Source: Nitrospirales bacterium (GTDB taxonomy: Bacteria > Nitrospirota > Nitrospiria > Nitrospirales > UBA8639). Taken from it: a stretch of 64,000 nucleotides of DNA. How positions within the stretch are numbered: position 1 is the first letter of the stretch; the number at the start of each line of letters is the position of its first letter. The DNA lies in the NCBI GenBank assembly GCA_031315865.1, contig JALDRJ010000002.1, positions 1,214,001 through 1,278,000 of the forward strand. Reading direction: 5' to 3'. The notes below the pieces were generated by a model. The model did not search any database, was not told the DNA's origin, and saw only the letters and a program-made list of their open reading frames with translations. This document shows positions 1 to 64,000 of this stretch, piece after piece. A program made the position numbers and the translations under genes.

Positions 1-555
1 GTGGAACTGACAGATGGACAACGGGACATCGTCCTAGGGACGCGTTTTGGTCTGGTCATTCGGTTTCGCGAAGATGATGTACGGGCCATGGGACGAACAG
101 CCCGAGGTGTGCGAGGCATTAATTTGGAAGAAGGCAATGAGGTCATTGGAATGACAACCCTGCTGCCTGCGTCTGAGTCTTCAATCTTAACGGTGACAGA
201 ACTTGGGTATGGTAAGAGAACCCAAGCGTCTGAATACCGTGCGCAAGCCCGAGCTGGAAAAGGCGTGATCAGCGTGCGGGTGACTGACAAAAACGGCCCG
301 GCAGTGTCCTTTCATCAAGTCACAGATGCTGATGACATCATGGTCATGACGGCCGAAGGCAAAGTTTTGCGGATGCACATCGGCGATCTGCGCGAAATTG
401 GTCGAAACGCTCAAGGTGTCCGATTAATCGATATGACCGATGACGATCGCGTGGTGGGTGTTGCGAAGCTCAGTGATTCCTCAGGCTCTGGAGAGAATGG
501 AACCAGTGCGCCATTATCAGGGCCTGACGTAAACGGACCGGCCGATAATCACTAA
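1..555 (+). CDS. gyrA: DNA gyrase subunit A, C-terminal fragment
   Basis: This is the 3' end of gyrA; the rest lies left of the window, so the GTG at base 1 is an internal codon. The 184 residues show the repeated blades of the GyrA C-terminal DNA-wrapping beta-propeller, with recurring patterns such as GRTARGVRGI, ELGYGKRTQ and GRNAQGVRLI. In the family this domain wraps DNA and makes gyrase able to introduce negative supercoils with GyrB. The last 25 or so residues are a low-complexity Ser/Gly/Asn/Pro tail, common at GyrA C-termini. The next gene is convergent, with a hairpin in between. Confidence 0.93.
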   Translation: MELTDGQRDIVLGTRFGLVIRFREDDVRAMGRTARGVRGINLEEGNEVIGMTTLLPASESSILTVTELGYGKRTQASEYRAQARAGKGVISVRVTDKNGPAVSFHQVTDADDIMVMTAEGKVLRMHIGDLREIGRNAQGVRLIDMTDDDRVVGVAKLSDSSGSGENGTSAPLSGPDVNGPADNH

Positions 556-655
556 AACCCTCTTTCCGTTTTTTATACTAGTCCTCCAAACTCGAAGTGG
601 CCGAGCGGCCATGTAGTGATTTTGCCGAAGGACGTTTCGGATAGAAAAAACAAGA

Positions 656-688
656 ACGGGCGGTTGGCTTCACTGCCCAACCGCCCGT
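656..688 (-). terminator. Intrinsic terminator for the minus-strand metzincin gene
   Basis: A 12-bp perfect GC-rich stem (656-667 with 677-688, 9-nt loop) lies between the convergent gyrA and metzincin genes. An A-rich run at 644-653 on the plus strand reads as a U-rich tract after the hairpin on minus-strand transcripts. It therefore fits best as the terminator of the minus-strand gene; a plus-strand role for gyrA is possible but has no T tract. Confidence 0.7.
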
Positions 689-738
689 CATGACAGAATC
701 TCTGCCTCTGTTTAGCTCGCCTAAAACCCAGGTGTTGC

Positions 739-2805
739 CTAGTTTCTCCCTTTCCCGCTTCCTGGCTTCGTCGAACCGCCACTATATGTGTAAGAGGCAG
801 TTCCTGGGGTCGTTGAAACATGTCCTACCTGATCGACGGCGTAGATGTCATAATGATTGTCCGTCGTCGTTGAAAAGTTCTTATCAGAAAAATTCAAATT
901 GGAGGCAGAGCCGATAAGCGTTCCATTTCTGTACACTGAATAGGATGCAATCCCCGACCCCTGTGGTCCATCACTGGCGGCATCCCAGGTGAGTTGAACG
1001 GTTTGGTTTTGTTTTTTCCCTGATAATGAGGCAGAGACATTCGATGGTGTCGTGGGAGCGGTCGTATCAACTGTTACAGAAGCGTTCCCTATCGTGTCAT
1101 GCGTGGGATTTTCTCCAGAGGTCGTGACGATCAATGGATAGCTGGCATCTCCACTATTGGTCGTCATGACGGTCATCGTCGTTGTCGCGGAAGTTCCCGG
1201 CGCGACGGTCAGCACTGAATCCTGGAAGGTGCCTGTGACTCCTGAAGGAAACGTTCCATTCAAAGATAGTTGTGCCTCCATGCATCCCAACGTGTCAGTA
1301 TTGGTAATGGTGACCATAAAGGGATGAATGGCGCTGGGGTCACCCACTATTTGTGTTGACGGAGTCAGGGACACGCTGGGCGTATGTGCGATACAAGAAT
1401 GAAAGCTTACGTCTACCGTGACATAGTTCGCATTATTTTCAATTTGCGAGATTGTAATGCCGTTTTCAGAGTCATGGAACTCATAAGAACTGGGATCGCT
1501 AAAATCACTCTTCAACACTTTGATCAGATAAGACCAATTATCAGTATCAACCCCACGGTGGATATTCACTCCGGTTGTGTAGGTTGAGGAAAGCCCTGTG
1601 TCCAAACCGGTTCTTTGCCGGTAAGAGAGATAATAGGGACGGCCTGTGGAAGGTGTGATCCGGACAATTTGCGGATAGGTGGAAGTGTCTGGATCTGTGC
1701 CTAGTGGCGATAAGCTATATTGTCCCGCTCCAGTCACATCAATAATCTTCTCTTGTAAGTCGGCTCGATCGAACCACCCGACTTGATCGACATGCACACT
1801 GTTAAGCTTCCGTTTTGAACAACAATATCCCATCAAATCCGATGTATCTCCATATTCCACATTTTTCAGTTCATCGTTGTCTGGATCCGTCGCAGCATGG
1901 TGCCAGCCGATGTTATGCCCCAACTCATGTGCAAAAGCGATCGGGTCGATTTTAGTACTCCAGGATTTTCGCACCGACGAGCTTCCGTAACTTCCCACCT
2001 CGCCGAGGGCCAGCCAACTACATCCGGAAATGGATTGAGGCGGCACTACGTACATCTTGTGTTGGTACCCTTGCAAACTCACGGGAGAAGCGGCATCGGC
2101 CTGGGATGCGATGGTTCGGTAAGCGCATGACTCTGAAGAATCGTAAGGAATAGACACTAAGAAAACATCAGTCAATGAACTTCCAGAAAATGTCACTTGC
2201 CCAAAGGAAGCTTCTTCGTATGCACTATTCACAGAAAATTGATCGTGAGCATGCATGGCGGCTCCTGATTGGTCCACATGTGTTTGGGTATAGGGTGTCG
2301 CACCTTGGGCCGCATAATCGGCTCCATCCATATTGATCACGAATGTGATCGTTTTTCGATCGCCGGTTGTCGCGGATGCGGCAGTATTTGGGGTAGTGCT
2401 TGAGGAGTTGTCTCCATCCAATTCAGAAACCTCAGAGACCCAGACTTTTCCATTGGCTGCGTATCCCTTGATCTTAACCTTTTTCCCGGTGTGAAGATGT
2501 TTTGGCGGGATACCTTCAAAGACCATTTCCAAGACATAATCAGATGTTCCAGCCTTTCGGGTGTGCAAAAAATACACAAAGCGTGATTGTTCCGGAATGA
2601 CTTCATCAATATGAATTAAGGTCACTTCACCGTCAAAGAAGACTGCCTTGGCATGATCCGGTGGAGTCCCAAAAGCTAAAAGGGGTTGAGCTATTCCAAC
2701 AAGGACTCCCAAAAGGAGCATGAACGTCTTTTTGCAGGTCGATCGTCGTCGCCGAGGTATTCCAGGATCATTCAAACGCATTGCTTCTTCCTCATGGGTT
2801 GCCAT
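739..2805 (-). CDS. Secreted metzincin-type zinc metalloprotease with fibronectin type III domain
   Basis: A predicted exported zinc protease of about 688 residues. The start at 2805 is chosen because GGAGG sits 6 nt upstream of that ATG; a longer frame reaches 2907 without support. A basic stretch (RRRRSTCKK) followed by a hydrophobic segment at residues 27-45 looks like a signal peptide or anchor. The zinc motif HELGHNIGWHH is at residues 293-303 and a DLMGYC Met-turn about 22 residues later. Together these are the metzincin signature, most like gametolysin (M11) or reprolysin-like enzymes. After a beta-rich stretch, the last 100 residues form a fibronectin type III-like domain. The substrate is unknown. 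It stands alone, with its own terminator. Confidence 0.85.
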   Translation of the reverse strand: MATHEEEAMRLNDPGIPRRRRSTCKKTFMLLLGVLVGIAQPLLAFGTPPDHAKAVFFDGEVTLIHIDEVIPEQSRFVYFLHTRKAGTSDYVLEMVFEGIPPKHLHTGKKVKIKGYAANGKVWVSEVSELDGDNSSSTTPNTAASATTGDRKTITFVINMDGADYAAQGATPYTQTHVDQSGAAMHAHDQFSVNSAYEEASFGQVTFSGSSLTDVFLVSIPYDSSESCAYRTIASQADAASPVSLQGYQHKMYVVPPQSISGCSWLALGEVGSYGSSSVRKSWSTKIDPIAFAHELGHNIGWHHAATDPDNDELKNVEYGDTSDLMGYCCSKRKLNSVHVDQVGWFDRADLQEKIIDVTGAGQYSLSPLGTDPDTSTYPQIVRITPSTGRPYYLSYRQRTGLDTGLSSTYTTGVNIHRGVDTDNWSYLIKVLKSDFSDPSSYEFHDSENGITISQIENNANYVTVDVSFHSCIAHTPSVSLTPSTQIVGDPSAIHPFMVTITNTDTLGCMEAQLSLNGTFPSGVTGTFQDSVLTVAPGTSATTTMTVMTTNSGDASYPLIVTTSGENPTHDTIGNASVTVDTTAPTTPSNVSASLSGKKQNQTVQLTWDAASDGPQGSGIASYSVYRNGTLIGSASNLNFSDKNFSTTTDNHYDIYAVDQVGHVSTTPGTASYTYSGGSTKPGSGKGRN

Positions 2806-3430
2806 GCATAGCCTCCGTAAATGTGAAAGTGAATGGTATGGAAGAAATGAGGCAAGATGCCTCATGTACGAAAATGTCAACCTTTGTAGGTCTCGCCGTT
2901 GCTCCACTCTGTAGGGAAACCTATCGGCACCTACTTTAGAAACTTTTAGGAAAAAAAGGAAAGAAACGATCAGGATACGGACGAATGATCAGGCAATAGA
3001 CAAAAAGGGTTGATGATGGGCCAAAAAGTCTCAGACACTTTTTTTCAGGAATATCTTTTTCTGTTGCACGCAGTTTGATAGGAACTTAGAGCAATTGAGA
3101 TAAGGGAAGAAGACAATTGGAAGCCCATTTGAATCGTCTGATTAGTCTTGAAGAGCCGTCTTTCCCCTCTTTTGAGGGATGGTCCTGCCTTTCAACATCT
3201 TGAGAAAATTATGGACGGTCTTGGCAATATGACAGAAAAGGACAGCCCGTGTTTTCCCACATCGAATTCGTTGCGCGTGTTGCTCAAGCTGGACGGTAAG
3301 TCACGATACTGGCTTCTAGTCGTTTCAAATAACTTCCGTACGGTTCAACGTCGTACCGCGCAGAGTTTGTCCTATTTACCGATTGGGCCGTATTTGGATT
3401 CGCTATAATCATTCAATTTCGTTGCAGAAT
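2806..3430. other. Intergenic region, no supported gene
   Basis: This stretch separates the divergent metzincin gene and the plus-strand gene at 3431, so it should hold both promoters; I could not assign boxes with confidence. AAAAAGT at 3023-3029 and ACTTTTT at 3037-3043 form a weak 7-bp hairpin flanked by A/T runs. An 86-codon frame at 3148-3408 has no ribosome-binding site and no recognisable domain, so I do not call it. Bases 3343-3361 resemble a second site near 8266 (see findings). Confidence 0.5.
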
Positions 3431-3946
3431 ATGGATCATCCTGTCACCCGCCCGCAGTTACATTTAGGTCTCACGTCTGGTAGAGATACTGATGCTTCAG
3501 CCTGGTTCTTGGCCGTTCTCTCTGAATCACCCATACTCGATGGTTCCGTGACCGTTCATTTTGGTCTCGTCGGGGTGGGGCCGATTCTGCTCCCGCTATT
3601 CTTTCTGCGCAGCACCCGTGGCCAGCGGCATATTCTGCTCGAAACGTCTTTGAATCCTTTTCAGGCGGATCTACAGGGTCTGAAACTTCTACGGTGTCTT
3701 AGCACTCAAGATTCCTATCAAATTCATTGTCGTGAGCTGGCGACGAATACCGAACAGACTTTCACTGTGCCGAATGTCCATCAAGCCCAATATCGACAGG
3801 CCGTCAAGCTCCTTGAAGCCCATTCACCGTGGACCGCGACGCAGTTTGTTCAAGCCCAATTTCATCTGGCCCGTTCGTGGGCAACTCCAGAAGAACGTTA
3901 TAAAAACCTTCTATGTTCTCCCGATCCGAATGCCTTTGACGCATAG
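3431..3946 (+). CDS. Hypothetical protein
   Basis: An open frame of 171 codons from the ATG at 3431; a longer version from 3383 is possible. I do not recognise the family. The product looks soluble and mixed alpha/beta, with a hydrophobic stretch around residues 35-57 (LVGVGPILLPLFF) and a helical, polar C-terminal third. There is no convincing ribosome-binding site at the chosen start, and there are no strongly coupled neighbours, so this gene is only moderately supported. Nothing in context suggests a function. Confidence 0.4.
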   Translation: MDHPVTRPQLHLGLTSGRDTDASAWFLAVLSESPILDGSVTVHFGLVGVGPILLPLFFLRSTRGQRHILLETSLNPFQADLQGLKLLRCLSTQDSYQIHCRELATNTEQTFTVPNVHQAQYRQAVKLLEAHSPWTATQFVQAQFHLARSWATPEERYKNLLCSPDPNAFDA

Positions 3947-4480
3947 CCGTATCCTTCTCAGCGATTGAGAAAGTATTGAATTGATACAAGGAAATTTTCA
4001 ATGTCAATTCAAGGCTAGATCCCGTTAGTTGAAACCCTACCACCTGTTTATTTTTGCGGCCTATGTGCGTTTGTTCAAGACAGGTATCGAGTAGGAGCTG
4101 CTGTTTAACCTGACTTTTGGTCATACTGGGTTGCCCTAGAAAAATGCACTTTCATCAATCGTGGAGTGTTGTTAACGGCACTGAGCAATGGGGCAGTAGG
4201 TGGCATTGGAAACGGAGAGTGTGAACTGTAATGTTAGATTTCAAATGTATCTGATTCGATACTTTTCCTATTTCAGCAATACCAGCCCTTTTCCCTTCTT
4301 TCCAAATTTTTCCTTCACTTCGACAGGTTTTTCAAATACCCCAGAAGAGAATGGTTTTTGCATTTTTCAACTTTTGCCGCAAACAAAATTGAACTTTCCC
4401 GACGGCTTCAATGTCGTTACTCCTGAAATTGCGGTAGACACTTTAAATCTATCTTGTCTGGAAATTTGCAGGAGGAATAT
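3947..4480. other. Intergenic region, pyrimidine-rich
   Basis: About 530 bases without a gene I can support. The second half (roughly 4255-4400) is AT-rich and pyrimidine-rich on the plus strand. Candidate frames here (3804-4124 minus, 4200-4547 plus) lack ribosome-binding sites and domain character. The real gene begins at 4481, where GGAGG stands 5 nt before the ATG. Confidence 0.5.
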
Positions 4481-5215
4481 ATGCCTACTGAGGGAAGCAA
4501 ACTGGAAATCTTGGGGACGATCATCAGAAACGTGGTCTCAGCATTGAGAGACAGTGTGGTCTTTTTCTTGTTTGTACTCTTGCTGTTTACCCCAACGACG
4601 ATTCGGGACAGACTGGTTGAGGCAGGCTTTACGAAAGGGTCCATCGCTGGCTTCGAATGGGGGGCCGAGCTGGAATCCGCGGCTGAACAAACGAAGTCAA
4701 TCGGTCAATCTGTTGAACAGGCAAGTGAAAACTACTCCGTCCTGATAGCGCGATTGAACAAGCTGGAGCGGGAAATCACCGACCCAACGGTTAAGGCAAC
4801 AGTGAAAAGCATTGAAAAAGAGGCTCAAGAGTCAAGCACGAAACTCCAAGCAGTAGATAGAAACGTTCGACATAATTTCGCCGTTCAACAACAAATTGTC
4901 GCGAAAATCCGTCCATCAGCCGTCACGAAGGCTGGTTGGCTCTATCTCGGTAAACTGAGTCAAGATAAGACAGCGTGGGTCGCGGGTTCTCCAAAACACG
5001 TCAAGTCGATTAGCCCCACAATATCGTCGGGAGAGACGCTGACTGTGATAGACGACGTGTATTTACGAGAGCGGGACACAGTCAATGGACGCCCTAAGCG
5101 GGGGAAAATACTCGGGGCCGCGAAGGAAGGAGACATCATCGAAGTCATTGACTTGAACTATTCACATGCACAAGGGGGGGGATGGTTTGTGTGGGCAAAA
5201 GTACAGCAGGTGTGA
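4481..5215 (+). CDS. Membrane-anchored coiled-coil protein with C-terminal SH3-like domain
   Basis: The start at 4481 is set by GGAGG at 4471-4475. The 244-residue product has one transmembrane helix near residues 24-41 (VVFFLFVLLLF). A predicted coiled coil of roughly 100 residues follows, rich in Glu, Gln, Lys and Ser, and then a compact C-terminal domain from about residue 185. That last part (VYLRERDTVNG, then GGGWFVWAKVQ) has the pattern of bacterial SH3-like domains, which commonly bind peptides or cell-wall components. I infer a single-pass envelope protein with its coiled coil and SH3-like part on one side of the membrane. It is monocistronic as far as can be seen, and the precise role is unknown. 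Confidence 0.7.
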   Translation: MPTEGSKLEILGTIIRNVVSALRDSVVFFLFVLLLFTPTTIRDRLVEAGFTKGSIAGFEWGAELESAAEQTKSIGQSVEQASENYSVLIARLNKLEREITDPTVKATVKSIEKEAQESSTKLQAVDRNVRHNFAVQQQIVAKIRPSAVTKAGWLYLGKLSQDKTAWVAGSPKHVKSISPTISSGETLTVIDDVYLRERDTVNGRPKRGKILGAAKEGDIIEVIDLNYSHAQGGGWFVWAKVQQV

Positions 5216-5706
5216 ATACTGAAGAAATCAGGTTTTCGCAAATCATATTTTCCTTGACTCACCTGTTGATACCGAGGCAAGTCAGATTATTTTCAAAATG
5301 TATTTTCTTAAAGGCATTGACGTGTACAATCGTGGTTTCAAGAGGCCCACCTTTCTTGTTCCTGTCATCGCTCCCCGTGCTTGAATATGAGACGGCCTGT
5401 ATCTTTTTGGATACGACCTGTATCTTTTGATAGGTTTCTCGTCTCTTTTAGACAAACTTGATACAGTTTCATCCTGCGGAAAATACAACATTTCTTTCGA
5501 TAACATAATGAGCCTGTTTTTTGCTTAGGCTTTTGGTGGACTGGGAGATTCTCTCGAAGAAGCCCAATACTCTTTCTCTTCTTCACTCTCCTGAAGCCAA
5601 GCATCTTCGCTCATGATGCCTGGTGGCGTTTCGGATTTCTGTCATGTTGATGACGTGAGATTTTTTATCACATTATCCCCGATCTGATCGAACAGGAGGT
5701 AGGACG
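5216..5706. other. Intergenic region with a short direct repeat
   Basis: No gene is supported in this AT-rich stretch of about 490 bases. A short direct repeat, CCTGTATCTTTT, occurs at about 5396 and again near 5418. The 3' end contains AGGAGGTAGGACG, the ribosome-binding site of the M6 protease gene, whose promoter must lie somewhere upstream in this region. Confidence 0.5.
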
Positions 5707-7998
5707 ATGGCCACACCCTTTACCGGTAAAACATTCACATTTACTCAACCCGATGGCTCGACGGTCGAAGTCCGTGGCTGGGGTGATCAGCACTATGCCG
5801 TCTTTGAAACACTCGATGGGTATACGTTGATGAAGAACCCGAGGACTGGATTTTTTGAAGTGGCTCAGCTCTCGAGTGACGGAACGAGTTTAGAGCCGGC
5901 GCCTGGACCTCCCGGAAATCTCGATGGCGATCGATTGCCCGTTCAACGCGGGTTGCGGATCACGCGCGACGCGGCGCGCGCTCAAGGATTGGAAGGGGCG
6001 CTTCGTTTGGGTGGCCGCCGATGTGATCAACGTCGCGAGGAACGGAAAACCTTTGCGCGCATGGCGCGGATGATGCCGGGGGCCGTCTTTGCCCCGCCTA
6101 AACGGGAAACCGTGGGGGATTTCGTCGGACTTTGTTTGCTCATTGATTTCCCTGATGAATCGGGAGCGATTTCACGTGATGAAGTGGAGCGCTTCTGCAA
6201 CGAGACAGGGTACTCAGGTTTTGGCAACAACGGATCAGTGTCTGATTACTTTTTCGACAATTCGATCGGCCGTTGCCGGTATACCAACATCGTGGCCGAT
6301 TATTATCGAGCTCAACACCCGAAATCCTTTTATACCGATCCCAACATTCAGCAAGGCGTACGGGCACGTCAATTGATCGTCGAAGCTTTAACGCATCTCA
6401 AAAACCAAAGCTTTGACTTTACCTCATTGACCGCCGATAACGAGGGGTTTGTCTATGCGATGAATGTGTACTATGCCGGGGATGTCGTCAACAACTGGGC
6501 CGAAGGTCTTTGGCCTCACGCATGGCATCTGGCGACGCCGATCGAATTAGCTCCAGGCATTGCAGCTTTTGACTATCAATTTACGGATATGAGTCGGGAG
6601 CTTTCGCTTGGCACCTTCTGCCATGAGAACGGCCATATGCTCTGTGACTACCCAGATTTATACGACTACGGCAGTGAGTCGAGTGGTGTGGGCGCCTATT
6701 GTCTGATGTGTGCCGGTGGCAATATCAATGAGAAAAACCCTGTCCACATTTCAGCCTACCTAAAACGACTGTCCGGGTGGGCTAATAGCGTGACAACCAT
6801 CAAGCATGACGAGGACATTGAGCTGGCGGCCGGGACCAACGACTTTGCCTTACATGCCAAGAGCAGTGGAGAATATTTCATCGTTGAAAACCGACAAAAA
6901 GCTGGCCGCGATGTCGCCCTTCCGGATGAAGGTCTGGCTTTCTGGCACGTGGATGAAGAGGGAAGTAACAATAACGAACAGATGACACCCAGTCAGCACT
7001 ACGAATTGTCTTTGGAGCAAGCCAATGGGCAATTTCGATTTGAGCGATCACGTGGTCTTTATGGAGATTCCACCGATCTCTATGGCCGAGTCAATAAACG
7101 GTTCGCGGATTCTACCTCCCCCAGTAGCCGGTGGTGGGACGGTACGGCGTCGAACCTTGATGTCTTCGAGATCAGCGATCCCGGGTCAACGGTGCGATTT
7201 CGGACAAAGCTGTTCGATGACGGCAGTGTTGTCAGGCCAATCGTGAGAGAGTCTTCTCCCGGCCTCAGTATTCCGGATAATACAGGCGCTGGAATATCCG
7301 ACAAGATTACCGTCGATCAGGATGCCGTCATCGCCGGAGTCAAGGTAATGCTCGATATCACCCATACGTACCGGGGTGACCTGCGAGTGACGTTGGTGAC
7401 TCCTTGGGGAGAAGAAATTCGTCTCCATGAACGTCATCAAGGGGGAAGTTCGGATCACATTCTGGAAACGATCGATGAGTCGGACCTGCAGGTCCTGGCT
7501 ACACTTCATGGTCGAAGTGTCAAAGGCGACTGGGGCTTAATCGTACAGGACTTGGCGCCTGCCGACATCGGTGTCTTGAACCGATGGGGGTTGGAGTTTG
7601 CGACGAGTGAGTCCTCTCAGGGACAAATCGTGCTAGAAGAATCTCCCGGGACGCATATACCCGACAATGATCCGGTCGGCATCCAGCGAAACCTTTCAAC
7701 TTCCTCGCAAGGACAGGTTGCCAATGTGGAGGTCTCTGTCAATATTACCCACACGTATATTGGTGATCTACGGGTGAGCTTGCTCTCGCCAGATGGGACC
7801 GAAGTGCCCCTGCGATCACAATCCGGTGGATCGGGCGATAACGTGATTGAAACCTACACAACGGCCACGACTCCTACCTTGGGCGACCTTGCAGGACAAT
7901 CCATTAACGGGACATGGGCGCTGAAGGTGTCTGACAATGTCGGACAGGATGTCGGGAAGTTAAACAACTGGCAGGTCGTGATCCAACCCGTGTCATAA
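5707..7998 (+). CDS. M6-family metalloprotease with two C-terminal P domains
   Basis: A 763-residue zinc protease of the M6 (immune inhibitor A-like) family. The ATG follows a strong AGGAGG site. The active site HENGH is at residues 306-310 and is followed by the family-typical DYPDLYDYG segment. Two tandem beta-sandwich P domains (proprotein-convertase type, residues about 503-628 and 634-762) share the patterns ITHTYRGDLRV and ITHTYIGDLRV. Such P domains usually help fold or target secreted proteases. The N-terminus has no hydrophobic signal peptide: it starts directly with a polar segment resembling the N-terminal region of many M6 proteins. Export would therefore need another route. No operon partners are seen. 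Confidence 0.88.
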   Translation: MATPFTGKTFTFTQPDGSTVEVRGWGDQHYAVFETLDGYTLMKNPRTGFFEVAQLSSDGTSLEPAPGPPGNLDGDRLPVQRGLRITRDAARAQGLEGALRLGGRRCDQRREERKTFARMARMMPGAVFAPPKRETVGDFVGLCLLIDFPDESGAISRDEVERFCNETGYSGFGNNGSVSDYFFDNSIGRCRYTNIVADYYRAQHPKSFYTDPNIQQGVRARQLIVEALTHLKNQSFDFTSLTADNEGFVYAMNVYYAGDVVNNWAEGLWPHAWHLATPIELAPGIAAFDYQFTDMSRELSLGTFCHENGHMLCDYPDLYDYGSESSGVGAYCLMCAGGNINEKNPVHISAYLKRLSGWANSVTTIKHDEDIELAAGTNDFALHAKSSGEYFIVENRQKAGRDVALPDEGLAFWHVDEEGSNNNEQMTPSQHYELSLEQANGQFRFERSRGLYGDSTDLYGRVNKRFADSTSPSSRWWDGTASNLDVFEISDPGSTVRFRTKLFDDGSVVRPIVRESSPGLSIPDNTGAGISDKITVDQDAVIAGVKVMLDITHTYRGDLRVTLVTPWGEEIRLHERHQGGSSDHILETIDESDLQVLATLHGRSVKGDWGLIVQDLAPADIGVLNRWGLEFATSESSQGQIVLEESPGTHIPDNDPVGIQRNLSTSSQGQVANVEVSVNITHTYIGDLRVSLLSPDGTEVPLRSQSGGSGDNVIETYTTATTPTLGDLAGQSINGTWALKVSDNVGQDVGKLNNWQVVIQPVS

Positions 7999-8544
7999 TG
8001 AAGACGTGGGTACACCACTTCGACATTGGTTTTTTCGTCCGGTTCCAAATTCTTGGTCTTTGTGTCTCCAATGGGCCTAGGGCAGGAAAGGAACAATGAC
8101 AGCTACCAATATGCTATCCGAATGACAGGGCTGTTCATTATAGCCGTTTGAGTGATACTGAAACGATACCGTGCTTCCTTGCACGCCTTGGCCCTTCAAG
8201 ACGTGAGAGAAATATCCAGGTGTGTCAGGACATCCAAGCGGGTATCACCTTCCGTCTGGCCGTCTGGTTCAACGTCGTACTGCGCGGGGTGTGTCGACTG
8301 AAGAGGGCCGCTAATCAACAGACACAGATCATCGACTGCGTGGCTGAGCCACGGGTATGGTTGTCATCTCATGGCTCAGCGGATTAGTAGAATGGTCGAA
8401 GAAGAAAACACCAAATAAAAGATTTGTCTCCTTTAAGGAGGGGCTGACTGGGTTATGGTAGCCGTCTAAGGAAAGAGAGCATGAGTTGTCACGCAGCCTT
8501 GGTCGAGGCTCTGTGAAAACTCCATTCCACTCCAGTCCGCACAC
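7999..8544. other. Gene-free convergent intergenic region with an inverted repeat
   Basis: Some 550 bases lie between the ends of two convergent genes. GCTGAGCCA at 8343-8351 and TGGCTCAGC at 8372-8380 make a 9-bp inverted repeat with a 20-nt loop, possibly a transcript-end structure without a T tract. Bases 8265-8284 share most of a 20-base motif with 3343-3361. The frame at 8148-8387 has no ribosome-binding site or domain and is not called. Confidence 0.45.
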
Positions 8545-9099
8545 TCACCAATCAATCACCACGATTGGTTGACCCTCTTCAGCCGGAGTCGTAAGGAAGG
8601 CGGGAACCTGAACGGGAGAAGATATCATTGGCCCTCCGACTTGAACCCCATTAATCAAATCATTATCTGTTTTGCTATAGGTTTTTAGTCCTAGCCCCGT
8701 TGCAACGACTTCGACCTTGCATAATAACGGAGGATTTGAAGGAATACGCCCCAGTAATTTACGTACGAGACGTTTGGCATGCTTCGGATCGTCATCCCCT
8801 GAAGCAAGCGTGGGAACGCGGTTTCTTGGATGTTTAATATCTTTGAGGGCATTCAACACGCCAGCGTTTGAGAAAAGAACGCGGACAGTGCTGTCCGCGG
8901 CATCGGGTAGGAACTGGCAGGTATGCTTCGCGAATAACAGGCCGTTTGTGACTCGGTCAGCATCAAAGCTGTTGATATGAACGACAACAGTACGGCCTCG
9001 ATTATCATCTGCGTGGGTTAACCCCACGGTCGATAAAACAAGAATTGAGGCGCTGAGTGCCATGCCGATGAACGATGAAGACTTGGAAAACGATGACAT
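8545..9099 (-). CDS. Exported DsrE-like protein
   Basis: A 184-residue protein starting at 9099, where AGGAGG lies 6 nt upstream. Residues 1-30 form a classical signal peptide (Lys near the N-terminus, hydrophobic core SFIGMALSASILVLS, then an Ala-Asp junction). The mature part (VVVHINSFDADRVTNGLLFA, later VRVLFSNAGVLNALKDI) resembles the DsrE/DsrF alpha/beta fold, whose members often handle sulfur relay with cysteines. Two cysteines remain after cleavage, so a thiol role is possible but unproven. Export to the periplasm is unusual for this family. It is divergent from the di-haem peroxidase gene; no co-transcribed neighbour is seen. Confidence 0.6.
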   Translation of the reverse strand: MSSFSKSSSFIGMALSASILVLSTVGLTHADDNRGRTVVVHINSFDADRVTNGLLFAKHTCQFLPDAADSTVRVLFSNAGVLNALKDIKHPRNRVPTLASGDDDPKHAKRLVRKLLGRIPSNPPLLCKVEVVATGLGLKTYSKTDNDLINGVQVGGPMISSPVQVPAFLTTPAEEGQPIVVIDW

Positions 9100-9871
9100 A
9101 AGAAACCTCCTACAGTGAAGAATGAATAGATTTGAACCTCCCATACCGTATTGGACTATTCTGTTTTTCCTCTTGTGCCGTCAACGCGTTTTCTCAAACA
9201 AAAAGTCAGTGAAAATGATAAAGAGAATTTCTCTAAAACCGTTACTCGAAAGAAGAGATCATTATTGTCGTAGGGAGTGTCTTTCAGTCAGTTAGCAACG
9301 CACATGCCATGAGCTTCGCAACTGGATGAACAGGAGAATTGAATGTATTTACCTGGAAAAACGAGAAAGGCGTAAGAGCGCGTGAACAACGTCTGACAGA
9401 ATGTGAGGAATTTTTCTCCAATAGTTTATCAATGGCCATGGAAATTTTACACAGATAAATTATTGAAGTGTAGTAAGTAACAGCAGCCGTTAGAGGCCAT
9501 GGGTTCAAATGTGTGGCATTATGCATCCCTAGTTCCCACCATTGATTGATGGACGATAGGAAACTTACGTTAGTGTCACAATGGCATAGTCCTACTTTTC
9601 GACTCTGGTGACATTCTCTCGATCAAATTCTAATCGTGTGTAGAAATGTATTTTTTCTGGTTCCTGACGGTTCATTTGACTTGCTCGATACACGCACGAT
9701 ACATGATTCTGTAAGCACACCTTATCCATTCAATTCCTATCATCTTTCAAGACAATGCCGAAACGATGTCATGGCTTTCAGGTCTATCTTTTGCAGTTTT
9801 AATTGGCAGTTTCAAAATGTCTCCGAAATTTTTTGTATTCATTACATTTGTCCTAAGGAGATTCTGCATTT
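9100..9871. other. Divergent intergenic region
   Basis: About 770 AT-rich bases lie between the divergent exported DsrE-like gene and the peroxidase gene. It should carry both promoters. I see no supportable gene: frames at 9284-9526 (minus) and 9636-9875 (plus) lack ribosome-binding sites and look like chance translation. CTAAGGAGA at about 9853 is the ribosome-binding site of the peroxidase gene. Confidence 0.5.
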
Positions 9872-11236
9872 ATGAAGAGGTCTGTAGGGATCTTGGGGAT
9901 TCCTTGTATGGTAATCGCTCTCGTGTTGTTCGCCAACACGGCTGAAGGTAAGCAACACGGTGTCCCGCCTCCATCGGCAGCAAGTGACTTTTTGGATTAC
10001 CTCAAGCCCAATGCCGCCAAGGTCGAACTCGGAAGGCTATTATTCTTTGACAAGATTTTGAGTGGCAATAAAAATATTTCCTGTGCGACGTGTCATCATC
10101 CACTCGCAAACACGGGAGATGGCTTGTCGGTTTCTGTGGGGGAAGGTGGACAGGGGGTAGGTGTTACTCGGAATGTGGGATTCGGTGCCAACCGTATTCA
10201 CGAGCGGGTACCACGAAATGCCCCTCCAATCTTCGGGCTAGGTGTGTTTGCGATTGACAAACTCTTTCATGATGGACGAGTGGCGATAGACGACAGCTTT
10301 CCCTCTGGGTTTCGAAGTCCTGCAGGTGAAGATCTGCCGATAGGCTTGGAAAACGTCTTGGCTGTTCAAGCAATGTTTCCAGTGACATCCACGGCCGAGA
10401 TGGCTGGCCAAGCTGGGGAGAACCCGATCGCCGATGCGGTTACGTTAGGCCATGTCGCTGGCCCAACGGGCGTCTGGGGGCTGTTGGAGCGACGTCTCCA
10501 AGCCATTCCTGTCTATCGGCAACGCTTTGAGGAGGTCTATGGAATAAGCGAAGGTGAGATTACATTTGTGCATGCTGCCAATGCCATTGCTGCTTTTGAA
10601 ATCGCCACCTGGAGAGCGAATAATACCCCGTTCGATCGTTACTTACGTGGGGAATGGAAAGTCCTGAGTCCAAGGGCAAAGCGAGGGATGCGCCTGTTTT
10701 ACGGGAAGGCTCAGTGTGTCTCGTGTCACAGTGGGACGTATTTGACGGATATGGAGTTTCATTCCATCGCAATGCCGCAGGTGGGGCCAGGAAAAGGAGA
10801 TGGTTTTGATGGACATGAAGACTTCGGTCGTGAACGAGTGACTGGGAATCAGGGGGATCGATACCGGTTTCGAACACCGCCATTACGAAACGTGGCATTG
10901 ACAGCTCCCTATGGACATAGCGGAGCTTTTAACACGCTTGAAGAGGTTGTTCTGCACCATCTGAATCCTACGAAATCGTTACAGGAATATCGTTGCCAAG
11001 AACAGGTTGTTTTGCCCCCTGATTCTATGCTGGATCCGCTAGATTGTATTATACAGAATGACCCGGGCCGTGTTGCCCTCATAGCTGCGGCAAATGAGTT
11101 GCGGGAGACAAAACTGAAACCACAGGATTTTCGGGACTTAATCGAATTCTTACATGCCTTGACTGATCCTGAAGCCTTAGATTTACGCAAGGATGTACCG
11201 TTTGCTGTGCCAAGTGGACTGCTGATAGCTGAGTAG
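9872..11236 (+). CDS. Di-haem cytochrome c peroxidase / MauG family protein
   Basis: A 454-residue periplasmic protein with an N-terminal signal peptide (residues 1-26, cleavage near TAEG). Two c-type haem sites are present: CATCH at residues 71-75 and CVSCH at 282-286. This spacing and the LFHDGR segment near residue 131 match the bacterial di-haem peroxidase/MauG superfamily. Members reduce hydrogen peroxide with electrons from small cytochromes, or oxidise protein substrates. The product is longer than typical CcpA (about 330 residues), closer to MauG-like relatives. Whether it is a peroxidase or a MauG-type oxidase cannot be decided here. It appears monocistronic. Confidence 0.9.
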   Translation: MKRSVGILGIPCMVIALVLFANTAEGKQHGVPPPSAASDFLDYLKPNAAKVELGRLLFFDKILSGNKNISCATCHHPLANTGDGLSVSVGEGGQGVGVTRNVGFGANRIHERVPRNAPPIFGLGVFAIDKLFHDGRVAIDDSFPSGFRSPAGEDLPIGLENVLAVQAMFPVTSTAEMAGQAGENPIADAVTLGHVAGPTGVWGLLERRLQAIPVYRQRFEEVYGISEGEITFVHAANAIAAFEIATWRANNTPFDRYLRGEWKVLSPRAKRGMRLFYGKAQCVSCHSGTYLTDMEFHSIAMPQVGPGKGDGFDGHEDFGRERVTGNQGDRYRFRTPPLRNVALTAPYGHSGAFNTLEEVVLHHLNPTKSLQEYRCQEQVVLPPDSMLDPLDCIIQNDPGRVALIAAANELRETKLKPQDFRDLIEFLHALTDPEALDLRKDVPFAVPSGLLIAE

Positions 11237-11361
11237 CTTTCCTTCTGGTAAGACCCAATTGGGGGCACCGGCCCCTGTGTGGCTCTGCTTCATAAACGAG
11301 ACCACCCCGATCAGAACTATTGCTGCATCGAGGATGTGGAAGTGACATTGCAGTTGGGAAA

Positions 11362-12045
11362 TCACATCGACGTTAGAATCTTTGTAGAATTTTGAGGAAG
11401 TTGCCGCTGCTCGGTCGACCGGAGGCGAATTTTAAAAATGACGCGCCGGCTTTGTTCATGGTTGACGAGATGGTTTGAATCGTAAATCAGATCCTGCCGT
11501 CCTCGACCGGAAGCGACCGTCAGCTCTTGAAAGCACTGGTATACCGACGGCTTGCGTGCTTTGATGACTTCTAAGCCTTTCACCATCACGGCCAGTGAGC
11601 GTTCTTGGCTGAGTCGTAAATTATAGACATCGTCTCCCTGGTTATCCGTATGACCTTGAATAGCCAGGGAATCTATCGTCCTACGCAAGGGTCCACACAG
11701 GGTTGCTGCGTAGAATGGCATGGCTTCTTCCAAAAATTTTTCGGCGCGGGGGGTAAGGGTATTTTTTCCGAACTGAAACGTCAGCAAGTTGTCAGGGATG
11801 ACGATCATCAGCGTCAGCGGATCACGCGGATCGGACGAAAGCGATAGTCCGACGTTTTCTAAATGGTCGCGCAACGCCAGCTGAATTTCGTCTTTCTGTT
11901 CCTCCAACGTCGATTGCGCTTTGGATGAGGTCTGAGTAATAAAAGCGGAAAATAGCAGGATGAAGACCATGGCTAATGACGTCATGAGATCGGTCATGCC
12001 ATACGTGTTCGTCGTGGTTATCCCTCGAGGTATAGGGGTGTTCAT
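11362..12045 (-). CDS. MotB/ZorB-like protein with OmpA peptidoglycan-binding domain
   Basis: The start is placed at 12045, where ATGA overlaps the stop of the upstream channel gene. The 227-residue product has one N-terminal transmembrane helix, TDLMTSLAMVFILLFSAF, whose Asp19 sits where MotB and ZorB carry the ion-binding aspartate. A helical linker follows, then a C-terminal OmpA-type domain with GHTDNQGDDVYNLRLSQ, the peptidoglycan-binding signature. With its partner it should form an ion-driven inner-membrane complex anchored to the wall. The pairing and size resemble ZorB of Zorya phage-defence systems, but no ZorC, ZorD or ZorE homologue is nearby, so a defence role is open. Confidence 0.8.
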   Translation of the reverse strand: MNTPIPRGITTTNTYGMTDLMTSLAMVFILLFSAFITQTSSKAQSTLEEQKDEIQLALRDHLENVGLSLSSDPRDPLTLMIVIPDNLLTFQFGKNTLTPRAEKFLEEAMPFYAATLCGPLRRTIDSLAIQGHTDNQGDDVYNLRLSQERSLAVMVKGLEVIKARKPSVYQCFQELTVASGRGRQDLIYDSNHLVNHEQSRRVIFKIRLRSTEQRQLPQNSTKILTSM

Positions 12046-13262
12046 CCAGTACGTCCCAGTGATGAAAGTCGTGGCCACCGAAGGCGCGGTTTCGATTTTC
12101 CCGTTGGGATAGTGGCGGAGGGGGCCATGACATCAGCGGAGTTTTTCCATAAAAGAGGGCGTTTCTCGAATGGTGATTCGACTGTTGCCACGAGTGGTTG
12201 CGCCTCTTTGAGAATTTTCGTCAGATCGTGAATGGTCTCGGTTAATTCCTGAAGAGAGGGTTGTAACTCTGTTTTGAGCAGACGGGGAACCTCGGTCATC
12301 ATTCGGCGCGTCTCGATTTGTTCATCCTCCTGCATCCTGGTCAACGATTGAACGGCGGTGGTCAAACTGGCCATTGATCCTGCGAGCCCGTTCATCCCCG
12401 GTCCCCGGTAGTCGCGTTGGGCTGTCACTGCAGGCGAACGTTCTTCCTGGCGGCCATTGTTCAGTCCGGTGAGTTGCTCGAGCATCTGTTCGATGGTTTT
12501 CCTCGGAAACAAGTGATCCACCAGACTGAGAAATTGACGATGAGCGTGCATAACCTCGGACAGCATCGGTTTTTCGATGAACGTAAAGATATTCGCGACA
12601 ATGAGCCCGACGATCGATGTTAAAAATTTTCCGGCTAGACCATTGATCAACCCTTGGATCCCGACAATCTCACCCCCTTCGGCATGCAGTTTCCCCAGGC
12701 CAATGAAGAGCGCAATAAATGTCAGCAAGAGCCCAAGGCCGGTCACGAGGGAAGGAAATTGGCCATACCAAGGCAAGTTGACTCGATTGGCCATGATCGA
12801 TTCTTGGGTAAAGATCTCTTCAGCCCGCCTGGTACTGAAGATGCGCGGCTCTAAAAACCAGGGAACCTGTTCCATGATTAATGAAGTCCGGTATTGGGCC
12901 CATGGTTCCCGAAGGAGCGGGCTGTTAGCCATGACGGTGTCGATTTGATGCAGGTCGTCACAGTCGATACGCGTGCCAGGACCTTCATTTCTCCGCGGTA
13001 ACGAAGAGGATGGCTTTATGTTCGGAGTAAATCGGTCTTTATCGATCTCACCTCGTTCAGTGACAAGGGCCGCCAAACGAGGAGAAATCTGCTCCAAGCC
13101 TTGCCGAATGCCAGACAATTCTTTTCGCAGGCGGTAAACGTTCCTGAGAAAAAAAATCAGAATTCCTAAAGAGCCCAGCCAACTCAGCATCGGGCTTTCC
13201 GGTCCGCCCAAGAACGAAACGTCCTGGCTCAAGAACGCCCAAATTTCAGGTATGAAGGTCAT
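12042..13262 (-). CDS. MotA/ZorA-like proton channel subunit
   Basis: A 406-residue membrane protein in the MotA/TolQ/ExbB superfamily. Hydrophobic segments lie at residues about 25-42, 168-190 and 212-229. The last two, with VTGLGLLLTFIALFIGL and GLAGKFLTSIVGLIVANIF, match the channel core in which MotA-type subunits surround two MotB-type helices. A long predicted helical tail (residues 235-370) follows, as in ZorA, though shorter than in typical Zorya proteins. Its stop codon overlaps the start of the MotB/ZorB-like gene by 4 bases, so the two are translationally coupled. It is probably a wall-anchored ion-driven motor or stator; the output is unknown. Confidence 0.75.
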   Translation of the reverse strand: MTFIPEIWAFLSQDVSFLGGPESPMLSWLGSLGILIFFLRNVYRLRKELSGIRQGLEQISPRLAALVTERGEIDKDRFTPNIKPSSSLPRRNEGPGTRIDCDDLHQIDTVMANSPLLREPWAQYRTSLIMEQVPWFLEPRIFSTRRAEEIFTQESIMANRVNLPWYGQFPSLVTGLGLLLTFIALFIGLGKLHAEGGEIVGIQGLINGLAGKFLTSIVGLIVANIFTFIEKPMLSEVMHAHRQFLSLVDHLFPRKTIEQMLEQLTGLNNGRQEERSPAVTAQRDYRGPGMNGLAGSMASLTTAVQSLTRMQEDEQIETRRMMTEVPRLLKTELQPSLQELTETIHDLTKILKEAQPLVATVESPFEKRPLLWKNSADVMAPSATIPTGKSKPRLRWPRLSSLGRTG

Positions 13263-13533
13263 CGTGTCTTTTGTTCTTGAAAGAAAGAAACGAGTTTATG
13301 CCCTATCTCCCTTCATGTATGTTCTCAAGTATTGTGCCGCGCGAAAATTCCCGGAAACGGCTATGAAAAGCGGTAAACTGAAAGTGGCGTCCTGGGGCAG
13401 AGGGCAGGCATTGGGCAAGAATTGCCGACTGTTTAGGCAACAAAAAGGGTATCTTCTTTCAGATCATATGGTAAAGTGGCGGAGTATTAGCTCGCCTGAA
13501 GGCTGTGAAATCATATCCTTATTTTGGGATAAC

Positions 13534-14052
13534 ATGACGATGAAAACGCTGTATGTATTCAGACATGCAGAGGCCGCTTCTACGGATAGGAATGGCACTG
13601 ACTATGATCGCCCCTTACATGAGCGTGGCAAATCTGAGGCTTTTGTCATGGGGCAACGCTTACTATCATGGCCTAAGCCAGATATTATCATTTCAAGTCC
13701 AGCCCTACGGGCGACGACAACCGCAACTCTCCTCGCCACGGCAATTTCCTACCCATTGCCGCGCATAGTCTTCGATAAGCAAGTTTATGAAGCTGAGATG
13801 GAAGATTTATTCTTGGTAATCAGGGAGATTGATGATTCTCTGTCTTGCGCGATGCTGGTGGGGCACAATCCCGCGTTGACGCAATTTGTCAACATACTTG
13901 GGCGATGTGATGTTGGAAATATGCCGACATGTAGTATGGCGATATTACGACTACCCATGGATACCTGGAATGACATTGACAGAATCAGAGGGGAACTCAA
14001 GGTATTCGATTATCCCGCAAAGCCCGAGAAGTCCATGAGGGCGACTAGATAA
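13534..14052 (+). CDS. SixA-like phosphohistidine phosphatase (histidine phosphatase superfamily)
   Basis: A 172-residue single-domain protein. The catalytic RHAEA motif starts at residue 9, and the second catalytic His lies in VGHNPALTQF. Both are typical of the short SixA branch, which removes phosphate from histidine of phosphotransfer proteins. The reading frame is open from 13252, but similarity begins at MTMKTLYVF, so I start at 13534 (13540 is an alternative). No clear ribosome-binding site precedes either. Upstream is the divergent ZorA-like gene and downstream a TPR protein gene; neither points to a partner. Confidence 0.82.
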   Translation: MTMKTLYVFRHAEAASTDRNGTDYDRPLHERGKSEAFVMGQRLLSWPKPDIIISSPALRATTTATLLATAISYPLPRIVFDKQVYEAEMEDLFLVIREIDDSLSCAMLVGHNPALTQFVNILGRCDVGNMPTCSMAILRLPMDTWNDIDRIRGELKVFDYPAKPEKSMRATR

Positions 14053-14053
14053 C

Positions 14054-14221
14054 ATGGGGATGACACGTCAATCCGTCTGTGAAAGCCGTATCGCCGCTGG
14101 AATTCAGGCTTATTTTCTTGCCTTGGAAGGCTGTGCGAATAGCCGCTATGATATACTGAAATGGTTGGAAATTTTGACGATTGGGAAGAGCGGAGTTCCA
14201 TCGTTCTACGAACCCTGTTAA
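14054..14221 (+). CDS. Possible small protein, 55 codons
   Basis: An open frame that begins 1 nt after the stop of the phosphatase gene and ends 21 nt before the TPR gene. The translation (QAYFLALEGC, then RYDILKWLEILTIG) is moderately amphipathic. There is no ribosome-binding site and no known family. It could be coupled to the upstream gene or be chance; I list it as a weak candidate because it nearly fills the gap. Confidence 0.2.
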   Translation: MGMTRQSVCESRIAAGIQAYFLALEGCANSRYDILKWLEILTIGKSGVPSFYEPC

Positions 14222-14242
14222 GGGTATTTTGAAGAAACGTTC

Positions 14243-16015
14243 ATGAAATCTCTTGTTGTATTTGCCCTGAAAAGCGAATCAAAATATAAAATGTGTGTCA
14301 GAAGGGTGCTGGCGATTCTGGCCATCTGTCTTCTCCTGCTGGTATCGGTAAACAGCCAGATTTTCGCGCACAACTCTCATCGCCAAGGCGCAGAAAACAT
14401 AGCGATACAGGCCGAAGATGCCTGGCTGGACGGAGCGAACGTGCAAGCATTGGAAATGTTGGACCAAGGTATTCAAGCCCATCCTGACGCGTTACGACTT
14501 CAACGATTAAAAGGGGATGTCCTCGCAACTTCCAGACGTATTTCGGAGGCTATAGAAGCGTATGACAGTGCATTGCGGGCCGACCCGAAAGCCTTGGACG
14601 TGCATTGGGCCAAATGGAGTGTACTGCTTCGAGCTGGACGAAGCGAGGAGGCGATATCCGAGTTAGAACGTATCGCCGACATTGATGCGAAAAATCCCCT
14701 TGTGCCGCTTCAGATAGCCGTAGAACTTCGAAAACTCGATCGTTTGGAAGAATCGTTTAGATGGTACGAAAAGGCCGTGGCATTAAAGCCTGAGATGCCT
14801 GGTTGGCGTTTAGCGATGGCCCGGGCGCGTTTTGATATCCTGGATGGTCGAGGTGCCAGGGATGAAGTCAAGAAGGTCTTAACGATGGTCGTTCCTGGTT
14901 CTCCGGAAGATATGGCCGCCCGGAGTTTGCTCTCAGTGGTCTACGGGGCGACGAAAGAGCGAGGTCGTCGCTACCAGCCAATTTTTAGCCCGGAAGGAAC
15001 TGCTGCGGAACGAAAGGAATGGGCAGCCATTCGAGCGAAAGCATGGGGCTTGTTTGAGGCCGGTCAGTATGCGGAAGCTGAACCCGTCTTACGGAAGGTT
15101 TTGACGCTCAAGCCCAGTGACCATGCCGCGACCCATGATTTAGGCGTCACACTCATGGAGTTGGACCGGTATGAGGAGGCCCTTCCCGTTCTGGAAAAAG
15201 TGTTGACCATCACGACAAATGAAGAAGTGTTGGCCGATACGTTTTTTCAGATCGGGCAAACACTGACCGCCTTAGAACGATGGTCTGAAGCGTACGACCA
15301 TTTTGAAATACTCTATCAAGCGGCCGTCGAATTTGAAGAAACCAACAAGGATGTCGGTGTGATGCCAGGGGTTCGAGTGTTGAGCAAGGAAAAATTGGTG
15401 GAATGGATGGAGAAAGTCCGGCCCCATGTCCCAGACGCCACCAAGCCGGCGCAGGATAAAGCCAATGCGCAGATTCCACCGGCTGACCCCGCGAGCCCAG
15501 AGGCCCAGTCGGCTGACCAGGTCTATGAGCAGGTCCTTGAAAAGACGCTCAAGCCCGAAGACCCCATGTATCGGAGAGCTTCGCTCATGGGGAGAGATGC
15601 AGACTTTAGCACGTTTCGATTCGTCATATCCGCAGACCGCGTCATGCGGGACGATCTCCCGAGTGGCGCTCATGATTTTATCCCGATCGAACCCAACAAT
15701 ACTTTCTCTTCCACACAGGAAGAGGTCATATTGGTGTTCGGGCTTGTGACGCCCTCGTTTCATGATGTGCAACTCACGGCGGAATGTTTCATGGAGACCC
15801 CGAAAATACTCAGAGGTCAAAAGGCCGTCGCTCAAGACAAGGTTGTGATGGCCATGAATGAGCAGTCTGGGTATTTTGTCCTGTCAAAACCGGAACAGGC
15901 GGAATGGACGCCCGGGCTCTATCGGTGTGGTTTATTCATAGGAGAGGAAATTTCGGCGTATACCCATGCGGATGAGGTGCGATTCCGTATCGTCGAACCT
16001 GTTCGGTCATCCTAA
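14243..16015 (+). CDS. Exported tetratricopeptide-repeat protein
   Basis: A 590-residue protein with a hydrophobic export segment at residues 22-42 (AILAICLLLLVSV); MCVRRVL at 14291 is an alternative start. Residues about 50-200 contain several TPR units, with helical pairs such as EAIEAYDSALRADPKALDV and EESFRWYEKAVALKPEMPG. A second TPR block lies at 255-360. A proline/alanine-rich linker near 390-420 leads to a beta-rich C-terminal domain of about 170 residues that I do not recognise. TPRs mediate protein-protein contact, so a periplasmic or outer-membrane scaffold is likely. A membrane protein gene follows after about 70 bases and may be co-transcribed. Confidence 0.75.
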   Translation: MKSLVVFALKSESKYKMCVRRVLAILAICLLLLVSVNSQIFAHNSHRQGAENIAIQAEDAWLDGANVQALEMLDQGIQAHPDALRLQRLKGDVLATSRRISEAIEAYDSALRADPKALDVHWAKWSVLLRAGRSEEAISELERIADIDAKNPLVPLQIAVELRKLDRLEESFRWYEKAVALKPEMPGWRLAMARARFDILDGRGARDEVKKVLTMVVPGSPEDMAARSLLSVVYGATKERGRRYQPIFSPEGTAAERKEWAAIRAKAWGLFEAGQYAEAEPVLRKVLTLKPSDHAATHDLGVTLMELDRYEEALPVLEKVLTITTNEEVLADTFFQIGQTLTALERWSEAYDHFEILYQAAVEFEETNKDVGVMPGVRVLSKEKLVEWMEKVRPHVPDATKPAQDKANAQIPPADPASPEAQSADQVYEQVLEKTLKPEDPMYRRASLMGRDADFSTFRFVISADRVMRDDLPSGAHDFIPIEPNNTFSSTQEEVILVFGLVTPSFHDVQLTAECFMETPKILRGQKAVAQDKVVMAMNEQSGYFVLSKPEQAEWTPGLYRCGLFIGEEISAYTHADEVRFRIVEPVRSS

Positions 16016-16083
16016 TCGTCCTACCTAGAATCTCCCAAGACCTATGCGCATTCTAGCATTCTGATTCAATCTCTTGACCCGTC

Positions 16084-16689
16084 GTGCCTGACGAGAATAA
16101 CGTCGAAACATTTGGATACATGAAGTCCTCAAAGCCTCCTCGGAAACCTCTTGATACGCTCGTTAAACTCGGATTGGGTGTGTTGATCGGCGGATTTCTC
16201 ATGATCGGCCTCGGCATGTTCTTGTCCCGTCCCGATCGAACCATTCCACCCTATAGCGTCGGAGCGCAGGACGGCATCACCGTGTTAATCCATACGCCAT
16301 CCTGGACGAGCGATCCTGAAATTCGAACGCTTCTCGAACGCTTTCGATCCAAAGCCCAAGAAACACGAAATTTCGCCCCTATGAAAATTCGCCCCACGAC
16401 GCCAGATGATCCGCAAGGCCGCTATCAACGTATGAAACTCTACGTATTTTCCGACCACCAATGGGCGGAAGCGGAAAAACTGCGTCGGTACCTTTCGGAG
16501 TCGACAGAAAAAGAAGACATGGAATTCAAGCGTTTGTTTGAATCCATGGTCAGAGGCGGGTTGTCGATCGATCTCAAGGAGGTCGTCGGATGGCTTGGAC
16601 CAGTGGGTGGGCAGCGAATCGGGCAGGCCGATAGTGAGGTGGAGTGGCTGTTCAATGAGCCGGCACGACTCACGCACGAAATTTTATAG
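16084..16689 (+). CDS. Hypothetical single-pass membrane protein
   Basis: A 201-residue frame beginning with GTG at 16084; ATG at 16120 is equally possible and neither has a good ribosome-binding site. One transmembrane helix lies at residues about 28-48 (LGLGVLIGGFLMIGLGMFL). It is followed by a soluble domain of 150 residues with no family I recognise. The mostly polar domain should be outside the cytoplasm, given the Lys/Arg-rich flank before the helix. It is downstream of the TPR protein gene on the same strand and may work with it. Confidence 0.5.
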   Translation: MPDENNVETFGYMKSSKPPRKPLDTLVKLGLGVLIGGFLMIGLGMFLSRPDRTIPPYSVGAQDGITVLIHTPSWTSDPEIRTLLERFRSKAQETRNFAPMKIRPTTPDDPQGRYQRMKLYVFSDHQWAEAEKLRRYLSESTEKEDMEFKRLFESMVRGGLSIDLKEVVGWLGPVGGQRIGQADSEVEWLFNEPARLTHEIL

Positions 16690-16700
16690 TGTTACGGGAG

Positions 16701-17180
16701 TTAATCAACCCAAGCAGGACGCGGAAACTTCGTCATCGAAAGATCTTTCGCGATCACCGTGGTCAGAAGGGCGCGAAGTTCTGGCTCTTTAATAGTGGAG
16801 GTCAAGGCGGTCGCATATTCTAATGACTTCGGGGTCGGTGTTACAGGGTCATTTGTAGGGGAAATGCTGGCCTGCTTCGCTGGTTCAATAGTCCCGATAC
16901 GGAGGATGATATCAACGATTTGCGTTTCCTGATTAACGTCATGGAGCTTTTCCAGGATCATCGGCTTCAGGAAGACAAGTTGCTGGAGCCACGCGGAATT
17001 TTCTGCGATCAAGACCAATTTTCGAAATTTGATCGATTCCGGGCGAGTGTGTGAGGCGAGGGAAGCGCCCACTATTTTGGGCCAGTCGCGTAGTAGACGA
17101 CTTTCCAGGATTTTCACGTCCAAGCCGTAGGATTTGGCGATACTCGGAACGAGTGATTGAGTAGAAGAGAACGCCCCCAT
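16701..17180 (-). CDS. dciA: DciA-like protein (DUF721)
   Basis: A protein of 159 residues with the DUF721 pattern: WPKIVGASLASHTRPESI, LVLIAENSAWLQQL, then LKPMILEKLH. In bacteria lacking DnaC or DnaI, DciA helps load the replicative helicase DnaB, so a replication-initiation role is the likely one. The C-terminal 50 residues (after about residue 105) are not typical of the core domain and may be disordered. GTG at 17183 directly precedes the ATG at 17180; either could be used. The gene is divergent from smpB, with a 78-base gap. Confidence 0.7.
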   Translation of the reverse strand: MGAFSSTQSLVPSIAKSYGLDVKILESRLLRDWPKIVGASLASHTRPESIKFRKLVLIAENSAWLQQLVFLKPMILEKLHDVNQETQIVDIILRIGTIEPAKQASISPTNDPVTPTPKSLEYATALTSTIKEPELRALLTTVIAKDLSMTKFPRPAWVD

Positions 17181-17258
17181 CACGGTACTATAGCGTACCG
17201 AAGCCTGGCAGTCGAATCCTCATCCCAGTAAAACGAGAGCTGAGAGCGAATAAGTGTT

Positions 17259-17735
17259 ATGAGCAAAACCAAGACGGATCACGCTATCGGAACGAATCGC
17301 AAAGCTTTTCATGACTATGCGATCGAAGAAAAAATCGAAGCAGGCATCGTGCTGCTTGGGACCGAAGTCAAATCGCTTCGTGAAGGAAAAGTCAATCTTC
17401 GCGAAAGCTATGCATCGATCGATTCGGGGCAAGTCATCCTTCATCAGTGTCACATCGGAGGCTATAGTCACGGCAACCAAATGAATCACGAACCTCTCCG
17501 ACCTCGAAAGCTATTGCTTCATCACAAGCAAATTCAAAAGTTACAGAGCAAGGTCCAACAAGCGGGTCTGACTCTTGTTCCGCTTCGCCTGTATTTTAAC
17601 CTCCGTGGGATCGCAAAAATCGAATTGGCGTTGGCGCGGGGGAAGAAGCACTATGACCGGCGCGAGACGGTCAAAAAACGTGAGGCCAACCGGGAAATTC
17701 AACGGGCGATGAAATCTTCCAACCAGTCACGATAG
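17259..17735 (+). CDS. smpB: SsrA-binding protein SmpB
   Basis: A 158-residue protein matching SmpB over its full length. Characteristic stretches are NRKAFHDYAIEEKIEAGIVL, GTEVKSLREGKVNLRESYA and the basic C-terminal tail GKKHYDRRETVKKREANRE. SmpB binds tmRNA and delivers it to stalled ribosomes for trans-translation; the C-terminal tail enters the empty mRNA channel. The gene ends 30 bases before engB and is probably co-transcribed with it. No ssrA gene was recognised in this window. Confidence 0.95.
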   Translation: MSKTKTDHAIGTNRKAFHDYAIEEKIEAGIVLLGTEVKSLREGKVNLRESYASIDSGQVILHQCHIGGYSHGNQMNHEPLRPRKLLLHHKQIQKLQSKVQQAGLTLVPLRLYFNLRGIAKIELALARGKKHYDRRETVKKREANREIQRAMKSSNQSR

Positions 17736-17765
17736 AGTCTTTCTTTCACTCGAGAAGCCTGGATC

Positions 17766-18374
17766 ATGAAAATTCGATCGGCCGAATTCATCAAGAGTTG
17801 TGTGGCGCTTGATCAGTGTCCCAAGGCAGTCTGTCCGGAAATCGCCTTGCTGGGCCGGTCGAATGTGGGAAAGTCGTCAGCCTTGAATTGTTTGCTGAAC
17901 CGGAAAGGGTTGGCCAAAGTGGGAAAAGTGCCGGGGAAAACTCAAATGATCAACTTTTTTCACGTGGAGTTGGCCGATTCGCAGGTCAGGCAACTGCATT
18001 TCGTCGATCTTCCCGGGTATGGGTATGCGAAAGTGCCTCAATCCGTTCGTCAAGCGTGGGGACCTATGATTGAGACCTATCTGACGTCGCGTCACACATT
18101 ATGTGGAGTGGTGGTCTTCATCGATATCAGGCGGGTTGAACGCTCCGATGAAGAACTCTTGCACTGGCTGAAGACGTTGCCATATGCGATGATTGTTGTC
18201 GCGACAAAACTGGATAAAATCTCAACGGGCAAGCGGCGGGAACATTTGGATCGCATTCGGAAAGGATTGTCGCTCCTTCCTCACACGGAACTCCTCCCGT
18301 TTTCGTCCTATACTCAAGAAGGACGCGCTGAGGTTCTGTGCGCCATTAAAAATTTGATAGTGGCGAATATTTAA
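17766..18374 (+). CDS. engB: Ribosome biogenesis GTPase YihA/YsxC (EngB)
   Basis: A 202-residue small GTPase. The P-loop GRSNVGKSS lies at residues 30-38, the G3 box DLPGYG near 81 and the G4 box TKLDK near 143. The N-terminal SAEFIKSC segment is typical of EngB, which acts in large-subunit ribosome assembly. Immediately downstream, the surA-like gene is convergent: the coding regions overlap by 29 bases (18346-18374), so the two stop regions share DNA. Confidence 0.94.
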   Translation: MKIRSAEFIKSCVALDQCPKAVCPEIALLGRSNVGKSSALNCLLNRKGLAKVGKVPGKTQMINFFHVELADSQVRQLHFVDLPGYGYAKVPQSVRQAWGPMIETYLTSRHTLCGVVVFIDIRRVERSDEELLHWLKTLPYAMIVVATKLDKISTGKRREHLDRIRKGLSLLPHTELLPFSSYTQEGRAEVLCAIKNLIVANI

Positions 18375-19359
18375 TCTCAATGAAAGCCTTTTTCTTCAGG
18401 CCTGCGAGCCATTCCTGAAACACATGGTCCGTGCGTTGTTTGAGGAGTTTGGCTTGTATGTGATTTTCGACTTCTTCAAAAAGCTTGGGGACTTCAGGGG
18501 TAATTTCATCGAGAGCCAAAATGTGAAAGCCTAGCCGTGTTTCGATCGGTCCGCTGAGTTCTCCTGCCTGCATCGTTTTTAACGCGTTGGCCAGCGGAGC
18601 GAGGAGTTCATCGTGTGGCACCGCTCCCAACTCTCCCCCTTCTGTAGCTTCCGGTCCACCTGAATATTTGAGCGCAAGCTCTTGAAAGCTTTCTCCCGCT
18701 TGAAGGCGCTGATAGACCGATCGCGATTGAGATTGCTTATGGAGCCGCTCTTCATCAGTGTCGACGACAAATAAAATTTGACGTAGACGGTAGACGGGAG
18801 CCGTCATAAACTCATCTTGATGTTCTTTGTAATATTGCGCGATTTCCGCATGTGAAATCGTGATAATTCGACGAATCTCAAAGCTTCGTATTTTATCCAG
18901 AAGAATCTGTTTCCGGAGGTGCTCGGTATAGGCCGCATATGCGGCGTCATCCAGTTCCACTTGGGGCGGCTTACGTTGGAGTGCCGTGTCTAACTCTTCT
19001 TCCGTGACGGTAAACCCTTTCGCTTTGGCTTCTTGAAGTTGCAGACGTTCTTCGATGATGGCATTGAGGACTTGAGCTTCTTTCTGAGCCACCCGCCGAT
19101 AGAGTTGTTCTCCACTGAACCTGGCCATCAGGCGAATGCGTTCATCTCGCACTTCCTCTTCTAACTCAGAAAATGTGATGACTTCTTTGTTGACGACCGC
19201 AACGATTCGGTCCATAAACGCGTTCACCGTCGAAATTGAAAAACTGAGGGCCATCAACGAGACCAGAAGGCTTGGCAGGAACAATCGAAGAAACAGACGC
19301 GTAAAAATTTTCATGACTACAGCTCTTGAGAGTGACAGAATTCTTTTGCCAACATTCAT
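18346..19359 (-). CDS. SurA-like periplasmic peptidyl-prolyl isomerase
   Basis: A 337-residue protein with an N-terminal export signal (core LPSLLVSLMALSFSIS). A SurA N-terminal chaperone region follows (residues about 50-185, MDRIVAVVNKEVITFSELEEE), then one parvulin domain (about 190-290; LRQILFVV, GGELGAVPHDELLAPL, LGFHILALDEI). E. coli SurA has two parvulin domains, so this is a shorter, single-domain relative. Members help outer-membrane proteins fold. The start at 19359 forms ATGA with the mfd stop, implying coupling; ATG at 19314 would give a more usual signal-peptide length. The 3' end overlaps engB. Confidence 0.85.
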   Translation of the reverse strand: MNVGKRILSLSRAVVMKIFTRLFLRLFLPSLLVSLMALSFSISTVNAFMDRIVAVVNKEVITFSELEEEVRDERIRLMARFSGEQLYRRVAQKEAQVLNAIIEERLQLQEAKAKGFTVTEEELDTALQRKPPQVELDDAAYAAYTEHLRKQILLDKIRSFEIRRIITISHAEIAQYYKEHQDEFMTAPVYRLRQILFVVDTDEERLHKQSQSRSVYQRLQAGESFQELALKYSGGPEATEGGELGAVPHDELLAPLANALKTMQAGELSGPIETRLGFHILALDEITPEVPKLFEEVENHIQAKLLKQRTDHVFQEWLAGLKKKAFIEIKYSPLSNF

Positions 19360-22300
19360 GACGGATGAGCTTCTTCAAGGGTCTGATGATGTCGATGGAG
19401 CCCTTGTAAGATTGTATTCAGCTCTGGGTACAGCACGTCCCAATCTTCAGACTGCATCTCCCGTTCAAAGGATCGTGGGGAAAGAAAGCGAATCTGACCC
19501 GCACCGCGATCCATCAACCATTGAATGCCCTCGTCTGGTAACTTGGCTTGCTCATGAAACGTGATCACAATCCTACGGCCCTGGAGCTCAACGGATTCTA
19601 GCGTTAAGGCCTTGGCCAAGAGTTTGACTTGCATCACTTCGTAGAGGCGTTCGACAGGTTCTGGCAGTGGACCATACCGATCCTGCGTTTCCCCATGAAG
19701 GAGCGCAAGGTCACTCATGTGTTCGCTTCCTGAGAGCCGCTTGTACAGGCTCAGCCGTTGATGGGAGTCCTCGATATAATCTTCCGGAATGAACGCCGAC
19801 ACATGGAGCTGGAGGGTGGGTTCCGGTATGTCTTCGATGGTGTGTCCTTTGAGTTGTTGAACGGCCTGTTCAACCATGTGCAGGTACAAATCCAGCCCGA
19901 TGACAGCGATGTTGCCGGATTGTTGTTTCCCTAACAAATTCCCCGCGCCGCGGATTTCCATGTCGGCCGCGGCAATCCGGAATCCGGAGCCGAGTTCCGT
20001 AAACTCTTGAATGGCATTGAGACGTTTTTGCGCGTCGGTACTCAAGGTTTCTTCATTGGGCACGAAGAAATACGCATGAGCCTGTTGTCCTCCACGCCCG
20101 ACGCGTCCACGCAATTGGTAGAGTTGGGCCAGGCCGAACAGGTCTGCCCGGTCAATGAGGATGGTGTTGGCGTTCGGAATGTCGAGTCCTGACTGAATGA
20201 TGGCGGTGGCGACCAGCACGTCGGCCTCATGGTGAAAAAATTTGAGCATGACACTTTCGAGTAACCGTTCGTCCATCTGCCCATGGGCGATCACAATGCG
20301 AGCTTCGGGGACCAGCTGTTGCAGCCATGTCCCCGTGCGTTCCATCGTTTCGACGCGATTATGTAGGTAGAACACTTGCCCTCCCCGGCCCATTTCCCGA
20401 TGGATCGCCTCGCGAATGACGTTCGCGTCAAAGCGCAGGACCTGTGTTTGAATCGCCAACCGCCCGGAAGGAGGGCTTTCGATGACCGACAAGTCACGTA
20501 CGCCCGAGAGGGCCATTTGAAGCGTGCGGGGAATGGGTGTGGCTGACAGCGTGAGGACATCGACTTGCGTACGAAGTTGTTTCAGTCGTTCTTTGTGCCG
20601 TACGCCAAACCATTGCTCCTCATCCGTGATGACAATGCCTAGGTTCTTGAATGTAACGGATTTGGTCAATACGCGATGGGTTCCAATGATGATGTCCAGG
20701 GTTCCTGACGCCAGATCCCGAAGAATGACTTTGCATTCGCTCGCGGTTTGAAACCGGGTCAACATGCCGACCCGAACCGGGAAGGGGGAGAATCTTGCCG
20801 AAAAGGTCTCGTAATGCTGCTGAGCCAACAAGGTCGTGGGCACGAGCACGGCCACTTGTCGATTGTTCTGAACGGCTTTGAACGCCGCCCGCATGGCGAC
20901 TTCGGTTTTCCCGTACCCGACGTCTCCACACACCAATCGATCCATTGGTTTTGGGGATTCCATGTCACGGTAAATATCCTCGATGGCTTTGAGTTGACCG
21001 GACGTTTCTTCGTAGTCGAAGGCCGCCTCGAATTCGTGCGTCAGCATCGTATCCGGCGTGTAGACCGCTCGGCGTGCAATCTCGCGATTCGCGTAGAGGG
21101 CCACCAGTTCCTCGGCCATGTCTTCGATGCTCTTTTTGACTTTAGCCTTCGTCCGAGCCCAGCTCGATCCCCCGAGTTTATCCAATTTGGGGGTCCGTTG
21201 ATCGGCTCCATGATAGGGCTGAATTTCCGAGAGGCGTTCCAAAGGGACATAGAGCGTGTCGGTCCCTGCAAACTGCAATAACAAGTAATCACTCTCGAAA
21301 TCCTGAACAGAGAGCCGGCGCAGACCTTGATAGCGGCTGATGCCATGATGGACGTGAACGACGAGGTCGCCTTCCTGAAGGTCATCAAGAGAGGAAAGGA
21401 ATTTGGCCGTGTGGGTCTTAGGTTGCGGACGATGCCGCATACCTTTTCCAAAGAGTTCTTCTTCGGTGATAAATGCCAGACGCCCTTCATGGGTGATAAG
21501 CCCCGAGGATAGTTCACCCTGGATGCAATAAAAGGGGAATCGTTCATCAGGAGAACGCTTGTCATGTTGTGATGGATCCCATGGCGAGGCTGGATACCCA
21601 TGTTCAGACAACAAACCCAAAAGACGTTCGACTTGTCCTGTGCTGCGAGCGATGAGAAACACGGGTCCCTGACTACGCAGTTGATCCAGCTTGACGAGGT
21701 TTTCTTTAAGCGGGACGCCCCGGAGCCCAAGTCCGACACTGTTCGGGGATTGCGCGGGAAAGGGTATGACGTCTTCCCAGTCTTCAGAAGCAGCCGGTGC
21801 GATCGTATCGATACCGATCATGGGCCATCGCTGTATTCTCGTAAGAATATCGTCGTAGAGATCATACAACCGGTCAGGATCAGGGTATGGTGGCTTGTCT
21901 TGAGCGGTCGAGGAGGAGTCTTGTTGATCCCATACCTGCAATATTTCGTCCCAACTCGTTGAGGCCATGCGTTGAAGACTCATTGGTGCATGCAGGACGA
22001 CATGGGGAGCTTCCTGAAAATACTCCGTCACGGACTCCATCGTCCCGTAGAGATCGGGTGCATACCATTCAGCATCGGGGGAGAGAGGCGGACAGCCTTC
22101 CTCGTGAGTGGAATCATCAACAAGATATTCGCGAACCGGTAAAATCCAAGCTTCCGAAAGTTGTTGAATCGACTCCTGGGTCGATGGGTCGAACATGCGC
22201 AAGGATTCGATCGTATCCCCTAAAAATTCTACTCGAATAGGCTGATTGCACGCGGTCGAGAAAATATCCATGATCCCTCCTCGAACGCTGAATTCTCCTG

Positions 22301-22856
22301 GAATTTCCACGATCGAGACGCGGCGGTATCCAAGTTGAAGCAGTTTGGCGATCAGCGGTTCGTGCTCATGCACATCCCGAAGTGCAAGCGAAAAATAGGC
22401 GTCAAGAAATACCTGTTGAGGGAGTACCTTGTGCAGCAGGGCAAGGACCGACGTGACCAGTATGGTCGGTTGTCCCGTGGTTAACCGATGCAAGGCGCGA
22501 GCGCGCTGAGCGATAATATCAGTCGGAGGCAGAGAGGATTGATAGGGCAGGCTGGCCCATTGAGGAAAGTGGACTAACGGTTCGAGAGGAAGGTTGAAGA
22601 CTGAATGGTAGAATTGGAGATCTTGAAATACCTGAAGCGAGCAGGGCTCGGATTCCGTGATGATCAACCATGACCTGGGGTGTTCAGGCTGCCTTTTGTG
22701 CGAGAATTGATTGTAGTACAGACCCAGTATCGCGAGTGAATGCGATGAAGGAGCGACGCTCGTCAGACACAGATGGCCGTGATGTTGCTCGAGAGCTGTG
22801 TGAATCGGCTCAAGAATGTGCTCGAGAGGCTGGAGGAGTGAAGAGGCGAGTTTCAT
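19356..22856 (-). CDS. mfd: Transcription-repair coupling factor Mfd
   Basis: A full-length 1166-residue Mfd. The N-terminal part has UvrB-like homology (PTILVTSVLALLHKVLP). The RNA polymerase-interacting region follows (DLVVHVHHGISRYQGL, near residue 490), then a RecG-like translocase with Walker A GDVGYGKTEVAMRAAF near 640 and the box ITDEEQWFGVRHKERLK. A C-terminal TRCF domain completes it. Mfd pushes stalled RNA polymerase off damaged DNA and recruits UvrA. It sits between an hldE-type gene (33-base gap) and the surA-like gene (4-base overlap), and the three are probably one transcript. Confidence 0.96.
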   Translation of the reverse strand: MKLASSLLQPLEHILEPIHTALEQHHGHLCLTSVAPSSHSLAILGLYYNQFSHKRQPEHPRSWLIITESEPCSLQVFQDLQFYHSVFNLPLEPLVHFPQWASLPYQSSLPPTDIIAQRARALHRLTTGQPTILVTSVLALLHKVLPQQVFLDAYFSLALRDVHEHEPLIAKLLQLGYRRVSIVEIPGEFSVRGGIMDIFSTACNQPIRVEFLGDTIESLRMFDPSTQESIQQLSEAWILPVREYLVDDSTHEEGCPPLSPDAEWYAPDLYGTMESVTEYFQEAPHVVLHAPMSLQRMASTSWDEILQVWDQQDSSSTAQDKPPYPDPDRLYDLYDDILTRIQRWPMIGIDTIAPAASEDWEDVIPFPAQSPNSVGLGLRGVPLKENLVKLDQLRSQGPVFLIARSTGQVERLLGLLSEHGYPASPWDPSQHDKRSPDERFPFYCIQGELSSGLITHEGRLAFITEEELFGKGMRHRPQPKTHTAKFLSSLDDLQEGDLVVHVHHGISRYQGLRRLSVQDFESDYLLLQFAGTDTLYVPLERLSEIQPYHGADQRTPKLDKLGGSSWARTKAKVKKSIEDMAEELVALYANREIARRAVYTPDTMLTHEFEAAFDYEETSGQLKAIEDIYRDMESPKPMDRLVCGDVGYGKTEVAMRAAFKAVQNNRQVAVLVPTTLLAQQHYETFSARFSPFPVRVGMLTRFQTASECKVILRDLASGTLDIIIGTHRVLTKSVTFKNLGIVITDEEQWFGVRHKERLKQLRTQVDVLTLSATPIPRTLQMALSGVRDLSVIESPPSGRLAIQTQVLRFDANVIREAIHREMGRGGQVFYLHNRVETMERTGTWLQQLVPEARIVIAHGQMDERLLESVMLKFFHHEADVLVATAIIQSGLDIPNANTILIDRADLFGLAQLYQLRGRVGRGGQQAHAYFFVPNEETLSTDAQKRLNAIQEFTELGSGFRIAAADMEIRGAGNLLGKQQSGNIAVIGLDLYLHMVEQAVQQLKGHTIEDIPEPTLQLHVSAFIPEDYIEDSHQRLSLYKRLSGSEHMSDLALLHGETQDRYGPLPEPVERLYEVMQVKLLAKALTLESVELQGRRIVITFHEQAKLPDEGIQWLMDRGAGQIRFLSPRSFEREMQSEDWDVLYPELNTILQGLHRHHQTLEEAHPS

Positions 22857-22889
22857 AAAATCTCTGGACTTTCCTGCATTTGGCTGAGG

Positions 22890-23420
22890 TTAAGACGGTC
22901 GAGATGGGGATGAGGCTGCGATTTCATCGGCCGGAGATACGGAGCGTTTAAGGATTCGTTCGATGATCGCAGTCGTCGAGATGTGCGGGACCAACGGGAG
23001 AGAGACGACCGATCCTCCCAGGTTCTCCACGACTTCTCGGCCGATCATCTGGTCTGGTGACCAGTCGCCACCCTTAACCAGGGTGTCGGGCAGAATTTTT
23101 TTGATGATGACTAACGGGTCTGGCTCATGAAAAATAGTGACATAGTCCACGCAAGACAAGGCGGCCAGCACCTCTGCGCGTTCGTCTTCAGGGATAATTG
23201 GTCGGCTGGCTCCTTTTTCAAGGCAGCGGACTGAACGATCGCTATTCAGTCCGACGATGAGGAGGTCTCCCAATTGCCGAGCTTGTTCCAAATACCGAAC
23301 ATGGCCAACATGCAGGAGGTCGAAACATCCATTCGAAAACACGATCCGTTTCCCTGCCTGCCGTTCGCTATCGAGGATGACGACGAGTCTATCTACCGAT
23401 TGAATTTTAGGGTGCAACAT
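22890..23420 (-). CDS. rfaE2: D-glycero-beta-D-manno-heptose 1-phosphate adenylyltransferase (RfaE2 type)
   Basis: A 176-residue nucleotidyltransferase with [20 protein letters not shown], which includes the HxGH nucleotide-binding motif, and [20 protein letters not shown]. It corresponds to the C-terminal half of E. coli HldE, here as a stand-alone enzyme. It activates heptose 1-phosphate with ATP to make ADP-heptose for the lipopolysaccharide inner core, which supports a diderm envelope. The kinase (RfaE1-type) is not in this window. It precedes mfd by 33 bases and is probably the first gene of that transcript. Confidence 0.9.
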
Positions 23421-23461
23421 TCTCTCCTGTTATGCGATAACCTTATGATACCTGCTCAATC

Positions 23462-24949
23462 ATGGAAATCCTAGAAGGAAAGATGGGATACACTCGAAAG
23501 GCGAGGGTGGGCCTCATTGGTGGACCGATCATCGCTGTATTCCTCTACATGATACTCCCTAATTCCTTGGACGATTCGTCCAGGGTGTTGGCGGCGGTGT
23601 TAATTTGGGTCGTGACGTATTGGATTACTGAACCCATTCCCCTTCCTGTGACTGCGTTACTCGGGTCGGGACTCTGTGTGGTGATGGGTTTGGGAACTAT
23701 GAAATCCGTGTTTTCGGCCTATGCTCATCCTATTATCTTTCTATTTATCGGGAGCTTTTTTCTCGCGGAAGCCCTTGTCGTTCACGGTCTCGATAAACGG
23801 TTCGGTCTCTGGTTGCTTTCCCTCAGATGGGTCGGCGCTCACCCGGTTCGGGTGTTTATCGTCATGGGTGGGACTGTGGCGGTCCTGTCAATGTGGATCA
23901 GCAATACGGCGGCAACGGCCTTGATGTTACCGATTGCGTTAGGTGTGCTAGCGACGATTCGGCAAGAACATTCCAAGTCTGGAGAGTATGAAACCGGGTT
24001 CCTCCTATTCGTATCCTATGGGGCCGGAGTCGGCGGAGTGGCGACCATTATCGGGACGCCGCCCAATTTAATCGGGGTTGGCCTTCTTGCCGAACAAGCC
24101 GGGACATCAATTTCTTTTCTATCGTGGTTCGTCATTGGACTGCCGTTAGCCATCCTGATGTTAGCGGTTACCAGCGTGGTGTTGCTTCGGCTCCATTCTC
24201 CCCCAGCCTCGCTGCCGCATTTTACCGATGCGCTGAATGCCAAACGAGTGGATCTCGGACCATGGACGATCGGCGAACGGCATGCCTGTCTCGCGTTTGC
24301 GTTGGCCGTTGGCTTATGGCTTCTTCCTGGGGTTCTGTCGGCGTGGCTAGGTTCAGATCATCAGATCGTGTCCTGGCTTTCCCAGCATTTGCCAAAGGAA
24401 CTGGTTCCGATCCTCGTTGCGGGCCTCCTCTTTCTCTTGCCAATCGATTTTTCATCCGGCCAGTTCACGTTGTCATGGAAACAAGCGGTCAATATCAATT
24501 GGGGAACGATTCTCCTTTTCGGAGGGGGTATTGCGTTTGGCCATTTAATGGTCGAAACTCACTTGGCTCATACGATTGGAGAAAACCTCGTCAATCTTTT
24601 TGGCGTGCAATCCTTATGGGGTTTGACCGCCATGTCGATCCTTACCGCTATCGTGCTGACGGAACTGGCTTCCAATACTGCGGCGGCCAGCATGTTGGTA
24701 CCCGTAGTCATCGCGATTGCTCACGCTGCAGGAATGTCTCCTATCCCTCCGACCTTAGGGGCTTGTATGGGCGCGAGCCTGGCGTTTGTCTTGCCTGTGT
24801 CAACCCCGCCCAACGCGATTGTGTATGGCACTGGGCTCGTGCCGGTCACGAGTATGGTTCGTGCAGGACTGATTCTGGATGTGTTGGGTGGAATTCTTAT
24901 CTTTATCGTGCTGCGAGTATTTTGCCCGATTCTTGGGTTTGTTTCCTAA
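23462..24949 (+). CDS. DASS/SLC13-family anion:sodium symporter
   Basis: An integral membrane protein of 495 residues with about 11-12 hydrophobic segments. It carries the family's conserved repeats: SMWISNTAATALMLPIALGV early and ELASNTAAASMLVPVVIAI late, each including the SNT motif that binds the carboxylate and sodium. Relatives carry dicarboxylates, citrate or sulfate; the substrate cannot be fixed here. A second start, MGYTRK at 23483, has GAAGGA just upstream and may be the real one. The gene is divergent from hldE-type and has no obvious partner. Confidence 0.88.
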   Translation: MEILEGKMGYTRKARVGLIGGPIIAVFLYMILPNSLDDSSRVLAAVLIWVVTYWITEPIPLPVTALLGSGLCVVMGLGTMKSVFSAYAHPIIFLFIGSFFLAEALVVHGLDKRFGLWLLSLRWVGAHPVRVFIVMGGTVAVLSMWISNTAATALMLPIALGVLATIRQEHSKSGEYETGFLLFVSYGAGVGGVATIIGTPPNLIGVGLLAEQAGTSISFLSWFVIGLPLAILMLAVTSVVLLRLHSPPASLPHFTDALNAKRVDLGPWTIGERHACLAFALAVGLWLLPGVLSAWLGSDHQIVSWLSQHLPKELVPILVAGLLFLLPIDFSSGQFTLSWKQAVNINWGTILLFGGGIAFGHLMVETHLAHTIGENLVNLFGVQSLWGLTAMSILTAIVLTELASNTAAASMLVPVVIAIAHAAGMSPIPPTLGACMGASLAFVLPVSTPPNAIVYGTGLVPVTSMVRAGLILDVLGGILIFIVLRVFCPILGFVS

Positions 24950-25058
24950 ACATGGATCAGGCATGGTGTTGGGTGAATGTATGAATCGATTGACATTCAA
25001 AAATCCCATACGGGATAATCGCATTCTTTTCACGGTTTAGACTTACCCATTCAAGGAT

Positions 25059-25673
25059 ATGACCACTCATCCATCTCACCTTCGCGTTGTTGTTTTATGC
25101 GATGACGCCAACGTTGCTACTCAACTGAAATTGGGAGATCATGAAGACACCATCACGCTGGTCAAAGACTATGACGCTCTTCAAAAAGCGATAGCCTCGG
25201 AGTCATATAGGGGAATCGTTCTGGAGGGGAATGGATCCACATCAGAACAATTAAAAGACTTAGAACAAACCCTCGACCTTTCAAAGACATTTATACTTGC
25301 GGGATCATTGCCATCCTTAGAGACGCTGAGTCAGTTTGTGCAATCGGTGGGAACAGGAAAAGAAAATTCCGTCAAACCGACTAAGACCACGTTAAGTCTT
25401 GTTGAATATGTTGAAGCGCAGTTTGGAGACTTCGTCCGTGCGATGAAATTAGGGGCCGCCCAAGATCTTTATCCCACGTTTATTCGAGCCGTTGAGCGCC
25501 CGCTGATTGAGCTTGCCCTTCAAGAAACCAGCGGAAATCAAATGCAGGCCGCACGCCTCTTGGGTGTGAATCGAAATACGTTGCGAAAGAAAATCAAAGA
25601 ATTCAATATTTCCGTTGACCGTTGTAAGAGCGAGCGACGAAAAAAGGGGCCAGTTCAGCTGAGTCATGCATAG
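25059..25673 (+). CDS. Fis-type DNA-binding regulator with degenerate receiver-like N-terminus
   Basis: A 204-residue protein. Residues 1-110 resemble a response-regulator receiver fold (LRVVVLCDDANVATQLKL) but lack a clear phospho-acceptor pattern. The C-terminal 60 or so residues are a Fis-type helix-turn-helix: LIELALQETSGNQMQAARLL then GVNRNTLRKKIKEFNI, as at the ends of NtrC-family activators. There is no AAA+ sigma-54 domain between them, so this is a short regulator rather than an NtrC-type activator. It stands alone upstream of tRNA-Val; targets are unknown. Confidence 0.72.
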   Translation: MTTHPSHLRVVVLCDDANVATQLKLGDHEDTITLVKDYDALQKAIASESYRGIVLEGNGSTSEQLKDLEQTLDLSKTFILAGSLPSLETLSQFVQSVGTGKENSVKPTKTTLSLVEYVEAQFGDFVRAMKLGAAQDLYPTFIRAVERPLIELALQETSGNQMQAARLLGVNRNTLRKKIKEFNISVDRCKSERRKKGPVQLSHA

Positions 25674-25762
25674 CCGACAGGCTAGGTTGTCATTAAATGG
25701 AGGGTGACACACTTCTCCTTGACAACCTCTGAATGGTCGACTAGCATGAGCGAAGGACCCAT

Positions 25763-25837
25763 AGGCGCGTAGCTCAGGGGGAGAGCGCTACCTTGACACG
25801 GTAGAGGTCGGCGGTTCAATACCGCCCGCGCCTACCA
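25763..25837 (+). tRNA. tRNA-Val (GAC)
   Basis: A complete 75-nt cloverleaf with encoded CCA. The acceptor stem AGGCGCG pairs with CGCGCCT. The D arm is GCTC/GAGC, the anticodon stem CTACC/GGTAG with loop TTGACAC giving anticodon GAC, and the T arm GGCGG-TTCAATA-CCGCC. The discriminator base is A. An intrinsic terminator follows within about 10 bases, so it is a single-gene unit. Confidence 0.96.
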
Positions 25838-25847
25838 CTTCTCATGT

Positions 25848-25884
25848 AAGGCACCTAAGGCCAGAGCTGTGGTGTCTTTTTTTA
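25848..25884 (+). terminator. Intrinsic terminator after tRNA-Val
   Basis: An 8-bp stem (AAGGCACC at 25848-25855 with GGTGTCTT at 25871-25878, one G-U pair, 15-nt loop) runs into a T tract. The position just after the tRNA CCA end fits termination of the tRNA transcript. An attenuator role for thrS is possible, since thrS starts 68 bases later, but no alternative anti-terminator fold was worked out. Confidence 0.6.
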
Positions 25885-25951
25885 TTCCTATTTACGGCTT
25901 CTTAATTCTGTCTGATTCCGAATAATCCCCGAGTTGAGGGGAGCGATACAT

Positions 25952-27910
25952 ATGAGAGCTCAGCCCCAAACCATCCAATTGACATTTCCTGACGGGACTT
26001 CATTTCCGGCGTCAAAAGGTATTACCGGTGCTGAAGCCATTCGACAGCATCAGGGGGGGAGTATTCCTGAAGGCACATTCGCAGTGAAGGTCAATGGAGT
26101 GCCTCGTGATATGGAAGCGAGTCTTCAACAAGATAGCATGTTGGAACCGTTGGATTTTTCTTCAGAAGAAGGAAAGGAAATCTATAGGCATAGCAGCACG
26201 CACATCATGGCTCAAGCGGTGAAGGAGTGCTTTCCTACCGCGCAAATGACGATTGGGCCAGCCATCGAAGAAGGGTTTTTCTACGATTTTGCCTTTGAAC
26301 GGCCGTTCACCCCTGAAGATTTGGAGAAGATCGAAGAACAGGCGAGAGAAATCATTCAGCGTGATTTGATGGTGACTCGTCAAGAATTTACCAAGCAAGA
26401 AGCGGTGGAGTTCTTTCAATCGCGGGGTGAGGATTACAAAGTTGAGTTGATTCAAGGATTTCCGGATGGAGAATCGATTTCCGCTTACGCCCAAGGGGAA
26501 TTTGTGGATTTATGCCGTGGCCCGCATATTCCATCTACCGGTCACATCAAAGCTTTCAAATTACTGACGAGTGCCGGAGCCTATTGGCGTGGCGATGAAC
26601 GTAACCCGATGCTCCAACGAATCTACGGAACTTCGTTTCCTTCTCAGGATGCGCTTGATGCACATCTGGCCAACCTGGAAGAAATTAAAAAACGTGATCA
26701 TCGCAAATTAGGAAAAGAGCTTGATTTATTTAGCATTCAAGATGAAACCGGGCCCGGACTGATTCTTTGGCACCCCAAGGGAGCCTTGGTGCGCTTACTC
26801 ATCGAAAATTTTTGGCGAGATCAACACATTAAAAACGGGTATGAACTCGTCTATTCGCCGCATGTTGCCCGTCTTGATTTATGGAAAACCAGCGGTCACG
26901 TCGACTACTACCGCGAGAACATGTACGCCCCGATGACCGTGGAATCGAGTGAATACCAGTTGAAGCCCATGAATTGTCCCTTTCACATCATGGTCTATAA
27001 ATCGCACCTCCGGAGCTATCGAGATTTACCGTTACGGTATGGAGAACTCGGAACGGTCTATCGCTATGAACGATCGGGGGTTCTTCACGGACTCATGCGG
27101 GTCCGAGGATTTACGCAAGATGATGCGCATCTCTTTTGCCGTCCTGATCAATTGGCCCAAGAAGTCAGCAAGGTCTTGGACTTTACGATCTTTGTCCTTC
27201 AGACATTTGGGTTTACCGAGTTTGAGATGTACCTTTCCACGCGTCCCGAAAAGGCCGTGGGCTCGATGGAGCAATGGGAACAAGCCACTCAGGCTCTAGA
27301 GGAGGCCTTGCAGAAAGGGAAGTTTGAGTACAAAGTTGATCCGGGAGAAGGGGTCTTTTATGGCCCGAAGATTGATGTGAAGATCAAAGACGCCTTGGGT
27401 CGCTCATGGCAATGCTCCACCGTTCAGGTCGATTTTAATAATCCTATACGGTTTGAACTCTCCTATAGGGGGGAAGATGGTCAGTCACATCAGCCGATCA
27501 TGATTCATCGAGCTCTGATGGGATCAATCGAACGATTCTTTGGAATTCTGTTGGAACATTATGGAGGAGCTTTTCCGACATGGTTGGCTCCAGTGCAGGC
27601 AGCTGTCCTGCCGATTTCCGATAAGCAGCGAGAATATGCGGTTTCCGTCGTCGAGAAATTGCGTCAAACAGGCTGCCGAGCAGAATCGGACTTGCGGAAT
27701 GAGAAAATTGGCCTTAAAATCCGTGAAGCTGAAAAAGCAAAAGTTCCCTATATGCTCGTCGTCGGTGACCGTGAGTCTCAAGATGGAACGGTTTCTGTCA
27801 GAAAGCGTAATGGCAAGAATGTAGGTGCCATGTCCGTAGAGGAGGTTCTTACGATTATTCGAAATGAAATTCCGTCTGTACTGTCCTGTGATTCGTCGCG
27901 TTCAGTATGA
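25952..27910 (+). CDS. thrS: Threonyl-tRNA synthetase
   Basis: A 652-residue class II synthetase. The start at 25952 is preceded by GAGGGGAG; a TTG at 25934 extends the frame but is unlikely. Domains in order are an N-terminal TGS domain (residues 1-60), an editing domain (about 60-240, with RHSSTHIMAQAVKECFP), a catalytic core (LKPMNCPFHIMVYKS with the zinc-binding Cys; YRYERSGVLHGLMRVRGF), and an anticodon-binding domain (last 100 residues). It charges tRNA-Thr. It is the first gene of thrS-infC-rpmI-rplT and overlaps infC by 4 bases. Confidence 0.96.
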   Translation: MRAQPQTIQLTFPDGTSFPASKGITGAEAIRQHQGGSIPEGTFAVKVNGVPRDMEASLQQDSMLEPLDFSSEEGKEIYRHSSTHIMAQAVKECFPTAQMTIGPAIEEGFFYDFAFERPFTPEDLEKIEEQAREIIQRDLMVTRQEFTKQEAVEFFQSRGEDYKVELIQGFPDGESISAYAQGEFVDLCRGPHIPSTGHIKAFKLLTSAGAYWRGDERNPMLQRIYGTSFPSQDALDAHLANLEEIKKRDHRKLGKELDLFSIQDETGPGLILWHPKGALVRLLIENFWRDQHIKNGYELVYSPHVARLDLWKTSGHVDYYRENMYAPMTVESSEYQLKPMNCPFHIMVYKSHLRSYRDLPLRYGELGTVYRYERSGVLHGLMRVRGFTQDDAHLFCRPDQLAQEVSKVLDFTIFVLQTFGFTEFEMYLSTRPEKAVGSMEQWEQATQALEEALQKGKFEYKVDPGEGVFYGPKIDVKIKDALGRSWQCSTVQVDFNNPIRFELSYRGEDGQSHQPIMIHRALMGSIERFFGILLEHYGGAFPTWLAPVQAAVLPISDKQREYAVSVVEKLRQTGCRAESDLRNEKIGLKIREAEKAKVPYMLVVGDRESQDGTVSVRKRNGKNVGAMSVEEVLTIIRNEIPSVLSCDSSRSV

Positions 27911-28425
27911 GTCGACCCCCAGTCGTCAAACAGCGTATTAATCACCTGATCCGCGTCCCGGAAGTTCGCGTTATCGGAGCTGAAGGGGAACAGCTTGGGG
28001 TGATGAAAACGCCTGATGCTGTTCGGCAGGCGAAGGAGGCGGGCTATGACTTGGTCGAGGTAGCCCCTACCGCTGATCCTCCGGTTTGCCGGATCATGGA
28101 TTTTGGAAAATTCAAGTACGAACAAAGTAAAAAGCAACATCGGACTCGACAACATCAAAAATCCACACAGGTCAAAGAAATCAAGTTACGTCCGAGAACA
28201 GATAAACATGACCTAGAAACCAAAGTCCGTCAGATTCGAGGGTTTTTAGAGGAAGGTAATAAAACAAAAGTTACGGTCATGTTTCGTGGGCGTGAAATGG
28301 CCAATAAAGAACTTGGATTTACCGCAATTCAAAAAGTGATTGAAGAGTTGAATGAGGTCGGAGTGATCGAAAGTGCCCCTCGTCTTGAAGGGCGGAACCT
28401 ATTTATGATTGTGTCACCTAAGTAA
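27907..28425 (+). CDS. infC: Translation initiation factor IF-3
   Basis: A 172-residue IF-3 with the N-terminal RVIGAEGEQLGVMKTPDAVR segment, a lysine-rich linker (KYEQSKKQHRTRQHQ), and a C-terminal domain containing VTVMFRGREMANKELGF. It prevents premature 30S-50S joining and monitors start-codon choice. The start is a normal ATG inside an ATGA overlap with the thrS stop, unlike the rare AUU-type start used by many infC genes, so expression is probably coupled to thrS. The next gene, rpmI, is 47 bases away. Confidence 0.95.
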   Translation: MSRPPVVKQRINHLIRVPEVRVIGAEGEQLGVMKTPDAVRQAKEAGYDLVEVAPTADPPVCRIMDFGKFKYEQSKKQHRTRQHQKSTQVKEIKLRPRTDKHDLETKVRQIRGFLEEGNKTKVTVMFRGREMANKELGFTAIQKVIEELNEVGVIESAPRLEGRNLFMIVSPK

Positions 28426-28472
28426 AAATTTCAAGGAATCCAGAAGACACGAGAGGGGTTTTGGAGGAAAGT

Positions 28473-28676
28473 ATGGCCCGGCAAAAACTAAAAAATCATT
28501 CAGGGGCGAGCAAGCGATTTAAGCGAACCGGTAGCGGAAAGTGGATGCGTCGTCGAGCCAAGATGCGTCATATCTTGACGACAAAACTTCCACGCCAAAA
28601 ACGTCGTCTCACAGGGGCGGCACAAGTGCGGGATGTCGATTCGACTGCCCTCAATCGCCTACTCCCCTATTGTTAG
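28473..28676 (+). CDS. rpmI: 50S ribosomal protein L35
   Basis: A 67-residue, strongly basic protein; the start at 28473 follows GGAGG by 6 nt. The sequence (KLKNHSGASKRFKRTGSGKW, RRAKMRHILTTKL) is the L35 signature: it binds 23S rRNA in the large subunit. It lies between infC and rplT, 41 bases before rplT, in the usual order. Confidence 0.95.
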   Translation: MARQKLKNHSGASKRFKRTGSGKWMRRRAKMRHILTTKLPRQKRRLTGAAQVRDVDSTALNRLLPYC

Positions 28677-28717
28677 TCTCCAAAAATTATTGAAAATATG
28701 AGGAAGGAGTATCGCTC

Positions 28718-29086
28718 ATGCCACGCGTAAAAGGTGGTCCGCAGACACGACGAAGAAGGAAAAAACGACTCAAGCTAGCGAAAGGACAGTATGGTGGCAA
28801 GAGCCGTCTCTTCCGCACCGCGACCGAGTCAGTGGACAAGGGTGGAGTCTATGCGTACATCGGGCGAAAGCAACGAAAAAGAAATTTCCGCCGACTGTGG
28901 ATCGCGCGAATCAATGCGGCGACCCGTGCGCACGAATTGACCTATAGTCAATTTATGAATGCGCTCAAAAAAGCGGAGATTTTCATTAATCGGAAAATGC
29001 TTTCCGAAATGGCGATTCATGATCCTGAAGGATTTGCTCAACTCGTTGGGTCTGTCAAATCCCAAGTCTCTGGAGCTGCCGCGTAA
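28718..29086 (+). CDS. rplT: 50S ribosomal protein L20
   Basis: A 122-residue basic protein with the L20 pattern: [40 protein letters not shown] and the C-terminal [14 protein letters not shown]20 is an early assembly protein of the large subunit and, in several bacteria, represses its own operon; no leader structure was identified here. AGGAAGGAG precedes the ATG. The stop is directly followed by the stop of convergent pheT, with no base in between, so transcripts must terminate inside each other's coding regions. Confidence 0.95.
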
Positions 29087-30778
29087 TCACGCCCTCCTGG
29101 AAATCTGAAACTCAAAGGCCGCGATAGGCATGTGAATCTGCCAGGCTTCAAGCACTTCGGGATGAAGTTCTCCGATAAAGCCAACTGCGTTTTCTTCGCA
29201 GAGAATCCTACCGACTCGTCCATCCAAGAATGAGCCGTGGTTGCTCGGTTCAAGACGATAATCTCGAACGAGATAGTACATTAAAAGATCGAGATAGGAA
29301 TGAATGTCTGAAAAACTCGCGCCCGGTTGCGCGATGATCGCTGCGATCTTCGAGACGGTTCGAGCCCCTAAGTCCACCCCCATATCTGGCACGGCGACCT
29401 CCCCGATTTCAAACAGTTGATGCGGGTAAAACGATCGCGGTGAGGCTGCTTCCACGCGAAGCAAAAAGGGAAGAATCGATGAACGAAGACAGGCGTAACT
29501 TTCTGTCATGGCGTTCTCGATCTCAACCACATGGCCATGCTCCGTTCCTCCGATGCGCATGCGTTCGATGAGGTCGGTCTTCGAGGCAAGAATATTCGAG
29601 AATATTTCTTGAAAGCCGAATCCGATCATCAAGTCGCGAATTTGATCGGAAAATTTTTCAGAAATTGACAGTGCGCCAACCGTAAATTGTGCGGGCATGA
29701 TCGGCGAAAACGATTCATAGCCCCGGCTGATGGCGACGTCTTCTGCCACATCCATGACATGCATCAGATCATTCCGGTAGGCAGGGAGCTTGACGGAGAG
29801 CGTATGCCGAGTGGCTTTCACACGATAGCCATAGGCATGGAGGGCCTGTTCGATAAGCTCGGAGCCGAGCGGTGTCCCAAGCGCATGTTCTATGGCATTG
29901 AGGGAAATTCGCTGGGAGGTGGACATGTCGATCGGGGTTTTCACCGTTTTTCCGAACTCCGTAGAATAGGGATAGGTCACGTCGATCGAATGAATGTCTG
30001 CTCCACGGTCCGCAAGGTTAACGGAAAAAATATTCAAGGTCAGTAGGACCATAGGCAGGTCCGTGCCTGTGACTTCGACCAAGAGTTCGGTATCGCCGAT
30101 TTGAACCTCCCCAACCTCCCGGCTGTTGATTATCGGTGGAAAGGAAAGAACCTGTCCTTCTTTATCCCAAAGCAGCGGAACCTCTGTCGCCTCGGAAAAG
30201 TCTGCGCCATACTCTAATCCCTTGGGATGAACAGTCAAAATTTCTTGAGGAGTCATCTTTTCGGTAAATCCGAGTGGCGTAAAGCGGGTTTTATCGGATT
30301 TCACGAGCCCATACGTAATGGGGAAAGAGATCGGCCCTAAACGATAAACCCCGATGGATACCGTCTGGCGTTTTCTCCCAAAGATGTCCGCTAATTTTTC
30401 CTGGGTTTGAATCAGTTGCGCTAGCCCCTCTTCCGTCACTTCATACCCTGTCGCGGTACATGCAGCGATATAGGGTCGAATTTTTTCAATACCAGGCAGT
30501 ACCATTAATCGACGTTTCGAACGTCCTTTACTCGACAAGAACGGGTAATCGACAGGTTTGGCGTCGAGAACGATGCGGATTTGTCGAGCAATGCCTTCGA
30601 CACACCATAAGTCCGGCCGGTTGCTGTCTTGAAGCTCAACACGGAGTTCGCCAGTGGAAGGGTTGTGATCTTTGAGCTCACCCTTGACGTACGGAAGCCA
30701 GGATTCAATCTGATTCACGTTCGTCTTGCGGTGAAGCAGGCGTTCAAGGTCTTTGTGAAAAATGGAAATGGTTGGCAT
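29087..30778 (-). CDS. pheT: Phenylalanyl-tRNA synthetase beta subunit, archaeal/eukaryotic type
   Basis: A 563-residue beta subunit. Bacterial PheT is usually about 800 residues with a tRNA-binding EMAP-like N-terminus and a C-terminal FDX-ACB domain; this one lacks both and has the compact archaeal/eukaryotic layout. Recognisable parts are ELQDSNRPDLWCVEGIARQI near residue 48, the B3/B4 editing-like region, the B5 domain (residues about 275-345) and the catalytic-like core. It pairs with PheS, which ends 5 bases upstream, and charges tRNA-Phe. The gene stands where many bacteria carry bacterial-type pheST downstream of rplT, but inverted. Confidence 0.88.
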   Translation of the reverse strand: MPTISIFHKDLERLLHRKTNVNQIESWLPYVKGELKDHNPSTGELRVELQDSNRPDLWCVEGIARQIRIVLDAKPVDYPFLSSKGRSKRRLMVLPGIEKIRPYIAACTATGYEVTEEGLAQLIQTQEKLADIFGRKRQTVSIGVYRLGPISFPITYGLVKSDKTRFTPLGFTEKMTPQEILTVHPKGLEYGADFSEATEVPLLWDKEGQVLSFPPIINSREVGEVQIGDTELLVEVTGTDLPMVLLTLNIFSVNLADRGADIHSIDVTYPYSTEFGKTVKTPIDMSTSQRISLNAIEHALGTPLGSELIEQALHAYGYRVKATRHTLSVKLPAYRNDLMHVMDVAEDVAISRGYESFSPIMPAQFTVGALSISEKFSDQIRDLMIGFGFQEIFSNILASKTDLIERMRIGGTEHGHVVEIENAMTESYACLRSSILPFLLRVEAASPRSFYPHQLFEIGEVAVPDMGVDLGARTVSKIAAIIAQPGASFSDIHSYLDLLMYYLVRDYRLEPSNHGSFLDGRVGRILCEENAVGFIGELHPEVLEAWQIHMPIAAFEFQISRRA

Positions 30779-30783
30779 AGAAA

Positions 30784-32340
30784 TTAAAACTGGCGCCGCA
30801 TGGTGCGGACGGCTTCGAGATCAGATGTAAATAAATCGCGGATATCATGAATGCCCAAGGCGACCATGGCCATCCGATCAAGGCCCAACCCCCACGCGAT
30901 GACCGGAACATTCACTCCGAGCGGAATCGTGACTTCCGGACGGAAAAGTCCCGCCCCCCCAAGTTCCATCCACCCGAGGTGTGGATGGCGAACATGGAGT
31001 TCCACGGATGGCTCGGTAAATGGAAAGTAGGCCGGTAAAAATCGAATCTCTTTGGCTTGAGCCATTTCAGAGGCGAATAAATTCAATAAGCCCAGAAGGG
31101 TCCGGAAATTGATTTCGTGACCGAGCACGATCCCTTCGACTTGAAAAAAGTCAGTCGCATGAGTGGCATCGACCTGGTCATACCGGAAACAGCGGGCGAT
31201 CGAAAAGTACTTCCCTGGTATCTGCGGGGAGCCGGCCAGAGTCCTCGCGGAAACGGCAGTTCCTTGACTTCGTAAAATGAGCCGTCGCGCCCGATCCCGG
31301 TCGTATGGATATTGCCATCCTTTAGAGCCGGTCGATCCACCGTTTTCATGAGCGTCGGCCACTTGAGTTAAGTAGGGCTCGGAAATGGATTTGGCATGGG
31401 TGGGATTCTTCACGAAGTACACATCGTGAATAGCCCGGGCCGGATGAAACTGAGGCATGTAGAGCGCGTCCATATCCCAAAACTCCGTCTCGACCAACTC
31501 GCCTCGCATTTCCTGGAAGCCCATGCTGACGAGTTTATGCTTCACCGAATCGAGAAATTCTCTATACGGGTGTCGTCGCCCCACGGCTAGCCGCGGAGGG
31601 CGAAGTCCGATGGAATATTTGCGGAAGGTATAATTCCGCCAGGATCCATCTTTGAGCATATCCGGTGTCAGCTGCGAAACTTCCTGCGTCGCATGCGCTG
31701 AGGTGAGTTGACTGAGAGCCTGACCTTCAGGGGTCAACGCATAGGTGCGAAGGATATTATCTTCAAGGCGAAAGGGCTCATGCGCACTCCCACGTTTAAT
31801 CGCATATTGACGAATAATAGCCTGATCCGCCTCGGGCAATGTTCCTAGCGCTTGAGACCCTTGGGATAATCGTTGAAGCAGGGCTCGCAAGCTGTTTGCC
31901 GTCGAACTGGGTGTCCCAGTGGTTTCAAGAACGCCTCCGGCAACAAGCCGAATGGCCTGGTCTTTTTTCAACAGCCCGATCGCGCGACTTAATTCAGTCG
32001 GTTGAAACGATCCCTGAGCCTGAAGGTCTTTCACGGTGATTGGCTTCTGAAGGGTCTCGGATTCTTGAATGGATTGCAGAATCCATTCCGGGGGAGAATT
32101 TGAGCGATGATACGATTCACCCGTCTCACTTAACGACACCATGGGTGTGATAGTTTCTGTCTCTAGCGTGAGAAGCTTTTTCGTTAAGAGCCACCCAACT
32201 GCCATGCTTACCTGGGAAAGCTCCAGGGCCGTAGCGGAGGCCAGCTCGCCATCAGATAAAGCCCCGCTCGCATTTTTGAGAACGGTGAGCACCTTGATTT
32301 CGAGCGGATGAAGACTATCGAGAAGAATGTCGGTATTCAT
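30784..32340 (-). CDS. pheS: Phenylalanyl-tRNA synthetase alpha subunit, archaeal/eukaryotic type
   Basis: A 518-residue alpha subunit. Bacterial PheS is about 340 residues with an N-terminal coiled coil; this one instead begins with winged-helix-type domains (residues 1-190, LHPLEIKVLTVLKNASGALS) typical of archaeal and eukaryotic enzymes. The catalytic core includes HPYREFLDSVKHKLVSMGF, DALYMPQFHPARAIHDVYFV and GAGLFRPEVTIPLGVNVPVI. The gene follows rpe by 8 bases and precedes pheT by 5, so expression is clearly joint. Confidence 0.9.
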   Translation of the reverse strand: MNTDILLDSLHPLEIKVLTVLKNASGALSDGELASATALELSQVSMAVGWLLTKKLLTLETETITPMVSLSETGESYHRSNSPPEWILQSIQESETLQKPITVKDLQAQGSFQPTELSRAIGLLKKDQAIRLVAGGVLETTGTPSSTANSLRALLQRLSQGSQALGTLPEADQAIIRQYAIKRGSAHEPFRLEDNILRTYALTPEGQALSQLTSAHATQEVSQLTPDMLKDGSWRNYTFRKYSIGLRPPRLAVGRRHPYREFLDSVKHKLVSMGFQEMRGELVETEFWDMDALYMPQFHPARAIHDVYFVKNPTHAKSISEPYLTQVADAHENGGSTGSKGWQYPYDRDRARRLILRSQGTAVSARTLAGSPQIPGKYFSIARCFRYDQVDATHATDFFQVEGIVLGHEINFRTLLGLLNLFASEMAQAKEIRFLPAYFPFTEPSVELHVRHPHLGWMELGGAGLFRPEVTIPLGVNVPVIAWGLGLDRMAMVALGIHDIRDLFTSDLEAVRTMRRQF

Positions 32341-32348
32341 GTAAATCG

Positions 32349-33026
32349 TTAGACGTTGACGATGTGTCCGGCTTGACGCATGTGTTGGATCGTCCTGCTC
32401 TGATCTTCGCTTCCAAAGATGGCCGATCCAGAAACCAGGACATCGGCTCCCGCGTGAATGATTGAACCGGCGTTCTTGAGGTTCACCCCACCATCAACCT
32501 CCAGAAAGGCGTGACTGCGGGCGGCAGTAAGCATCTGACGCACTCGAGAGATTTTGTGAAGGGAGGAGTCGATAAACTGCTGTCCTCCAAACCCGGGATT
32601 CACCGACATGACGAGAACAAGGTCGATTTCACCGATAATCTCCTCAAGCGTCGTCACGGATGTTGCGGGATTCAACGTGACTCCCGCTTTGACTTTATGC
32701 TCCTTGATCAACTGGACCGTGCGGTGTAAGTGAGGGCAGGTTTCCACATGAACGGTGAGATGATCGGCTCCGGCATCGGCAAATTCTCCGATGAACGCAT
32801 CTGGGTTCGTCATCATCAAGTGGACATCAAGCGGAAGTTTGGTGACTTTGCGGAGCGCTTCGACGATGGGCGGTCCGGCCGTCAGGTTGGGCACGAAATG
32901 CCCGTCCATCACATCAATATGAATCCAATCAGCCCCTGCCGTCTCGACTTGATGCACTGCTTCTGCCAGTCGACCAAAATCCGCTGACAGTATGGAAGGG
33001 GCGATCAGTGGCGTGGAGGTACTCAT
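32349..33026 (-). CDS. rpe: Ribulose-phosphate 3-epimerase
   Basis: A 225-residue TIM-barrel enzyme with IAPSILSADFGRLAEAV, HIDVMDGHFVPNLTAGP, VLVMSVNPGFGGQQFI and LEVDGGVNLKN, the full set of Rpe motifs with metal-binding His and catalytic Asp residues. It interconverts ribulose 5-phosphate and xylulose 5-phosphate in the pentose phosphate or Calvin cycle. The ATG overlaps the rsmB stop by 4 bases (33023-33026), and pheS begins 8 bases after its stop. Confidence 0.95.
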   Translation of the reverse strand: MSTSTPLIAPSILSADFGRLAEAVHQVETAGADWIHIDVMDGHFVPNLTAGPPIVEALRKVTKLPLDVHLMMTNPDAFIGEFADAGADHLTVHVETCPHLHRTVQLIKEHKVKAGVTLNPATSVTTLEEIIGEIDLVLVMSVNPGFGGQQFIDSSLHKISRVRQMLTAARSHAFLEVDGGVNLKNAGSIIHAGADVLVSGSAIFGSEDQSRTIQHMRQAGHIVNV

Positions 33027-34459
33027 GTCCGATGTCCTTTCACGAAGCGCGCGGCGAAAAATCCATCCATTGAGGCGTCATTAAAAGCGGTGAGCAAACA
33101 CCCTGTTTCATCGATGAGAGATCTTGCCGCCGCCGGTAGCCACGGCTCCACTGTATCTTGAGAAAACTCCTGATGTTCGGCAAGAAAGGACTTGACCACA
33201 TCATGAGTTTCTTCTTTTTCTATCGAGCAGGCACTATAGACCAACACTCCACCGGGTCTCAAGAGTGCGCTGGCCCGGTCAAGGATCTTCTCCTGTGCGG
33301 ATCGGGCCTGCTGAATCAGTTGGGGTCCCTTCCACCACTTGCCTTCCGGATGACGACGAAGGGTGCCCAGCCCCGAGCACGGTGCATCGACCAAGATGCG
33401 GTCAAAGGTTTGGGCGAATGGCGATGCTTGAGATGGGTCTTGCTCGCCTTGGGAGGAGGTTGAAACGCGTCCAGAGGTCTCTTTGGTGATATCGCCACAA
33501 TGAGTAGTAATGTTCGTCAAACCCAGACGCTCCGCATTCTTCCTTACGAGGTGCAAACGCTGTGCGTTTGAGTCGAGCGCCAAAATGTTTCCCTGATTCT
33601 GCATGTGTTGGCTGATGTGCGTGGTCTTCCCGCCAGGGGCTGCGCAGACATCCAAGACATGGTGCTCTGGTTTGGCATCAAGTAATGTGGGAATAAGTTG
33701 TGCGGCTTCATCTTCAATATAGCAATATCCCTCCTGTAATGGGGAAAGATCTTTCAAGTCACCACATTTTTTAATGGTAATGCCAAGTGGACTCAGGAGC
33801 GTCGCGCGGGCTTCATATCCTTGTCGCTGAAGTAGGCGTAACAATTCGCCCCGAGTGCAACATAACGTATTGGTTCGCAGCGTCAAGGGAGGGATGTGGA
33901 GGGTGGATTCACATAACGTTCGTGTGCGGTCGATTCCCCAGGCATGTACCCATCGTTCAACCATCCAAGGAGGGCAGGAGTATCTGATGGAAAATGCCCT
34001 GACGGGGTCCTCGTCAATATGAGGCCATGCAGGTGCCGATTGTCTCATCAGGTTTCGAAGAACGGCATTCATCATGCCGCTCCAGTCCCGTCCTTTGACG
34101 GTCTTCGCCAGTTTGACCGATTCATTGACCGCCGCAGATGGAGGGATCCGGTCAAGATGCAAGAGCTGATACGCTCCTAATCGAAATATCATGGCAAGGG
34201 TGAGTGGCAATCGTTCAACGGGACGATCGGCCACATGATTAAGCCGCCAATCCAACGTCTCCCGGTGCCGCAACACCCCATACACCAGTTCGGTGATCAA
34301 AGGACGGTCCAAGTTAGATACATTTGACGTCTCTAACATGGAGTCGATGACCGAGTCTGCGAATGGTTCTTGTCGATGTATTTGTAAGAGAATCGTCAGG
34401 GCAGCTGAGCGAGCCCCGACGTATCGTATTTTCGGAAAGCGCTTTTTTGATGAGGCCAT
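33023..34459 (-). CDS. rsmB: 16S rRNA (cytosine-967-C5)-methyltransferase RsmB
   Basis: A 478-residue protein with an N-terminal NusB-like RNA-binding domain (residues 15-145; DRPLITELVYGVLRHRETLD) and a C-terminal SAM-dependent methyltransferase. Motifs seen are VLDVCAAPGGKTTHIS, the catalytic DAPCSGLGTLRRHPEGKW and YSACSIEKEE. It methylates C967 of 16S rRNA near the P site. A low-complexity insertion (about 318-335, SSQGEQDPSQASP) lies between motifs. It lies in the larC-pdxA-rsmB-rpe-pheS-pheT run and is translationally coupled to rpe. Confidence 0.93.
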   Translation of the reverse strand: MASSKKRFPKIRYVGARSAALTILLQIHRQEPFADSVIDSMLETSNVSNLDRPLITELVYGVLRHRETLDWRLNHVADRPVERLPLTLAMIFRLGAYQLLHLDRIPPSAAVNESVKLAKTVKGRDWSGMMNAVLRNLMRQSAPAWPHIDEDPVRAFSIRYSCPPWMVERWVHAWGIDRTRTLCESTLHIPPLTLRTNTLCCTRGELLRLLQRQGYEARATLLSPLGITIKKCGDLKDLSPLQEGYCYIEDEAAQLIPTLLDAKPEHHVLDVCAAPGGKTTHISQHMQNQGNILALDSNAQRLHLVRKNAERLGLTNITTHCGDITKETSGRVSTSSQGEQDPSQASPFAQTFDRILVDAPCSGLGTLRRHPEGKWWKGPQLIQQARSAQEKILDRASALLRPGGVLVYSACSIEKEETHDVVKSFLAEHQEFSQDTVEPWLPAAARSLIDETGCLLTAFNDASMDGFFAARFVKGHRT

Positions 34460-34535
34460 CGGAATGAATACTATCTCTCAACGAGATAATTCGTCATAAC
34501 GCGTCGGGAATGTTTCCCTGGGTATTGGTCTGAGG

Positions 34536-35567
34536 TCAACGAGGTTGAGTGGCCAGTTGAGCAGCTAAGGTGATGGCCTCGATTAAACTCGTCGGGTCCG
34601 CCTTGCCTTTGCCGGCGATGTCATAAGCCGTCCCATGGTCAACCGATGTCCGAATGAATGGGAGGCCAACAGTCACGTTCACGCAATGCCCGAACGCCAG
34701 GGTTTTCAGCGCGACAAGTCCCTGATCATGGTACATGGCGACGACGCCATCGAATTCACCCTGAGCGGCTTTGCCAAAAAGCGTATCGGCTGGGTATGGC
34801 CCAAAACACCGGATGCCTGACGCTTTGCCCTGCTCGACGGCAGGGGCGATGGCTCGTCGCTCTTCCTCTCCAAACAACCCCTCTTCTCCCGCATGCGGAT
34901 TCAATCCTGCGACGCCGATCCTCGGTCGTTTGATCCCAAACAGGCTGCGCAAGCCCTTATCTGCAAGGCGAAGAGCTCGGAGTACGTTACGTTTGGTGAT
35001 GTGTTGAGGGAGCTGACGAATAGCGATATGCGTGGTCACAAACATGATTCGAAGGGGACCTCCAAAAATCATCATCCCAAATTCTTTAGTGCATGTCAGC
35101 TTCCCCAACATTTCGGTGTGGCCCGGGTATAAATAGCCCGCGAGGTGAATGGCCTTTTTATTGATGGGGGCTGTGACGATGCCGTGAACGCATCCGATCT
35201 TGGCTAAATGAACAGCTTTCTGTATGCAGCGGACGGATGCTTCTCCAGCAATAGCAGTGGCGCGACCTTTGGCGAAACGCCCTAAGGGCCTTTCAAGCGG
35301 GTCGAGCACAGGGAGAAGGCTTCGACGGAAGGCATTCGTCGAGCTGTCATGAGCGTGACCGTTCACGGAGGAAACCGTTAAGGGAATCTCGTATTTCGAA
35401 ACTGCCTGTTCCATGATGAGGCGGGACCCGATCACCAAAGGACGGCATTGCCTGCGGATTACCGGTGAGGCGAGAGCTTTCACGATAATCTCGGGGCCGA
35501 TACCGGCTGGGTCTCCCATAGTGATAGCTAAAATTGGGAGACGAGAAAAGGGTGTTCGCTTCGACAT
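34536..35567 (-). CDS. pdxA: 4-hydroxythreonine-4-phosphate dehydrogenase PdxA
   Basis: A 343-residue enzyme with ITMGDPAGIGPEIIVKAL near the start, the metal-ligand segment PGHTEMLGKL, GLNPHAGEEGLFGEEE and HDQGLVALKTLAFG. It oxidises 4-phospho-hydroxythreonine in the DXP-dependent route to pyridoxal phosphate. It follows larC by 51 bases and precedes rsmB by 76, so it may share a transcript with both. Confidence 0.93.
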   Translation of the reverse strand: MSKRTPFSRLPILAITMGDPAGIGPEIIVKALASPVIRRQCRPLVIGSRLIMEQAVSKYEIPLTVSSVNGHAHDSSTNAFRRSLLPVLDPLERPLGRFAKGRATAIAGEASVRCIQKAVHLAKIGCVHGIVTAPINKKAIHLAGYLYPGHTEMLGKLTCTKEFGMMIFGGPLRIMFVTTHIAIRQLPQHITKRNVLRALRLADKGLRSLFGIKRPRIGVAGLNPHAGEEGLFGEEERRAIAPAVEQGKASGIRCFGPYPADTLFGKAAQGEFDGVVAMYHDQGLVALKTLAFGHCVNVTVGLPFIRTSVDHGTAYDIAGKGKADPTSLIEAITLAAQLATQPR

Positions 35568-35618
35568 GTGTTAAGTATGAGCCTTTTCGAATGAATTTCT
35601 CGCAAGACGCTCAGGTAT

Positions 35619-36833
35619 TCAACGAGAAGTTTTTGCCGCTTTGCGGGCGGTCCCTCGCGTCGTCTGTCTGTAGGCTTCTAGGGCTGAATCAATCACTTCA
35701 CGAACAGGTTTGCCAGTTTTTTTTGCGAGAGACTGACAATCCCGATATTCCGGCATGATCTTCTCACGTCCTTCTCCGATATCAGCGATCTTGATTCGGA
35801 CCTTTCCTTCGGGTAGCTGAATTTTTTCCAGTCTGCGATGAAGGACCGTACGATCAACCTCATGAATTCGCACGCCGAGCGTCGTCGTCTCCTGTAACAG
35901 GCATTGAATAACGGCTTCTCGACCTTGATCGGGAACGAGGACAGAAAGAATAATGCCGGGACGACTGCGTTTCATGATGACTGGAGTGAGCGTGACATCC
36001 AGGGCACCTGCCTGGAATAGTCGTTCCATGACCGACTCATACGCCTGGGGATTCAAATCATCAATCGTTGTGTGGATTTCGAGGATTGATTCAGTGTCAT
36101 GGAATCCTTGAGACGATTCTTTTGCCATGAACACTCGAAGGGCATTGGCCCAATTATCGGGATTGGCCGTTCCCGCTCCATACCCAATGTGAGTGGGTGT
36201 TAATGGAGGAAGAGGCCCAAAGTTTTGCGTCAGGACGCTGATGATAGCCATTCCGGTTGGCGTGGTGAGCTCAAGCCTTGGTCCTGCCGCATAAATGGGA
36301 ATCTTCTGAGCAAGTTGCGCGACAGCCGGACCGGGAACCGGTAATTCACCGTGGGCCGTTAGGATGGTCCCTGAACCAACGTTGATGGGAGACGCTGAGG
36401 CAGAAGTGACGCCCAAGTATTCGATTCCTAACAATGTCCCCACGACGTCTACCAGTGAATCCACCACACCGACCTCATGAAAATGAAATTTCGTCTGAGG
36501 AACTCCATGGACAGCGCTTTCGGCTTCCGCCAGCCGTTGAAATACCTTCAATGAATGCGTTTTCACACGAGAAGGCAACAGGCTTTGTTTAATCATTCGC
36601 CGAATCGTCGGGAGAGAAAGAGGCCGCTCGAATCCTTGGCGCACCTTGACCTCGACTTTGGTCGCTTGAATCGTTCCTCGATGCACGGGCTTGGCGTAAA
36701 GATGATAGCCATTCGTCTTTAACAGCTTGAGGCCCTTCTTGAGAGTGGCGAAGGACAGGCCTGCGTCAACCAGCGCCCCAAGGCACATATCTCCGCTGAT
36801 TCCCGAGAAACAGTCAAAATGCAGATGAGACAT
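35619..36833 (-). CDS. larC: Nickel pincer cofactor biosynthesis protein LarC
   Basis: A protein of 404 residues beginning HLHFDCFSGISGDMCLGALV, the LarC signature (DUF111 family). Further matches are FHFHEVGVVDSLVDVVGT and IHTTIDDLNPQAYESVMERL. LarC inserts nickel, using CTP, into the pyridinium-dithiocarboxylate nucleotide made by LarB and LarE. I start at the ATG at 36833; the open frame extends to a TTG at 36854. LarB is encoded about 900 bases away; neither LarE nor LarA is in the window. Confidence 0.9.
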   Translation of the reverse strand: MSHLHFDCFSGISGDMCLGALVDAGLSFATLKKGLKLLKTNGYHLYAKPVHRGTIQATKVEVKVRQGFERPLSLPTIRRMIKQSLLPSRVKTHSLKVFQRLAEAESAVHGVPQTKFHFHEVGVVDSLVDVVGTLLGIEYLGVTSASASPINVGSGTILTAHGELPVPGPAVAQLAQKIPIYAAGPRLELTTPTGMAIISVLTQNFGPLPPLTPTHIGYGAGTANPDNWANALRVFMAKESSQGFHDTESILEIHTTIDDLNPQAYESVMERLFQAGALDVTLTPVIMKRSRPGIILSVLVPDQGREAVIQCLLQETTTLGVRIHEVDRTVLHRRLEKIQLPEGKVRIKIADIGEGREKIMPEYRDCQSLAKKTGKPVREVIDSALEAYRQTTRGTARKAAKTSR

Positions 36834-36966
36834 CGTCTTCTTAATATTGAGCAAAGTTATAGAGGGATCCCATCATAGCAGATACAGTCGAGGTTCATAC
36901 ATGCTTATTCGTTGCGATCGTCTTCCATTTGACTGATGCGAAAGCCTGTGGTATTCGACCAGTAGG

Positions 36967-37764
36967 GTGAACATAAAAACTGTATCCTTCGCTATGAAGT
37001 ACACATTCCCAGCCGGATCTGAGAACCCTCGTCACTTTTTCGTGAGGATCAGTTTGTGTGTGCTCGTGCTGTGGTGTTGTGCCGGGTTAGTCGTCGAGTC
37101 AGAAGCCCAAGAAAAAAAGCGACGTGCGGGATCTTCAGGTGGACTTCAAATTTCTCAGGTGACGACTTCCCCAGAGCCTCTCGAGGTGGGCAATGGAGCA
37201 TTAACGTTTTCAACGGTTGTGCAGGTTCCTACAAATTTGTCAGGTCTTGACGTCTTAGAAGTTTCAGCTTTGATTACGTCGCCCACCCAACGATCATTAC
37301 GATTTCTTTCTCGACGTATCACGATAAACGCTCAAACTCCAAATCGAGTTGGCCGTAGGATTTCAACAGACTTGGTATGGGATGGAAAAGACCAATCTCG
37401 GATGTTTGTGGCACCAGGGACGTATCACTATGAGGTTCGAGCTAAACTGATGGCCGAGAAGGATGTCGGAATTCTTACCCGAATGGTGTCACGGCGCTTT
37501 AGGGGAATGGTTGAAGTCATTAAGTATCAAGTTCCCGACCCGCCTAAGACCGTTGAGTCTCCTCAAGAGCTTCCCCGGGAGGTTATGGACGAGATTTTGA
37601 TCGAAGAGGAAGAAATAGTCGCAGATGAACCGGTAGAAACGGCCGCTGATGAGGTGGAAATGCTGCTGGATGAATCGACGAGTCACCCCTTGCCGGAACA
37701 AGGCGAAGGAGGAGAGCAAACGAGTGAGGACAGTGAACCTATAGAGATTCCCCCAGCAAATTAA
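36967..37764 (+). CDS. Exported protein with FlgD-like Ig segment and acidic tail
   Basis: A 265-residue frame starting with GTG at 36967 (ATG at 36994 is an alternative). A hydrophobic export signal (RISLCVLVLWCCAGLVV) is followed by a beta-rich domain. The stretch DLVWDGKDQSRMFVAPGTY resembles the FlgD Ig-like motif found in many surface proteins. The last 80 residues are strongly acidic and low in complexity (EILIEEEEIVADE). The function is unknown; a surface or periplasmic role is likely. It is on the opposite strand between larC and larB, and its 3' end overlaps the larB 3' end by 26 bases. Confidence 0.6.
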   Translation: MNIKTVSFAMKYTFPAGSENPRHFFVRISLCVLVLWCCAGLVVESEAQEKKRRAGSSGGLQISQVTTSPEPLEVGNGALTFSTVVQVPTNLSGLDVLEVSALITSPTQRSLRFLSRRITINAQTPNRVGRRISTDLVWDGKDQSRMFVAPGTYHYEVRAKLMAEKDVGILTRMVSRRFRGMVEVIKYQVPDPPKTVESPQELPREVMDEILIEEEEIVADEPVETAADEVEMLLDESTSHPLPEQGEGGEQTSEDSEPIEIPPAN

Positions 37765-38494
37765 TACGATGAGCCAAACATCCCGCCCCAAATCCATTAT
37801 CGATATTCATCACGCCGATCCCGCTGGAACAGGCATTGAGCATCGTGAGTAAGGCCGCGAGGCCTCCAAAATTCGCTCCATATCCCTGACTTGTCGGAAC
37901 GGCGATGATCGGACGATCGACGAGCCCTCCCACGACGCTTGGCAGGACGCCATCCATGCCCGCGGCGACGACGATCACCCGTGCTTCCACTAATAATTCT
38001 TGGCGGTCAAGGAGTCGATGAAGACCTGCCACGCCTACGTCGAAAAGCGTTTGAACGGAACTACCCATCACTTCGGCAGTAATGCGGGCTTCCTCGGCCA
38101 CGGGTATATCCGATGTCCCAGCCGTTACGATTAACACTCGTCCCTTCCGAATCGGCTTACGCGTTTCAACGGACACGACTCGAGCAGCTTCGTGGTACAC
38201 CGCCTTGGGAATCGCGCGCTTCAAAGATCGGGCGATCTCTGGCTGCACACGCGTCGCGAGGAGATTGTTGCCTCGTTTCATCAATGTTCTGGCAATATCG
38301 ACGACTTGCGTCTTGGTTTTGCCTTCACAAAAAATCACTTCTGGAAACCCTTGGCGAATCGCTCGGTGATGATCGATCGATGCGAATCCGATATCTTCGT
38401 AGGGCAAGGAGCGAAGCTGTTTAAGGGCGTGTTCAACTGTGATGGTCTTGGAGCGTACCTTCTGTAAAAGGTTTTTGACGTGGGTATTGTCCAT
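37739..38494 (-). CDS. larB: Nickel pincer cofactor biosynthesis protein LarB
   Basis: A 251-residue protein with an N-terminal helical segment and a C-terminal PurE/AIR carboxylase-like domain: VIFCEGKTKTQVVDIARTL, VLIVTAGTSDIPVAEEARIT, VVAAGMDGVLPSVVGGLVDR and NIDNGFGAGCLAHRIN. LarB carboxylates and hydrolyses nicotinic acid adenine dinucleotide, the first step to the nickel pincer nucleotide used by lactate racemase-type enzymes. It follows gpsA by 41 bases. LarC is nearby but separated by an opposite-strand gene. Confidence 0.9.
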   Translation of the reverse strand: MDNTHVKNLLQKVRSKTITVEHALKQLRSLPYEDIGFASIDHHRAIRQGFPEVIFCEGKTKTQVVDIARTLMKRGNNLLATRVQPEIARSLKRAIPKAVYHEAARVVSVETRKPIRKGRVLIVTAGTSDIPVAEEARITAEVMGSSVQTLFDVGVAGLHRLLDRQELLVEARVIVVAAGMDGVLPSVVGGLVDRPIIAVPTSQGYGANFGGLAALLTMLNACSSGIGVMNIDNGFGAGCLAHRINLLGESL

Positions 38495-38535
38495 GTTTCT
38501 CCATTAGCGACTGACAGAAAATCGTCAGGTTAGCG

Positions 38536-39573
38536 TCAGGTTAAAGAATTGCCGGAATCGTTTTCATACTTTGCGGCCCGGTTCATGAGGGAGGTGACGG
38601 CCTCTCGGGGACTCGTGCCTTCAAAGAGGACGTCATGAATACCCTGGACGATAGGCATCTCCACATGATGGCGTGTTGCGAGCCGCGTCGCTGCGCGGGT
38701 TGTTCGAATGCCTTCAGCGACGGTGGGGGTCTGTGAACAAATTTCGTCAAGCGTCAAGCCTTGTCCCAGCTTCAGGCCTACCGAATAGTTTCGGCTTAAT
38801 GAACCGGTACATGTCAGGACAAGATCACCCAATCCCGACAGCCCGTATAACGTTGTGACGTTTGCGCCCATCTCTTTGCCTAACCGAATCATCTCCGCCA
38901 ATCCACGCGTGAGCAATGCGGCGCGGGCGTTGAACCCTAAATCCAGTCCGTCCACGATCCCAGAGGCTATGGCCATGACATTTTTAAGGGCGCCGCCTAT
39001 TTGCGCACCGATCATGTCGTGACCAGCGTAAACCCGAAATTGAGAAGTCATGAACACCTGTTGTAATCGAATGACCAGGCTGTCTTGATCGCCTGCGAGC
39101 AAAATCGTCGTGGGTTTTTCCTGGCAAACTTCGAGCGCAAAGCTCGGCCCGGTTAGGACGGTGAGGGCTTGATGCCAAGATGATGGAAGTATGGAGCGTA
39201 TGACATCAACCATGAGACGACAGGAATCCTCTTCGATGCCTTTTGTCGCGACGGTAATGGGAATGGGGTCCGTCAGATAGGGCTGCATCTGTGAGACGAT
39301 GGTACGCATCACATGTGAAGGCACTGCCAAGATGATGAGTTCGCAATTCGTGAGCGCATCTGAAAGAGTATGCGTCGCGCGTAAGGATTGAGGGAGCAAG
39401 ACGTTGGGAAGGTACAGAGAATTGCGGTTTGTCGCTTCAATCGATTCGACAACTTCACGCTCATAGGCCCAGAGCCGAACGGTAAATCCCTTGACGGCGA
39501 GAAGCCGGGCCAATGCCGTCCCCCAGGCTCCTGCCCCAATCACAGAAATTGTTGTAATGGATCGATTCGTCAT
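38536..39573 (-). CDS. gpsA: NAD(P)H-dependent glycerol-3-phosphate dehydrogenase
   Basis: A 345-residue enzyme with the Rossmann motif ISVIGAGAWGTALARLLA at the N-terminus. LTGPSFALEVCQEKPTT, IGGALKNVMAIASGIVDGL with the catalytic Lys, and GLSGLGDLVLTCTG follow. It reduces dihydroxyacetone phosphate to sn-glycerol 3-phosphate, the backbone of phospholipids. It is 41 bases upstream of larB on the same strand, so the two may be co-transcribed, although no functional link is evident. Confidence 0.95.
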   Translation of the reverse strand: MTNRSITTISVIGAGAWGTALARLLAVKGFTVRLWAYEREVVESIEATNRNSLYLPNVLLPQSLRATHTLSDALTNCELIILAVPSHVMRTIVSQMQPYLTDPIPITVATKGIEEDSCRLMVDVIRSILPSSWHQALTVLTGPSFALEVCQEKPTTILLAGDQDSLVIRLQQVFMTSQFRVYAGHDMIGAQIGGALKNVMAIASGIVDGLDLGFNARAALLTRGLAEMIRLGKEMGANVTTLYGLSGLGDLVLTCTGSLSRNYSVGLKLGQGLTLDEICSQTPTVAEGIRTTRAATRLATRHHVEMPIVQGIHDVLFEGTSPREAVTSLMNRAAKYENDSGNSLT

Positions 39574-39707
39574 ACGTACTTAGAAGAATCTCATGGACGA
39601 AAGACGTGTAAGAGAAATAAAATATGGGAACATTGTCCTGAGACTCTAGACCCGTTCAAAGGGTTTTTCAAGCATTCCTTCTGACTCTCCACTAAGGAAG
39701 ATAGTCC

Positions 39708-40052
39708 ATGAATGAACGAAAAATTTGTCGTTCTTGCGGTTTTGGTATTCCCACCGGAGGTCGCTATTGTCTCAGGTGCGGAACCAGGGTCGATGCTCAA
39801 GAACCCGAGCTGCGAGCTGGGGAAACTTTGAACCTTCGAATCCTGTACATCATGGTAGGCGTGTTGATTCTTGCCTTACTTTTCCCTCCCTGGGAAGCGG
39901 CCCCTGGAGAGCCGACTCAGTTTCTGGGATTGCACTTCATCCTTTCTCCCCCGCGCGAAGAGGCGATCGTGAGTCGTATGTTACAGACGATCGAATTGGT
40001 GACGATTGCAGTGGGTGGCATGTATTGTTCCTGGTTGTTTCGAGGGAAATAG
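39708..40052 (+). CDS. Zinc-ribbon membrane protein, small
   Basis: A 114-residue protein. An N-terminal zinc ribbon (CRSCGFGIPTGGRYCLRCG, residues 8-26) has two CxxC pairs. Two hydrophobic helices follow at about 46-61 (ILYIMVGVLILALLF) and 92-110. Ribbon-plus-membrane proteins of this kind are widespread and mostly uncharacterised. ATG at 39708 has AAGGAAG about 10 nt upstream. No operon neighbour is apparent: it lies between the divergent gpsA gene and a convergent cytochrome gene. Confidence 0.6.
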   Translation: MNERKICRSCGFGIPTGGRYCLRCGTRVDAQEPELRAGETLNLRILYIMVGVLILALLFPPWEAAPGEPTQFLGLHFILSPPREEAIVSRMLQTIELVTIAVGGMYCSWLFRGK

Positions 40053-40107
40053 CGGATCAGCATCTCCATCACCGGGTCAATTGGCACAAGATCTGTTGGC
40101 GAGGTCT

Positions 40108-41133
40108 TTATCGGTCCTCGGTTAGATGGCAATTCCCCGCCTCCGCGCGCTTGTGGGTCGAGCGCTCAGGCGTGGGATCAGCGTGCGCAAGGTATTTGAC
40201 CATGCGCTGCAGGTCTTCTTGAGTGATGCGATCATCATAAAATGAAGAAGGAAGGGTATGTTCTGCGTATAAAGCGTGATCGGGGGCGATATACTTGTCA
40301 TGGGATAAGATGGATTCCGTTATATAAGCTGTGAGAGACGAAGCGTGTCCTTGATATCCGTGTTCTTTCAAACGTTCGAACGTGTTTCTTATCATATCTA
40401 GCGGGGGGCCGAGTGTTCCCGCAGGTCTCTCGAGACCGGGTATGCGATGACATCCGGCGCAAGCATGCCGGAGAAAGAGTTGCTTGACGGATGTCGACTT
40501 ATCCAAGGGTTGTGTTTCGCGAGTCACGTAGATCCATTCTTCTTGAGAAAGAATGTTGTGATAACTGTCTCGAATGGTTTGCGGGGAAGGGGGTGGCGAA
40601 CCGTCGTGCACGTAAATCCATGTATCAATGGCGATAAGTTCTTCCATAGTCAAATTGATTGGTGGTAAATGAACACGAGGCATTGACGACTCACAGCCGT
40701 GACTGCCGGGTAAGGCCCATCCAGCGACGACGTAGCAACTTGGACAGACGTGAGACTCGGCGAGATATTCGATCGCGGTCTGTTTCGTGCGTTTTCTGGC
40801 GGTAATTCCCCATAAGCTCGGGGCTCGTTTCGTGGGTTGTCCTGGCTGAAACGCATGGCACACCGGACATTGAGCCTTACCCGAATGTCCATGTCCGTCT
40901 GGTCGTCTCTTCTTGCCAAACAGTAACTCTTCTCCACGTTCGACGAGTTGTGGAGTCGTCAAATTGTCAACGTCGACGAACTTGTTTTGTACGGGGCCTG
41001 GAGTTGATGAGGACGGGTTCCCGTGCGCGAAGCCGAACGTTAGGCCCATCAAGCCGATCAGAAGAATGAATAAAATGCCACACGGGACACCCTTCCTCAA
41101 CGAGTCCCACATTTTGCCGCTGTACCGTGCCAT
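40108..41133 (-). CDS. Periplasmic c-type cytochrome with two intact haem motifs and one degenerate motif
   Basis: Starting at the ATG at 41133, the product has 341 residues and an N-terminal hydrophobic export segment (ILFILLIGLMGLTFGF). Intact haem-binding motifs are CPVCH at residues 89-93 and CAGCH at 225-229. A third, CPSCY at 130-134, keeps both cysteines but has Tyr in place of the axial His. The cytochrome presumably carries electrons in the periplasm; partners are unknown. The open frame continues to a GTG at 41175, overlapping the peptidoglycan-binding gene by 23 bases, so the start is uncertain. It may share a transcript with that gene. Confidence 0.8.
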   Translation of the reverse strand: MARYSGKMWDSLRKGVPCGILFILLIGLMGLTFGFAHGNPSSSTPGPVQNKFVDVDNLTTPQLVERGEELLFGKKRRPDGHGHSGKAQCPVCHAFQPGQPTKRAPSLWGITARKRTKQTAIEYLAESHVCPSCYVVAGWALPGSHGCESSMPRVHLPPINLTMEELIAIDTWIYVHDGSPPPSPQTIRDSYHNILSQEEWIYVTRETQPLDKSTSVKQLFLRHACAGCHRIPGLERPAGTLGPPLDMIRNTFERLKEHGYQGHASSLTAYITESILSHDKYIAPDHALYAEHTLPSSFYDDRITQEDLQRMVKYLAHADPTPERSTHKRAEAGNCHLTEDR

Positions 41134-41152
41134 GACCAAGCGCAAAAATATT

Positions 41153-42049
41153 CTATTGTTTTTCCTCCTCAACACGTAATATTGCCTGGGTTTCTTGCGC
41201 TTTGCGTTTCTGAAGGCTCAAGAAAACGTCTTGTCCGTTGATAAGCCGGTATTGAACGTCTTCGGTCTTCACTTTGGCGCATAGGCCCTCACCGTTTTTG
41301 TAAGCGGAAAAACGTGTGACGGTGTTATTGCGACGATGTATGCGTAAAATGCTGATTGTACAAGGCTCTCCATCATATGGTTCACTCACCAATTGTTCGT
41401 CGTCCCACTCTTTGATGGCATACACATGAGTCAGGATATTCAGCATCGAAGCCTGCTCCACGAGAAGCACAGCTGTCGACTCAATGCACTGTTTCTGCTT
41501 TCGAAAGCAATAGAGCCGGGATGTTTGAATGGCATCGGATGTTGGTCCCGTATCCCGTGCCCATGTTCCTTGTACTTGGATGGCCTTTTCCCACTGATCA
41601 GCTTGGAATGCATACTGAGGGAGGTAGGGTAACGGTTGATCGAGGATCTTATTGTCATCCGTCAAATGTGCGAGCGTTGGATAGTCAAGCTCTCCCGTTG
41701 ATGGGAGACCAACATGATGCTGATAACGTTGCAAGGCTTTCTGCGTTGCCTCATCCATCGTTCCAGTGTACGGACCCACGCCGTATCCAAATCGACCAAG
41801 AAAAATTTGTACGCCCAAGACCAAAACGCGATAATCCTCCGGTCGCTGCCTTATCGCTTCTAATTCTTGTTGTCCCTTTCTTTCCTTCAGAGACATTTGC
41901 CCGGACTGTTTTGACGTGGAAGTCTGTGTGGTCGAAGACGGTACGTCAGAAGTCGATGAAGTATCAGGCTGGACATCGTCGGCAAAAGAAATTGCCGCCG
42001 TTAAATGAAGAACAATGAGGGTAAAAATCCACTTACGTACCATTGTCAA
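41153..42049 (-). CDS. Exported protein with peptidoglycan-binding domain
   Basis: A 298-residue protein with a signal peptide (VRKWIFTLIVLHLTAAISFA). A Ser/Thr-rich linker leads to a PG_binding_1-like helical domain at residues about 75-130 (VQIFLGRFGYGVGPYTGTMD, ATQKALQRYQHHVGLPSTG). The C-terminal half (150-298) contains four cysteines and is not recognised. TTG at 42049 lies 6 nt after AGGAGG, while the in-frame ATG at 42043 lies 12 nt after it; I keep the TTG start for spacing. It is upstream of the cytochrome gene on the same strand. Confidence 0.7.
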   Translation of the reverse strand: MTMVRKWIFTLIVLHLTAAISFADDVQPDTSSTSDVPSSTTQTSTSKQSGQMSLKERKGQQELEAIRQRPEDYRVLVLGVQIFLGRFGYGVGPYTGTMDEATQKALQRYQHHVGLPSTGELDYPTLAHLTDDNKILDQPLPYLPQYAFQADQWEKAIQVQGTWARDTGPTSDAIQTSRLYCFRKQKQCIESTAVLLVEQASMLNILTHVYAIKEWDDEQLVSEPYDGEPCTISILRIHRRNNTVTRFSAYKNGEGLCAKVKTEDVQYRLINGQDVFLSLQKRKAQETQAILRVEEEKQ

Positions 42050-42191
42050 AAAAGCCTCCTCCTCAAGATGAATGTATGTGACAACTCGGACTGCCCCATA
42101 ATCACAGGAGACTTTGAGGGAGTCAAGGGATAGGCTGGGTGAACGGTGTATGCTGAAGGAGCGCTGAAGGAATAAGAGCAGTCAAAAAACA

Positions 42192-42217
42192 TGGGGTGAA
42201 GCCGAAGCCCCACCCCA
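42192..42217 (-). terminator. Intrinsic terminator of the histone-like gene
   Basis: On the minus strand an 11-bp stem with two G-U pairs closes on a TTCG tetraloop (42203-42206) and is followed by a run of six T (42184-42189 on the plus strand read as A). It begins 24 bases after the stop of the histone H1-like gene. This is a strong, canonical factor-independent terminator. Confidence 0.85.
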
Positions 42218-42241
42218 CATTATCGAAACCCACAAGGAAAA

Positions 42242-42454
42242 CTACTTCTTCTTCGCCGTCGTCTTCCTTTTGGTCGTGGTTTTCTTTTTAGCAGCTGGCG
42301 TTTTCTTTGCCGTGGTCTTCTTGGCTGCTGTTTTTTTCTTGGCAGCTGGCGTTTTCTTTGCCGTGGTCTTCTTGGCTGCCGTTTTCTTCTTAGCGGCTGG
42401 CTTTTTCTTCGCTACCGCTTTTTTGGCTGGCGCCTTTTTTTTCGCTGTGGCCAA
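42242..42454 (-). CDS. Histone H1-like Lys/Ala-rich basic protein
   Basis: A 70-residue protein made almost entirely of Lys, Ala, Thr and Pro, starting MATAKKKAPAKKAVAKKK. I place the start at TTG 42454, because AAGGGGGTGA stands 5 nt upstream and the translation then matches bacterial H1-like (Hc1-type) proteins; the longer ATG frame from 42511 has no ribosome-binding site. Such proteins bind DNA non-specifically and help compact the nucleoid or act on RNA. The middle contains a 17-residue unit repeated twice exactly. A strong terminator follows. Confidence 0.8.
   Translation of the reverse strand: MATAKKKAPAKKAVAKKKPAAKKKTAAKKTTAKKTPAAKKKTAAKKTTAKKTPAAKKKTTTKRKTTAKKK
42281..42382 (-). repeat. 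Two tandem 51-bp units inside the histone-like gene
   Basis: Units 42332-42382 and 42281-42331 encode the same 17 residues (TAAKKTTAKKTPAAKKK). They differ at only 4 of 51 bases, and these are silent. The pattern implies a recent in-frame duplication, so copy number may vary between strains. Confidence 0.85.
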
Positions 42455-42855
42455 CGCTCTCACCCCCTTTCTAAATCTGGAGCTACCATCACCGTAGCCC
42501 CGACCGTCCATGTCGTTTCATGAACGGGTTAAGACACTCTATTCATCCGAGCGACACGGTGCTCGCCAGGTTGTCGTCGCTTCTTCGGTCAACGTGCTCA
42601 AAAGGGAATGATGTATTAAAAAGAAATTGAAAGTTTCGGTGTGAGATGTGTGTTGGAAAAGCGAAATAATATTTTTCATGACATCGTTAAAGATATACTA
42701 CAACGTTCGAGAGAAATTTGCCAGAAGAAAATACATTTTTTTTCTTGACCGCAAAATTTCTTTCATCACGAATTTTTTGAGAAGCGATTCACGAATTTTT
42801 TTTGGAAAAGGGGAAGGGGAATAATTTGTGTTCAAAGCGTAAGACAATCGAAGGT
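42455..42855. other. AT-rich intergenic region with a short direct repeat
   Basis: With the TTG start for the histone-like gene, about 400 bases here have no gene. The stretch is AT-rich with long T and A runs around 42736-42810. TCACGAATTTTTT is repeated at about 42766 and 42789. It should hold the promoter of the histone-like gene; no boxes are assigned. Confidence 0.45.
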
Positions 42856-43995
42856 TCAATGAACAATCGTACGAGTCTCTCCACGTTCATCGATCATCGA
42901 GGCCGCGAGAACATCTATGCGGCCGATGATGCGGCCATCTTCTGTTTCGACATCGACTCGCCATTCTCCCGGGTCCAATCGTTGTTTCCATGTATAGCTC
43001 CGGTAGCCATGTTCTCGTCCTCCGGAAATCGTGATGGGAATACGATCGGTCGTCAAAAACGCGGCTTCGCTCCCTTGTGGGCGATGCTGCCAGTGGTGGT
43101 AAATCGTGGTCTGCAAAGCGACTGGCGCGAAGACACTCGTAAAGCAATAGATCGGTCTGTCGGTCGAAACCCGATCGTCAGATTGTTTCCCAAATTGATA
43201 CCAGGCTCCTTTTTGAAACGTCAGATGGTAGGCATTCTGTTTTTTTTCTACATGCTCATACATCCCCCCGTTCTTGAGTGAAAGGGGAACTGGTGGAATC
43301 CAATTGAGAAAGTATAAGCCGTTGAGGATAAGGATAAGTCCTAACGCCGGCAGGAATGTCCACACTGGTTCCCACGGTGAACTGAGTTCGGCATCGACAA
43401 AGATCAGGCGAATGATCTTCCAGATGATCAGGACACTGACAATTCCACCGAGAAGGAAGACCCATGTATTCATCCATCCTGTGAGGACGGGAAGGAAGAA
43501 TGTAAAGAAACTGAACACGACCATGGTGTAGAGGCAAACCAGAAGCTTGAGACTCGACAGGCGATGGCGGGACCATTCATTGGCGATCAGGAGGAGAATG
43601 ATCAGGCCTAAGAAGATGGACGAGGTCGTGAATGATGCGCTTTGAAAGTAAAATATCGTGTAGGCGCTGAAGAGCCCGCCCAGCAGAAATTGAAGCGCTT
43701 TGGTGAAATGAGGACGTGCCCATTGGATGCCATGGAGGACCGTCCACGATGACTCTTGGGAAGCGTGAGGAATCATCCCCAGTTGCATCCGGCCCGTGAG
43801 GACGACGAGAACCCCGAGCAGACTCAAGTATAAGAGTAAAATGAGATTGTCCAATAAACGGTCGATCCGGCTCAGCGTGAGTGTGTCATAGGCTACGCCC
43901 GATAAGAAAAACACGACGGGCATGAAGGGTTTTGCGAGCGTCGAATAGGTGCGGAGCGTGGCGGGGAGTTCGACGGATTGGATCATGGATATCAA
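42856..43995 (-). CDS. Multi-pass membrane protein with C-terminal DUF2914-like domain
   Basis: A 379-residue protein. Residues 20-235 contain about seven to eight transmembrane helices (LLYLSLLGVLVVLTG, IFLGLIILLLIANEW, VFLLGGIVSVLIIW). The last 110 residues form a soluble domain with YCFTSVFAPVALQTTIYHHW and LDPGEWRVDVETEDGRIIGR, the pattern of DUF2914. That domain's function is not known to me; its frequent placement after membrane segments suggests an extracytoplasmic role. An earlier Met (MIQ, residue 4) is possible as a start. It is 101 bases downstream of the protease-like gene at 44097. Confidence 0.75.
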   Translation of the reverse strand: MISMIQSVELPATLRTYSTLAKPFMPVVFFLSGVAYDTLTLSRIDRLLDNLILLLYLSLLGVLVVLTGRMQLGMIPHASQESSWTVLHGIQWARPHFTKALQFLLGGLFSAYTIFYFQSASFTTSSIFLGLIILLLIANEWSRHRLSSLKLLVCLYTMVVFSFFTFFLPVLTGWMNTWVFLLGGIVSVLIIWKIIRLIFVDAELSSPWEPVWTFLPALGLILILNGLYFLNWIPPVPLSLKNGGMYEHVEKKQNAYHLTFQKGAWYQFGKQSDDRVSTDRPIYCFTSVFAPVALQTTIYHHWQHRPQGSEAAFLTTDRIPITISGGREHGYRSYTWKQRLDPGEWRVDVETEDGRIIGRIDVLAASMIDERGETRTIVH

Positions 43996-44096
43996 ACGGG
44001 GAATGAATGGGACGTTCCGGTCAAATAGATGGCATTCAGAAGATGAGACCTATCCATGATCGCGGCCATTGAGCGGGCCAGGATGCGGTTGGCGGA

Positions 44097-44975
44097 TTAG
44101 TCGTCTTCATCTTGCCACTGCCTTTTAACTGCCTCGGCACGTTGGCGTTGTTTCTTGAAGGCATAGAGCGCTAAGACGATGATACTGACCCATAACACGC
44201 TCGAACTCGTCGCGACTGGAATCCATCGGGACCAAGGAGTCTGTTGATCCCAAAACTGGTCGCTGGCATGTTCAAATGAATGGGAAGTGATAAGTGCGAA
44301 GGCTGCGGGAAAGGAATATTCCTGCGAGAGCGCGGCGAGCGATTGCCGAGGCCACTGATTGCTGTATTGCCGGATGAGAAATCGAACGAATGCATGAGAA
44401 AGCAGGTACGCACGATGGGGCGCGCTACCATCCTGACTGAAGAGAGTGTCGAATGTTTCAGGCGATGTCTGTTCAGTCGTGAGCATAGCCCATATGAGTC
44501 TGGCTCGATCATCAAACTCCCAGGTATGGGAAGCGACCATCGCCAATCCTTCGTCGAGCCAACGTGGTACGGATTGACCGCCTGCAGCCCGCCCGATCAA
44601 AATATGGGCCAATTCATGCTCGAACAAACTCTCGAATGAATCGTACGGGTAGCCGATGACGCGTTCAGGAAGGAGCACGATGAGATCACGTTCCGAGATC
44701 GCGTAGCCTAAAACCCATGAAGGGGCTTGCCGGGCCCAGTCGGAATCTTCGGGCATGATGAGTACGCGAATAGGATTTCCGGGATGTTCTACGCCGACGA
44801 GATTCATGATGGCTTGCAGGCGGGCCTTGTCGATGTCTTGGACACGAGTCGACAGGTGGGAAAGAGCGGCTGGAGCTTCAATGATAAGATGGGGTGGTTC
44901 TGCGGCAGGAACCGGGAGGCGCAAAATTAATAAAAAGGCAACTGTCAAAGGGCCAAAGCAGTAAGGTTTCATCAT
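44097..44975 (-). CDS. Membrane-anchored peptidase-MA-like zinc metalloprotease
   Basis: A 292-residue protein with a signal peptide (LTVAFLLILRLPVPA) and a gluzincin-like core: SLFEHELAHILIG contains HExxH, and WLDEGLAMVAS supplies the downstream Glu ligand, as in the peptidase MA family. A C-terminal transmembrane helix (VLWVSIIVLALYAF, about 260-275) is followed by a short basic tail. This gives a periplasmic catalytic domain tethered to the inner membrane. The substrate is unknown. It is transcribed in the same direction as the DUF2914 gene that follows it. Confidence 0.78.
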   Translation of the reverse strand: MMKPYCFGPLTVAFLLILRLPVPAAEPPHLIIEAPAALSHLSTRVQDIDKARLQAIMNLVGVEHPGNPIRVLIMPEDSDWARQAPSWVLGYAISERDLIVLLPERVIGYPYDSFESLFEHELAHILIGRAAGGQSVPRWLDEGLAMVASHTWEFDDRARLIWAMLTTEQTSPETFDTLFSQDGSAPHRAYLLSHAFVRFLIRQYSNQWPRQSLAALSQEYSFPAAFALITSHSFEHASDQFWDQQTPWSRWIPVATSSSVLWVSIIVLALYAFKKQRQRAEAVKRQWQDEDD

Positions 44976-45056
44976 TCACGTTCACAGGAAACACCGGGAT
45001 CCTGTTGGGGAGCCTTAGAGGGAATCAGATCTTTTGACCTTGTTAGGAAGGCCTGT

Positions 45057-45494
45057 ATGACATCAACCCGATCTTATGTTCTGGTGAGTGTGCAGTTTAT
45101 CTGCCTGATCAGTATTGTACTCACCGGCCCGCTTATTGTCTCATCGCCCTGGCTGCTGATTCTGGAAGTGATGGGCGTGCTCATCGGACTGTGGGCATTC
45201 CAGGCGATGACCATGAAAAACCTCCATATTTTCCCAGAAGTTCACCAGAAAAGTTTCTTAGTGACCCGGGGACCCTATCGATTTATCCGCCATCCCATGT
45301 ATACCGCGTTGCTGCTCAGCACATCGGCGATGGTCTTGGATGCGTTCTCGATGATACGGGGAATCGTATGGGTGTTGTTGGCAATCGATCTGGTCGCCAA
45401 ACTCACGTTTGAAGAACGGTTGTTGGTTGAACGTTTTCAGGAGTATAGAGACTATCAGCGTCAAACATTTCGCCTGTTCCCCTTCATCTATTAG
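45057..45494 (+). CDS. Isoprenylcysteine carboxyl methyltransferase-like membrane protein
   Basis: A 145-residue membrane protein with about four helices and the family motif VTRGPYRFIRHPMYTALLL, followed by a Glu-rich end (FEERLLVERFQEYRDYQRQ). The motif is shared by ICMT and phospholipid N-methyltransferase-like proteins, which transfer methyl groups from SAM to membrane substrates. Bacterial members are mostly uncharacterised. It is divergent from the protease-like gene; no partner is seen. Confidence 0.8.
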   Translation: MTSTRSYVLVSVQFICLISIVLTGPLIVSSPWLLILEVMGVLIGLWAFQAMTMKNLHIFPEVHQKSFLVTRGPYRFIRHPMYTALLLSTSAMVLDAFSMIRGIVWVLLAIDLVAKLTFEERLLVERFQEYRDYQRQTFRLFPFIY

Positions 45495-45522
45495 GAAATC
45501 AAATCGAACGGACGCTCCGGAG

Positions 45523-47109
45523 TTAGGGTGAGGATGCATTCATCATGGAGTGAATGACTTTCAGGGTCTTATCTAAGCTTTCCCTTTGTTCGGTGTTGAT
45601 TGTAAGAACATGCGGTCGCTCGGTTGGTGAGAATGGTTCGTCGTGCGACAATTGCCCTTCGAGGACGGAAATATCGGCTTCTGAAGCATCACGGCCTTCT
45701 TGCAGGCGTTTCTCGATTCGCACGCGAAGAGTAGCTTCGGAAGCGTGAATATCCAGAATACAAAAGGGAACTCCTAAGTCGTTAGCGAATTGTCGAAACG
45801 CCTCCCGGTGAGTTCGCTTGAGGAATGTAGCATCGACGATGACGGAAAAGCCGGATCGAAGAACCTGGCGAGCGAGTTTCTCAAGCCGGTCATAGGTTGC
45901 TTCGGTCGAATCTTTAGAGTAGATAAACGGGCTTTTCCCCGCGTGGGTCCTTTCTTCTGGAGAAACGCCAAACAGACGCTGTCGCTCGATATCGGAACGA
46001 ATACGGATGGCGCCAAGGGATTCAAGGAGAGTTTGGGACACGGTAGTCTTCCCTGAACCCGAAAGTCCATGGGTGATGAGAAGAACTGGATGAGGTGGTT
46101 TAGTAAACGATGTTGCCAGTGCAAGATATTGAGTGAGTTCTTCCTCCAGAGCAGCATATTCAGAATCTTCTGGCTCTTGTTGAGCCAGACGAATCCCCGT
46201 CACCTTTGCTCGAACCATCGCGCGGTAGGTTAAATAATACCGGAACGTGTTGATCCCTTCGTAATCTCCTGTCAGTTCCAGATAGTGATTCAGCAATCGC
46301 CACCCCAGCCTGGGAGCATCCCGGTCAATCAAATCCATGACCACGAATGCGACTTCGCTGATCACGTCAATCCATCGAAACCGTTCGCTAAATTCGATGC
46401 AATCGAAGATGACGAGTTGTTCATCGACGAGCGCGATATTCCCAAGATGGAGGTCGCCATGGCATTCACGAACGAAGCCCTTCTTTTTTCTCTCGCGGAA
46501 ATCGTCGAGGTGCCTGGAATGTTCACACTCGGTCCAGCGCTTCAATCGTTCGACTTCCTCTCTGGAAATTAACCCGCTCATTGCACGAGGCAGGTGCTCG
46601 AAATTTTCCAGGATGGTCTGTCGAATAAGGTCTGATGTCCCGAAAGCCGACGCAGGATCCACAACAGCGACGTGCGCATGAAACTCCGCGATTGTTGCCG
46701 CTAATTCGTCGATATGGGATTTGGAAACCTGACCCCTTTGAATGCGTCGTGACAGAAGAGCTTCCTGGGGAAATTGTCTCATTTTAACGGCGTACTCGAT
46801 CGATTCGCCTGTGTTGTTCAGACGAGGAGACTGGGGAGCCCCTGTAATCGTGACGAGTTCTACATAAAATTCAGGAGCCAGGCGTTGATTGAGCCGAAGT
46901 TCTTCTTCGCAAAAAAACCGACGCTGGTCGAGCGTCGAAAAATCCAAGAATCCTACGTTGACGGGTTTCTTGATCTTATACGCATACGGACCAGTCAGGA
47001 GTATCCATGAAATGTGGGTTTCGAGTACTTGAAAGTTTTGAACCTCGTGGTCGTACAATGATGGATTCTGAAGAGCTTGAATGAGGGTAGGAAAATTAGG
47101 CTCAGACAC
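45523..47109 (-). CDS. Fused phosphotransferase-like / AAA P-loop kinase protein
   Basis: A 528-residue two-domain protein. Residues 1-330 match the aminoglycoside phosphotransferase/choline kinase-like fold: CHGDLHLGNIALVDEQLVIF holds the catalytic loop and IFDCIEFSERFRWIDVISEV the metal-binding Asp. Residues about 345-520 are a P-loop kinase with Walker A THGLSGSGKTTVSQTLLE and SDIERQRLFG. This fusion is known in many bacteria (COG2187 plus COG0645) without an established substrate; it is probably a small-molecule kinase. It is minus-strand, 35 bases downstream of hemD, and may be co-transcribed with it. Confidence 0.85.
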   Translation of the reverse strand: MSEPNFPTLIQALQNPSLYDHEVQNFQVLETHISWILLTGPYAYKIKKPVNVGFLDFSTLDQRRFFCEEELRLNQRLAPEFYVELVTITGAPQSPRLNNTGESIEYAVKMRQFPQEALLSRRIQRGQVSKSHIDELAATIAEFHAHVAVVDPASAFGTSDLIRQTILENFEHLPRAMSGLISREEVERLKRWTECEHSRHLDDFRERKKKGFVRECHGDLHLGNIALVDEQLVIFDCIEFSERFRWIDVISEVAFVVMDLIDRDAPRLGWRLLNHYLELTGDYEGINTFRYYLTYRAMVRAKVTGIRLAQQEPEDSEYAALEEELTQYLALATSFTKPPHPVLLITHGLSGSGKTTVSQTLLESLGAIRIRSDIERQRLFGVSPEERTHAGKSPFIYSKDSTEATYDRLEKLARQVLRSGFSVIVDATFLKRTHREAFRQFANDLGVPFCILDIHASEATLRVRIEKRLQEGRDASEADISVLEGQLSHDEPFSPTERPHVLTINTEQRESLDKTLKVIHSMMNASSP

Positions 47110-47144
47110 AAGAATATTTTAGAAATACCAGATGCACATAGAAC

Positions 47145-47999
47145 TTAATGAGAGGAACGCTTCTGCTGCAAGATTTCTTGGACCTGTTCACTCGTCTCTT
47201 TCACGAGGATTCCCATTTTGGCCCGGGTCGGTTCCAGGTCAATGGCAAATCCATACTGCTTCAATCGTTCGCTCGTGATATATCCGATCGACGCTACAAC
47301 CATGTGTTTCAAGGCCTGCCGAAAAGCATCGACTTCATGAGTTTCTTCCAGAACCTTGACGGCATGCTCGATTTGCACGGCATTGGTCACAAGGATAACA
47401 TCGACCTTCCTCTCAATGATGTTTCGCAGCAGCCCACGAAGCGGTTCGATGTCGTCTGGAAAAGCCCATCGATAGACTGGGACTGGCGTGACGGTGGCGC
47501 CCTGTTTTCGTAAGGCCTCAAGAAGTTCCAGGTTGGTGGCCCCATATTCCTGAACGGCTATGTGAAGTCCTTGCATGCCATCTGGATAAAAGGTCCTGAC
47601 CGATTCCAAGACATCTCTCCATGTATTGGGTTCCGGAACAACGATCTTGGGAGTCAGATTGATTTCTTTTAAAGCTGTCACTGATTTGGGACCCCTGGCG
47701 GCCAACATGGTTTGTCCGAGTGCCTCTTGTATGGAATCCAATGAGAATTTGGTTTGGAGAACTTGAACAAGACTTCTAGTGCCGACTCCGGTCAACAAAA
47801 TGACGAGGTCGAATTGCTCACCGAGAAGTTGCTCTCCGAACGCCAAAGCCCTGGGATTTTCTTCCAAAGGAATTTCTTGCATGGATGGGGCGACGAGCGG
47901 TTTTCCACCGTGCCGTTCAATTAAACGGGTCATCTCGGTGGCCATCCGGCTTTCGAATGCCGCGACGACGAGACCGTCAAATCCACTTTTTTCATTCAT
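47145..47999 (-). CDS. hemD: Uroporphyrinogen-III synthase
   Basis: A 284-residue protein with the loose HemD pattern: LVVAAFESRMATEMTRLIER, DLVILLTGVGTRSLVQVL, VAVQEYGATNLELLEALRK and DVILVTNAVQIEHAVKVL. HemD closes and flips ring D of hydroxymethylbilane to give uroporphyrinogen III, the common precursor of haem and related tetrapyrroles. It is consistent with the cytochromes encoded nearby. No other hem genes lie in the window. It is divergent from rtcB. Confidence 0.82.
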   Translation of the reverse strand: MNEKSGFDGLVVAAFESRMATEMTRLIERHGGKPLVAPSMQEIPLEENPRALAFGEQLLGEQFDLVILLTGVGTRSLVQVLQTKFSLDSIQEALGQTMLAARGPKSVTALKEINLTPKIVVPEPNTWRDVLESVRTFYPDGMQGLHIAVQEYGATNLELLEALRKQGATVTPVPVYRWAFPDDIEPLRGLLRNIIERKVDVILVTNAVQIEHAVKVLEETHEVDAFRQALKHMVVASIGYITSERLKQYGFAIDLEPTRAKMGILVKETSEQVQEILQQKRSSH

Positions 48000-48101
48000 T
48001 GTCTATGATGTCCTTATTGTGGAATAGTCACATTTTACAGGATAGTATTAATTGTCGAGACGAAAAAGGCAAACGCCGACCCTTCAAAAGCCATTGGGAA
48101 C

Positions 48102-49337
48102 ATGTCTATGAGCAAGCAATCGTACAACATCATCGAAACGGGAACAGGTGTGCCGATTAAAGCATGGACGAGAGGTGTGCCGCTGGAGCCCGAGGCTGAA
48201 CAGCAGCTTCGAAACGTGGCGTCTTTACCGATAATCCATAAATGGGTCGCGGCGATGCCCGATGTCCATTGGGGAATGGGTGCAACAGTGGGAAGTGTGA
48301 TTCCCACCAAGAAAGCGATTATTCCAGCCGCCGTGGGTGTTGATATTGGCTGTGGCATGATGGCGGTTCAAACAACGCTCAAGGCCGGACATCTTCCGGA
48401 TAATCTGAGATCCCTTCGCGCCACGATCGAAAAAGCTGTCCCGCATGGCCGTACAAATCAAGGAGGGCGCGGCGACCGAGGAGCCTGGCACAACATTCCC
48501 AAGCATCACCAGAAAGAATGGGAACGATTACGGTCAGGGTACGATCAGATACGAGACAAGCATCGAGCGCTCGATCGCGGAAACGACCTGAATCATCTTG
48601 GCACATTAGGGACCGGCAACCATTTTATCGAAGTCTGTTTGGATACGAATGACACTGTCTGGTTTATGCTGCATAGCGGTTCGCGTGGGGTGGGGAATCG
48701 GATCGGCAGTTATTTTATCGAGTTGGCCAAAAAGGACATGCGAAAGCACGTGCGAAATCTTCCGGATAAGAATCTTTCCTATCTGTCCGAGGGAACTGAA
48801 CATTTTGACGACTATGTCCAAGCCGTCCATTGGGCGCAGAACTTTGCCATGACCAATCGCAAGCTCATGATGCAGAACCTTATTCACGCGATTAAACAGG
48901 CCGGAGAGCTGCCTGAATTTCACGAAACGCAGGAAGTCGTGAATTGTCATCATAACTACGTGGCCGTCGAACGGCATTATGGAGAAGAGGTCTTCGTGAC
49001 GCGGAAAGGTGCGGTACGGGCAAGAAGGGGCGATATGGGGATAATCCCGGGAAGCATGGGAGCGCAATCTTTTATCGTCCGAGGGTTAGGCAATGACGAA
49101 AGCTTCCATAGTTGTAGTCATGGTGCAGGCCGGGCGATGTCACGGACGGAAGCCAAGCGCCGGTTCACGATTGCCGATCATGAAAAGGCCACGGCAGGAG
49201 TCGAATGCCGGAAAGATAAAGATGTGATCGACGAAACCCCGCAAGCTTACAAGCCTATCAACGATGTCATGAACGCCCAACGAGATTTGGTCGAAGTCGT
49301 GTACACCCTTCGCCAAGTCGTCTGCGTGAAGGGGTAG
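48102..49337 (+). CDS. rtcB: RtcB-type RNA ligase
   Basis: A 411-residue RtcB. VGVDIGCGMMAVQT near residue 80 includes the metal-binding Asp and Cys, HGRTNQGGRGDRGAWHN lies near 115, and SCSHGAGRAMSRTEAKRRF near 345 carries the His that becomes GMP-linked. RtcB joins 2',3'-cyclic phosphate or 3'-phosphate RNA ends to 5'-OH ends and serves in RNA repair. It stands alone here: no RtcA, archease or RtcR-type regulator adjoins it. ATG at 48108 is an alternative start. Confidence 0.93.
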   Translation: MSMSKQSYNIIETGTGVPIKAWTRGVPLEPEAEQQLRNVASLPIIHKWVAAMPDVHWGMGATVGSVIPTKKAIIPAAVGVDIGCGMMAVQTTLKAGHLPDNLRSLRATIEKAVPHGRTNQGGRGDRGAWHNIPKHHQKEWERLRSGYDQIRDKHRALDRGNDLNHLGTLGTGNHFIEVCLDTNDTVWFMLHSGSRGVGNRIGSYFIELAKKDMRKHVRNLPDKNLSYLSEGTEHFDDYVQAVHWAQNFAMTNRKLMMQNLIHAIKQAGELPEFHETQEVVNCHHNYVAVERHYGEEVFVTRKGAVRARRGDMGIIPGSMGAQSFIVRGLGNDESFHSCSHGAGRAMSRTEAKRRFTIADHEKATAGVECRKDKDVIDETPQAYKPINDVMNAQRDLVEVVYTLRQVVCVKG

Positions 49338-49406
49338 CTCTGTTGACTTCCAAATAAGCTGAGCCACTTACAAAAGAAAATCTCAGCGATACCCTAAGAG
49401 AGTGGG

Positions 49407-49706
49407 CTATTGAGTGGACGACAAATGACGCGACGGATTCATACTCTTATGGAGAATCCGGACAATGAGGATGTGATGGTCTTCGACGGTATAAATAATT
49501 TGGTGGCTTTTGTGCTGATAGATCCGGACCGATGGAGTAAATTCAGATCGTTTGCGACAGATAAGAGGCGTTTGGGTCAAGAGTTCGAAGCAATGGTCTA
49601 ATTCATCGGCGTATGCTTCGGCTTGTGTTTCACCAAACGTGTAAAAGCCATATTCATAGATGTTCTGTGAGTCTAAATAGGCTTCTTGCGTAAGTTTATA
49701 CTCCAT
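49407..49706 (-). CDS. ParE/RelE-superfamily toxin
   Basis: A 99-residue protein from the ATG at 49706, which lies inside the antitoxin gene (11-base overlap). The sequence YKLTQEAYLDSQNIYEYGFY, then AEAYADELDHCFELLTQTP and the end DHHILIVRILHKSM, has the ParE pattern. ParE toxins poison DNA gyrase, whereas RelE relatives cleave mRNA; the sequence fits ParE better. It is paired with the ribbon-helix-helix antitoxin upstream. It is the first gene of the accessory patch. Confidence 0.82.
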   Translation of the reverse strand: MEYKLTQEAYLDSQNIYEYGFYTFGETQAEAYADELDHCFELLTQTPLICRKRSEFTPSVRIYQHKSHQIIYTVEDHHILIVRILHKSMNPSRHLSSTQ

Positions 49707-49953
49707 GCTTCGTGGCTTTGATCTTGGCACGAGCTTCTTTAATAGCGTCTTTAAAACTTTTGTCGCTCACACCGCTTTCAATGCCTTTAGTGATAGCAGC
49801 TTGCAGGGCTTTGATTTGATCCTGTTCGTTTTGGTCGCGCCGGATCAGATCACGGACATAGTCACTTGCGCTGCTATACTGCCCACTATTTTCAACTTGA
49901 GCTTCGACCCAGTCCTTCATAGGATCGGGAACGGAAATATTCATGGTGGCCAT
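49696..49953 (-). CDS. ParD-type ribbon-helix-helix antitoxin
   Basis: A protein of about 85 residues. MNISVPDPMKDWVEAQVENS and YSSASDYVRDLIRRDQNEQD are the ParD pattern: an N-terminal DNA-binding ribbon-helix-helix, with a C-terminal region that wraps the toxin. Three ATGs in a row (49959, 49956, 49953) follow AAGGGGA; the third has the best spacing, so I choose 49953. The pair is normally autoregulated by the antitoxin binding its own promoter, which should lie at about 49970-50100. Confidence 0.85.
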   Translation of the reverse strand: MATMNISVPDPMKDWVEAQVENSGQYSSASDYVRDLIRRDQNEQDQIKALQAAITKGIESGVSDKSFKDAIKEARAKIKATKHGV

Positions 49954-50103
49954 CATCATGTCCCCTTTCCCTTCCAGTATGACAGATAATGACAATTTTT
50001 GCCAATAATTATGAGTGCCAGTTATCATTATTGTTCTTCCAGATAATAGAACCTGATTCTGTTTTATTTGACAAGTTAGTAGTATTGAAATACAGTGTAG
50101 TGC

Positions 50104-50397
50104 ATGAGCAAATCATCGGTGTATAGTTGGCGTATCGATCCTGTGTTGAAGCAGGATCTTGAGCAGGCAGCAAGAACAGAGCAGACTAGTATTGCACAGC
50201 TTCTTGAACAGATTGTTCAAGACTGGCTTTACAAGAAGTCCTCACCAGACGACGAAGAAGTGCAACAGCGCCTCCATGAAGCGGCCTCTCAAACCTTCGG
50301 CGCATTCCGGAGTCGCGATTCAAAGGGTTCGGAGAAGGTACGAGAACGAGTTCGTGCGAAGTTAAGGCAAAAGCGTGCAACCCAAAGGCCTGATTGA
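50104..50397 (+). CDS. Ribbon-helix-helix-type antitoxin for PIN toxin
   Basis: A 97-residue basic protein whose N-terminal part (VYSWRIDPVLKQDLEQAART) looks like a CopG/Arc-type ribbon-helix-helix DNA-binding unit. The C-terminal half is helical and charged (EKVRERVRAKLRQKR). It overlaps the downstream PIN gene by 23 bases, the usual arrangement of VapBC-like pairs. I infer that it neutralises the PIN toxin and represses the pair. It is divergent from the ParDE pair, with about 150 bases between the two antitoxin starts. Confidence 0.72.
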   Translation: MSKSSVYSWRIDPVLKQDLEQAARTEQTSIAQLLEQIVQDWLYKKSSPDDEEVQQRLHEAASQTFGAFRSRDSKGSEKVRERVRAKLRQKRATQRPD

Positions 50398-50794
50398 TAC
50401 CGGGCCAATTGTTGCCCTTTTAGACCGTGGTGATCGTTGGCACAAGATATGTGTAGAGACTTTCTCGAGTCTGCCGTTACCCTTAGCGACGACATCCGCT
50501 GTTCTTGCGGAATTGTTCCATTTTCTCGATGACCATCCACAACGCATTGCTGCTGCCTGGCAAACATTAAGATCAGGCGCTATTACCGTTCTCCCAATCA
50601 CGGACCAAGACATGCCAGCACTTGAGCGACTGATGAAACAGTATGAGGATCGCCCCATGGATTTTGCAGATGCGACCTTAGTTCATCTTGCCAAGCGAGA
50701 ATCCCTCACAACGATATTCACCATTGATCATAATGATTTCGAAACGTATCGTATCAGCGGCAAGCAAAAGTTCTATATCGTTCCCTCTCGCTAA
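50375..50794 (+). CDS. PIN-domain ribonuclease toxin (VapC-like)
   Basis: A 139-residue PIN domain with the expected acidic residues: Asp8 in GLIDTGPIVALLDRGD, Glu46 in SAVLAELFHF, Asp96/Asp99 in DFADATLVHLA and Asp118 in FTIDHNDF. PIN toxins cleave RNA, often tRNA or rRNA. The gene overlaps its antitoxin by 23 bases. Its stop is only 5 bases before the start of repeat copy A. Confidence 0.85.
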   Translation: MQPKGLIDTGPIVALLDRGDRWHKICVETFSSLPLPLATTSAVLAELFHFLDDHPQRIAAAWQTLRSGAITVLPITDQDMPALERLMKQYEDRPMDFADATLVHLAKRESLTTIFTIDHNDFETYRISGKQKFYIVPSR

Positions 50795-50799
50795 TTTGA

Positions 50800-51002
50800 A
50801 AATGGGTCAAGTCTTTTGTTGTCATATTCTTGATCGATCGTTTCAGTAGGCATGGTCCTCCTCAAGCTTGAACGCGAGCACCGTTCCAAGAACAAGCACA
50901 CCTTCGCCTTGGAGCCACATTCACCTATCAGTGCCCCTCATTCTATCAAAGCGGCTGAGCTTCAACTGTCAAGGAAGAATACAGCAACAAAAGACTTGAC
51001 CC
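50800..51002. repeat. MITE/REP-like element, copy A
   Basis: A ~203-bp element bounded by a perfect inverted repeat: GGGTCAAGTCTTTTGTTG at the left (from 50804) and its complement ending near 51002. A second copy lies at 54953-55154 in the same orientation, about 92-95% identical by eye. No transposase is encoded. On the minus strand, GAGGAGG precedes an ATG opening a short frame (starting MPTETIDQEYDNKRLDP) that runs into the terminus. I infer a non-autonomous mobile element or RAYT-type repeat. Confidence 0.8.
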
Positions 51003-51233
51003 CCTTATCCCCATTATGATCTGTTTGAAAGGTCTGTTGCCATAAATACTCATGGCGCGATTATAAAAGAAATGAATGGCCGAAACGATTGGTGAGACTA
51101 TTTAGATAACGCGGTGAAGGATACTGAAAAGTAAGTCTTTGAACGGCCTGGCAAAAGATGGGTTGATTTGTCGTAATTAATATTATCACTCAATTCTTGA
51201 TAACATCGTATTGATTGGAAAACTACCTTTTTC

Positions 51234-52487
51234 TTATTCATCAAATGAATCATCTATAAAAAGTAACGTTAAAACTTCCCCATAATTGGGGAAACCCCAC
51301 GATTGTTCTGATAAACACGCCGTCGAATTCACTCTTCCATATTGCAACCAGCTTCTTGCAAGTACAGTTTGCATTTCCCGACTCAGATTCGCCCCATTAA
51401 AAAAATCAGTAGCCCAGGAATCTGGATCAAGTTTTTGGCCAGACTCCAACCGATACCCAAAATCCTCACTTTCTTTGGCCCATTTAATTTTATTATCTTT
51501 TGAAACTACTATTGCACATCTGTAAGGACAATATTGTATATACCGCAGTGCTGTGGCCGTTAGCGTTGTCTGAAAATCATCAGCGAGAGATTGAATATGG
51601 TTAAGACTAGGGGCAGTTTGAGCACATTGAGGCTTAAACATGTCTTCGGGCATCAATAATTCTGCGGCAAATTCATTGGCTTCAGTTTCTGGCGAAACAT
51701 TAAAAAATCCTAAAAGCTGGACATCTTTTTTTGAACAAATAAATGAGGAAGTTTTTTTGCCATGTAATTCAAAGTGGCCTAGCTCATGGCCAATCGTAAA
51801 TCGTTTTTTCCCTACTTCACGGGTATTTGTATTAACGGTAATAATTCCACAATTTCCTTTTCTTACAAGGCGTCCTTCACATCCTTCAAGAATGTCCTCG
51901 CGGACACAAACATTCTTGAGTCCTGCGATACCCTCAACATCGATTTCTTTAGGAGTGCGAATCCTGTACTCATGAATAATACTTCTGGCTCGCCTTGCAC
52001 CAGCACCTCTATCAACGTAAACCATTCCCTGGCTAGTCTCCTTTTCCTTTTCTTCCCTATTCAACTCAGAAACAAGCTCTAAATCTTTGAGCAGCGAATG
52101 TAAATCTTGCTCCGTGAGGTTTTCCAAATTTCGATATGCCGCTTGCAGGGTACCGCCAGGTGCTTCTGAAAGGCTCGACCAAGCAAGTTTTACTTTCTCT
52201 CGCAACTGGTCAAAACTAAGATTGTGCCTGGGGATTTCTCTAACATTTTGAAGTGCAGCTTTTTTATTTTCCCTTGCCTCTTCTAGCATACGTTGGGTCG
52301 CAAGTTGTCGTTGTTGTTCGATGAATTCCATCCCCCGAGCAATCAAGGCATCAGGATCATCACCCTCTTCTCTTATTGATTCCTTCACATCATCGAGGGA
52401 AAGAGTATCGTCCTCAGCAAGCATGTCATAGATATTGGCCAGCCAATCACTGTCGGTCTTGGCCTCATGACGCTTTTCATCACTCAT
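51234..52487 (-). CDS. ImmA/IrrE-family metallopeptidase
   Basis: A 417-residue protein from the ATG at 52487, preceded by GGGAGGTG. The N-terminal 150 residues are acidic and helical with no recognised domain. From about residue 155 an ImmA/IrrE zinc peptidase follows, with HELGHFELH at 234-242 and EANEFAAELLMPEDMF downstream. Family members cleave repressors (DdrO, ImmR) or anti-regulators to switch genes on after stress or in mobile elements. The start lies inside the sigma-like gene (8-base overlap), so the two are coupled and the sigma-like protein is the natural candidate partner or substrate. Confidence 0.82.
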   Translation of the reverse strand: MSDEKRHEAKTDSDWLANIYDMLAEDDTLSLDDVKESIREEGDDPDALIARGMEFIEQQRQLATQRMLEEARENKKAALQNVREIPRHNLSFDQLREKVKLAWSSLSEAPGGTLQAAYRNLENLTEQDLHSLLKDLELVSELNREEKEKETSQGMVYVDRGAGARRARSIIHEYRIRTPKEIDVEGIAGLKNVCVREDILEGCEGRLVRKGNCGIITVNTNTREVGKKRFTIGHELGHFELHGKKTSSFICSKKDVQLLGFFNVSPETEANEFAAELLMPEDMFKPQCAQTAPSLNHIQSLADDFQTTLTATALRYIQYCPYRCAIVVSKDNKIKWAKESEDFGYRLESGQKLDPDSWATDFFNGANLSREMQTVLARSWLQYGRVNSTACLSEQSWGFPNYGEVLTLLFIDDSFDE

Positions 52488-53169
52488 AGCCAACACCTCC
52501 CTTTAGTTCGCCGCGAACTTTTCCCAATAAACGTCGAAATCGTTTTTGTGCATTATTAACTTGTTTAACCGATAGCCCAGTTTTTTGGGCAATAAAGCGG
52601 GGCTCTTTTATTCCTTCCATAGTGCATTCTAAGATTAAATTAACCTCCGTATCCTCCTTTCCTAGATCCATTAAATTGTTCAATATTTTTTTTGCAGTCT
52701 CCTCTTTTTCTTCTCGTTCTCTTGCTTCCTCATTTTCAAGAGCAATTTCTTCAGGATTTTTGGTCCGAACCATGAGTTCAGTAGCGTGGTCATCCTCTGG
52801 TCTTGCAACTTGAACGATTTCTTCCAAGGGCCGATTTGATTCTTCTGGAATTATTTGAACACTAGTATTGTCCTTAGACCTAACCAGATTGCTCACCATG
52901 CTCTTAAGAACTGAATCCATTAAAAACTTTCCTAAATCTGGGTCTTTTTCGTGATCCCAAACCCGTTCACCGCTGAAAAGTTTTTTAATAGCCTCTTGCA
53001 CTAAATCCTCTGCTTTCATTCCTTGAGCGAAATCAGACTTGTTCCCACTTCTCCACTTCAAGGCCCCACCCTTCATTTGGACGTAGTATAGGAGCCGAGG
53101 ATAAATCTCCTCCCAGTTGGCATCATCCAACATTCTCTTTGATTCGGGTGTCAGGGAATATCGTTCCAA
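52480..53169 (-). CDS. Sigma-factor-like DNA-binding protein
   Basis: A protein of about 229 residues. Residues about 52-98 (KAEDLVQEAIKKLFSGERVW, LGKFLMDSVLKSMVSNLVRS) resemble sigma-70 region 2 of ECF type. The C-terminal part (EPRFIAQKTGLSVKQVNNAQ, KRFRRLL) looks like the region 4 helix-turn-helix. A long acidic linker (about 120-165) joins them. The start is uncertain: TTG at 53169 is 14 nt from a GGGGGAGG, and ATG at 53133 has only a weak site. It is translationally coupled to the ImmA/IrrE gene, and the two could form a regulator-protease switch. Confidence 0.68.
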   Translation of the reverse strand: MERYSLTPESKRMLDDANWEEIYPRLLYYVQMKGGALKWRSGNKSDFAQGMKAEDLVQEAIKKLFSGERVWDHEKDPDLGKFLMDSVLKSMVSNLVRSKDNTSVQIIPEESNRPLEEIVQVARPEDDHATELMVRTKNPEEIALENEEAREREEKEETAKKILNNLMDLGKEDTEVNLILECTMEGIKEPRFIAQKTGLSVKQVNNAQKRFRRLLGKVRGELKGGVGYE

Positions 53170-53306
53170 TTAAAGCTTCATGCCTCCCCCTGGTGAAATA
53201 TTCTGCTGCCGGGATATGAAATTTTGCCATTTTCAGGTTCTTTTTTCATGTAAACGGCAAAAAATGGGAATTCGTCAGCATTATTAATTAGAAGGAGGTG
53301 ATGTAC

Positions 53307-53462
53307 GTGATCGATCAGAACATCTTTACAAACGAGACAAGAAAGGTTCTGTATTATGTGTTTCGCACTTGGCGAAAGCATCCAAAAACAGGAGAAGTGC
53401 TCTGGGCTAAGGATTACGGCCTTCGGGCTTGGAGAATCCCAATTTACGCCCCGGGCCGTTAA
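53307..53462 (+). CDS. Small protein of 51 residues
   Basis: A short frame with a textbook ribosome-binding site: AAGGAGGTGAT with AGGAGG 8 nt before the GTG at 53307. The in-frame ATG at 53301 is too close to it. The product is basic and aromatic-rich (RKVLYYVFRTWRKHPKTGEV, LWAKDYGLRAWRIPIYAPGR). I do not recognise a family. It starts 137 bases from the divergent sigma-like gene and is 36 bases before the DUF2188 gene, so it is probably the first gene of that transcript and may be regulated together with the sigma/ImmA pair. Confidence 0.65.
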   Translation: MIDQNIFTNETRKVLYYVFRTWRKHPKTGEVLWAKDYGLRAWRIPIYAPGR

Positions 53463-53498
53463 TTACCACTACAATCTTTTCAAAGGAGAAAAAGGATT

Positions 53499-53738
53499 AT
53501 GGGGAAGAAAAGAGACATTCATGTAGTGCCACACAGTGACTTTGGGTGGGCTACCCGACGTGAGGGGTCTGCCAATGTATCATCACGTCACCGAACACAA
53601 GGAGCAGCGATAGATAAGGCTCGTGGTACTGCCAAAGAAGACAGAGTTGAAGTCGTAATCCATCGTCCGGATGGAAGAATTCGCGACAGCGATAGCTATG
53701 GGAACGATCCAAATCCACCAAAGGACCGCAAGCATTAA
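53499..53738 (+). CDS. DUF2188 protein
   Basis: A 79-residue protein with the DUF2188 pattern: DIHVVPHSDFGWATRREGSA, THRTQGAAIDKAR-like spacing and VEVVIHRPDGRIRDSDSYGN. Family members are small, often in accessory regions, and of unknown function; the repeating beta-helix pattern suggests a compact nucleic-acid-binding or adaptor fold, which is my inference. AAAGGAGAAAAAGG precedes the ATG. The stop codon lies within the loop of an intrinsic terminator, ending the short plus-strand unit. Confidence 0.8.
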   Translation: MGKKRDIHVVPHSDFGWATRREGSANVSSRHRTQGAAIDKARGTAKEDRVEVVIHRPDGRIRDSDSYGNDPNPPKDRKH

Positions 53739-53753
53739 GCTTGCGGTCTTTTT
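53724..53753 (+). terminator. Intrinsic terminator overlapping the DUF2188 stop codon
   Basis: A perfect 10-bp stem (GACCGCAAGC at 53724-53733 with GCTTGCGGTC at 53739-53748, loop ATTAA) is followed by five T. The stop codon TAA at 53736-53738 lies in the loop, so the end of the coding sequence and the terminator are superimposed. Confidence 0.92.
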
Positions 53754-53829
53754 CCTTTCCCTCCTATAAATTTTGAGTGACTTTAGTTAGCCTACTAATA
53801 ACCAAGAAAAATAAATAAAGGGCGATGTT

Positions 53830-54009
53830 ATGGGAGCCAGGTATCTTTCAGCATCTGATTTATTGCAGCGTAAACCAGAAGCAGAGTGTTGTGATTGTGC
53901 ACTTGAAGTAGACGGGAGTGGACACGAAGAGCAGATTTGGACTATATGGAACGGTTCGATGATCTATTGTCCGAAATGCGCTCAAAACGAGGGAGTAGGC
54001 CCGGAGTAA
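53830..54009 (+). CDS. Small zinc-ribbon-like protein of 59 residues
   Basis: A 59-codon frame with four cysteines in ribbon spacing: Cys20 and Cys23 in CCDC, Cys47 and Cys50 in CPKC. The intervening stretch (LEVDGSGHEEQIWTIWNGSM) would form the ribbon strands. The ribosome-binding site is weak (AAAGGG about 8 nt upstream). It follows the DUF2188 terminator, so it needs its own promoter in the 76-base AT-rich gap. No family is recognised; DNA, RNA or protein binding is plausible for such ribbons. Confidence 0.55.
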   Translation: MGARYLSASDLLQRKPEAECCDCALEVDGSGHEEQIWTIWNGSMIYCPKCAQNEGVGPE

Positions 54010-54047
54010 TTTTCCATATGTTATCTTATCATTCATCAAACTTCCCG

Positions 54048-54446
54048 CTACCCCTGCCATTCCAAAGCTAGCATTTGAAAAAGAAATCCCATAACCAAGA
54101 GGACGTAGGCTATTGGATGCGTAAGAGGCGGGATGTCCTCCAACACCTGGAAGTTTAGGTCATCCAGTTTTTCGCGTTCCTCCTGAAGAGAGTCAAGTTT
54201 CTTCCGAATCGAACCTGTCTCTTTTTCTTCACTGTATGCCTCGTAGCCGAGCCGTTCGTTTGTCCTGGCTACGGACTTAATTGCATCGGTGAGGTTTCGC
54301 TGCCACGATTTTAGCTCATTGGTTATATCAGCAAGCTTTTGAGTTCGCAGCGACTTTCTTGTGCGTTCCCTAATGTCGAATGTCAAAAGAAGCAGAGCGC
54401 CGCCTGTTGAAAGTGAAAGACCAAGTAAGGTTAATCCGTTATTCAT
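54048..54446 (-). CDS. Two-TM coiled-coil membrane protein
   Basis: A 132-residue protein whose ATG follows AGGAGG by 5 nt. Transmembrane helices lie at residues 5-22 (LTLLGLSLSTGGALLLL) and about 110-127 (HPIAYVLLVMGFLFQML). Between them is a charged, probably coiled-coil stretch of about 85 residues (EEKETGSIRKKLDSLQEERE). I do not recognise a family. Its terminator is not evident; the 59-residue gene converges on it. Its location inside the accessory patch gives no functional hint beyond membrane residence. Confidence 0.6.
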   Translation of the reverse strand: MNNGLTLLGLSLSTGGALLLLTFDIRERTRKSLRTQKLADITNELKSWQRNLTDAIKSVARTNERLGYEAYSEEKETGSIRKKLDSLQEEREKLDDLNFQVLEDIPPLTHPIAYVLLVMGFLFQMLALEWQG

Positions 54447-54650
54447 GAAGACCTCCTATCATCGCCAACATCGTGCATATGGTAGGGTTTCTCATACGAA
54501 TCAAGCAAATTAAATTTCTTCACCACTTATGCTCTCCTGTCCTTAGGAAGGCATAATGATATTTTCCACAATAACTGTTCACTTCGTTCCTGGGTCTTCA
54601 CAAAGTATCTTTTATTTCACGATATTTGGCCCATTTTTCCAGCAAGTTTT

Positions 54651-54952
54651 TTATTTAACTGCCTGCGTTAACGATGCAGTCACTGGATCATACTGAAATC
54701 CTGTAATCGTGCCATCCTTAATGCGCTCAACAGCCTCGTCGATCACAAAGATCGGCACGAGAAACCATTCGCGCGGCACAACGGGATTTCCAAAGCGATC
54801 CTTGATTTCAATATCAAGTCTTGCCGGATCAAAAATCCGATGAATGAGATGTTCGAGCTTATTACGATTGATGTTAGAAAGCTTGTACGTGGCAACAACC
54901 TCCACATCCGCCATCAGGAATGTGGGATCAAGTTTGGCATTGCCGGAAATAG
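54651..54952 (-). pseudogene. GIY-YIG/T5orf172-type nuclease, 3' remnant
   Basis: The frame ends at 54651 and reads upstream as far as about 54952. There the sequence turns into repeat copy B, whose terminus brings a TGA into frame. The remaining ~98 residues (NKLEHLIHRIFDPARLDIEI, KDRFGNPVVPREWFLVPIFV) resemble, from memory, the C-terminal part of GIY-YIG (Mug113/T5orf172-like) nuclease family proteins. The N-terminal catalytic half is missing. An internal ATG at 54914 leaves an 87-codon frame, but it has no ribosome-binding site. I read it as a gene broken by the element. Confidence 0.65.
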
Positions 54953-55154
54953 AAATGGGTCAAGTCTTTTGTTGTTATATTCTTGATCGATCGTTTCAGT
55001 AGGCATGGTCCTCCTCAAGCTTGAACGCTGACACCGTTCCAAGAACAAGCCCACCTTCGCCTTGGAGTCACATTCACCTATCAGTGCCCCTCATTTCCAT
55101 CAAAGCGGCTGAGCTTCAACTGTCAAGGAAGAATGCAACAACAAAAGACTTGAC
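54953..55154. repeat. MITE/REP-like element, copy B
   Basis: The second copy of the element at 50800-51002, in the same orientation. The inverted terminal repeats (GGTCAAGTCTTTTGTTG and its complement) are intact. The interior differs from copy A by scattered substitutions and a few single-base indels. Its left end abuts the truncated nuclease gene and its right end abuts the HipA remnant, so the element marks both breakpoints. Confidence 0.8.
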
Positions 55155-55160
55155 CTCTTA

Positions 55161-55313
55161 CCTTTTTCCAACTTGCTCCCGGAAGGCCCTCTTCGAAAAT
55201 ATCTTGCCGAGCGTGCAGGCATCAAACAATCGCAGGAATTTCATCTGCTCCATCTATTAGGGGAAGACTTGCCTGGTGCCGTCATAGCCAAGCCTGCACT
55301 GCAAAAGACTTGA
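55161..55313 (+). pseudogene. HipA toxin remnant
   Basis: A frame of about 50 codons right after repeat copy B reads FSNLLPEGPLRKYLAERAG, then QEFHLLHLLGEDLPGAVI. This is the conserved N-terminal region of HipA-family kinases (N-1 and part of the hipA-couple region). It ends in a TGA supplied by another copy of the repeat terminus (GCAAAAGACTTGACT at 55301). HipA kinases phosphorylate glutamyl-tRNA synthetase and act with HipB; here neither the kinase core nor HipB is present. The remnant cannot be functional as HipA. Confidence 0.75.
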
Positions 55314-55342
55314 CTCATGCTCATGCCACCGTAGACGTCGAT

Positions 55343-56197
55343 CTACTTTCCGGCATCTTTCGCACACCGAAAGCCTGTTGAGTGATTACGGTCGAGCGGT
55401 TTGCTCATGATGCGTGTAAAGATACGGGCTTGCGGGGTTTCTCCCTGCCAGCCGGAACTTCGGAGGACTTTGTATCCACCTGTTTGCGGGCCTTTGGGAT
55501 TGCGGTCCGGGCTTTTCGAATAGTATTGCGAGTCATACCAATCAGCCACCCATTCCCAGACGTTTCCTGCCATATCGTACGCGCCGTATGGACTTTTCCC
55601 GGCTTCATAGATTCCGACAGGAACCAGTGTTGCTTCTCCGCGCCAGGTGACTTGGTTGTAGTTGAGGTGTTTGTCCGTCGGTTCGACGTCCCCCCATGGA
55701 AATCGCCAATTATTGGGGCCTTTGGCTGCCTTTTCCCATTCGGCTTCGGTCGGGAGCCGCTTGCCGGCCCACTTGCAATATGCGTCGGCATCGTACCAAT
55801 CCACGTTGATGACCGGAAGGTCAACGACTGATTCAGGCATGATATTCCCTTTCCAAAGTCCTTTGGTCGGATCGGTGGGGTGCTGCGGGGTGCGATGACC
55901 AGTCTCGGTCACAAATTGTAAATATCGGCCATTCGTCACCTCATACTTATCGATATAAAATGTATCGAGGAATACGTCATGATTAGGCCGTTCATCGACT
56001 CCACCATCCCTGGCGGAATCAGGGACACCCATGGGAAACACTCCTTCAGGCACGAGAACCATGGGCGCGGTATCCTTCCCGATGATTTCCGATGGGTTAT
56101 CGGTTTTTGCGAAAACGTTTCCTGATATAAGCAGTATGAGAAAAACGCCCGCGAGCATCGAGCCAGTATAGATTTTTTGAAAACTTCTCCTGTTCAT
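55343..56197 (-). CDS. Exported FGE-sulfatase-domain protein lacking the FGE cysteines
   Basis: A 284-residue protein from the ATG at 56197 (AGGGAGG 7 nt upstream), with a signal peptide (SMLAGVFLILLISGNVFA). The rest is the formylglycine-generating-enzyme fold: MVLVPEGVFPMGVPDSARDG, YIDKYEVTNGRYLQFV, PVINVDWYDADAYCKWAGKR, LPTEAEWEKAA, YDMAGNVWEWVADWY and STGFRCA. True FGE has a Cys pair in the region after the WEW motif; here it reads VLRSSGWQGETPQARIFTRI without cysteine. It is therefore a structural relative, as in many exported members of the family, and probably not a sulfatase maturase. It is monocistronic. Confidence 0.85.
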   Translation of the reverse strand: MNRRSFQKIYTGSMLAGVFLILLISGNVFAKTDNPSEIIGKDTAPMVLVPEGVFPMGVPDSARDGGVDERPNHDVFLDTFYIDKYEVTNGRYLQFVTETGHRTPQHPTDPTKGLWKGNIMPESVVDLPVINVDWYDADAYCKWAGKRLPTEAEWEKAAKGPNNWRFPWGDVEPTDKHLNYNQVTWRGEATLVPVGIYEAGKSPYGAYDMAGNVWEWVADWYDSQYYSKSPDRNPKGPQTGGYKVLRSSGWQGETPQARIFTRIMSKPLDRNHSTGFRCAKDAGK

Positions 56198-56386
56198 CGC
56201 TTCCTCCCTTATATTCCTTATGTTCACGGCCATCTTGCGAGATGGCGGCATATACAAGATCTGAGTACGAGTCAATTATAGCACGCGCTATCGAGGGGTT
56301 GCCCCAGCCCCAGGCGGTAGCTATGATGCCCAGCGATCACGAAGCGATTCAAGAGTGGACTCTCTTAGAGGAGGTTCGCGGGCGCG

Positions 56387-56803
56387 ATGAGCCAACCAGG
56401 TATGCTGGGCCTTCGACATGTGGCGCTCAATGTTAAGGATATACGAGTGTCCCAGCCTTTCTATGAGCGACTCTTCGACATGAAGGTCGTATGGCAGCCG
56501 GATTCGCAGAGCGTCTACTTGAGTTCGGGGTCTGACAATCTTGCGCTTCACCAGATTCCCAGCGAATCCCTCCATGCTTTCGCTGACCAGAAAAACCAAT
56601 TTTTAGATCATCTGGGATTTTTGTACGAGTCCCCCTCCCATGTCGAAGAGATGTTTGCCCGGGCCCAGACGCAAAATATCCCTATCGTCAAACCGCTGAA
56701 AGCGCACCGGGACGGAAGTTATTCTTTTTACCTGGCAGATCCGGATGGCAATGTCGTTCAGGTTTTGTACGAACCATCTGTGGCGGGCCAGGAGGCCAAG
56801 TAA
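56387..56803 (+). CDS. VOC-superfamily (glyoxalase-like) protein
   Basis: A 138-residue protein with LRHVALNVKDIRVSQPFYER near the N-terminus and YSFYLADPDGNVVQVLYE near the C-terminus, the beta-alpha-beta-beta-beta halves of a vicinal-oxygen-chelate fold. His, His and Glu residues in these motifs can bind a metal. Members include glyoxalase I, dioxygenases and resistance proteins; the exact reaction is unknown. GAGGAGG lies 14-20 nt before the ATG, which is rather far. It is 77 bases upstream of the metallo-beta-lactamase-fold gene and may be co-transcribed. Confidence 0.82.
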   Translation: MSQPGMLGLRHVALNVKDIRVSQPFYERLFDMKVVWQPDSQSVYLSSGSDNLALHQIPSESLHAFADQKNQFLDHLGFLYESPSHVEEMFARAQTQNIPIVKPLKAHRDGSYSFYLADPDGNVVQVLYEPSVAGQEAK

Positions 56804-56880
56804 ACGGTGAGGCGTCAAACGGGAAACGGTCTCTGTTTCCACGAGAGACCAGTCACACACGACGAGCGACGAATCGATCA

Positions 56881-58509
56881 ATGAGCACGTGGGATATTTT
56901 TCAGCCTAATCAGTATATCGGGTTGCATCCCTGGGTGTGGGTGCAGTTAGAAAGCGCGGAACCTCCCGGGCCGTTACCGTTTCTTGGAGGGGTGGACCCT
57001 CAAGTCGTGGAGAGCCTGCATCAAGTTCATAGTATATTATTGAGTTCGGTCGAGACTGCCATCAGCGATATCATGGCTCACCGGGCTTCGTTGGACGACC
57101 CAGCGACCCCGCGTCGTCTTGAAGACGCTTACGCCGAAGTGGTGGCTTCACGCCCCCAATTAACGGCTCATATTCAATGTGGCCGCGAGGCAGACGGAAC
57201 GTTTCAGTGGTCTTATCCCCGCGATACCCGGCTGTCGGCGACCATGGCCTACGCGGGGCTCCGTATTTTTAACGTGGCGACTCGCAATGCGATCCCATGG
57301 CAGTTTGAACGGCCCATCGCTCCGATGGTCGGAAAATTTTTGGGGTTCCTGGATGGCACTCGAACGGTGTCGGAGATTCGAACGGTGGCCACGGCGTCAG
57401 GACGGGATATGGAGGGTTACCTGACGAAGTTCTTTGAACTCTTGCGTGACAGTGACTGTTTAGCGGTCAGCTCGACATCCTCGGTCCGCCAGCAGTGGTT
57501 GGAACATACGCGGGATCGAGACGTTATTCATCTTGGACATGCGGCCGTGATGTATCGCCAACGGGATCAATTTTTCTGGGTCGATCCGTGGTTGATGCCC
57601 TGGTTTGCCGAATCTCCGGTTCCTTCTCTGTGGATGAATCTGTTACCAAAGCCTTCGGCGATCTTTTTGACGCATGATCACGATGATCATGTCGATCCAC
57701 GCACCCTCTTTCATCTGGACAAAGACATTCCAATTTTTGTCCCCAGCCGGAAGAATCGGAAACATTTGTATTACGACTACCTTTCCCTTTTACGAGAGTT
57801 CGGTTTTAACCGTGTGACAGAGATGGCTCATGGCGATACCTGGAAGTTTGACGGTGGAGCGGTCGCGTCCGTGCCGTTCTATGGTGAAGATCCCTGTGAT
57901 TTGGTGTTGCCGCGCAATTGTTATGTCATTGCCGACCGTGGTCACAACATCCTCGTTCATGCGGACAGCGGGCCGACAAACGCCGGTGAGTCGGCGTTAA
58001 AAGACGGCATCATCAAGGACCTTGTCGTACGCTATGGCCCCTTGTCCATCGTCTTGTCTTCTCAACAGCAGCTTAAAGAGGTGCGGAGTTATACGGCCCA
58101 TGCCTGCCTGGCGCACCCTGGGACATGGCTGGATGTGGGGGAGAACGGATACCTCACGAATCAATACTTGGCCGATCTTTGTGCAACAGCCAAGGCGAAA
58201 TTGTTCGTCTCCTATGCGACCGGCGGAGCCGATTGGTACCCGGATCACTTGTCATTCATGTTCAGTCACAGAAATCCCGCGCGCACGGCCTTAATCACGG
58301 CCCATTGGGATCAACCCGATTCCCTTCGCGCTTCCCTTGAACCGGTGGGATGTGGCTATCATTACGCGCAGGCCTTGGATATTTTTCGGATTGGCGAGCG
58401 GGAGGCTGTTCACGTGCATCCTTGTTCCCAAGCACTGTCACCCGTTCAACTTTTCCAGCAGGACCACCCGCTTCCGTCATTCTTGAGCCGGCCCGCACCG
58501 TCCCGGTGA
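56881..58509 (+). CDS. Metallo-beta-lactamase-fold protein with internal PqqD-like segment
   Basis: A 542-residue protein. Residues 1-140 are a helical region I do not recognise. Residues about 148-197 (KFLGFLDGTRTVSEIRTVAT, EGYLTKFFELLRDSDCLAV) resemble a PqqD-like winged-helix, the fold that binds peptide leaders in RiPP pathways. From about 210 a UlaG-like metallo-beta-lactamase domain follows, with LTHDHDDHVDPRTLFHL, ILVHADSGPT and SYATGGADWYPDHLSF. The HDHDDH metal motif is intact, so it is probably a hydrolase. PqqB is a known pairing of this fold with PqqD, but no precursor peptide or radical SAM gene was seen. Confidence 0.78.
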   Translation: MSTWDIFQPNQYIGLHPWVWVQLESAEPPGPLPFLGGVDPQVVESLHQVHSILLSSVETAISDIMAHRASLDDPATPRRLEDAYAEVVASRPQLTAHIQCGREADGTFQWSYPRDTRLSATMAYAGLRIFNVATRNAIPWQFERPIAPMVGKFLGFLDGTRTVSEIRTVATASGRDMEGYLTKFFELLRDSDCLAVSSTSSVRQQWLEHTRDRDVIHLGHAAVMYRQRDQFFWVDPWLMPWFAESPVPSLWMNLLPKPSAIFLTHDHDDHVDPRTLFHLDKDIPIFVPSRKNRKHLYYDYLSLLREFGFNRVTEMAHGDTWKFDGGAVASVPFYGEDPCDLVLPRNCYVIADRGHNILVHADSGPTNAGESALKDGIIKDLVVRYGPLSIVLSSQQQLKEVRSYTAHACLAHPGTWLDVGENGYLTNQYLADLCATAKAKLFVSYATGGADWYPDHLSFMFSHRNPARTALITAHWDQPDSLRASLEPVGCGYHYAQALDIFRIGEREAVHVHPCSQALSPVQLFQQDHPLPSFLSRPAPSR

Positions 58510-58671
58510 CGGGCGGGAAGGAATCGCCACAGGATTTCTTCCACAATGAGACTCGCTAACAACTAATTGATTTTATGCTTAATTTTGAACTTGGACTCCA
58601 CCAGAGACTAAGGTATGATAAGGATCGTTCGTTGTTGAGAATGACTCTCGAATTTCAAAAGGATCACGATC

Positions 58672-59412
58672 ATGTCAGAACTCGACCAAGATCAAGATAG
58701 CGATATCCCCTTTCCGGAAACCGTCGCGGTCATTGGCGTCAAGGTACGAGATCAAGGAGAAGTGAAGAAAACGAGGACAGATGATCATTCCGTGCGTGTT
58801 GGGGATCATGTCATCCTGGCGCTAGACAATGATCAAACGTACGGAAAGGTCTACACGGCTCTTCAGCTCCTTCCCTTTACGCCTCCCATGCGAGTCATGC
58901 GGTCAACGGTGCGAAAGGCGACTGAGGAGGACGAGCGAACGATCGACCGCCATCAAAAGATCGTGGCTGAAGGCCGCACGTTCTGCCTTGAACGGATCGA
59001 GGCCTTAAAGCTCCACATGAAACTCGTGGAAGTCTACAGTTCGTTTCAGCGACGAACATTGACCTTTACCTATACGGCTGACGGGCGCGTCGATTTCCGG
59101 CAACTCGTCAAAGATCTGGCCCGGCAATTTGGATGCCGCATCGAGATGCGACAGATTTCGAGTCGTGAGGAAGCTGGAAGATTGAGTGGGGTCGATACCT
59201 GTGGCCTGGTATTATGTTGTGCCAGTTTTCTCACGGATTTTAAGCCGATTAATCCCAATAAAAGCGGTCGTCACGAGGGGCATTGGAACGGAGGCGATAG
59301 TCATCGAATCGGTGTTTGTGGCCGGTTGAAATGTTGTTTGATGTTCGAAGAGGAAGGATGGTCGCTCACACGGCGGCAATCCCAACCTCTGATTCATCCC
59401 TCCCGGCGGTAA
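58672..59412 (+). CDS. PSP1-domain protein (RicT/YaaT-like)
   Basis: A 246-residue protein with the PSP1 C-terminal domain: VDFRQLVKDLARQFGCRIEM, SREEAGRLSGVDTCGLVLCC and HRIGVCGRLKCCLMFEEEG. The cysteine set (residues about 181-188 and 222-229) is the conserved ligand pattern of RicT, which in Bacillus forms an iron-sulfur-bearing complex aiding RNase Y. Here no RicA or RicF homologue was noticed. In other bacteria PSP1 genes sit near DNA polymerase III delta' genes; that is not the case here. Confidence 0.88.
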   Translation: MSELDQDQDSDIPFPETVAVIGVKVRDQGEVKKTRTDDHSVRVGDHVILALDNDQTYGKVYTALQLLPFTPPMRVMRSTVRKATEEDERTIDRHQKIVAEGRTFCLERIEALKLHMKLVEVYSSFQRRTLTFTYTADGRVDFRQLVKDLARQFGCRIEMRQISSREEAGRLSGVDTCGLVLCCASFLTDFKPINPNKSGRHEGHWNGGDSHRIGVCGRLKCCLMFEEEGWSLTRRQSQPLIHPSRR

Positions 59413-59499
59413 TCGATTTCGTGTTCTGGGCGTTCAATCCTGCCAAAAAGGCCTTTTCTCATGAGATTTCGTGTTTGTAGCCGTGTGTGATGGATTGCT

Positions 59500-59922
59500 A
59501 TGGAAATGTCCATGCCCAGGTTTATTATCTTTTCGCACAACGCCACGTATGACAAACTCCATCAGGTCGCGACTATAGGATTAACAGCCGCCGCGATGGG
59601 TAAAGATGTGACGGTAGTCTTGCTCTTTTGGACCATTAAAAAGTTAGCTGAAGGGCGTTTTAATGAGTTGGACTTTCCGCCGGAATATCAGTCGCATTCC
59701 TCAGAGGTTGCGCGACTCATTAAAGAGCGTAAGGTGCCTTTGATTACCGAGATGTTGGAAGAAGCCCGTCAAGTTGGGCAGTTTCGACTCGTGGCCTGTA
59801 GTGCGGGACTCGAGTATATGGGCGTAGACTCTGAGGCCGTGGCCAAGAATGTGGATGAAGTGATGGGCCTTCCCGCGATTCTCTCATTTTCGGCCGGTGC
59901 GGAAACGACGTTATTTATCTAA
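59500..59922 (+). CDS. DsrE/DsrF-family protein
   Basis: A 140-residue cytoplasmic protein with the DsrE-type alpha/beta fold: PRFIIFSHNATYDKLHQVAT, IGLTAAAMGKDVTVVLLFWT, and FRLVACSAGLEYMGVDSEAV with a single Cys at residue 102. Related proteins (DsrE, TusD, DrsE-like peroxiredoxin-associated) relay sulfur or act as small carriers. ATGs at 59500, 59506 and 59512 are in frame; the third lies 6 nt after GGAAA and gives MPRFIIF, perhaps the true start. It is the second DsrE-like gene in the window; the other is exported. Confidence 0.8.
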   Translation: MEMSMPRFIIFSHNATYDKLHQVATIGLTAAAMGKDVTVVLLFWTIKKLAEGRFNELDFPPEYQSHSSEVARLIKERKVPLITEMLEEARQVGQFRLVACSAGLEYMGVDSEAVAKNVDEVMGLPAILSFSAGAETTLFI

Positions 59923-59977
59923 GGCCGGTCGAATAGCAAGCTCCTGCCTATTTTCTGAGCCTTTCCCAGAACATGAG

Positions 59978-61069
59978 TCATTTTCTGACGGCGGTCAGCG
60001 GAAGATGAGTCCATGTCTCTCCGCCGTCTTCTGTTCGGTAGAGTCCTCCTCCGTTCGTCCCGATATACAGCGTCTTCGGATTTTTCTGGTCGATTTTTAC
60101 GCTGCGAATACTGGTGGCTTCAAGGCCAGAGCTTTTGAGCGACCATGTTTCACCACCGTCCAAGCTTTTTTTCACGCCCTGACTCGTGGCTAGATAGATT
60201 GTGTCAGGGTTTGATGGATCGAGTTGAATTTCGCTCACGTACCCAGCACCCAGGGCATCGCCAACCTTGGTCCAATTGTTTCCTTGATTCGTGCTTTTGA
60301 ACAGACCCTGGGTCGTCCCCGCATACACGATCAGCGGGTTTTTCGGGTCAATGGCAAGACTATTGACCCCCATGGCCATCGAAGCCATTTTCGCGTCGGC
60401 CGCCACCATCCCCTCCGTGACTTTAACCCAGTTTTCCGCGCTGTTTTTCGTTCGATAGACTCCGCCTGTCGTTCCTGCGTACATGATCTCCGGACGGTGA
60501 GGATCAATCGCCAGGGAAACGACAAAATTAATTTCGGTCATACCGGAGAGACGAGGTTCCCACGTCTTGCCTCCATCCGAACTTTGAAAGATCCCAACGG
60601 TCGTCGCGGCGTAGAGCGTTTGAGAGTCGCCGGGGTGAAACACGATTTGATTCACGATGGAGGAAATGGTGCCTCGTTGAAGCCCTTGGTTGAATTGATG
60701 CCAACTACGGCCGCCATCCGGGCTCTTATACGCCCCGTCCCCATTGGTGCCGGCGAAGACATTCGCCGGAAGCTGCGGATCTATGGCTAAACTAATCACA
60801 CGGGTTCTTTTCAATTCGCCTTCAAACCGTTCCCACGATTGACCGCTGTCCCGCGTTTTATACACAGCTTCATCGGTGGCGATATAGAGGATGTTCGACT
60901 TGGTGGGATTAAGCGCGATGGAGACGACGGTATTACTCCGTTCGCCACAGCCCATCACTATACCGCAGAGGAGGAAAACCAGCCCCAAATTCAGCGTCCA
61001 CGGTCTGACTCGCTTCGGCTTTGAGGCCGTATGCTCACAGGCAATCTTATAATGTTGTCCAGAATGCAT
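59978..61069 (-). CDS. Beta-propeller lipoprotein (Ycf48/BNR-repeat type)
   Basis: Starting at the ATG at 61069, the product has 363 residues. A hydrophobic segment ending in the lipobox GIVMGC marks a lipoprotein. The remainder is a repeated beta-propeller with blades such as VYKTRDSGQSWERFEG, SPDGGRSWHQFNQG and TEDGGETWTHLPL, the Asp-box/Ycf48-type repeat seen in sortilin and photosystem assembly proteins. Non-photosynthetic bacteria carry many exported relatives of unknown role. An extended frame from 61117 would overlap the CrtC/AttH gene by 29 bases. It follows that gene by 19 bases and is probably co-transcribed. Confidence 0.8.
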   Translation of the reverse strand: MHSGQHYKIACEHTASKPKRVRPWTLNLGLVFLLCGIVMGCGERSNTVVSIALNPTKSNILYIATDEAVYKTRDSGQSWERFEGELKRTRVISLAIDPQLPANVFAGTNGDGAYKSPDGGRSWHQFNQGLQRGTISSIVNQIVFHPGDSQTLYAATTVGIFQSSDGGKTWEPRLSGMTEINFVVSLAIDPHRPEIMYAGTTGGVYRTKNSAENWVKVTEGMVAADAKMASMAMGVNSLAIDPKNPLIVYAGTTQGLFKSTNQGNNWTKVGDALGAGYVSEIQLDPSNPDTIYLATSQGVKKSLDGGETWSLKSSGLEATSIRSVKIDQKNPKTLYIGTNGGGLYRTEDGGETWTHLPLTAVRK

Positions 61070-61088
61070 GACGGTGTGGAATGAGTGT

Positions 61089-62279
61089 TCAAGAACCTGG
61101 TTTATACGGTTCAGCATATCCTGTTAATTCAACATACCCCATGCCGGAAGCGGGAGTCTGTTCAAACGTTCCGGAGACATCCACAGCCCCTTCCCAATAC
61201 GTGACTTGGGTACTTTTCGTGGTCTGCAATTCCTGGTTGGCTGTGAGGGGTTTGATGTGCAATTGAATGGGCGGCGAATGGAGAGACAGGGTCCATTCGC
61301 TGGGGTAGTGTGCCCCACTCTGTGGACTGTTCCAGTGATCCAGAATCGTGAGTTTCAAGTCCTTTCGAGTGAGGTGACGGGAAGAGCCATCAGGAAAGAT
61401 CAGCGTACCGCTAGAGGCCGATGAGAACGTGCCATCTTCCTGACGGAGCCAATAGGTCATGATGTCGTGACCTGAGTCAAGTTGAATGCTAAACCAGTCC
61501 CAACCGACAAGCCCATCTTCCAGGTCCGAAGAGGCAAATTCCTGATCCATCCAGCTGGTTCCCGTGACGGAGTACTCTTGCTCCTGAACATGAAGCGTGC
61601 CGCGAGTTTGGAGTCGAGGCAATGAATAATAGTGAGATGCGTGGGTTGATCGGGCTCCTTTTTGACTGATGCCTCCGCGCCCGTGAATCACCGGCGGTTT
61701 TAAGGCTGTGGTAAATAAATCCACGGCAAAGTCTTTCGCCTGAGCGTGAAGATGAAACGTCTTATGCTCGTTATCAGTCGCCTTCACGAACCACCGATCG
61801 ATCCATGTGTGGAGCAATCCCTCTTTGGCTCCTGCCTTTCCCACCCCTGCCCGACTGATTTTTTCGGCAAACCGGAAGTCTTGTCTCTGTTCATCGGTCA
61901 ACGCAAAATGCGCCAGGTAGAGTTGGCGAATGGCCCATTGAGACGGATGAGTGTGGACGCGGTCATCGTCCACCGCACGTCGGAAAAACGTCAATTCATA
62001 GCCGAAGCGTCGTTTATCGGCTGTAAACAGATGCCCTGTAAAGTACCACCATTCTGTCAAAAAACGTTCATGGGCGCCATGATCATGGGGAAATTGAAAT
62101 GTGTATCCAGGCTGAGCCTGTTGATAGGTTGATGGGCTCTCTCTTGCTTCGTTTTTGGCCAAAAGATTGGGAGGAAAGAGAACAAGCAGGATCGATGTGA
62201 TGGCCCAGGTGAGGCACAGGGAAAAACCCAGTGGACGAAAAACGGCAGACTCTGAAGCGAGATGAGGCGAATTATGCAT
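61089..62279 (-). CDS. CrtC/AttH-type lipocalin-like protein
   Basis: A 396-residue exported protein (signal-type hydrophobic region at residues 17-40). Its two-part beta-rich core has the CrtC/AttH pattern: FLTEWWYFTGHLFTADKRRF, FGYELTFFRRAV, SVTGTSWMDQEFASSDLEDG and GWDWFSIQLDSGHDIMTYWL. Related proteins are carotenoid 1,2-hydratases or predicted hydrolases of ABC-linked export operons (AttH). No carotenoid gene is nearby, so the AttH-like role is more plausible, but it is not shown here. It precedes the beta-propeller gene on the same strand. Confidence 0.84.
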   Translation of the reverse strand: MHNSPHLASESAVFRPLGFSLCLTWAITSILLVLFPPNLLAKNEARESPSTYQQAQPGYTFQFPHDHGAHERFLTEWWYFTGHLFTADKRRFGYELTFFRRAVDDDRVHTHPSQWAIRQLYLAHFALTDEQRQDFRFAEKISRAGVGKAGAKEGLLHTWIDRWFVKATDNEHKTFHLHAQAKDFAVDLFTTALKPPVIHGRGGISQKGARSTHASHYYSLPRLQTRGTLHVQEQEYSVTGTSWMDQEFASSDLEDGLVGWDWFSIQLDSGHDIMTYWLRQEDGTFSSASSGTLIFPDGSSRHLTRKDLKLTILDHWNSPQSGAHYPSEWTLSLHSPPIQLHIKPLTANQELQTTKSTQVTYWEGAVDVSGTFEQTPASGMGYVELTGYAEPYKPGS

Positions 62280-62417
62280 GGCCGGCTTGGCCGGCTTATA
62301 GCATGGAGTCTGAACATCCGCAAATCTTTTTAAATTATGTGTTACGAACGATTTTGGCGAGATGAGCTTTCGGTTGCTAGCGTTGACATTGAAGAAAACC
62401 CTCGGCTATCGTAGCTC

Positions 62418-63083
62418 ATGTTTTCAGACTCTCATTCTACTCCCATTGGGACCTTTCGAATCCCTGAAGTCGTCCCATTTTTCCCGCTGCCGAATGTGGT
62501 GTTTTTTCCGCACACCTACCTGCCTCTTCATATTTTTGAGCCGCGCTATCGAGAAATGGTCGAGGATACGGCTTCCAGGGGTGATTGTATTGGAATGGCA
62601 CTTCTCAAAGACGGGTGGGAAAGTCAGTATTATCAATCCCCTCCTATTTATGACCTGGGATGTGTGGGACGCCTGGTCAGTGTCAATTCACTTTCAGATG
62701 GACGGTTTAATGTTATCTTGAAAGGACTCAGCCGCTGCCGGTATTTTGAACAATCCGTCACTACATCTTATCGTCAGGCCAAGCTTCAAGTTCTGCCTGA
62801 TACCATCGAATCATTAAAGCTCGAACCTTCGGTACGGGCGCAACTGATTGACGTGGCGGAATGTTATCTGAGACAGAAAAAGGCCGACGACCTGAGTCAA
62901 CTGATTTCATCTGAAGATATGAACGATGGTGTCTTGGTCAACAGTTTATCAGCCGGGTTGGATCTGACAGCGAATGAAAAGCAGTTTTTGCTCGAAGCAG
63001 GGCATCTCACCCAACGTGCTCGCCGCTTAGCAGACTTCCTCAAGTTCAAACTCGCCGATATTCAGTCCTCCGCTCAAGGATAG
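62418..63083 (+). CDS. LON peptidase N-terminal-domain protein
   Basis: A 221-residue protein with the Lon substrate-binding (LAN) domain only: VPFFPLPNVVFFPHTYLPLH, IFEPRYREMVEDTASRGDCI and LVSVNSLSDGRFNVILKGLS. The C-terminal helical half is typical, and there is no ATPase or protease. Stand-alone LON-domain proteins are widespread and poorly understood; some may bind unfolded proteins. It is followed after 5 bases by an ABC ATPase gene, implying a shared transcript. Confidence 0.9.
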   Translation: MFSDSHSTPIGTFRIPEVVPFFPLPNVVFFPHTYLPLHIFEPRYREMVEDTASRGDCIGMALLKDGWESQYYQSPPIYDLGCVGRLVSVNSLSDGRFNVILKGLSRCRYFEQSVTTSYRQAKLQVLPDTIESLKLEPSVRAQLIDVAECYLRQKKADDLSQLISSEDMNDGVLVNSLSAGLDLTANEKQFLLEAGHLTQRARRLADFLKFKLADIQSSAQG

Positions 63084-63088
63084 GTTCT

Positions 63089-64000
63089 GTGACTACCTCA
63101 TCAGTTGCGATAGAAGTCGTAGGTCTGTGCAAAACGTATGAGAATCTGGCCGCCGTCCAAGATTTATCACTCACGGTAAATACGGGAGAAATATTTGGTC
63201 TGCTCGGCCCGAATGGAGCCGGTAAGAGTACGACTCTTCGGATTCTCATCACGACCCTCAAGCCCACGAGTGGAAAGGCGACGATTCTGGGGCATGATGT
63301 CCTGACCGAGGCGGATACCGTCAGGCAACTTATCGGCTATGTGCCGCAAGAAAGGGCGATTGATAGATTTTTGACCGGACGTGAGCATTTGCTGCTCTTG
63401 GGAGATCTCTATCATCTCCCGAAGGAAGAATCTGTCAGACGTATTCAAGAGTTACTCAAATTGGTGGACTTGGAAGATCACGCAGATCGAGTGGCGAAAA
63501 CCTATTCCGGAGGTATGAAGCGAAAACTCGATATTGCCTGTGGTCTCTTGCCAAACCCACGAGTCCTTTTTTTGGATGAACCAACGCTTGGCTTAGATGT
63601 CCAAAGTCGGTTGAATGTCTGGGAATACGTACGGCGTTTACGTGAACAGGGCATGACGATCGTGATGACGACCAATTATTTGGATGAAGCTGACCAGTTA
63701 TGTGATCGAATCGCCATCATTGATGGTGGGAGGATTCGAACCATTGGTTCGCCCAAAGAACTGAAGGCCGGACTAGGGGGAGACGGAGTCTCGCTATCAC
63801 TTCGTGACACCGAGCCTGCCTTGCTGGAAAAACTGGCTGGGGAGATTAAAGGTCTGTCCTTTATCCGGTCGGTCCGACCGCATGCCCGGGGATTAGACAT
63901 TCGCGTTGAGGCTCCTGAAAAGGCCTTGCCCGCGTTATTCGAAGTAACGAACCGTCTGGGGTGCAAGCTTGAGGGCGTGGAATATCATCGTCCCCGGCTT
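63089..64000 (+). CDS. ABC transporter ATP-binding protein, truncated at window end
   Basis: An ABC-2-type ATPase (DrrA/NodI-like) starting with GTG at 63089, 304 residues visible and continuing beyond the window. Walker A is GPNGAGKSTT, the signature is YSGGMKRKLDIA, Walker B is VLFLDEPTLGLD, and a Gln loop lies in VPQERA. The switch position after the D-loop reads TTNYLDEA, with Asn where many ABC ATPases have His; Gln or Asn here is seen in DrrA-like relatives. The C-terminal DUF4162-like region (after about 230) is present. It probably powers an export system encoded to the right. Confidence 0.92.
   Translation, partial: MTTSSVAIEVVGLCKTYENLAAVQDLSLTVNTGEIFGLLGPNGAGKSTTLRILITTLKPTSGKATILGHDVLTEADTVRQLIGYVPQERAIDRFLTGREHLLLLGDLYHLPKEESVRRIQELLKLVDLEDHADRVAKTYSGGMKRKLDIACGLLPNPRVLFLDEPTLGLDVQSRLNVWEYVRRLREQGMTIVMTTNYLDEADQLCDRIAIIDGGRIRTIGSPKELKAGLGGDGVSLSLRDTEPALLEKLAGEIKGLSFIRSVRPHARGLDIRVEAPEKALPALFEVTNRLGCKLEGVEYHRPRL

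Follow-up and report, generated by a model that had tools for sequence, protein, structure and literature searches.

An archaeal-type phenylalanyl-tRNA synthetase beside rplT in Nitrospirota and its in-place exchange in one family

Archaeal/eukaryotic-type phenylalanyl-tRNA synthetase (PheRS) is an α2β2 enzyme in which PheS carries out catalysis and PheT edits Tyr-tRNA-Phe. Among bacteria, the spirochaetes (Borrelia, Treponema, and Spirochaeta) are reported to use a PheRS of this type, with α subunits of 513-528 aa and β subunits of 514-573 aa (PMC3191353). Spirochaetes had been cited as a precedent in an initial annotation of the Nitrospirales locus described here, and according to that report the precedent is real. 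The same annotation proposed that an archaeal/eukaryotic-type pheST pair had replaced its bacterial counterpart in place, by horizontal transfer. Here, we compare this locus and its relatives across the phylum Nitrospirota with the described systems.

An archaeal-type PheRS tail-to-tail with rplT

We analyzed a 64,000-nucleotide stretch of DNA (the window) from a Nitrospirales bacterium related to Nitrospira. Two adjacent open reading frames on the minus strand encode the PheRS subunits: pheT (29087..30778; β subunit, 563 aa) and pheS (30784..32340; α, catalytic subunit, 518 aa). PheT passed the pheT_arch model TIGR00471 (466.1 bits, cut-off 282.65) and failed the pheT_bact model TIGR00472 (108.5 bits, cut-off 402.65). 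PheS passed NF003210 (552.7 bits, cut-off 350), with residues 9-515 covered, and it also passed TIGR00468 (341.9 bits, cut-off 237.45) despite being of the other type. TIGR00472 aligned only with PheT residues 290-560 (model positions 409-689 of 798). The protein lacks the extra N- and C-terminal parts of the bacterial model, B2 and the C-terminal anticodon-binding part, and is thus the short PheT that the initial annotation had described.

Structure prediction agreed with the family models. Residues 1-180 of PheS are predicted to form an α/β, winged-helix-like region, with pLDDT values of about 84-92 over most of its blocks. The winged-helix Pfam family DUF2582 matched PheS with 22.6 bits, slightly below its cut-off of 24.2. 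The top solved match to the predicted PheS structure was the full-length human α chain 3l4g_C (516 columns), a match that is weak in TM-score due to low confidence in the catalytic half of the model. The predicted PheT structure matched the Pyrococcus horikoshii PheT fragment 2cxi with a target TM of 0.94, an rmsd of 1.9, and 36% identity. Among solved structures, the closest relatives were those of eukaryotic cytosolic PheRS, joined in the case of PheT by this P. horikoshii fragment. The family models are unambiguous: the window PheT and PheS are an archaeal/eukaryotic-type PheRS. The architecture first claimed for both subunits is borne out, including the winged-helix N-terminus of PheS, for which DUF2582 falls marginally short.

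The pair meets the end of a ribosomal-protein gene cluster on the plus strand. This cluster consists of thrS (25934..27910), infC (27907..28425), an assumed rpmI reading frame (28474..28677), recognized by its position between infC and rplT and with ends that are approximate because translation of these coordinates contains a stop, and rplT (28718..29086), the final gene before the bacterial pheST position. Orthologues of thrS and infC occur in equal order in relatives, and thrS, infC, and rplT are directed toward pheT. The last base of rplT is 29086 and the stop codon of pheT starts at 29087, so the two genes are tail-to-tail with 0 bases between them, in the inverted orientation noted initially. 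On the other side, rpe (32349..33026) lies 8 bases upstream of pheS and has a 4-base overlap with rsmB (33023..34459); farther upstream in the same run are pdxA (34536..35567) and larC (35619..36854), the first gene. All six genes, from larC through pdxA, rsmB, rpe, and pheS to pheT, are on the minus strand, with successive gaps of 51, 76, -4, 8, and 5 bases. The initial annotation called pheST "fused" into this run, a description that holds in the sense of an operon-like arrangement and not of a fused protein. No conserved gene was found downstream of pheT among 14 loci compared.

The host genome is 3.78 Mb in two contigs and 98% complete, and the window is inside the 3.77 Mb contig. In a genome-wide TIGR00472 profile search, no bacterial-type pheT scored over the cut-off, the top match being the archaeal-type gene itself, and the one PF01409 match in the genome was the window PheS. 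These results reject a hidden bacterial copy, a concern of the initial annotation, and the archaeal-type pair is the sole PheRS that we found in the genome. A second TIGR00472 match, in another gene (G000:C2:2582618-2582902; 33.6 bits), covers model positions 41-148, the B2 part only, and is presumably the tRNA-binding domain of some other protein. The GC content of the pheST pair (0.51-0.53) is like that of its surroundings and gives no sign of recent entry.

Two PheRS types across Nitrospirota

We then examined a phylum sample of 395 Nitrospirota genomes, coding families as f1, f2, and so on and genomes from G000. Archaeal-type PheT (TIGR00471 over cut-off) was detected in 211 genomes and bacterial-type PheT (TIGR00472 over cut-off) in 159. 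Neither cut-off was passed in 25, several of which have the gene broken or missing at contig ends. Both tables were read for all 395 genomes, and no genome or family strong for both types was seen. The archaeal type is found in families f1-f15, f18, f21, f22, and f39, which include every family of the window's class; the remaining families with a strong match are bacterial-type. The best 80 of 444 PheS relatives, all from named genomes, carried Nitrospirota-type titles, including Nitrospira moscoviensis, a set that is silent on more distant groups. The event is ancient and not specific to the window genome: the entire class and several other families share it. A local or recent transfer was rejected because the locus recurs across the class and the GC content of the pair is not unusual. 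Among mobile elements, archaeal-type PheT was not found in viral contigs and gave just weak matches covering part of the query in phages, and among the plasmid matches listed (40 of 53 records) PheS was bacterial-type only.

Gene order differs between the two types. Among 36 archaeal-type loci, 19 are convergent with rplT, 15 lack rplT in the DNA examined, and two are co-directional, reading rplT>pheS>pheT on one strand; both of these belong to f39, in different genera. Bacterial-type lineages mostly have thrS-infC-rplT-pheS-pheT on one strand, and 15 of 20 bacterial-type loci were co-directional (rplT>pheS(>pheT)), with no rplT in view in the other five. When rplT was looked for in 22 genomes, the co-directional order on a single contig also turned up in G007 (f20) and G025 (f19); rplT and pheST were apart or on different contigs in the sampled members of f18, f16, f14, f8, and f7 and in G154. 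Within the best 80 of 444 PheS relatives, rplT and pheT are tail-to-tail in all 65 named loci holding both, the other 15 having no rplT or pheT in the DNA examined. In the same 80, the pheS strand also carries rpe in 79, rsmB in 71, and, in the loci as fetched, pdxA in 25 and larC in 23.

In-place exchange in family f39 and the history of the two types

In f39, the archaeal-type pheST occupies the exact bacterial position. A tree of thrS, infC, and rplT from 30 genomes placed f39 with bacterial-type lineages (99/99), and an approximately unbiased (AU) test on these genes rejected a single clade of archaeal-type rows (p-AU 0.026). Since the genes through rplT track the host, unlike the two that come after, f39 is a true in-place swap, with a foreign pair in the slot, flanking genes that group with host lineages, and a boundary between rplT and pheS. 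In an alignment of 12 PheT proteins, the B2 part is cleanly lost in f20, in f42, and in a large bacterial-type group alike, and is retained in f16, f19, and G154. As f39 sits among the B2-loss lineages, it most likely carried a bacterial enzyme of that kind formerly. The in-place replacement proposed for the window is therefore upheld in part. The pair was transferred, adjoins rplT, and coexists with no bacterial copy, so the position fits; the orientation does not, and an inverted pair joined to rpe-rsmB does not demonstrate a simple gene-for-gene swap in the window's own lineage, as f39 does.

To compare gene and species histories, we built two RpoB trees. The quick tree contained 57 genomes and 7 outgroups; G044 and G198 (no RpoB match) and G034 (partial) were left out. 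It recovered a 26-row clade that is entirely archaeal-type (98), opposite 31 rows (83) made up of 27 bacterial-type rows and the archaeal-type f18 and f39. The careful tree, with 25 of those 57 genomes and 4 of the 7 outgroups, again recovered the all-archaeal-type clade (100/99) and united f39, f42, and the large bacterial-type group (99/98), leaving the base order of f16, f18, f19, and f20 unresolved. AU tests on RpoB rejected a single clade of all archaeal-type rows (p-AU 0.0035) and allowed a clade made up of f18 and the big clade (p-AU 0.385); f18 with f39 was borderline (p-AU 0.049). Rejection of the single clade implies at least one further within-phylum transfer, or several losses, after the first entry.

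The combined PheT and PheS tree comprised 35 Nitrospirota rows and 4 outgroup rows. With a root that hangs on long outgroup branches, it joined f39 to f18 (98/93), opposite all the rest, which form the big clade (88/89). AU tests rejected neither a clade of f18, f39, f15, and f21 (p-AU 0.161) nor a position of f39 outside all others (p-AU 0.156). Both single-gene quick trees recovered f18 with f39 (100 and 99), and the PheS quick tree alone placed f22 at the root, beside long branches. From outside bacteria, the sequences available for comparison were eukaryotic chains and one Pyrococcus PheT fragment, so the direction of transfer and its donor are read from family type alone.

Taken as a whole, we consider it probable that an archaeal-type PheRS wholly replaced the bacterial enzyme and charges an unchanged bacterial-style tRNA-Phe, by one entry and then the f39 swap. 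Directly observed are the type of the protein, its presence as a single copy, the distribution of one type or the other across the phylum, the conserved location next to rplT, and the exact swap in f39. A single entry of the archaeal-type pheST would have taken place at the rplT-pheST site or next to it, in the stem lineage of the big clade to which the window belongs, a clade that perhaps takes in f18 as well. The bacterial pair would then have been lost in the big clade, and the archaeal-type pheST would have been inverted or captured into the rsmB-rpe operon, with long vertical descent afterwards. A later within-phylum transfer, from an f18-like relative to the ancestor of f39, would have put the archaeal-type pheST in place of the bacterial pair immediately downstream of rplT.

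A less likely explanation is that the phylum ancestor had both pairs, the bacterial one after rplT and the archaeal-type one elsewhere or beside it, and that each lineage later lost one, with no within-phylum transfer. Consistent with this, the first split in the archaeal-type tree (f18 and f39 versus the big clade) mirrors the quick RpoB split, and f39 outside all others is among the placements that the AU test did not reject. The bacterial PheTs of the phylum are also mostly mutually nearest (f16-f19 47% and f16-f20 48%, versus about 40% to Fusobacterium or Firmicutes); for the f19 protein of G025, four outgroups scored above f42 in bits, and the deep branching order of the bacterial PheT tree is unresolved. 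However, differential loss would need the two pairs to coexist across several splits, yet both are seen in none of the 395 genomes, and it leaves the f39 pair in exactly the bacterial slot unexplained.

It is quite improbable that the archaeal-type pair was ancestral to the phylum and that a bacterial-type PheRS was regained several times. The minimum number of label changes is small either way (three on the quick rooted RpoB tree), and the bacterial pairs of f16 and G154 lie away from rplT. However, at least one genome in each of f17, f19, f20, f23, f24, f28-f30, f32-f35, f37, f38, and f40-f42 has the bacterial pair in its usual place downstream of rplT, so repeated return to that site is unlikely, and the B2 loss common to f20, f42, and the large bacterial-type group also argues against it. 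Finally, although many genomes in the phylum are metagenome bins, there is next to no chance of contamination or misassembly with archaeal DNA, or of a silent second copy: the window lies within a 3.77 Mb contig, the locus also occurs in N. moscoviensis (NZ_CP011801.1), dozens of named bins share both it and its neighbours, and the GC content of the pair matches its surroundings, so that contamination is already refuted for the window's lineage.

tRNA-Phe, enzyme function, and comparison with known systems

The reported Phe identity elements include G20 for yeast and Aeropyrum, and U20 for Escherichia coli (PMC9976931). We searched 30 genomes for tRNA-Phe and obtained 29 genes, G021 having no match to the pattern used. 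Among 19 archaeal-type genomes, position 20 was U in 17, C in 2, and G in none; in the 10 bacterial-type genomes it was always U, and A73 was present in all 29 genes. In its acceptor stems, f39 tRNA-Phe matches most of the bacterial-type sister lineages. The enzyme was thus replaced, whereas the tRNA stayed bacterial. Four f1-f3 genomes have a rebuilt anticodon stem (CAGCC/GGCTG), perhaps a relaxation that came later. As the only PheRS found, the archaeal-type enzyme is predicted to charge U20 tRNA-Phe. Judging from these tRNA genes, it would have to accept U20 (or C20), unlike the studied archaeal and yeast enzymes with their G20.

The window PheT residues L203, S212, E235, and T237, which we take to be editing-site positions, are invariant (window numbering) in 10 of 10 aligned PheTs, and 29 PheS sequences show strong conservation of the catalytic core. 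Sequence conservation thus points to an enzyme that is probably working and editing-competent.

With moderate confidence, we propose that PheRS type acts like a two-position switch within one phylum: the archaeal type would have entered early, before or near the deepest splits, and on at least one branch would have been exchanged a second time, precisely into the operon position of the bacterial pair, with no change of tRNA-Phe to G20. As part of this reading, nearly identical tRNA-Phe would be served by an archaeal-type enzyme in f39 and by a bacterial-type enzyme in its sister lineages. An essential two-gene synthetase would then be exchangeable across domains inside a ribosomal-protein operon with the tRNA unaltered, and f39 and its sisters offer close natural pairs for studying how such an exchange works. 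There is also a practical consequence. PheS (TIGR00468) and PheT (TIGR00472) are listed among the GTDB bac120 markers (PMC7214798). Because the window PheS passes the former model and PheT fails the latter, Nitrospirota marker trees and completeness checks may combine two PheRS types.

The kind of event is already known from spirochaetes. For Nitrospirota it is apparently unreported: we found no published report for Nitrospira, Nitrospirota, or Leptospirillum among open-licence literature. As described (PMC3191353), the spirochaete enzymes resemble those of Nitrospirota in that both subunits are archaeal-type, of similar sizes, and replace the bacterial enzyme in a bacterium. Nitrospirota differ in being another phylum, in keeping the place beside rplT, and in showing the mosaic swap in f39, which is unusually clear. 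With the human (3l4g) and Pyrococcus (2cxi) enzymes, the window PheRS shares family models, lengths, domain order, and predicted fold; in contrast to archaeal and eukaryotic cytosolic PheRS, it resides in a bacterium whose tRNA-Phe has U20 or C20 instead of G20. With bacterial pheST, which follows thrS-infC-rpmI-rplT, the window pair shares its chromosomal place, whereas the protein type differs and the orientation is inverted in the window's clade and kept in f39.

Archaeal/eukaryotic-type PheT and its junction with rplT

The stop codons of rplT (28718-29086, plus strand) and the archaeal/eukaryotic-type pheT (29087-30778, minus strand) abut at 29084-29089 of the window. Among the 65 named loci with both genes in view, the two stop codons overlap by 4 bases in 12. 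Abutting or overlapping stop codons leave no space for a terminator between the convergent operons.

The archaeal-type PheT of genome G026 (family f21; L212, L155, and L158) is a single open frame of 675 aa that was matched in three pieces, which suggests that it contains insertions. In family f22, also archaeal-type, the RpoB frame is approximately 1,720-1,730 aa long (L243 and L245 in G010; L244 in G019), with several hundred additional residues between model positions ~220 and 254-272.

Anticodon stem of tRNA-Phe

A rebuilt anticodon stem, CAGCC/GGCTG, was found in tRNA-Phe of four genomes with archaeal-type PheT of families f1-f3 (L313, L314, L295, and L296) and was absent from the other 25 tRNA-Phe compared. 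Position 20 is C in two of these four tRNAs.

Bacterial-type and missing PheT

Alignment revealed that the bacterial-type PheT of seven families (f17, f20, f23, f24, f28, f34, and f42) lacks the entire B2 (OB-fold) part, approximately residues 40-150, as a clean internal loss within pheT (loci L163, L165, L162, L172, L175, L177, and L317). In a profile search of the phylum genomes, most other families of this bacterial-type group showed the same model start position.

The bacterial PheT of G154 (L167, family f29) is full-length, divergent, located away from rplT, and unlike that of G083 from the same family; it looks like a separate replacement. In profile searches, five genomes with PheS (G122, G373, G166, G361, and G317; reported completeness, 88-100%) had no PheT of either type over the cut-offs (TIGR00471, 282.65; TIGR00472, 402.65), probably because of contig breaks.

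Complete bacterial pheS-pheT pairs also occurred, among the matches listed, on records filed as plasmids, including those of Anoxybacillus (L340) and Sulfurovum (L349). Among these records, some are evidently chromosomes, but others are plasmid-sized.

Follow-up and report, generated by a model that had tools for sequence, protein, structure and literature searches.

A putative sigma, anti-sigma and CapP cassette in a Nitrospirales genome and its relatives beside immune operons elsewhere

Genes at the locus

The window, by which we mean the whole 64,000-nucleotide stretch of Nitrospirales DNA that was analysed, carries a sigma-like gene followed by an ORF with a metallopeptidase domain at its C-terminal end. 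The pair had been picked out in a reading of the sequence alone, which described the two genes as overlapping by 8 bases. Both ORFs lie where that reading had put them, and the overlap is exactly 8 bases if the ATG at 52487 is used. The Shine-Dalgarno sequence GGAGGT lies directly 5' of this ATG, and a GTG at 52496 is a possible alternative start. The second ORF begins with a domain that we call mid and ends in a part of the CapP type (Table 1).

Table 1. Features of the cassette and of its divergent side in the window (positions in the window; residues refer to the protein named)
Feature	Position	Strand	Remarks
ECF-like sigma protein ORF	52480..53169	-	229 aa, putative TTG start
Sigma regions of the 229-aa protein			region 2, residues ~49-100; region 4, residues ~161-216
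Overlap of sigma stop and mid-CapP start	52480..52487	-	8 bases, ATGAGTGA
Peptidase ORF (fused mid-CapP)	ATG 52487 to end 51234	-	417 aa; C-terminal M78 (ImmA/IrrE) peptidase
mid domain	52026..52487	-	residues 1-154 of fused ORF; putative anti-sigma
midN and midC			residues ~11-75 and ~81-151 of fused ORF
Arg119 codon in mid tail (AYRN)	52131..52133	-	near-invariant; candidate cleavage/recognition site
Internal ATG (Met155)	52023..52025	-	AAGGAG ~12 bases upstream; possible separate CapP start
CapP-type M78 metallopeptidase part	51234..52025	-	begins at Met155
Promoter-like site GGCAAAA-N13-CAGCA	53204..53228	-	directed at sigma gene
Mirrored copy GGCAAAA-N13-CAGCA	53256..53280	+	directed at divergent genes
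53-aa ORF	53301..53462	+	strong Shine-Dalgarno; first gene of putative target operon
DUF2188 (YegP-like) gene	53499..53738	+	putative target

The sigma-like identity of the 229-aa protein, as first proposed, has weak backing in Pfam (Sigma70_r2, E 0.04). The profile built from its family places it firmly with the ECF-like sigma factors. This profile matches the ECF factor SigH in the PDB at E 4e-7, with both sigma regions covered. The NCBIfam model TIGR02937 matches at E 9e-9, and because its score of 35.1 bits is under the curated cut-off of 42.9 we call the protein 'ECF-like', a divergent relative. The AlphaFold model (pLDDT 84) is matched by Foldseek chiefly to sigma factors, and the sigma fold is thus found in the predicted structure. 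Regions 2 and 4 are both present in the one protein by profile and by predicted structure, and the region 2 positions D55, L56, E59 and A60 are kept. The protein presumably binds core RNA polymerase and recognises promoters. The acidic linker and long spacer pointed out earlier do exist in this protein, but they are not conserved across the family. The linker is variable and poorly occupied in the family alignment, with a mean top-residue frequency of 0.16 and no conserved site, and it is flexible in the AlphaFold model (pLDDT about 50). It looks like an ordinary ECF linker. A close relative of this sigma protein, with 50% identity in the alignment and truncated past region 2, lies in genome G133 (L138:7385-7825).

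The ImmA/IrrE assignment is firm (Pfam M78, E 5e-15), and the family can be named more closely. The PADLOC capP profile matches residues 165-411 at E 6.8e-66, over profile positions 7-241 of 242, and the best PDB match of the family profile is the solved CapP 7t5t (E 2.9e-27). The motif HELGH stands at H234-H238 with E267 as the third ligand, and the catalytic H, E, H and E are invariant. By these matches the C-terminal part of the ORF is firmly assigned as a full-length CapP, the peptidase of the CapH+CapP immune controller. By analogy with its relatives, it would be activated by single-stranded DNA. The internal Met155 start may still yield free CapP. The same genome has another M78 peptidase gene in a 369-aa frame (G000:C2:1837789-1838127).

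A conserved cassette with a modular middle protein

The sigma, mid and CapP genes form a conserved three-gene cassette present at over 50 loci spread across some ten phyla, and the pairing of sigma and peptidase is far beyond chance. When 84,980 species genomes were scanned with CapP of the cassette type, 80 loci were obtained; in nearly all of the best 44 of the 80, profiles find sigma and mid directly upstream of CapP, typically with sigma and mid overlapping by 4 bases. At the lower-ranked loci CapH is present, and sigma and mid are absent upstream. The co-occurrence across genomes that the sequence-only reading had anticipated is therefore found. In a tree of 94 CapP peptidases, the label for sigma plus mid changes twice, as against 29.4 times in shuffles. 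The hosts include Nitrospirota, Pseudomonadota, Acidobacteriota, Bacteroidota, Planctomycetota, Verrucomicrobiota, Chloroflexota, Myxococcota, Thermodesulfobacteriota and Sumerlaeota. Two loci, L095 and L107, were not relied on because their upstream sigma matches are weak. At L104, a Myxococcales contig, a mid-like ORF (L104:5303-6082) and the peptidase match lie on opposite strands, which could be a rearranged cassette or chance.

Within Nitrospirota the cassette is sporadic: any mid match occurs in 20 of 396 genomes, and about ten of the matches are strong. A sigma ORF lies directly upstream of every strong match, and CapP follows within the sequence analysed around it in all of them but G245, where it lies about 1.5 kb further. 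The mid matches in G006 and G016 (L151, L152) were dropped; they fall in an unrelated 370-aa frame with neither sigma nor CapP. No description of a sigma factor with CapP was found in the literature searched, a set without bioRxiv and with only a minor part of the subscription journals.

HMM profiles of mid match the ORF of the window (L145). In Cereibacter, Fuscovulum and Pontibacter, in several Bradyrhizobium and roseobacter plasmids and in the Nitrospirota relatives, mid has an ORF of its own, placed between sigma and CapP; among the cassettes seen, it is fused to CapP in the window only. Modelled alone, without the CapP part, mid is all-helical in AlphaFold (pLDDT 84). Neither its fold nor its profile resembles a solved structure in the PDB, and for this reason mid resembles no known anti-sigma. 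An Arg in its tail is present in 97% of alignment rows. In hhalign the stretch around this Arg pairs with the tail of CapH (FR[D]..KL...D) in the right register, with a single-comparison P of 0.0095 and a probability of 4% at best, a likeness that is only suggestive.

The two halves of mid behave differently. midC accompanies CapP with a single exception, L048, where sigma and a mid with both domains (L048:5848-8354) lie beside a multiubiquitin/ThiF operon and CapP is not recognised downstream; this cassette is possibly decayed. midN adjoins sigma genes in combination with varied parts: CapP, a TM-TPR protein or an SNF2 helicase. In G133, two tandem midN copies with a TM helix and TPR follow a sigma relative without CapP (E 1.6e-14 in the ORF set), and this locus, L137:7769-10781, looks like a membrane-type version of the sigma/anti-sigma pair. 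In Rhizobium BT03, also without CapP, midN precedes an SNF2 helicase after a sigma relative; the sigma relative and the SNF2-like helicase with N-terminal midN span L047:5866-9602, which adjoins a gene with a dsDNA-nuclease domain and is possibly another defence system under sigma control. In Microvirga lotononidis (L043:5848-6665), sigma is followed by a short ORF with midN only, again without CapP. midN thus trails sigma genes that lack CapP, as an anti-sigma domain would. We consider that mid is probably both an anti-sigma, which would bind and inhibit the sigma protein, and the substrate of CapP. The 150-residue N-terminus of the peptidase had been proposed as its sensor or inhibitor part. 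The inhibitor role agrees in part with the occurrence of midN after sigma without CapP, and the sensor role does not hold, as this part is otherwise a separate protein.

Mirrored promoter-like sites and divergent neighbours

A mirrored -35/-10-like motif facing both ways is found in about a third of the cassettes, including that of the window. Its half-sites are bipartite, with promoter-like spacing, and each faces outward; an alphaproteobacterial example is TGTCCGA-N15/16-CGCAT. A generic search for mirrored blocks exceeded all of its own shuffles in only 17 of 57 regions, and pattern tests with controls were used instead. The strict pattern, derived from the plasmid cassettes, occurs in mirrored form in 8 of the 13 plasmid cassettes and in 5 of 44 others (0.01 in shuffles), or 13 of 57 upstream regions. 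The broad pattern, chosen after inspection of the data, occurs in 13 of these 44 others (0.48 in shuffles, at most 2) and in 21 of 57 regions in total. Controls gave none upstream of CapH (0/21), and inside 56 sigma genes there were 0 strict and 2 broad matches. The patterns were absent from all seven further Nitrospirota cassettes. If every sigma factor recognised sequences of its own, many cassettes could be expected to fall off-pattern, as they do. The exact pattern of the window has three matches in its genome, two of which make up the mirrored pair at 53204-53280. The third (L141) lies inside a gene and was taken as chance.

Most cassettes stand divergent to operons of the CBASS, ubiquitin-like (ThiF/Bub) or DUF2188 kind. 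The divergent CBASS genes encode SAVED, DncV/SMODS, patatin and HORMA proteins, the Bub-like operons encode ThiF/E1-E2, multiubiquitin and DUF6527 proteins, and other neighbours are short DUF2188/DUF3892 operons. At L044 the divergent gene encodes a cyclase that is Pycsar-like by eye. No CRISPR gene is among the identified neighbours. At L140:7035-13251, L055 and L057 the cassettes are divergent to Tn7-like transposition genes (TnsA-like and TniQ at L140, Mu/rve transposases at L055 and L057); the target there is not an obvious defence operon, and transposition may be under the same sigma-mid-CapP switch. In two Methylophilaceae, operons of DUF3892, DUF2188 and a 91-aa protein lie divergent to the cassette (L058:3974-4826, L059:2217-3173), possibly an uncharacterised small-protein defence operon.

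The divergent side of the window has two small genes, the 53-aa ORF and DUF2188, whereas many relatives have clear immune operons. The 53-aa ORF has a few partial homologues; one is divergent beside another cassette (L087) and another lies beside an HTH + ImmA/IrrE pair (L166). The order-level relative G255 has, divergent to its cassette, genes for DUF2188, patatin, DncV and ThiF/E1-E2, followed by a short JAB-looking ORF; by gene content they are classed as a type II CBASS operon with DUF2188 as first gene. DUF2188 thus stands on the same side of the cassette in the window and in G255, and YegP homologues follow capKS in 57 of 443 cases (PMC13373217). Other small genes lie farther out in the window. 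Beyond DUF2188, on the minus strand, are a coiled-coil ORF (54048-54446) and, near it, a small ORF with a MUG113/T5orf172 (GIY-YIG-like) match (54651-54914). Elsewhere, a small ORF followed by a PIN-domain ORF (50104-50794) has the look of a VapBC-type toxin-antitoxin pair, and ParD/RelE-like ORFs lie at 49407-50028.

Proposed control and comparison with known systems

The proteolytic switch suggested from the sequence alone is the best reading of the locus, and its steps would run as follows. At rest, midN would bind the sigma protein and keep it inactive. The trigger for CapP would most likely be single-stranded DNA arising from damage or from phage replication, as it is for CapH+CapP, and the activated peptidase would cut the midC tail close to the invariant Arg. 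Sigma would be freed directly, or after further degradation of mid. With RNA polymerase it would then act on two divergent promoters, that of its own operon, giving positive feedback, and that of the adjacent defence operon, which in the window would be the 53-aa ORF and DUF2188. Because mid and CapP form one ORF in this genome, cleavage in cis is possible, and the internal start may also supply free CapP. We think it likely that the locus is such a local controller of immune operons, made of a sigma factor, an anti-sigma and CapP. Beyond what had been proposed before, the peptidase is placed as CapP, three genes are the normal make-up of the cassette, and immune operons usually lie divergent to it.

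The substrate could also be the sigma protein itself, cut in its long acidic linker and thereby switched off or altered in activity, which was the earlier model. The overlap of the sigma and peptidase genes, the flexibility of the linker and the cutting of transcription factors by M78 peptidases agree with it. However, the linker is variable and poorly occupied across the family with no site conserved, while the mid family sits between sigma and CapP and bears the conserved Arg, and we regard this model as quite improbable. It is unlikely, too, that the sigma-like protein and mid together are a repressor on the mirrored site, with a sigma fold co-opted without RNA polymerase and derepression upon cleavage of mid. 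The known partner of CapP, CapH, is a repressor (PMC13373217), the mid tail resembles that of CapH, and the mirrored site could serve as an operator. Against this, the protein retains both sigma regions along with the kept region 2 residues, the half-sites point outward like promoters, and midN is also present in a sigma + TM-TPR arrangement of the kind that is typical of anti-sigmas.

Since the fold of mid has no known match, its role is drawn from context, and mid might instead be a chaperone or co-activator of sigma whose cleavage turns the system off. We give this very little credence, as cleavage turns genes on in the known CapP and IrrE/PprI pathways and anti-sigmas are the partners in the known immune trios of protease and sigma (PMC10028731, PMC11417357). 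Finally, the cassette in this genome could be a decayed remnant with a fused mid-CapP and a target operon reduced to two small genes. The fusion is unique among the cassettes seen, and in G255 a full CBASS operon stands behind DUF2188. A remnant is nevertheless doubtful to a high degree: all ORFs are intact with their catalytic residues, both promoter-like sites are kept, short operons with DUF2188 are met again next to other cassettes, and YegP genes lie beside CapKS.

A paper of June 2026 lists no more than three controllers that tie bacterial immune operons to DNA damage: CapW, CapH+CapP and CapK+CapS. Together they cover about half of the Bub operons that it surveyed (PMC13373217). On balance we favour the view that the cassette is a fourth class of Cap controller, in which CapP destroys an anti-sigma so that a dedicated sigma, under positive feedback, activates immune operons and perhaps also Tn7-like transposons; the anti-sigma and the peptidase of this genome would be one, possibly self-cleaving, protein. 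If so, the class could account for some of the remaining Bub operons, one ssDNA-activated peptidase family would be able to run a repressor or a sigma output, and the three-gene modules with their own promoters could be used for testing and engineering. In addition, mid emerges as a candidate for a new and modular anti-sigma domain, and DUF2188 (YegP) as a gene that recurs in immune operons.

Like CapH+CapP, the cassette has a full-length peptidase of the same family and a small partner whose C-terminal tail contains an Arg, and in many relatives it lies divergent to immune operons of the same kinds. It differs in that the HTH repressor CapH is not directly upstream in the window; sigma and mid replace it, and the target genes would accordingly be activated with positive feedback, not derepressed. 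The IrrE/PprI-DdrO pair likewise has an ssDNA-activated M78 peptidase and a partner cut before an Arg, but there the partner is a repressor and the output is a global DNA-damage regulon, not a local immune operon. PprI cleaves DdrO between Leu and Arg (PMC4374696), and in a model an Arg of the DdrO loop makes contact with ssDNA (PMC10904395). Activation by ssDNA is known for CapP (PMC13373217) and for PprI (PMC10904395). CapK+CapS and CapW respond to ssDNA and adjoin Bub and CBASS genes, as well as YegP/DUF2188 genes in the case of CapKS (PMC13373217), but they consist of a kinase/STAS or a WYL repressor, without a peptidase or a sigma factor. The closest logic is that of CalpL-CalpT-CalpS, with a signal-activated protease, an anti-sigma and an ECF sigma in an immune context (PMC11417357), although its protease is a Lon with a SAVED sensor for cA4, its anti-sigma is another one, and it is linked to type III CRISPR. 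CASP (Csx29/Csx30/CASP-sigma) also has an anti-sigma with an N-terminal sigma-binding domain that is cut in its C-terminal domain, and sigma sites within its own locus (PMC10028731); it is a type III-E CRISPR system with an RNA-guided CHAT protease, and no relative of mid is among the solved chains. The window has an M78 peptidase, not Lon or CHAT. Because CapH and a CRISPR link are both absent, the cassette belongs to neither CapH+CapP nor Calp/CASP, and it combines the peptidase of the former with the sigma and putative anti-sigma logic of the latter.
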